Source: a virus. From it: a DNA stretch of 20,890 nucleotides. The DNA is taken from positions 1 through 20,890 of IMG/VR virus record IMGVR_UViG_3300030118_001452. One strand, 5' to 3'. The position numbers and the translations under genes are program-made. The notes below the pieces were generated by a model. The model saw only the letters and a program-made list of their open reading frames with translations. It was not told where the DNA came from and searched no databases. Position 1 is the stretch's first letter; every line of letters starts with the position of its first letter. This document shows, piece after piece, positions 1 through 20,890 of this stretch.

Positions 1-512
1 GGATTCGGTATGTATTGCTCGATGAATTTAACGTCTTCATAAAGAGTTATACATTTACTACCATCTTCGCTTCTTTCGTGGCCTATAACACGTTCCAATC
101 GTTTTTCGTTACGATAATCTCCAACTCTTTGGTCTTTTTTACCAGGACAGGGAGGAAAATCTGGTGGGGGAGGGTCAGGTGGTGAAGGAATCTTTGGCTG
201 CTCTGTTTCTGGGAAGGGCGGTGGCTCATTGTTGATAGGTGCTTGCTCTGTAATGACGAGATTCTCAGGCGTATAGTCAAGAGGTATAAAGCTAGGAAAC
301 GGAAAATCACACGTTGTAAATACTCCATTTGGATCTTCCAATAATAAATTATGATTGCCAGTATTTTTTATATCACGATGTTGATAGGTACAACCAGGAG
401 CATCTATATCAGGTGGTTTTGTAATAGTTAAATAGTACGGCTTAAAAGGTTCTGGTACGTCTGGAATGTATATCTCAGGAATACTTACATCAGGTATTTC
501 AATCGAAGGCAT
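1..512 (-). CDS. Proline-rich cyanophage structural-type protein (partial, C-terminus beyond left edge)
   Basis: An open frame starts at ATG 512 and stays open to the window edge: 170 codons plus 2 nt, no stop. The N-terminus alternates short acidic and hydrophobic pieces with prolines (MPSIEIPDVSIPEIYIPDVP). A Cys-containing stretch follows (C41, C68), then a dense proline block at about residues 96-122 (PPDPPPPDFPPCP), then a charged segment with RVGDYRNEKRLERVIGHE and a further Cys at 154. I recall similar proteins in the fibre/accessory region of T4-like marine cyanophages, where they are called hypothetical or structural; this is from memory. The start overlaps the 3' end of the zinc-finger gene by 14 nt, which fits translational coupling. 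No enzymatic motif is seen. A virion surface or linker protein is likely, but the function is unknown. Confidence 0.75.
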   Translation of the reverse strand, partial: MPSIEIPDVSIPEIYIPDVPEPFKPYYLTITKPPDIDAPGCTYQHRDIKNTGNHNLLLEDPNGVFTTCDFPFPSFIPLDYTPENLVITEQAPINNEPPPFPETEQPKIPSPPDPPPPDFPPCPGKKDQRVGDYRNEKRLERVIGHERSEDGSKCITLYEDVKFIEQYIPN

Positions 513-660
513 CTCGTTTCTTTAAAATCTCTACTTCTGCAAAACACTTAGGGCAGGACAAGTTAGTCATCACAGAAAACTCAGGATAGGTTGGCATAGA
601 GTCATCTATATCAATATCACCACCCCAAATTAATTCTGTATCACACCAATAACAAATCAT
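499..660 (-). CDS. Small Cys4 zinc-finger-like protein (53 aa)
   Basis: A 53-residue frame whose ATG (660) overlaps the TGA of the membrane-protein gene as ATGA. It has two CxxC knuckles: C3-Y-W-C6 at the N-terminus and C36-P-K-C39 near the C-terminus, separated by an acidic segment (GGDIDIDDS). This is the layout of a one-metal zinc ribbon. Small proteins starting MxCxWC and containing WGGD and NLSCPxC are, from memory, frequent in marine cyanophages next to fibre and tail genes; no function is established that I know of. The TGA stop lies inside the start of the proline-rich gene, so the two are translated from overlapping frames. Zinc binding is inferred from cysteine spacing only. It could be a structural mini-protein or a nucleic-acid or host-protein binder. 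Confidence 0.75.
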   Translation of the reverse strand: MICYWCDTELIWGGDIDIDDSMPTYPEFSVMTNLSCPKCFAEVEILKKRDAFD

Positions 661-875
661 TTGATAATTGGCATTGATGGGCCTGTCATTTTAGGCAAAC
701 CTTGATCTAATATTTTTGGCATCATACCTTGTACGTTACCAAGGATCTCATTCATAACTCTTGATTTAAACTGTTCTGAAGTTACATACTTGTAACCAAA
801 GTACGCTCCACCACTCATGGAGGCTACCATTACAAATGAGATAATACTCAAAACATTAGCTATTTTTTGAAACAT
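657..875 (-). CDS. Small membrane-anchored phage protein (72 aa)
   Basis: A 72-residue protein with a hydrophobic Gly-containing segment at about residues 8-30 (VLSIISFVMVASMSGGAYFGY), one probable transmembrane helix. A soluble tail follows and ends in LPKMTGPSMP. I recall similar small proteins in cyanomyovirus fibre regions, annotated only as hypothetical. There is no strong Shine-Dalgarno before ATG 875. The frame stays open upstream through codons reading IKEIGANAFINASLI without any ATG/GTG/TTG, so either ATG 875 is used by coupling or an upstream start has been lost. The gene sits 32 nt after the coiled-coil gene and overlaps the zinc-finger gene by 4 nt. A membrane function such as anti-holin-like or envelope-anchored is possible but unsupported. 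Confidence 0.75.
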   Translation of the reverse strand: MFQKIANVLSIISFVMVASMSGGAYFGYKYVTSEQFKSRVMNEILGNVQGMMPKILDQGLPKMTGPSMPIIK

Positions 876-907
876 GATTAAAGAAGCATTTATAAAAGCG
901 TTAGCAC

Positions 908-1141
908 CTATTTCTTTGATGGTGCTTTTTCTGATTGTTGGTTTATCTCCACTGTACCTGTTGGCTGGTTTAATGACTCGTTCTTTTTCAACAACAACTG
1001 ACCAAACTGAATCCCACCCTGCAAAGCGTTAATATTTATATTTGCTTGTTCTAGATCTTTTTGTGCCTGATCTTTAGCAGTAATTTGCTTTTTTAATTCT
1101 TCTGTCCATTCAGCAATTTGCTTTTCTGTAATGTCTTCCAT
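908..1141 (-). CDS. Small coiled-coil phage protein (77 aa)
   Basis: A charged, Gln/Lys/Glu-rich protein predicted to be largely helical (coiled-coil-like heptads at about residues 5-50, TEELKKQITAKDQAQKDLEQ), then LQGGIQFGQLLL and a polar tail ending in lysines. The frame extends 8 codons further upstream (ATG 1165), but that start lies inside the 3' end of the large fibre gene. I prefer ATG 1141 because MEDITEKQ matches the usual N-terminus of cyanophage relatives as I remember them and because it falls 9 nt after the fibre stop. No strong Shine-Dalgarno is seen, only an A-rich AAGAAAAA stretch, so reinitiation after the fibre gene is likely. Function unknown; such proteins accompany cyanophage tail-fibre genes. 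Confidence 0.75.
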   Translation of the reverse strand: MEDITEKQIAEWTEELKKQITAKDQAQKDLEQANININALQGGIQFGQLLLKKNESLNQPTGTVEINQQSEKAPSKK

Positions 1142-1149
1142 AGTTTTTC

Positions 1150-4100
1150 TTAAACTATAGCCCAAACTGCACCAGATGGCACAGTAACAGTAACACCACT
1201 CGCAACTGTAGGAGCAACAGCAATAGCATTGTAGCCAGTAGATAAAGTATGGTTAGAGCCTATTTCAGCTTTCATTTCCACAATTCCATTACTGACAGAA
1301 TGAACACCAGTTGTAACTGAGCCATAATCTGTTGTTTCAAATTTTTTATTGTCATCAAAGAATAACTGTACACTTGAATCATCTCTAAATTCTGCTAAAT
1401 GTTCAGAACCATGTTTTAAAATAAGATCTCCAGTGGCATTTTCAATGATCGAGTTCGTGCCATCGTGATACACTTTTAAATCCGATGAAGCACCAAGTCT
1501 TAATTGCACATTATCAGCTTGGAATCCTATATCTACCGTTGCATCACTATGAACTCTGATTGCTTTAGTGTCATTAGCTGCAATAATATCTAAATTTCCA
1601 CTTGTGCTATCAATTACATTTTCCGAACCATTATAGAAAAGCTGTAATTCATCAGAACCTCCAAGTTTTATTTTCTCATTATCCTCCATATCTATAGTAG
1701 ATGGAGCAATGGTCTGGTCAGCTATAAGAGCTACGATTTCACTAGCTGTTTGATCTGCTGTAGCTCCTGCTTCTATTCCATCTAATTTACTATGATCTGC
1801 GTTTGTGAAATTATTATCTGTCTGAGAGGCAACAGAAAAGTCTAATGTGCCATCTCCATCTTGATATGTGACAGTAATACCAGATTCAGTATTACCAGAA
1901 ACCATACCGCCAACGATGTCTTGGACTTGTTCGTTAGTAAGAGTTGCAGTAATATAACCAGCACCGTTTGTAAGTTGATTATTGTTAGTGACATTAGTAG
2001 CAGAAGAAGCAATACCATTTAACTTAGATAATAATGCGTCTGTAAAAGCGTTTGTATTACTGTTGGCTTCATAAGCAGTTTTGATTTCAGAGTTAGTCTG
2101 GTCAGCAGTAGCACCAGCCTCTATTCCATCAAGTTTGCTGTGATCTGCATCTGTAAAGTTATTATCAGTTTGAGAAGCAACAGCAAAATCAATAGTTCCG
2201 TCTGAATCCTGGTACGTTACAGTAATTCCTGATTCGGTGTTGCCTGTGAGCATACCACCTACGAAATCTTCTACCTGTTCCTGAGTAAGAGTAGCAGTGA
2301 TATAGCCAGCACCATTAGTAAGCTGATTATTATTGGTGACATTAGTAGCAGAGGCAGCAATTCCATTTAATTTAGATAGTAGGGCATCAGTAAAATTATT
2401 AGTGGTTAGACCACCATCTCCTTCTGACAAGTTACCAGTATGATATACAGTTCTTTCATTATTACCCTCAACAAATTTTAATCCGTTAGTGCCACTTCGT
2501 ACTCTTAAACTTTCAAGACTTTCTTGATTTACTAAATCTAAATACCCACTTGAGTTCCATTGAATATAAGCTTTAACAGTTGTGCCTTCTTGAAATGTTA
2601 TATAAGGATTATCTGATCCTGCTAAAACTAATTTTTGATTAGCACTATCTGAAATTGTTAATTCGCCGTTGAATGTGTCATCTGTATCTGACCTAAGAAA
2701 ACTTGCAGAAGATATGCCATCTAATAAATCAGCATTTAACCCTGACCCTGCTCCATCTACAGTTTTGATTAATGTAAGTATCTCACTAGCTGTCTGATCT
2801 GCTGTGGCACCACTCTCAATTCCATCTAATTTTGCACCATCAACAGATAAATCTCTTCCATCTACTGTCTGACTTCCAGAAAAAGTAACATTACCTGTAA
2901 ACTCTCCACCAGCCAGAGGCATTTTTGTAGCCAAATTATTTGTAACTGTTGTACTAAATGCAGCGTCATCATTCATTGCTGCTGCAAGTTCATTTAAAGT
3001 ATCTAACGAACCAGGTGCACCATTAATTAGGTTGCTGATCGCTGTAGTTACATAAGCGGTTGTGGCAATTTTGGTGGTGTTATCTGATGCTCCCTGAGTC
3101 GTTCCAGTGACCCCATCGGTTAAGACTCCAGAACTAGAAGTCAAGCCACCAAATAATGTGTCTCTGGTTGCAATATCAACCCCATCAACTGTACCCGTAA
3201 CCGTGATATTACCCGTTACATCAATACCAGCACCTACATCTAAATTTTGAACGATAGTTGTAGTTCCATCTGATGCAATACTTAATCTATTTAACGAATT
3301 TGTTTCATCATTAATTTTAAAAACGCCATTACTGTTTGCTATTGCAAAATCTGAGTTATTGTTTGAATCAGTTAAAAATATCCTAGGTACAGTAGATGTG
3401 ATTGTTATGTCTGAAGTAAATGAGGGATTAATTTTTGACCCTGCTATCGCTGCACTTGCATCTATCTGTGCGTTAACAAGTCCGCTACTGTTAAATAAGG
3501 TTTTTATATCACTTGCTGTCTGGTCTGCTGTAGCTCCTGACTCAATACCATCAAGTTTTGATCCATCAGTTGCTACATCTCTGCCATCAACTGTTCCTGA
3601 TACAGTTATATTTCCTGTGACATCAACGCCAGAACCAACGTCTAAATTACCAGTTACATCAACGTGTCCATCTGAATTTACAGCAAATCTTGTAGCATTA
3701 CTGTTTGTCGCATCAGTAATTTGAAATTGACCATTATTATTCTGTACAAGAAAATCATCATTGTGATTTGTGTCAGTAAAATATATTCTTGGCAGAGTGC
3801 TTTCAATTATAAAATTCCCATTTGTAGTGATATTTGAAGCTACCTCTAAGCTTGTTCCGTTTATTAGTTTTAGTGTTTCACTTGTAAATCTTGCAGAAAT
3901 ATTATTTGATCCTGCTTTTCTATGTGCAATTTCAATAATTCCATCTTCCGTTCCAGAACTAGCATCACCTATTTTTCCTGTAATTTTTGCATAAACCTCT
4001 TTGCTATCGTCATCACTTTCACCACTAAATTTAATCTGACCAAGATAATCTGCGTCTGCTGGTGATGCACTGATTCTGTATAAATCTAATTCTGGTGCAG

Positions 4101-4623
4101 CCGAACTACCACCATCACTGGAAGAAATTGTCATGTTTCCAGCGAAAGTTGAGTTACCAGTAGAAGATATTTCGCCAAGAATTATATTTTCACCAGAGAT
4201 AGTAGATAGAATCTCTGATCCTGTCATATCAGCAGTTGCATTAGCCTCTATCCCTGCTAATTTATTGTGTTGAGCAGCCGTCATAACACCTGCATTAACT
4301 AATCCAGCAGCCTGTATCTTCGATCCAGCTATCGCTGCACTTCCGCTAATATCAGCATTTACAATGGTTCCGTCAGCTATCTTGGCAGACGTTACAACTC
4401 CATTATCAATAGTAAAAGTATCGCCACCATTGCTGACAGTAATATCTCCTTTGTCTCCATCGTCTATACCACCACCACTACCAGATATTTCAGCTACTTG
4501 TCCGTTATCTTTTTTTGTAAAAATTTTACCACTATCAGTTCTGATAGCTATTTCTCCGACAATTAAATCACTTGCACTTGGATCGCTACCGCTTCCAGTT
4601 TTAAGTTTAATTGTATTTGCCAT
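1150..4623 (-). CDS. Large repeat-rich tail fibre protein with Mtd-like N-terminus (1157 aa)
   Basis: The N-terminus MANTIKLKTGSG..GEIAIRTDSGKIF resembles the Major-tropism-determinant N-terminal/attachment domain common in marine phage fibres. The body is built of beta-rich repeats. Five copies of a KLxGIExxATADxTxSEI motif lie near residues 120, 355, 597, 829 and 945. Two PRI(Y/F)xTD...NxDVxGNITV blocks lie at 271-347 and 406-481. A canonical cyanophage stretch, TAYVTTAISNLINGAPGSLD, starts near 522, and a 116-residue tandem duplication starts at 744. The C-terminus ends with a GVTVTVPSGAVW cap. It is preceded by a strong AGGGAGG Shine-Dalgarno about 8 nt before ATG 4623, one of the best in the window, consistent with high expression. 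Likely role: a trimeric lateral or tip fibre contacting the cyanobacterial surface. No S74 chaperone domain is present, so trimerisation may rest on the C-terminal cap. Confidence 0.9.
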   Translation of the reverse strand: MANTIKLKTGSGSDPSASDLIVGEIAIRTDSGKIFTKKDNGQVAEISGSGGGIDDGDKGDITVSNGGDTFTIDNGVVTSAKIADGTIVNADISGSAAIAGSKIQAAGLVNAGVMTAAQHNKLAGIEANATADMTGSEILSTISGENIILGEISSTGNSTFAGNMTISSSDGGSSAAPELDLYRISASPADADYLGQIKFSGESDDDSKEVYAKITGKIGDASSGTEDGIIEIAHRKAGSNNISARFTSETLKLINGTSLEVASNITTNGNFIIESTLPRIYFTDTNHNDDFLVQNNNGQFQITDATNSNATRFAVNSDGHVDVTGNLDVGSGVDVTGNITVSGTVDGRDVATDGSKLDGIESGATADQTASDIKTLFNSSGLVNAQIDASAAIAGSKINPSFTSDITITSTVPRIFLTDSNNNSDFAIANSNGVFKINDETNSLNRLSIASDGTTTIVQNLDVGAGIDVTGNITVTGTVDGVDIATRDTLFGGLTSSSGVLTDGVTGTTQGASDNTTKIATTAYVTTAISNLINGAPGSLDTLNELAAAMNDDAAFSTTVTNNLATKMPLAGGEFTGNVTFSGSQTVDGRDLSVDGAKLDGIESGATADQTASEILTLIKTVDGAGSGLNADLLDGISSASFLRSDTDDTFNGELTISDSANQKLVLAGSDNPYITFQEGTTVKAYIQWNSSGYLDLVNQESLESLRVRSGTNGLKFVEGNNERTVYHTGNLSEGDGGLTTNNFTDALLSKLNGIAASATNVTNNNQLTNGAGYITATLTQEQVEDFVGGMLTGNTESGITVTYQDSDGTIDFAVASQTDNNFTDADHSKLDGIEAGATADQTNSEIKTAYEANSNTNAFTDALLSKLNGIASSATNVTNNNQLTNGAGYITATLTNEQVQDIVGGMVSGNTESGITVTYQDGDGTLDFSVASQTDNNFTNADHSKLDGIEAGATADQTASEIVALIADQTIAPSTIDMEDNEKIKLGGSDELQLFYNGSENVIDSTSGNLDIIAANDTKAIRVHSDATVDIGFQADNVQLRLGASSDLKVYHDGTNSIIENATGDLILKHGSEHLAEFRDDSSVQLFFDDNKKFETTDYGSVTTGVHSVSNGIVEMKAEIGSNHTLSTGYNAIAVAPTVASGVTVTVPSGAVWAIV
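1746..2394 (-). repeat. Imperfect tandem duplication (116-aa period) inside large fibre
   Basis: Residues 744-859 and 860-959 of the fibre repeat the same unit with a period of 348 nt. It begins FTDALLSKLNGIA and runs through TNGAGYITATLT, GNTESGITVTYQD and SQTDNNF to KLDGIEAGATADQT. Protein identity is very high, while many third-codon positions differ (for example the codons of NNNQLTNGAGY). The duplication is therefore not recent, or the copies were assembled from diverged relatives under selection for the same protein fold. Confidence 0.85.
3181..3813 (-). repeat. Second repeat pair inside large fibre (residues 271-347 and 406-481)
   Basis: Two blocks sharing PRI(Y/F)xTDxNxNxDF, then NGxFxIxDxTNS, and ending LDVGxGxDVTGNITVxGTVDG. 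They are offset by about 135 residues. Between them lie a KLDGIESGATADQT motif and an AAIAGSKI motif; the latter also occurs near residue 96. Divergence is greater than in the 116-aa repeat, suggesting an older module duplication. Confidence 0.75.
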
Positions 4624-4648
4624 TGGCTCACCTCCCTATGATTTGATT

Positions 4649-6355
4649 TTAGTAGGTGCCTCCATTAATGTCGAACCCAGAAACATCTTCATCTTCTAGA
4701 AATGTAACCAAATCAGACAAAGCAACTTGTTTCATTGTTCCGTTGTCATTCATAACCATACGATCTGCTAAAGCAAGTGTTGTTGATGTAGCAGATGTAT
4801 TACCATCCATAATATTCAACTCATTAGTTGTTGCAGTGAGACCATCTAGGACGTTTAATTCGCTGGTTGATAAAGTCGCTCCATCAAGAATTGCTACTTC
4901 GGTAGATGTTAATAAAGCTAGTGCAGCAGCAGCACCAGATTGACAGCCAGATAAAGCAGTTAAATCAGCATCAGCAGCTTGTTTAGCATCTAGCTGTGTC
5001 TGAATACTAGAAGTAGCGTCTACTCTATTTAGCTCTGCTGTAGTAACAGTTGCTCCGTCTAATATCTGGACTTCAGCCTGTGTTAGATCAGCTAAAGCAC
5101 TTGCTGTATTAGAACCCATTGTTGCAAGCTCTGTTAATTCAGCATCTAGGGGCTGTTTATTATCTAACTGAGTTTGAATACTCGATGTAGCATCTACTCT
5201 GTTTAGTTGGGCTGTAGTTACTGTTGCTCCATCAAGAATTTGAACCTCTGTATTCGTCAAATCTGCTAAAGCATTAGCAGTATTTTGATTCATAGTCGCA
5301 AGCTCTGTTAGCTTGGCTGAGTTGGCTTGAATGTCTGTGCCGATCACTAAACCGAGATTTGTTCTCGCACCAGAGGCAGAAGTTGACCCTGTACCCCCGT
5401 CAGATACCGCTAATGTTCCTGTTATAGAACTAGCACCAAGATCAACAGCAACTTCAGTAGATTCAATAACAAGTCCACCATTGGCTTTTAGATCAACAGA
5501 AAGAGTATTACCAGATTTATCAAGTCCATTTCCAGCTATAACTTGACCAGCACCAGAGAATTGTACAAAAGTAAGGTTATTCGTTCCAACAACAGCAGAT
5601 CCCTTATCAGAACTACAAACAAAAGCGTTATCTCCGTTAATAGTTCCACTTTCAACAAATGTAAATGCACCAGCAGCATCAGCACCAGTGGCTAAATCAT
5701 CAACTCTTGCAGGTGAAGATCCGACTTTGTAGATACCATTTTGACTTGCAGTAGATTGATCTTTGACCAATACTCGATCATTTGTAGAAAGAGTAACGCC
5801 ATCTATTGTGTCACCATTATTTAAAGCCGTTGCGATAGTAATATTCCCTGTTGTTGCTGCTTGAACTGAGTCTTTAATATCTAAGCCCTGTGCAACACCA
5901 TCAACATATCCCTTATTTGCTGCCATATGATCAGCAGTCGGGTCAGCTACATTAGTTATTGTTTGATTATTAAATGAAACCGCAGCGTTAGGGGCGGTCA
6001 TTTGGTCTAATCTATTTGTTCTTACACCTGTATCAAAATCACTGATCTTAGAATGAGTTATCGAAGGAATATCAGCAGCGACTAAACTTCTAAATGTAGG
6101 TGCAGCAGCAGATCCAGAGGTAGGGCCAGATAAGATTGTATTTGCACTTCTTGTATCTGTCTTGTTAAAAAATCCTCCAGAACCGCCAATAACAATAATT
6201 GAGCTTGCTTCACCATTTCCATTATCACCATAACCATAATAAAGTTTTAAATCATTAACATTTTCATTAAAAGCTATTTCTGATGGTGCCAAACTTGGGG
6301 GCACTCCAGCCTGTCCACTTGATGCTCTCTTTTTTATGCGAATAGTGTTAGCCAT
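4649..6355 (-). CDS. Repeat-containing tail fibre protein with Mtd-like N-terminus (568 aa)
   Basis: The N-terminus MANTIRIKKRASSG...LAPSEIAFNENVNDLKLYYG is the same attachment-type domain as in the 1157-aa fibre downstream. The middle holds a segment DRVLVKDQSTASQNGIYKVG (about residues 195-214), a recurrent module of phage fibres and baseplate proteins. Residues 349-464 are two copies of a 58-residue repeat (LTELATM...ALADLT..EVQILDGATVTTAxLNRVDATSSIQTQLD), and a third decayed copy follows with ELNVLDG and ELNIMDG motifs. The C-terminus ends GFDINGGTY. It starts 2 nt after the collagen-like gene and probably depends on coupling. Likely a virion fibre or whisker; the receptor is unknown. It lacks the VTVPSGA cap of its neighbour. 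Confidence 0.88.
   Translation of the reverse strand: MANTIRIKKRASSGQAGVPPSLAPSEIAFNENVNDLKLYYGYGDNGNGEASSIIVIGGSGGFFNKTDTRSANTILSGPTSGSAAAPTFRSLVAADIPSITHSKISDFDTGVRTNRLDQMTAPNAAVSFNNQTITNVADPTADHMAANKGYVDGVAQGLDIKDSVQAATTGNITIATALNNGDTIDGVTLSTNDRVLVKDQSTASQNGIYKVGSSPARVDDLATGADAAGAFTFVESGTINGDNAFVCSSDKGSAVVGTNNLTFVQFSGAGQVIAGNGLDKSGNTLSVDLKANGGLVIESTEVAVDLGASSITGTLAVSDGGTGSTSASGARTNLGLVIGTDIQANSAKLTELATMNQNTANALADLTNTEVQILDGATVTTAQLNRVDATSSIQTQLDNKQPLDAELTELATMGSNTASALADLTQAEVQILDGATVTTAELNRVDATSSIQTQLDAKQAADADLTALSGCQSGAAAALALLTSTEVAILDGATLSTSELNVLDGLTATTNELNIMDGNTSATSTTLALADRMVMNDNGTMKQVALSDLVTFLEDEDVSGFDINGGTY
4964..5311 (-). repeat. Two tandem 174-nt (58-aa) repeats in 568-aa fibre
   Basis: Unit 1 spans 5138-5311 and unit 2 spans 4964-5137, both coding LTELATM..NTA.ALADLT and EVQILDGATVTTA. 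A partial third unit continues to about 4844. Copies are nearly identical as protein and moderately diverged as DNA. The regular leucine spacing suggests a short helical or beta-helical stalk element whose copy number sets fibre length (inference). Confidence 0.85.
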
Positions 6356-6357
6356 TT

Positions 6358-6585
6358 TTAAAAGTTGCCCCCGTTAACGAGTGTAAGTTTGGTAGTAGTA
6401 TCATCTGCTTTAAATTTAGCAGAACTTGAGTCATAGTAAACAACAGAGCCATTAACTTTGGCGGTGTCATCTATGTTAAGTCCAACTGGCCCTTGTGGGC
6501 CTTGAGTGGCTACAGTAACTACAGTGGTATCACCTTCATTTACTGTAACAGTATTTTTGGTAGTTGTAACATTTACAGAAGTCAT
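6358..6585 (-). CDS. Small collagen-like (GPQGP) structural protein (75 aa)
   Basis: A 75-residue protein with a Thr/Val-rich N-terminus (TTKNTVTVNEGDTTVVTVAT), a short Gly-Pro-Gln collagen-like element QGPQGPVG at about 29-36, and a C-terminal beta segment with VVYYDSSSAKFKADDTTTKL and LVNGGNF. Small proteins of this layout precede fibre genes in marine cyanophages as I recall. The short GPQ segment may allow trimer formation or act as an adaptor between fibres; no enzymatic motif is seen. The start overlaps the stop of the BppU-like gene as ATGA, and the stop lies 2 nt before the 568-aa fibre start, so the three are probably co-translated. Confidence 0.82.
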   Translation of the reverse strand: MTSVNVTTTKNTVTVNEGDTTVVTVATQGPQGPVGLNIDDTAKVNGSVVYYDSSSAKFKADDTTTKLTLVNGGNF

Positions 6586-6923
6586 GCCGTATAACCCTCT
6601 GATACAAATATAGTACCTTCTAAATAATATTCTTTTAATCCACTCCCATTTGTAAGAGCAACGTCATATTTTAAAACTTCTGGGGTAAATGTTCCTGTTT
6701 GAGTATCAGTTAATGCTATATCCACCGTTCCAGTGGCTCTATTTGTATAAGTTACAGCAAAATCGGCATATTTATTAGAGCGTGGTTCATCCCAAACTTG
6801 GGCAGCAACAGTAAATCCAGTTAAATTTATTGCAGTATTATTATTATCCTTGAACACAAGTTGAATACTATGATCTGCTCTTCTTTGAACGGTCATATTA
6901 TATGTTCCAGGAGTAATTGCCAT
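6582..6923 (-). CDS. BppU-type Ig-like baseplate/fibre adaptor protein (113 aa)
   Basis: A 113-residue all-beta protein. MAITPGTYNMTVQRRADHSI is followed by a pattern typical of the N-terminal domain of BppU-like receptor-binding adaptors: VFKDNNNTAINLTGFTV, then QVWDEPRSNKYADF, then TDTQTGTFTPEVLKYDV, ending YYLEGTIFVSEGY. In Lactococcus phage TP901-1, BppU links receptor-binding trimers to the baseplate. Close relatives in cyanophages are, from memory, common next to collagen-like and fibre genes. A GAGGAAG Shine-Dalgarno lies at the end of the upstream small gene, whose TAA overlaps the ATG as TAATG. A role as docking adaptor for the following fibres is inferred from family and position. 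Confidence 0.8.
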   Translation of the reverse strand: MAITPGTYNMTVQRRADHSIQLVFKDNNNTAINLTGFTVAAQVWDEPRSNKYADFAVTYTNRATGTVDIALTDTQTGTFTPEVLKYDVALTNGSGLKEYYLEGTIFVSEGYTA

Positions 6924-7090
6924 TAATCTGCTTCCTCTGGTGTATTACCTGCTGCAACCCATTTTAAATATGCAGCATAGTCATTATTTAAAGGATCAGG
7001 AGGTATATAAGCCCCTGTCTCTTTGTTGATTATATAAACAGAAATTAAATTTCCGTTATCATCTTTATTTTCGTGTTTTTTATAACTCAT
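6923..7090 (-). CDS. Small PxDPxNxDYxxYLKW-motif protein, copy 2 (55 aa)
   Basis: A 55-residue frame from ATG 7090 to TAA 6923. It contains IPPDPLNNDYAAYLKWVAAGN at its C-terminal half, a motif often found at the ends of phage fibre proteins or in small proteins after them. The N-terminus is polar (MSYKKHENKDDNGN). It is paralogous to the 55-aa gene at 8307-8474: same length, same motif position, and the same location right after a FEHK/RYYQ-type fibre. It starts 2 nt after the fibre stop and its stop overlaps the next ATG. The exact role is unknown; a fibre-assembly or fibre-capping partner is an inference from linkage. Confidence 0.82.
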   Translation of the reverse strand: MSYKKHENKDDNGNLISVYIINKETGAYIPPDPLNNDYAAYLKWVAAGNTPEEAD

Positions 7091-7092
7091 AG

Positions 7093-8307
7093 TTAAAGTT
7101 CCGCATTAACAAAAAAAGTAGCTCTGTTGAACGCATTTCCAGATCCACTCCGATAACCATTGTCATCGGGAGTTCCAGTGCCAGGTGCTAATCTAAAATA
7201 TACTCCATCTAAATTAACTGTTAACGTATTTGCACCCATATTTAATTCATCATTACGAACACCAGGAATTTCAAATCTAAAATGATTTATAGAGCCATTT
7301 GACCCAACAAATGTAATAGATGGATTGACTCTCATTGATCCATTTGGATAAAAAGAGTGTGTGTCGTAATATTGATTACGTTTTACAGAACTTAGTGTAG
7401 CTTCTGGTGTATTCCATGTTTGAGGTGCTTCTTGATTAGGCTGACCATATTGCCTTGTTTTTTGATAATAACGACAACATCTTTTAAATTCATCACACCA
7501 CGGTTTATGTTCAAATGCAGTAGCAACAGAGCCAACTTCTAACTGTACTCCTGTTATCGCCCAAAAATTATCTGTGCTTGCAAGTACATTCTGACCATTT
7601 GTTGTTCCCATGTGTTCATCAGCTTGCCAAGTCGTTGCAGTACTTGTTGTGTAAGTAGAACCTATTGCTAAAGCCCAATTTAATCTCATTCCTAGTTGAT
7701 TATCTTTATGCCATGTTCCAGTTGTATCACCAGGAAAAGTTATTGTTTTTCTTTCCCAAGTATTTGCTGAACTTATGGTGTAATCGTAAGCATAACTTCT
7801 ATCTTGACTTCCATTTATGATTGCTCCTGTAAACGTGCCAGTAAGATTACTTTTAACGTAAAAACTTAAAGTTAATGTTTTTGCTCCTGCCTCTCCAAAA
7901 GCAGTTCTAACAATATCGTAACCTTCAATACCTCCTTGAATAAGATTGTAATGGTTTGCACCTGGAGTACCTGATGATTCTACATCTACTCTTAGTGAAT
8001 ACTCAAAACCTGTAGGAACATCTGTAGATTGAGTCTGTTTTAAATTACCAGTATTATTTCTTAGCTTAAACATATCAACTCCAACAAAATCTCCAGCACC
8101 AGCATTTGTAGTTTTTGCCCTGCCAGTTTCATAGCTAAGTTTTTGTGATACCTCCATTGCTCCGTTTACCATCATATTTCTATGTGCTAACTGACTTCCG
8201 CTTATAGCTGTAAGGTTCGCATCACACGTTCCATCAGAATTATTGATAGTAATCGCAGCAGTGCTAGCTCCTACACCTTTGACACTGTTTACTTTGATTT
8301 CAGACAT
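7093..8307 (-). CDS. Tail fibre/carbohydrate-binding-like protein, paralogue B (404 aa)
   Basis: The N-terminal part reads SEIKVNSVKGVGASTAAITI, then HRNMMVNGAMEVSQK near residues 42-56, the RNxxxNGAMxxxQ entry of jelly-roll-like phage fibre domains. The central portion is a predicted beta-sandwich (LTLSFYVKSNLTGTFTGAI, SANTWERKTITFPGD). The signature VQLEVGSVATAFEHK...CCRYYQ lies near residues 256-285; this QLExGxxATxFEHR/K...RYYQ motif is very common in marine phage receptor-binding proteins. The C-terminus ends FFVNAEL. A strong CGGAGGA Shine-Dalgarno lies just before ATG 8307. It shares architecture with the 347-aa protein upstream, including a terminal AEL. Likely binds cell-surface glycan; the ligand is unknown. 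Confidence 0.87.
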   Translation of the reverse strand: MSEIKVNSVKGVGASTAAITINNSDGTCDANLTAISGSQLAHRNMMVNGAMEVSQKLSYETGRAKTTNAGAGDFVGVDMFKLRNNTGNLKQTQSTDVPTGFEYSLRVDVESSGTPGANHYNLIQGGIEGYDIVRTAFGEAGAKTLTLSFYVKSNLTGTFTGAIINGSQDRSYAYDYTISSANTWERKTITFPGDTTGTWHKDNQLGMRLNWALAIGSTYTTSTATTWQADEHMGTTNGQNVLASTDNFWAITGVQLEVGSVATAFEHKPWCDEFKRCCRYYQKTRQYGQPNQEAPQTWNTPEATLSSVKRNQYYDTHSFYPNGSMRVNPSITFVGSNGSINHFRFEIPGVRNDELNMGANTLTVNLDGVYFRLAPGTGTPDDNGYRSGSGNAFNRATFFVNAEL

Positions 8308-8474
8308 TAATAATCCTCCGACATTATAGTTATATCATTTCCATCGATAGCTTCCCACTTTAAATATTCCTGATAATCAATATTCATTGGATCAGGTGGG
8401 ATACACCATTCAATCCCATCATCATTTGTAAACTTTATCGTGTGTTTTTCTGAGCTAGTCCATTCGTACTTCAT
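8307..8474 (-). CDS. Small PxDPxNxDYxxYLKW-motif protein, copy 1 (55 aa)
   Basis: A 55-residue frame preceded by a near-perfect AGGAGG Shine-Dalgarno that overlaps the stop of the 347-aa fibre, spaced about 8 nt from ATG 8474. The sequence begins MKYEWTSSEKHTIKF and carries IPPDPMNIDYQEYLKWEAIDG at residues 25-45. The stop overlaps the next fibre's ATG (TAATG). It matches the 55-aa gene at 6923-7090 in length and motif, so fibre plus partner has been duplicated as a unit. The good ribosome site argues for a real, abundant small protein. No known catalytic residues; function unknown. Confidence 0.85.
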   Translation of the reverse strand: MKYEWTSSEKHTIKFTNDDGIEWCIPPDPMNIDYQEYLKWEAIDGNDITIMSEDY

Positions 8475-8485
8475 AATAAAACCTC

Positions 8486-9529
8486 CTATAATTCAGCTTC
8501 GAGTTGAACATCAGCCGTTAACTGCTGTCCGTCAGTACCACCAGTTGTAGCAATACCAACGGCAGTGAAAGATAACCCTCGTTTACTTACTCTTTCATAC
8601 AATACCGATGTCATGTTTTGGTTATGAATAGCAGTTTTAGTTGAGGCTGAAGGTGCAACCCTCATTTCAGTAAAATAATTCATATTATTACCAGTTCTAG
8701 CAGCGTTATCTGATCGGTAGTCATTTCTTGTATGACCTTGAACTATTTGATAATATCTTTGACAAGCTGCAAGTTCAACAGAAACGTGTTTATGTTCAAA
8801 AGCTGTTGCTACAGTACCTTTTTCAAGTTGAAAACCTGTTACTTTATCTCCTACCGCTAAAGTAATTTGAAACTGTAAACAGGCATTACTACCACCAACC
8901 GTTCCAGTTAACGTAAAAGTTTTTTCAACTCTTGTCCAACTTGTCGTTGTATTAAAAGTAGGGCTGGTTGCTCTTGTTACTGACCCTGTACCACCTGCAT
9001 TATCTCTTGAAGATATAGCTATTGATACATTACTTCTAGCTGATGTGCTTTTTATATAAAAAGATAAAGTTAAAGATTCACCATTAACAAAAGGTGCATC
9101 TGAACCAACTTTAAGAAGTTCTACATTTGATCCAATAATACATTCTGCATCTAAATTATTATGAGTTGAATATATAAAACCAGAGGGTGCATCAGTTGAT
9201 TGCCCAACAGTACCAGAAGTAGAACTTGGAGAGTATAACCAAAACCTATCGGTTGCTCTTTGAAAATTATCTAAGGCACTACCACCAGCAATACTTGTTG
9301 CTCTTTGCCAAATAATATGAGCACCATTAATTAATAAATTTCTATTGCTAAAAGCTGTTCCGTTTGCACCTGTTACAGCCTGCAAATTATCACTCGAATC
9401 TTTAGTTGTTATTACTCCGTCAACATCAGTGCTTGGAAGTTTTACAGTTCTATCTGATGACGGGTTTGTATCTGGTGCGGATATTGAAACAGCGTTACCA
9501 CCAGAATGTTTTAACTTAATCGAACTCAT
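8486..9529 (-). CDS. Tail fibre/carbohydrate-binding-like protein, paralogue A (347 aa)
   Basis: Starts SSIKLKHSGGNAVSISAPDTNPSSDRTVKLP, an N-terminal attachment segment common in cyanophage fibres. It then has SNRNLLINGAHIIWQRAT (residues 61-78), a beta-sandwich middle (LTLSFYIKSTSARSNVSIAI) and the FQLEKGTVATAFEHK...CQRYYQ signature near residues 232-260. The C-terminus ends LEAEL, like paralogue B's NAEL. GGAGG lies 5 nt before ATG 9529, inside the end of the S74-fibre gene, with which it overlaps as ATGA. Compared with paralogue B it lacks about 55 residues and differs in its extreme N-terminus, so the two may attach at different virion sites. Likely a receptor-binding protein; ligand unknown. 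Confidence 0.87.
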   Translation of the reverse strand: MSSIKLKHSGGNAVSISAPDTNPSSDRTVKLPSTDVDGVITTKDSSDNLQAVTGANGTAFSNRNLLINGAHIIWQRATSIAGGSALDNFQRATDRFWLYSPSSTSGTVGQSTDAPSGFIYSTHNNLDAECIIGSNVELLKVGSDAPFVNGESLTLSFYIKSTSARSNVSIAISSRDNAGGTGSVTRATSPTFNTTTSWTRVEKTFTLTGTVGGSNACLQFQITLAVGDKVTGFQLEKGTVATAFEHKHVSVELAACQRYYQIVQGHTRNDYRSDNAARTGNNMNYFTEMRVAPSASTKTAIHNQNMTSVLYERVSKRGLSFTAVGIATTGGTDGQQLTADVQLEAEL

Positions 9530-10443
9530 GCAGCCTCCAATGCAGCGACTTTAGTTTCTAATACTTCTATTTTACCCACTGCTTCTTGTAATGCAGCAGT
9601 AAGTAATGGAACAAGTTTAGATTGATCTATTCCTTGAGGCAAAATGTTGTCATCAGAATCAACTTCATCTTTTGTTCCACTTATTGCTTCTGGAACGGCT
9701 GTAACTTCATGTGCAAAAAATCCATCAACTGTTGTATTTGCGTCAGCTTTAAAATTAAATCTATATGGTTTAAGTGTTTTTAATCTAGTTATACCATCAG
9801 ATATTGCAACAGCATTTTCTTTAAGCCTGTAATCAGAAGATGTGAGATAAGAGGTAGCACTGCCACTTACTGATATTTGTCCAACAACTCCATTACCATT
9901 AACAAAACCAATTGCACAGACATTGCTAGTTGTAAAAGCTGATGCATCACTATTTTTTGCTCTTATTGTCATGGCATTTCTATTAGCCTGTTTAGCGTCA
10001 AATTGTATTATCCCATTACCAATAAAATTATCTGAATATACACTTGTACTACCTATTAATAAACGACCAGTATTTGTTACTCTCATGTGTTCAAGATTAT
10101 TAGTGCCAAAAGTCATTTCTCTATTTGCTACCGCAAGATGATTAACTTGGCCTTGATCTCCGTAAGTTATCTTGTAAGGAGTACTTGTATTACCTGCGTT
10201 ATCCATTGTAAAGGTTGTAAAACCTGACCCTCTTAGATGAAATGGCGTGTCTGGACTTGAAAGCCCTAATCCGAAACGGCCATTACTTTCTAAAGTTGCT
10301 CTTGTTACACCGCCTGTATTTATATTGACAATATCAGATCCAAATGAAATTCCTGTGTTACTATCATTTCCTGTAAATACTGGTGCTGAAGCTGACCCGT
10401 CAACTCCAGAAATACCAGTTGTTCCATTGATGTTTAATGCCAT
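9526..10443 (-). CDS. Tail fibre with C-terminal S74 intramolecular chaperone (305 aa)
   Basis: Residues 1-200 form a beta-rich fibre part with alternating GNGxxxFGL and GRLLIGST-type hairpins. From about 202 the sequence is a typical Peptidase_S74 domain: S203-D-Y-R206-L-K208-EN, then LKTLKPYRFNFK, GFFAHEV (241-247), a QSKLVPLLTAALQ helix and a C-terminal coiled coil (VGKIEVLETKVAALEAA). In endosialidases and related spikes this domain trimerises the chain and is then released by self-cleavage just before the conserved serine. Ser203 and Lys208 are both present, so cleavage leaving a fibre of about 202 residues is expected (inference). It begins 2 nt after the stop of the 210-aa gene and overlaps the 347-aa fibre gene by 4 nt. 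Confidence 0.92.
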   Translation of the reverse strand: MALNINGTTGISGVDGSASAPVFTGNDSNTGISFGSDIVNINTGGVTRATLESNGRFGLGLSSPDTPFHLRGSGFTTFTMDNAGNTSTPYKITYGDQGQVNHLAVANREMTFGTNNLEHMRVTNTGRLLIGSTSVYSDNFIGNGIIQFDAKQANRNAMTIRAKNSDASAFTTSNVCAIGFVNGNGVVGQISVSGSATSYLTSSDYRLKENAVAISDGITRLKTLKPYRFNFKADANTTVDGFFAHEVTAVPEAISGTKDEVDSDDNILPQGIDQSKLVPLLTAALQEAVGKIEVLETKVAALEAA

Positions 10444-10445
10444 AA

Positions 10446-11078
10446 CTACAAGATAACAAGGATTGCACCGCTTGGCACGGTTATAGTTACACCAGAATTT
10501 ATAGTTGGTGAAACTGAATGTGCGTGTTTATTAGCAGAAATTTCATAATTTTGGGTGACGTTTCTGTCATTCTCAAAAACCCATTCATCGTTTCCGCCAC
10601 CCGTTGCTCCTGCACCACCGCCAACGGATGTAAAAATAGTACCATTAAAGATCTCAGCTTCAGTAGTGGTTGAATTAAATCTTATATCTCCAGTAGCAGG
10701 GCTACCAGGTCTTTGGGCTGTCGTACCAACAGGAAGTCTTAATGCAGAAGTATAATTATGGACAACTTCTCCCGTAAAAGTAGCTCCATCCGCTAAACTC
10801 GCAAGACCTAAATTATCTAACGTAATATTTCCAATAGTTGTAAAAGCTCCCTGACCATTACTTACAGATGTACATATTTTTAGTTCATTAGTTGCAGTAT
10901 TTATATGAGGCTGAAATGCAACTACATTTTCTGCACCAGTTGGATCACCACTAGCAGAGTTTATTGTTCTTAATGCGTCAAATACATCCTTTATCGCAGT
11001 ACGAACTTCTGCACCAGTGCCGTTATCTGGATGAAAATTATTTCCATCTTCTTTACCTGTCTCTACTACTCTAGACAT
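10446..11078 (-). CDS. Short fibre-tip-like protein with VTVPSGA C-terminal cap (210 aa)
   Basis: The N-terminal third (SRVVETGKEDGNNFHPDNGT...VRTAIKDVFDALRTIN) is a conserved entry of cyanophage fibre-associated proteins. The middle contains TAQRPGSPATGDIRFNSTT, a motif of beta-rich phage structural proteins, then a Gly-rich hinge (GGGAGATGGG). The end, VTQNYEISANKHAHSVSPT plus GVTITVPSGAILVIL, is the same cap as on the 1157-aa fibre. ATG 11078 has no Shine-Dalgarno of its own. It lies directly after the TAG of an 8-codon in-frame micro-ORF that does have one, so initiation is probably by reinitiation. This is the first gene after the J homologue, so a position at the tail tip is plausible. 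Confidence 0.85.
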   Translation of the reverse strand: MSRVVETGKEDGNNFHPDNGTGAEVRTAIKDVFDALRTINSASGDPTGAENVVAFQPHINTATNELKICTSVSNGQGAFTTIGNITLDNLGLASLADGATFTGEVVHNYTSALRLPVGTTAQRPGSPATGDIRFNSTTTEAEIFNGTIFTSVGGGAGATGGGNDEWVFENDRNVTQNYEISANKHAHSVSPTINSGVTITVPSGAILVIL

Positions 11079-11102
11079 CTAAGAACAAAGGTTTGATTCC
11101 AT
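11079..11102 (-). promoter_or_regulatory. In-frame amber micro-ORF (leader) ahead of 210-aa gene
   Basis: AAGGA at the end of gpJ sits about 8 nt before ATG 11102, giving a frame of seven sense codons (MESNLCS) then TAG, immediately followed by the ATG 11078 of the 210-aa gene in the same frame. The gene proper has no ribosome site of its own. Two readings are possible: a termination-reinitiation leader, or a former N-terminal extension cut by an amber codon. TAG also ends several complete genes here, so a recoded TAG is unlikely. Confidence 0.5.
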
Positions 11103-11106
11103 TGTA

Positions 11107-14100
11107 CTATCCTTTGCCAAATCCGACAGCTTGGAACGTAAATTGTTTGTTATTGATAGGATTACCAGAACTGTCTTTAAATACAATAGTAAAGCCTGTG
11201 CTACTTATATTTGATAATTGGAAAAATTCTCCAGCATCTAAATTTATTGCAGTTATACCAATAGCAGGAGGATTACTATTTAGACCAGCATTAAAGCCAG
11301 TAGCTCCCATAAAGAAATTATTGCCGAAAGTTACATTTGTAGATCCATTAGCCGTTATTACATTGCTTTGTTCAGTTCTTCTTGGAAGAGTAGCTGTATA
11401 TCCAAGCTCGGTAATCTTTATGTTTTGTGCTGGATCGTTTGTTGTTAACGCTGCTCTAAACTTAAAAGCTCTACCCTTTTGAGTTCCATTTGCAAAAATG
11501 TTAAACGGTTTATTAGTAAAATCTGAATCTGCGTAGCTTGAACCAGCAGGAGCAGCAGAAGTTTGAGCAACAAGTATTTCAGCATTTACATCTGTAGCTT
11601 CTGCTCCGTCAAAATCTGTCCAAGTATCAATTAATTCTGTTCTTGAATCAAATAAAGTACCACTATAAAAACCTTCTGTAAGAAAATGCCGTCTTAAATC
11701 TAAGCTGAAAACTCCGCCTAAATCAATAATATCATCAAAATCATAGTGACCTTTCATGTTACGTTTGACCACCACCTCTCCTGATGTAGTCAACGCAGCA
11801 CTCGCTGTAACAGTAAAAACATTTGCATTAGTTACAGAAGCAACAGCAAAGTCACCATCAACTGCGTTTCCACTTGTGTAAGCTATCTCGACAACTTGAC
11901 CCTGTGTAACACCATGAGCAGTAGAAGTTATCGTAACTGTAGTTCCTGATTGAGCATACGTTCCAGTTAACCTAGCTGGATTTGTAAGCATCAATGAATT
12001 ACTTGGAGCGTCAAAATTAATGTTAACTTTGTCACCTTGAAACTTAGGATTATCGTTATCTTCTCTTCTAACTAATGCTGTTAGCTCTGATCTATTATCA
12101 GGAAGATCTATAACTACACTTGTTTCGCCCTTACTGAACCTACCTCCATCATCTTGAAACTTTAAAATATATTCTCCTTCAAGAAATGGGACAACAGCTT
12201 GTGTGGAGTTGCCTGGTAAAGCATCTACTAAATCAACTGCATTGGCAAAAGTTCCTGATCCATCTGTTTTTGTAGAGTGTCTTACATATACAAAACCACC
12301 ATGAGTTACATCAATATCTTTTGATACTTTCCATCTAAGTCTTATTAGTTTATCTGAAAAAGGTTCAATGGATAAACCCTCAACATTTTCTGGTACAGCA
12401 GTTTTACCAATAGCATTAAATGTTATATCAGTGGATGAAGAGCTTAACTGCAATGCTGCGTTAAAACTAAATACTTGAATCTCATACGTTCCAATAGATG
12501 TATTAAATATTTCAAAATCAGGAGATGATACAGAAGTGGAGACAAAATTACCATTACCAAAACGATAGTTGACTTGATATTGCGTAACACCAGGGATAGG
12601 TTGCCAGCTAATAATTAACTTAGAAACTGCTCGATTATTAATAACAACTAATTTTTCTTCGGCAACAAGAGCAGAAGGTGGTGGTTTTGGAAGGTTTAAT
12701 ACCGATATAGTTCTTGGTGTTAAAGGAACACCATCTTCAATAAATGGATATTTTCCTGGAACATAAGATAAAGCTGTTATTACATAGTTAACTCCCTCTT
12801 GTTCTTCTACTGTTATTACTCTAAATTTTTGAGGTAAAATATCATCAGTTTCTAATAACCAAACGCTATTTACATTTGGAAGCGTAGTAAGTCCAGTTTG
12901 AAGAAAAATTACATTATTTGAAATATTTGCTACAGCTTTTCTTACTACAGTTCCGTCTGGCATTATCAGTGAAACAATAGGATTATTTGTATCGGAAAGA
13001 TCAGTTTCAGAAGCATCATCAACAGTTATAGATGTTTGAGTAACTGCTTTTATTCTTCCTCCTCTCCTTACACCAGATCGAACAGGATCAGCTATATCAA
13101 TTATTGCACCAGGTCTGACAACAACTCCAGAATCTATTGAAGTAGCAAAAGTAACTACTTCTGATTCATTTTGTTCAGCAAATAGAATAGCTTTTCCAAA
13201 ACGCTTTGCCTGACCTCTTGAAGTGCATCCAAAGGCTTTTACCTGTTTAGTAATTATTCCATACTTTTGTTGTGCAGGAATATCATCTACAAGTTCAAAA
13301 TCTATCTCTCTACTATCCATATTGAAATAAGAGACAGCTATTGCTGTATGTCTGGTTTTTAAACTGCTGCCAGAATAACTAAATCCTTCTTCAGTAACAT
13401 TTGCTAAACTAAATAAATAGCTACTGTCTTTAGGACTATCTTGAGTAAGCTGGATCGTACCTGCTGACCATAAAGGCATACAACGCATCACACTAGCTAA
13501 ATCATTTATTAGATCAAAAGCATCATTAGCAGATAATATATTTGCATTGCAGCTAAATCTAGCTTCTTGCCCTCCTAAATTATCATCAACAAGTTCGTTA
13601 GCAAATTTACTAGCAGTTACAAAAGAAAATAAATCTAAGTTTTCATATCGTTTAGCATCAGTGCTTTGATCTGGTGCAATATGCACACCAAATCCGTATC
13701 TTTTGTCTGTGAGCATATCTAATAACACCATTGCAGGGCATGAACACCATTGGGCTGCTCCTAAAACACCATTAAATATATAGCCAGGTGGGTAAACTAT
13801 TCTGCCTGTATTAATATCTACAGTTGGCGTTCCAGAGTTATTTGCTCCTGCACCTGGAATCCTTACTTTTATACCTCTAACTCTAAATTTTCTATTGGGT
13901 ATAGATGAGAACTGCATTGAGTCCAATCGAAGAGAGGTATATGCACTATCAGGATATGTATTTGCATCATCAAATATTTCTGAAAAACTTGTCCAATTAA
14001 AAGCATTTATAAGATTAGAACTTGTACTATCTGGTGTATCTCTTTTAACCCTTATATCAACAGGAAAAGCACCAGTTAAATTTATGCTGTAATCTTTCTG

Positions 14101-14742
14101 ATAAGCGTCAGCAGTTCTACCTCTTATGGTGTCATTTATAACCTGAGAAAAACCACCATTATTGTATTGAACAAATATTTTTAAATTTACTTCCGAACCA
14201 AGTAAATCTCCATTATCTTTTGCGTGTTGTATCTGCGGAAAAGTAATCGTAACTCTAACCCTATCAGGATTGGCATTTGGAGATTTATCAGCAATTTGTC
14301 TAGTTATTTCACCTATTTGACCTGCTTTAACCTCTACTCCTACTGATGTAGTCGATGCACTACTTTCAATTCCACTCATTTTTGGTTGATTTGGAATACC
14401 AAATCTTGTGTCAAATCGTACGTTCTGAAAATTAAAATCTGTAGGTATAGGACTATTTGAATTTGCGTTAGCTTTTAATATCGGTGTGTTATTTAAAAAT
14501 ACATCTTTCTTAGCAGCAGTATTGTAAGTAGTACTTGCTTTAGAATGACCTTCTCTAGACGCAGTAGCAAAACCCTCGATCTCACCTTCAGATATAAGAT
14601 CAAGAAAAGTAGCAAACTGCCTACTGTGTAAAGTATCAGGAGTTCTGGTTGGTTGAGGAGGGGGAGGAGGACTACTACCTCCGCCACCGCCTCCTCCGCC
14701 ACCACCGCCAGAGCCGATAATTTTCTTTGGTGCGTCTGTCAT
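11107..14742 (-). CDS. J: Lambda J-like central tail fibre / host specificity protein (1211 aa)
   Basis: It follows K and I exactly as in lambda and has the usual J length. The N-terminus contains 11 consecutive glycines (residues 12-22), SS and five prolines (25-29), then RQFATFLDLISEGEIEGF, the standard J entry motif. The conserved tail-tip region follows, with KRYGFGVH at about 346-353 and RAKRFGKAILFAEQNESE at about 510-527. Two fibronectin-III-like segments lie near 690-780 and 785-870 (for example LIISWQPIPGVTQYQVNYR). The C-terminal quarter carries a beta hairpin domain (GTTVTITSTAHGVTQGQVVE), then a distal domain with NNFFMGATGFNAG. In lambda, J forms the tip that contacts the receptor. 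The start overlaps the I stop by ATGA. Residues after about 900 are the likely variable, receptor-facing part (inference). Confidence 0.92.
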   Translation of the reverse strand: MTDAPKKIIGSGGGGGGGGGGGSSPPPPPQPTRTPDTLHSRQFATFLDLISEGEIEGFATASREGHSKASTTYNTAAKKDVFLNNTPILKANANSNSPIPTDFNFQNVRFDTRFGIPNQPKMSGIESSASTTSVGVEVKAGQIGEITRQIADKSPNANPDRVRVTITFPQIQHAKDNGDLLGSEVNLKIFVQYNNGGFSQVINDTIRGRTADAYQKDYSINLTGAFPVDIRVKRDTPDSTSSNLINAFNWTSFSEIFDDANTYPDSAYTSLRLDSMQFSSIPNRKFRVRGIKVRIPGAGANNSGTPTVDINTGRIVYPPGYIFNGVLGAAQWCSCPAMVLLDMLTDKRYGFGVHIAPDQSTDAKRYENLDLFSFVTASKFANELVDDNLGGQEARFSCNANILSANDAFDLINDLASVMRCMPLWSAGTIQLTQDSPKDSSYLFSLANVTEEGFSYSGSSLKTRHTAIAVSYFNMDSREIDFELVDDIPAQQKYGIITKQVKAFGCTSRGQAKRFGKAILFAEQNESEVVTFATSIDSGVVVRPGAIIDIADPVRSGVRRGGRIKAVTQTSITVDDASETDLSDTNNPIVSLIMPDGTVVRKAVANISNNVIFLQTGLTTLPNVNSVWLLETDDILPQKFRVITVEEQEGVNYVITALSYVPGKYPFIEDGVPLTPRTISVLNLPKPPPSALVAEEKLVVINNRAVSKLIISWQPIPGVTQYQVNYRFGNGNFVSTSVSSPDFEIFNTSIGTYEIQVFSFNAALQLSSSSTDITFNAIGKTAVPENVEGLSIEPFSDKLIRLRWKVSKDIDVTHGGFVYVRHSTKTDGSGTFANAVDLVDALPGNSTQAVVPFLEGEYILKFQDDGGRFSKGETSVVIDLPDNRSELTALVRREDNDNPKFQGDKVNINFDAPSNSLMLTNPARLTGTYAQSGTTVTITSTAHGVTQGQVVEIAYTSGNAVDGDFAVASVTNANVFTVTASAALTTSGEVVVKRNMKGHYDFDDIIDLGGVFSLDLRRHFLTEGFYSGTLFDSRTELIDTWTDFDGAEATDVNAEILVAQTSAAPAGSSYADSDFTNKPFNIFANGTQKGRAFKFRAALTTNDPAQNIKITELGYTATLPRRTEQSNVITANGSTNVTFGNNFFMGATGFNAGLNSNPPAIGITAINLDAGEFFQLSNISSTGFTIVFKDSSGNPINNKQFTFQAVGFGKG
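14656..14709 (-). repeat. Trinucleotide tract coding poly-Gly / poly-Pro in gpJ
   Basis: Codons 12-22 are all GGN, mixed GGC/GGT/GGA, followed by two AGT and then five CCN codons at 25-29. On the plus strand this reads as a GC-rich purine/pyrimidine-biased island in an AT-rich genome. The codon mixture means it is not a perfect microsatellite, although in-frame length change by slippage is possible. Confidence 0.85.
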
Positions 14743-15353
14743 GCTTGTACCTGCTCGGTGTCTATAGCTCCAGAGATTACTACAGATCCAGTAATAATCT
14801 CACCATACACAACTGGTACAGGAGTTCCAGCCCTTCCTGTATTTTGAGTTCCTCCAAAATTAAAAGATATTCTAGGATCTTCTTCACTATTAAATTCTTT
14901 TGGTTTCGGTAATGGGAATAGCAACTCCGAAACTCCTTGCAACATTAGAGAAGCACCAACATATACCAAACCTTTAGCTAATGCACCTGCTTTTGCAAAT
15001 CCAAACCCTGTTGCAATACCTTTTTTTAAAGCCAAACCTTGTGGAACAAAAAATGCAGTTGCAATTAAAGCTGCACCAAGTAATATTTTTCCTACACCTC
15101 TTCCAGCACCAGCAATAACAGGCACTATATGTATATCCTCTTGTTCCCCTATTGGATAATATAATTCTTCCTTATCAACTTCATAATTACCAACTTTTAC
15201 TTGGTAATACTGAGGATTCATATATGGTTCTATTTGAGGAAAATTATTTACTAAAAAACTTATAGCTTTTGGTATAGTGCTTGCTTCAATTTCAAATTCT
15301 TTATGACCTACAAATTCTGCAAGTTCTCCATATAATTTTAATTTACGCAACAT
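14739..15353 (-). CDS. I: Lambda I-like tail assembly protein (204 aa)
   Basis: Residues 1-78 (LRKLKLYGELAEFVGHKEFE ... EQEDIHIVPVIAGAGRG) form the ubiquitin-like beta-grasp domain of the lambda tail assembly protein I family. A hydrophobic Gly/Ala region at about 79-147 follows, with two likely membrane-type helices (VGKILLGAALIATAFFVPQG; AKGLVYVGASLMLQGV). The C-terminal SFNFGGTQNTGRAGTPVPVVYGE is the usual ending before J. Lambda I is needed for tail-tip assembly and is not retained in virions. It overlaps K by 11 nt and J by 4 nt. The K-I-J order supports the assignment strongly. Confidence 0.9.
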   Translation of the reverse strand: MLRKLKLYGELAEFVGHKEFEIEASTIPKAISFLVNNFPQIEPYMNPQYYQVKVGNYEVDKEELYYPIGEQEDIHIVPVIAGAGRGVGKILLGAALIATAFFVPQGLALKKGIATGFGFAKAGALAKGLVYVGASLMLQGVSELLFPLPKPKEFNSEEDPRISFNFGGTQNTGRAGTPVPVVYGEIITGSVVISGAIDTEQVQA

Positions 15354-16044
15354 AACGATACCTAGCTCCTGTGCATTTTAATAGCCATTGAGAATAAGGT
15401 TCTCTACAAGATAGTCTATCGGTTAAATGATGTAAAACATCTCCATCTATAAAAATAGCTACATGATTTAAACCTGGCGATCCAATAGACATGAGTATAG
15501 CGTCACCATTTTCCATTTTTTCATCTGGTCTTAACTCTCTAAAACCTGTTCTCCACGCACAACTTTCAAACAATGGATTTGAAATAAATTCTTCTGGAGT
15601 TGTAGGTCTATCCCAATCTTTTAATTGAACACCTCTGTTTTCTTTATACCAATCTCTGACTAAACTCCAGCAATCCGTAACACCCCAAACCCACGGTCTG
15701 CCTAATAATGCTGGTTTATATCCACAAGGTTCTAAATATGCCCATTCTTCAGTTTTAGGATTAACAATATGCCACGGAAGATTACTTTGTTCACAGCTAA
15801 TTTTATCTGCTTCACTAGGGGTAGGTGGTGTAATTGGATGACTATGAACAACAGCAGTAATATCACCTGTATTATCTGCTTTTATATAGTCTTCTGGGTC
15901 AATTATGAAACATTGATGATCTGTCATAGATAAATTACGACAAGGAAAATACTTCTCTTTACCTTTTACATTCAACAATAAACCGCAAGCTTCTTTTGGA
16001 TCTTCACGTTGAGCATGAAGTAATGCTTTATATTTCCAAGTCAT
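15343..16044 (-). CDS. K: Lambda K-like tail-tip protein: JAMM metalloprotease plus NlpC/P60 (233 aa)
   Basis: Two hydrolase domains are readable. Residues 1-105 are a JAB/MPN domain with the full JAMM zinc motif: E18 (KEACG), H67-S-H69, seven residues, S77-x-x-D80. Residues 110-233 are an NlpC/P60-type cysteine peptidase, with C125 in GVTDCWSLVRDWY, H194 in LNHVAIF, and a third polar residue probably H205 or H206. Lambda K has the same two-domain layout and is thought to act in tail-tip maturation and perhaps in local cell-wall opening. Both active sites appear intact. The start overlaps the L stop as ATGA. Confidence 0.92.
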   Translation of the reverse strand: MTWKYKALLHAQREDPKEACGLLLNVKGKEKYFPCRNLSMTDHQCFIIDPEDYIKADNTGDITAVVHSHPITPPTPSEADKISCEQSNLPWHIVNPKTEEWAYLEPCGYKPALLGRPWVWGVTDCWSLVRDWYKENRGVQLKDWDRPTTPEEFISNPLFESCAWRTGFRELRPDEKMENGDAILMSIGSPGLNHVAIFIDGDVLHHLTDRLSCREPYSQWLLKCTGARYRYVA

Positions 16045-16616
16045 GTTATAAAATTACCAATAGAAGGAAAATCTTTTCTAGTACATTGACGTTGAGGTGC
16101 TCTTACTCCTACAAGATCAATAGCTGCTGCTAATTCAAATTCAACTACTTCTCTATTTTCTGCTGATTTTCTATCTATTTTATATATTTCTTTTGGAAAC
16201 TCGGCTGTAGGATCTGGTGTTCCTAATGGATTCGAGTTGCCTGGAAAATTTACAGCATCAATATATTTTGCTAATGTTCTAATTCTTGTAACAACTGCAC
16301 CTGCAAGATCATTTCCTGCTGTTACTTTATTTACATTAAGCAAAATAGATGTAATAGTTCCTAAAGCATTACTAACAGTAAGTTTGGGTCTTGGTAACTG
16401 TCCTTTTTGAAAAGCAAAACCAGTGGCCTGTATTGGTATTTTTAAATATGATTCTCCAGCCCATACAATATCCTGATTATTATTTAGATTCGTTCCATTA
16501 TGAAATCTGTAAATTTGACTAGATCCATGTAATTCTAAATCTGTTTCAAGAGTAAATAATTCAATAATTGCAGAGGGATTTACACTTTGAAGATCACTAA
16601 TAACAGAACTACTCAT
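16041..16616 (-). CDS. L: Lambda L-like minor tail protein without the Fe-S cysteine cluster (191 aa)
   Basis: Position between M and K, and the pattern VNPSAIIELFTLETD...IVWAGESYLKIPIQATGF...QLPRPKLTVSN...RTLAKYIDAVNF...KEIYKIDRK...VEFELAAAIDL, fit the minor tail protein L family. In lambda L a C-terminal domain holds four cysteines that bind a [4Fe-4S] cluster. Here the protein contains a single cysteine (C178) and stops 13 residues later (RKDFPSIGNFIT), so the cluster domain is missing or shortened. The stop overlaps the K start by ATGA, arguing against a recent frameshift. A strong GGAGG lies upstream of ATG 16616 inside the M gene. It is a tail-tip protein near the baseplate ring. Confidence 0.85.
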   Translation of the reverse strand: MSSSVISDLQSVNPSAIIELFTLETDLELHGSSQIYRFHNGTNLNNNQDIVWAGESYLKIPIQATGFAFQKGQLPRPKLTVSNALGTITSILLNVNKVTAGNDLAGAVVTRIRTLAKYIDAVNFPGNSNPLGTPDPTAEFPKEIYKIDRKSAENREVVEFELAAAIDLVGVRAPQRQCTRKDFPSIGNFIT

Positions 16617-16987
16617 GCTTCAAATACCTCCCTAAAAGTAGCTTTGATTGTAGCTCTATTGTTATATGGTATTGATTTAGTCCATCTTTCGCAAACAAAT
16701 TTCATCGTATCAGACTCTTCGGGTAAAAAACCGCTAGGAAAATTAAAACTATCACTATCGTTTGGTTTTCCTGCTGCATTTGCACGGGCATCTAAAAATG
16801 CTTCTATTTCGTCTGCTTCTGTTTCTGAAACGTCATAAGTAAGATTAAAAACTTTAGGATTTTGATGTTGTGTTAATCCAAAATTAAGTCTATGTTCATA
16901 CCCGTCTGCAAAAGTAATAGTGCGAACTTTTGGTGCGGAAGCCTTTTTTTGTCCGTATTTAGGTTTTATTGAGGGAAACGTAGCCAT
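16613..16987 (-). CDS. M: Lambda M-like minor tail protein (124 aa)
   Basis: Length and the pattern FADGYEHRLNFGLTQHQNPKVFNLTYDVSETEADEIEAFLDAR, ending with a beta-hairpin VCERWTKSIPYNNRATIKATFREV, match the Phage_min_tail (lambda gpM) family. In lambda, gpM joins the tail tip after the tape measure and the initiator complex. The start overlaps the tape-measure stop as TAATG. A GGAGGATT Shine-Dalgarno lies upstream within the tape-measure gene. The N-terminal Pro/Lys-rich stretch (PSIKPKYGQKKASAPKV) is a usual feature. Confidence 0.9.
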   Translation of the reverse strand: MATFPSIKPKYGQKKASAPKVRTITFADGYEHRLNFGLTQHQNPKVFNLTYDVSETEADEIEAFLDARANAAGKPNDSDSFNFPSGFLPEESDTMKFVCERWTKSIPYNNRATIKATFREVFEA

Positions 16988-18846
16988 TATGCAAGTAATC
17001 CTCCAGGTCTTTGCTGTTGTATTATTTCAGATTGTACCGCAGCAGAAATAAGTAATCCAAGTTCTTTTCCTTGTTCTTCATCACCTTCTACATCTGTTCC
17101 AGAAGCATCTACATTTACTACTATATTTGTTGAACCCATAGGACTAATTTGACCTCCAGTAGCTCCAGGTGTAAATAACTCAGGTCCACGTTCTCCAACA
17201 ATATAAGATTTATTAGGCTGAGTATAACCACCATTAGCAAAAGAACCTGCTGGAAAAGTATTACCATACATACGATAATCTCTCATATTCATCGCAGACA
17301 TATCAAAGGGATTAAAAATCCTTCCCAACATTCCTAACAAACCTTGCTGAAATTGATTTGCCAACATTCTCGCAGCAGTATCTAAGAAATGATCTGCAAT
17401 ACGATTTAACATATTTCTAAACGCATCTTGGACACTCATTGTTCCTTTTATTATTCCCTTAAATGAATTTTCAAATGAATTTGCCATTGTTTCAGATAAT
17501 GTCATAACCATATATATTGGATCTTTCAACCTGTTCATCTCATCTTTTAAATCTTTTACTTTATCTTTAATAACAGAAAAAGCTAATTCACCAGATTCTC
17601 CAAATTGACTATTAGCTTCATTAACAAGGCCAAGCATTTCCCTTACTTGGTCTAAGGCTTCTTTAAAATCTTTCATTCTTTTATTTCTGCCTTTTTCAAA
17701 TTCTTCTTGTAATTTATTTGCCCTTCCCTCTCCATATCTTGATGGATCGCCACCTCCTCTAAACAAGAACTCTTCAGCAGCATCTCTAAATCTATCTGAA
17801 AATGTTATTTGTTTTGCTCTAGCTACAGCAATATCATTTTCTGCTTTTGCTCTAGCTTCTGCTAACGCTAATTCAACAGTTGCACTATCAGTTATTAAAT
17901 TTTGTTGTAATAATTGTGTAGCAACTTCATTACCTATTTTTGTTCTAGTTTCAAAAATTCGATTAGCTAATTCAGCCTGTCTATTTGCACTAGCTACACT
18001 ATCAAAAGCTCCAGCATCAGCACCAAAAATTTCTGTTAAAGATTTTGCAATACTACCTGAACCAAATTGTGCAAAAGCTCCTAATACGCCAAAAGCTTCT
18101 TCTTTTGTAATTTTTAGCCGTTTAGCAACCTTATCAATATCTTCTGCTGTAAGTTGAGCACTACCACTTACGTCTGAAAAACGGACATTTAAAGTAGCTA
18201 ATGATTGATTAAATTTATCATTTTTATCAATAGCAGAACCTATTGCAGTACCAAGAATAGATAATGCAAAACCAAATTGACCGCCTATAGCTCCACCAGC
18301 GAGTCCACCAAGTCCACCACCAACTGCTGCTGCACCTGTTTGTCCAAAAAGCAAAGGAAAAGCTCCACCTATAATTGCACTACTAGCGGTGCTACCAAAT
18401 GTACCCGATCTTCCTTTATTAACATTTGCTTTAGAAGTATTATTTTTACTTGCTGCTAACTTTTGTTCTAATAAAATTTCTTTTCTTATTAATTGAATGT
18501 TTTGTTTATTAATCTGTAAACCTTTTTGTTTTAATCGTTGAATTACTTTAAAATCTATTTTTTGCTTTCTATATGCTTTATTTAATCTCTCTTCTTTATC
18601 AATTACATCGCCAATAGCTCTAAAATATCTTTCTGTACCTAAAGCAACTTTGTTTAAATTACCTTTAGCCTGACCTAATACTTTATTTAAAGTATTAAAT
18701 GAATTTGGTAATGTTTTACTTTGTTTATTAGCTAATTTATTTAAAGTATTTATTTCTCTAGTTAAAGCAGTTGTTTCAGCACGAACAGCCTTTAATTGTT
18801 TAGCACCTTTTACAGCAATAGCAATATCAACACTATAATTAGCCAC
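16987..18846 (-). CDS. H: Tape measure protein (619 aa)
   Basis: Largest gene between the chaperone pair and M, the canonical tape-measure place. It has helical, charged N- and C-terminal halves (about 15-140 and 300-500) around a Gly/Ala-rich hydrophobic segment at 153-205, thought to form the membrane-inserting part during ejection. The C-terminus has SFANGGYTQPNKSYIVGERG and PELFTPG (535-561), a motif common at tape-measure ends. The start codon is GTG (18846) with no clear Shine-Dalgarno, giving VANYSVDIAIAV... (read as Met). At about 0.15 nm per residue the tail would be roughly 90-95 nm. No lysozyme or peptidase domain is visible. Confidence 0.9.
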   Translation of the reverse strand: MANYSVDIAIAVKGAKQLKAVRAETTALTREINTLNKLANKQSKTLPNSFNTLNKVLGQAKGNLNKVALGTERYFRAIGDVIDKEERLNKAYRKQKIDFKVIQRLKQKGLQINKQNIQLIRKEILLEQKLAASKNNTSKANVNKGRSGTFGSTASSAIIGGAFPLLFGQTGAAAVGGGLGGLAGGAIGGQFGFALSILGTAIGSAIDKNDKFNQSLATLNVRFSDVSGSAQLTAEDIDKVAKRLKITKEEAFGVLGAFAQFGSGSIAKSLTEIFGADAGAFDSVASANRQAELANRIFETRTKIGNEVATQLLQQNLITDSATVELALAEARAKAENDIAVARAKQITFSDRFRDAAEEFLFRGGGDPSRYGEGRANKLQEEFEKGRNKRMKDFKEALDQVREMLGLVNEANSQFGESGELAFSVIKDKVKDLKDEMNRLKDPIYMVMTLSETMANSFENSFKGIIKGTMSVQDAFRNMLNRIADHFLDTAARMLANQFQQGLLGMLGRIFNPFDMSAMNMRDYRMYGNTFPAGSFANGGYTQPNKSYIVGERGPELFTPGATGGQISPMGSTNIVVNVDASGTDVEGDEEQGKELGLLISAAVQSEIIQQQRPGGLLA

Positions 18847-18877
18847 TTACTATAAAAAACAAAACATTTTCTCTATA

Positions 18878-19072
18878 TTACCTCTTTTTACCTCGTAAAG
18901 CACTAGACCTTTGTGCTTGTTCTTGTTGTTTTTTAAATTCTTCATGTTCTATTTCTGCAAATGCAGCCCAACCCATCATTTCTTCAACAGTTAAAGTTTC
19001 AGAAAGTTCAGCAACAGTTTTTCCGAGTTCTTTTGCTAAAGAAAATATAAATTGCCAATCATTATTAGCTTT
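18878..19072 (-). CDS. T: Tail assembly chaperone T-like extension, expressed by frameshift (64 codons)
   Basis: A 64-codon open frame (KANNDWQFIFSLAKELGKTV ... EETLTVEEMMGWAAFAEIEHEE-like core ... RGKKR) follows the G-like gene in another frame. Its ELGKTVAELSE...MMGWAAF pattern resembles the extension of frameshifted tail chaperones (DUF4035-type, lambda GT). The first in-frame ATG is 30 codons in, inside the conserved part, so an independent start is unlikely. A TAA at 19073-19075 in this frame limits where the ribosome can enter. Fusion to G would give about 179 residues. It ends 31 nt before the tape-measure start. GT links tape measure to tail subunits in lambda. Confidence 0.75.
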   Translation of the reverse strand, partial: KANNDWQFIFSLAKELGKTVAELSETLTVEEMMGWAAFAEIEHEEFKKQQEQAQRSSALRGKKR

Positions 19073-19075
19073 TTA
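19065..19075 (-). other. Predicted programmed frameshift site (A-rich, +1 class)
   Basis: The zero-frame reading is TTA AAA AGC TAA TAA TGA. The T-like frame is the +1 (or -2) frame and is open only after a TAA that overlaps TTA-AAA. Slip of the Lys-tRNA from AAA to the overlapping +1 AAA would continue into GCT AAT AAT GAT TGG. The usual lambda-type -1 heptamer does not lead into the conserved frame. Confidence 0.55.
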
Positions 19076-19418
19076 ATTCGGCTTTAGCCTCTTGAACTCC
19101 TCTGGTTTGTCCAGCTTCAATCATGGCTAATTGTATTTCTTGTAATATATTTGCTTCAACTTCTCTTCTTAATGAAGCCTTATCTCCATCTTGAAAAAGT
19201 CTTTTACCATCTTCATCTAATGATTTTTCAATCATAAGAGCTAATGCAAAATCATTTGGATCATTACTATCTGATTTTTTCGTTATAGATTCTCTTTCAG
19301 CAATAGTCAAAGGATGCCAATAAACAGACAAAATAACCTTATCATCTTTAATTACATCGTGTTTATAAAGTTGAGAAACTCCAAACTTGTTTTTTAAAAG
19401 ATCAACTGCTCTAGTCAT
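19065..19418 (-). CDS. G: Tail assembly chaperone G-like protein (117 aa)
   Basis: Directly upstream of the tape measure, with the typical small chaperone look: beta-rich start (YKHDVIKDDKVILSVYWHPL), then TIAERESI, and a helical C-terminal half ending VQEAKAELKS. Three consecutive stop codons (TAA TAA TGA) end this frame, right where the T-like frame begins. No Shine-Dalgarno precedes ATG 19418. Instead a perfect 10-bp hairpin ends 4 nt before the ATG, so translation may depend on ribosomes finishing the upstream terminator gene. The G/T ratio set by frameshifting is important for tail assembly in lambda. Confidence 0.82.
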   Translation of the reverse strand: MTRAVDLLKNKFGVSQLYKHDVIKDDKVILSVYWHPLTIAERESITKKSDSNDPNDFALALMIEKSLDEDGKRLFQDGDKASLRREVEANILQEIQLAMIEAGQTRGVQEAKAELKS

Positions 19419-19422
19419 AAAA

Positions 19423-19448
19423 TTAGTATACTTACTTTAGTATACTAA
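19423..19448 (-). promoter_or_regulatory. Perfect 10-bp AT-rich stem-loop at terminator/chaperone junction
   Basis: TTAGTATACT pairs perfectly with AGTATACTAA across a 6-nt loop. The core AGTATACT occurs twice and is itself palindromic; TTAGTATACT is also a direct repeat with a 14-nt step. The stem covers the tail terminator's TAG stop and ends 4 nt (UUUU) before the chaperone ATG, where a ribosome site would normally be. It could be a translational switch, a weak terminator or a protein-binding operator. It has only two G-C pairs, so thermodynamic stability is low. Confidence 0.5.
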
Positions 19449-19873
19449 GCATTTGCGGTAAATTGGCAAGATATTAAGCCAAGAAAATGTGAAGAATCAT
19501 CTAATTCAATAGGAGCAGGGCCGACAATATCAAGCACTCTAGGATCACAACTAAAAGAATCTGTATAATCAGAAGCATTAACAGAAGTAAGTCCATCAAT
19601 AACAGCTTCACCTAAAGAAGATAACGTAGCACTACCTTTTCCTCTAGGAACATAGATATTACATTGAATTACTCCAGAATAAAAATCTTGTGATGCACCT
19701 TGAGTCTGTGTTGTAGCTTGTGCAAAATCTATTGACATAACAATATATTTTTTAGTCTTACCAGGAGTCTTATACATCATATTGTCATAAATCATTTCTA
19801 CAGTTGGATCAATATCTGCAACTGCATCTGTTACTGCCTTTTCAAAAGCTGCTCGTGTGTTAACTAAAGTCAT
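19445..19873 (-). CDS. Tail terminator protein (142 aa)
   Basis: A 142-residue alpha/beta protein starting with a helix (TLVNTRAAFEKAVTDAVADI), then YDNMMYKTPGK, then SQDFYSGVIQCNIYVPRGKGSATLSSLGEAVIDGL, a pattern of the phage tail terminator family (lambda gpU-like role, DUF4128-like). The terminator caps the growing tail tube and joins it to the head. Its location after the gp10-like protein fits; the next gene in lambda order should be the major tail protein, which is missing here. The start overlaps the upstream stop as ATGA. The stop lies inside the hairpin. Confidence 0.75.
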   Translation of the reverse strand: MTLVNTRAAFEKAVTDAVADIDPTVEMIYDNMMYKTPGKTKKYIVMSIDFAQATTQTQGASQDFYSGVIQCNIYVPRGKGSATLSSLGEAVIDGLTSVNASDYTDSFSCDPRVLDIVGPAPIELDDSSHFLGLISCQFTANA

Positions 19874-20424
19874 GGGGTTTCGTAATCAACAAATACAGAA
19901 CTAGGATCACTGAATGAACCAATACCTTTTCCTTTGAATCTTACATTATCAGATTTACCTCTAACACCAGTACCAAATGCAGCAATACCTAGTTTTGGTT
20001 TATCTGTAAACATTTGATTTATAAGATTTCTTAAATCCCCTTGAACATATTGAGGTATTTGACTATTAGGAGAAGCTAAAGCTCTAGCTGCATATTGTGA
20101 CCTATTACCAATAAATACTTTAGAAAAAGGTTTAAAATTTGGTATTTCATCAATAAATCTAGGTTCTACTTTTGCTTGAGAAGATTTTTGACCTTTTTTT
20201 GTTGGTTTTATATTACTCCAAGGTGCAACTGATTCTCTAGCCTCATCAGGCCTAGGTCTTTTTGTACTAGCTGTCCAACTAGAAGCAAAAAATCCAGTAT
20301 CAACAGGACTATTTTCTTCTGTAGATAGATCAGCAATAACAGCTTTAACTAATTTATTTAAATCTCTTTCTAAATTTCCTTCTAAGTCTGGAATAATTTT
20401 ATCGAGATTTAATCTTGAAGCCAT
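19870..20424 (-). CDS. HK97 gp10 / lambda Z-like neck or tail-completion protein (184 aa)
   Basis: The helical N-terminus (IIPDLEGNLERDLNKLVKAV) followed by SPVDTGFFASSW (39-50) matches the P-V-D-T-G-x-x-x-x-S-W signature of the HK97 gp10-type family, which acts in head-tail joining or tail completion. Further on, a YAARALASPN segment and a Gly-rich C-terminus are seen. It precedes the tail terminator, as Z precedes U in lambda. TGATG overlap with the upstream gene. The middle insertion KPTKKGQKSSQAKVEP is lysine-rich and may contact DNA (speculative). Confidence 0.75.
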   Translation of the reverse strand: MASRLNLDKIIPDLEGNLERDLNKLVKAVIADLSTEENSPVDTGFFASSWTASTKRPRPDEARESVAPWSNIKPTKKGQKSSQAKVEPRFIDEIPNFKPFSKVFIGNRSQYAARALASPNSQIPQYVQGDLRNLINQMFTDKPKLGIAAFGTGVRGKSDNVRFKGKGIGSFSDPSSVFVDYETP

Positions 20425-20810
20425 CAGAACCTCACCAATAATGTAAACAGATAAGTCTGTCCACCTTGCCTTGTATCTATATTAACTATCTGTCCTACTC
20501 TTGTAGATCCAGCATAAGTTAATGTAACTTCGTCTTCAAAACTAGGTTGATTATTACCAATCAAATCAGGTGTAATATATATCTTTGCTTCTCTTCTTTC
20601 TCTACCATCATCTTCTGTAGATTGAACAAACTCAACAGGAACTTTTAAATTTGAATACGTTGTATCAACAGTAATATTTTCTCCTTTCTCTATGTTATAC
20701 ATAGCAGTTCCTTTCTTTGTATAAACAATAGTTGAATCTAAAGAACTACCTAAATCAGCAACAACCTGTTTAGCTACACTTTTTAATAATGAATCTAATT
20801 GACCTGCCAT
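20424..20810 (-). CDS. Putative head-closure / head-tail joining protein (128 aa)
   Basis: A 128-residue protein: helical N-terminus (LDSLLKSVAKQVVADLG), then a mostly beta body with YTKKGTAMYNIEKGENITV, VPVEFVQSTEDDGRERREAK, IYITPDL and an ending YLFTLLVRF. Size, beta-barrel-like pattern and place directly before the gp10-like gene suggest a head-closure adaptor of the lambda FII / SPP1 gp16 type. No residue signature is decisive, so this rests mainly on order and fold impression. It overlaps the genes on both sides (TAATG and TGATG). Confidence 0.55.
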   Translation of the reverse strand: MAGQLDSLLKSVAKQVVADLGSSLDSTIVYTKKGTAMYNIEKGENITVDTTYSNLKVPVEFVQSTEDDGRERREAKIYITPDLIGNNQPSFEDEVTLTYAGSTRVGQIVNIDTRQGGQTYLFTLLVRF

Positions 20811-20890
20811 TATCCTCTAACTACCCTCATTTGAAAAGCACCTGCTCCACCAAGCATATACGCTCCAAGATAACTTTGTAACCAAGGATA
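20810..20890 (-). CDS. 3' end of an unidentified gene (26 residues, N-terminus beyond right edge)
   Basis: The frame enters at the right edge in phase and reads YPWLQSYLGAYMLGGAGAFQ followed by MRVVRG and TAA. The stop overlaps the next ATG (TAATG), the same coupling seen through the operon, which supports a real coding end. The residue content gives no clear family. By position it would be a head or head-tail connector gene. Function unknown. Confidence 0.6.
   Translation of the reverse strand, partial: YPWLQSYLGAYMLGGAGAFQMRVVRG

Follow-up and report, generated by a model that had tools for sequence, protein, structure and literature searches.

Two tail assembly chaperone frames in a marine cyanophage-like virus group are probably joined by a +1 frameshift at AAA_AGC

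The viral stretch analysed here (20,890 nucleotides, IMG/VR record IMGVR_UViG_3300030118_001452, referred to below as the window) carries on its minus strand two overlapping frames resembling the tail assembly chaperone pair G and T, and the question it raises is how the second of them is translated. The G-like frame (19065..19418, minus), identified by ORF calling and homology, encodes a zero-frame product of 117 aa and ends in GCC GAA TTA AAA AGC TAA TAA TGA; the zero-frame stop at 19065..19067 is followed directly by two more, as the original prediction had it. The T-like frame lies in the +1/-2 register relative to G, reads AAA GCT AAT AAT GAT TGG... from 19072 down to 18878 (translated K ANNDWQFIFSLAKELGKTVAEL...), and opens no earlier than the Lys codon, a TAA at 19073..19075 standing immediately 5' of the entry. 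Entered by a +1 shift, it spans 18878..19069 and comprises 63 codons and a stop (18880-18878). Several further points of that prediction were borne out: the first ATG, GTG or TTG in the T frame is codon 31, leaving 30 codons with no start; the upstream TAA fixes the earliest entry point; the -1 frame of the window reaches a stop in about 10 codons or fewer, leaving no obvious -1 route; and joining G residues 1-116 to the 63 residues of T gives 179 aa, the approximate length foreseen for the fusion.

The surrounding gene set is a lambda-like tail module, in which the G/T pair stands directly 5' of the tape measure gene. The order on the minus strand is terminator-like gene, G, T, tape measure, and then M-, L-, K-, I- and J-like genes. 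The terminator-like gene (19445..19873, minus; 142 aa) matches phrog_179 (E 3.2e-11) and PF13554 (E 1.6e-4, below the cut-off of that family), and the tape measure protein (16987..18846, minus; GTG start) matches phrog_8892 (E 7.4e-10) and phrog_1538 (E 5.9e-9); its location directly downstream of T is the position expected for a G/GT pair. G itself matches phrog_20784 (E 2.3e-25), and T, which lies in the other frame, lacks a start of its own and is reachable only by a shift near the G end, matches the tail protein family phrog_337 (E 3.2e-8). Pfam gave no match for either G or T of the window, TAC_13 stayed below its cut-off for the KBS homologue, and no solved structure was found by sequence similarity. 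An AlphaFold2 model of G (pLDDT 80) was compared with the PDB by Foldseek, and among the top matches were 2ob9, the tail assembly chaperone of HK97 (prob 0.97, E 0.02, TM 0.43-0.45), and YqbN (3klu; prob 0.96, E 0.08), TM values spanning 0.43-0.49 overall. The predicted fold of G is thus closest to that of the HK97 chaperone, the match being a modest one. None of the genes between the capsid-side genes and G (window 19445-20810) clearly resembles a major tail (tube) protein, which T should recruit; the gene before G matches tail terminators.

Homologous loci with a callable T frame were collected by searches seeded with cultured relatives and more distant members, the T frame being called with a T profile, and numbered 438. 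T was in the +1 frame in 185 of them, every one of which (185/185) carried AAA_AG(C/T/G) within the last 12 codons of G, and in the -1 frame in 253, where this motif was never found (0/253); elsewhere in these genes it occurred 11 times among some 45,000 codons. Of the 253 -1 loci, 245 had a classical heptamer such as A_AAA_AAC or C_CCA_AAA, and the remaining eight comprised five with an A_AAG tetramer (P-HS2 and four relatives), S-2L, and two with CCC AAG AAY. The P-HS2-like loci (L083, L089-L092) read GCA_AAG in place of A_AAA_AAC; the -1 branch of the family thus appears, from its sequences, to vary its slip site as well. Within the +1 branch, the AAAAA run emphasized in the original prediction is indeed present in the window, but only because the Leu codon before AAA is TTA there; among 68 distinct relatives this codon is TTG in 39, and what is conserved in the alignment is the register, the AAA_AG(C/T/G) motif and an invariant block of four A's (AAA_A), not the full run of five. 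Across all +1 members the codon 5' of AAA is TTA, TTG, ATG, ACC or AAC, AAA_AGC being retained even after ACC and AAC, and in a separate +1 clade (the ATG type) AAA and AGC are invariant in 59/59, with flanks that are otherwise different. The constant nucleotides are those that let a Lys-tRNA pass from one AAA onto the next, overlapping one, together with the G that follows. In the +1 loci L273-L277, L385 and L434, G continues for several codons past AAA_AGC before its stop, which indicates that the stop need not adjoin the slip site. Searching by tblastn with the G proteins of the window, L283, L293 and L367 turned up no cultured phage that has the +1 site. These comparative data agree with the prediction, a chaperone pair whose two frames are connected by non-canonical shifting at AAA_A, and suggest that the window holds a G/GT-type gene whose T is very probably made only as a G-T fusion, by a programmed +1 frameshift at AAA_AGC (19068..19073, minus; P-site Lys AAA at 19073-19071, A-site Ser AGC at 19070-19068).

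Since a homopolymer adjoins the junction, it has to be considered that the gene is truly in frame and that the A-run carries an indel from sequencing or assembly. In the 80 viral loci nearest to the window, whose G proteins are 81-98% identical to its own, the +1/-2 register and the core GCC GAN TTR AAA AG(C/T/G) were kept in 80/80, as was a TAA or TGA at the position of the T-frame TAA. In a scan of 2.9 million viral contigs, the 21-nt site occurred with four A's in at least 120 stretches; its three-A variant, in which G and T would share a frame, had no match. Among the matches listed that lay away from contig edges, T was open in +1 and G closed within 8 codons in 74/74, one of these carrying AAA_AGA. 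Neither of the two findings named beforehand as fatal to the prediction, a frame-restoring indel in the A-run or a homologue with a normal in-frame T start, was encountered, and for this clade the indel explanation can be regarded as refuted. One viral protein in BFVD, D6PII1, has 179 aa, the length of the predicted G-T fusion, and is 57% identical to G over the alignment; it may represent an in-frame fusion that occurs naturally in an intermediate lineage, or else its source may contain a homopolymer error. Slippage of the RNA polymerase on the same A-rich run, giving a shifted mRNA, is hardly credible: most members have no more than A4 there (TTG AAAA G), against listed run lengths of more than 7 A for programmed transcriptional slippage (PMC3711429). 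T could also be made separately, by internal initiation or by reinitiation past the G stops, so that no fusion would be needed; codon 31 is the first T-frame ATG in 56/66 distinct sequences, and distinct TAC ORFs have been predicted in some phages (EA1 cluster; PMC6856279). However, the 30 codons that precede this ATG are under strong purifying selection, with a pN/pS of 0.155 in the +1 frame vs 1.08 in -1 and 2.69 in the zero frame, and many of their residues are invariant (including W5, F7 and S10-K13); low pN/pS in this frame alone implies that T codons 1-30 are real coding sequence. Moreover, most members have no start codon among them, and reinitiation would not require the AAA_AG(C/T/G) that is found in every +1 member and replaced by -1 heptamers in the relatives. 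We consider separate synthesis of T very unlikely.

The +1 register is also that of a -2 shift as in phage Mu, and the original prediction had left the choice between the two open; the non-canonical register stood, and the data favour +1 over -2. In a -2 shift the ribosome would slip back two bases after AAA and read AAA again, yielding ELKK-ANND. Such shifts are known for Mu (PMC5009743). The window also has an AGG 14 nt upstream of the slip site. A spacing of 14 nt is more typical of stimulators of backward slippage. Re-pairing at -2 would, however, place the tRNA-Lys on UAA or UGA (in the window and ATG clades) or on CCA (in the ACC AAA AGC members), with mispairing at the first or the first two positions, whereas one base forward it moves from AAA to AAA and pairs perfectly. 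Only the four A's needed for the +1 move are conserved, the base before them being A, G or C. As the codon before AAA varies in this way, re-pairing at -2 is ruled out and +1 is by far the better reading; overall, we regard a -2 shift as unlikely. Trypsin cleaves after the junction Lys, so that the peptide ANNDWQFIFSLAK would be identical for the +1 and -2 shifts.

For the favoured +1 frameshift, the following sequence of events is envisaged. Most ribosomes would terminate at the TAA right after AGC and release the 117-aa G. Once Lys-tRNA sits on AAA in the P site and the A site presents the low-usage Ser codon AGC, a fraction of the peptidyl-tRNA-Lys may slip one base forward, a step for which the sequence provides the pairing; Ala-tRNA would then read GCT, and translation of 63 T codons, whose coding nature is evident from pN/pS, would complete a 179-aa fusion (...ELK-ANNDWQF...). 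In the window clade the frozen AGGCTAAAGCC could serve as an enhancer of this shift. By analogy with lambda, and in view of fold, gene order and homology, G and G-T would coat the tape measure and recruit tail tube subunits. In the window, 8% of the codons for Ser are AGC and 11% of those for Arg are AGG, figures that describe phage usage and are no proof of slow decoding in the host. As to the efficiency of the shift and the ratio of G to G-T, we infer both from sequence.

The arrangement is similar to lambda G/GT, and to the wider set of dsDNA phages, in having overlapping ORFs just 5' of the tape measure, a T frame that lacks a start, a shift near the G end and a TAC-like fold. It differs in that the shift is +1, at AAA_AGC, with no X_XXY_YYZ heptamer and no conserved downstream structure; the lambda-type combination of a heptamer with T in -1 does not occur in the window. 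Likewise, the relatives KBS-S-2A, P-HS2/MED4-184, S-H1, HTVC202P and HTVC026P share homologous G and T and the gene order, and the KBS-like -1 members even have the slip Lys codon at the same position (DVKN vs DMKS/ELKS), but their T is in -1 with A_AAA_AAC, C_CCA_AAA or A_AAG. Mu-type slippage, in which the slip tRNA re-pairs two bases upstream, does not suit the window, and a P-site tRNA that re-pairs in +1 does. In this respect the site resembles those of yeast Ty1 (CUU_AGG_C type) and prfB (CUU_UGA), at which a single P-site tRNA likewise moves forward by one base and pairs again; its A-site codon, of low usage here, is an AGN codon as in Ty1-type +1 sites. Unlike in Ty1 and prfB, the P-site codon is Lys AAA and the re-pairing is perfect; unlike in prfB, the A site holds AGC rather than a stop and there is no Shine-Dalgarno sequence 3 nt upstream, the nearest AGG ending 14 nt upstream. 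G/GT genes have already been described as shifting by -1, -2 or +1 depending on the phage (PMC5009743), and 350 forward TAC sites from SEA-PHAGES genomes were among the PRFect positive cases (PMC10885494); Mu with its -2 shift, HSTV-2 with a likely +1 shift and these forward sites have in common with the window a T frame reached in the +1 register. The generic forward motif 'four' (XXX_X) of PRFect would include AAA_AGC. An AAA_AGC site, or switching of direction within one close family, is not described in the available portions of these two papers, and nothing relevant on AAA_AGC frameshifting was found among searchable papers. A +1/-2 shift at G/GT is thus already known in general, and what appears to be new, relative to the searchable papers, is the AAA_AGY site and the switching of direction within one family.

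Just 5' of the site, the codons GAG/CAG-GCT-AAA-GCC are frozen at synonymous positions in the window clade. The element concerned, AGGCTAAAGCC (19080..19090, minus), is synonymously invariant across 68 distinct sequences: GCT111 and GCC113 are kept in 68/68, GCC being 7% of Ala codons, and pS is 0.14-0.16 within the element vs 0.50 for codons 86-107 of G and 0.51 for the first ten codons of T. AGGCTAAAGCC could fold into a 3-bp hairpin, GGC-UAAA-GCC, of -3.5 kcal/mol, which ends 6 nt ahead of the slip codon. The energy of this hairpin is not better than that of shuffles, and as it is invariant it offers no compensatory changes; consensus folding returned two short helices, one of them this hairpin, with no covariation. 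The hairpin is absent from the ATG-type +1 clade. In a 70S system, an upstream hairpin that refolds by the E site stimulates +1 and attenuates -1 frameshifting (PMC6321510). In the window clade AGGCTAAAGCC probably raises the shift, its role being uncertain, and its likeliest form would be a small hairpin that refolds just behind the E site. A function of the GAGG as a Shine-Dalgarno sequence was considered and rejected, as L446 has CAGG and the 14-nt spacing is unsuited to a +1 stimulator. The window RNA at 18990-19101 (minus) folds unusually well (z -4.17), GGCUAAAG pairing with CUUUAGC in T. As a downstream stem-loop this was discarded: the fold is not kept in relatives, with a mean z of -0.43 over 66 sequences and the long-range pairing in 16/66. 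The absence of a conserved downstream structure fits a +1 site.

When the family was aligned, the slip Lys codon fell at one position in DVKN (GTA AAA AAC, -1, KBS-S-2A), DMKS (ATG AAA AGC, +1) and ELKS/DLKS (TTR AAA AGC, +1, window clade). KBS-S-2A and L367 (ATG AAA AGC) use -1 and +1, respectively, and yet their G proteins are 73% identical; the junction differs by a 2-nt gap and AAC/AGC, and the fusions are equal in length (D-V-K-N-L-K-Q-E-L-K-K-D-N vs D-M-K-A-I-K-A-D-L-K-K-D-N). For L084 (3899-4460) and L367 (3001-3500), close homologues that shift in opposite directions, the junction difference is this 2-nt gap and AAC/AGC. A single origin of +1 is disfavoured: a quick tree requires at least four changes of register, and in the AU test the hypothesis of one +1 clade received p 0.022, or 0.058 when the long-branched L283 was left out. 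Independent changes are few, the three independent pairs giving a sign test p of 0.25 at low power. It is likely but not proven, on these sequences, that the family changed the direction of slippage more than once. A broader scenario, to which we assign an even chance, is that AAA_AGY is a general bacterial +1 site, adopted several times by tail-chaperone genes through a 2-nt indel and an AAC-to-AGC change in an ancestral A_AAA_AAC; the fusion length would thereby be kept and the direction reversed, with the small upstream hairpin helping the forward push in the Prochlorococcus-phage clade.

The host group of the window clade is likely Prochlorococcus, since the single-cell assembly of Prochlorococcus sp. 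AG-418-M08 includes a 41,291-base phage contig with a homologous gene, 76% identical, that has the same register and site; terminase, portal and capsid genes lie beside it. The other named member with a +1 site, AG-345-A17, is a single-cell-derived particle, from a plate sorted via an extracellular gate (PMC6122165), and both single-cell-derived members carry an AAA_AGC-type site. Programmed +1 sites of bacteria and phages are fewer and less well defined than -1 heptamers, and the present family offers a simple one across hundreds of contigs. Its natural +1/-1 swaps in homologous genes provide matched pairs, such as KBS-S-2A and L367, for finding the nucleotides that set direction. Callers of tail chaperones that look only for heptamers miss T in this common marine cyanophage-like group.

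No Shine-Dalgarno sequence is visible before the start of G. The interval separating the terminator-like gene from that start (19418-19450, minus) contains a palindrome, TTAGTATACTAA, with a partial second copy, AGTATACTAA. Only the first part of this region is kept in relatives, and the palindrome could be an operator, part of a promoter or an RNA hairpin.
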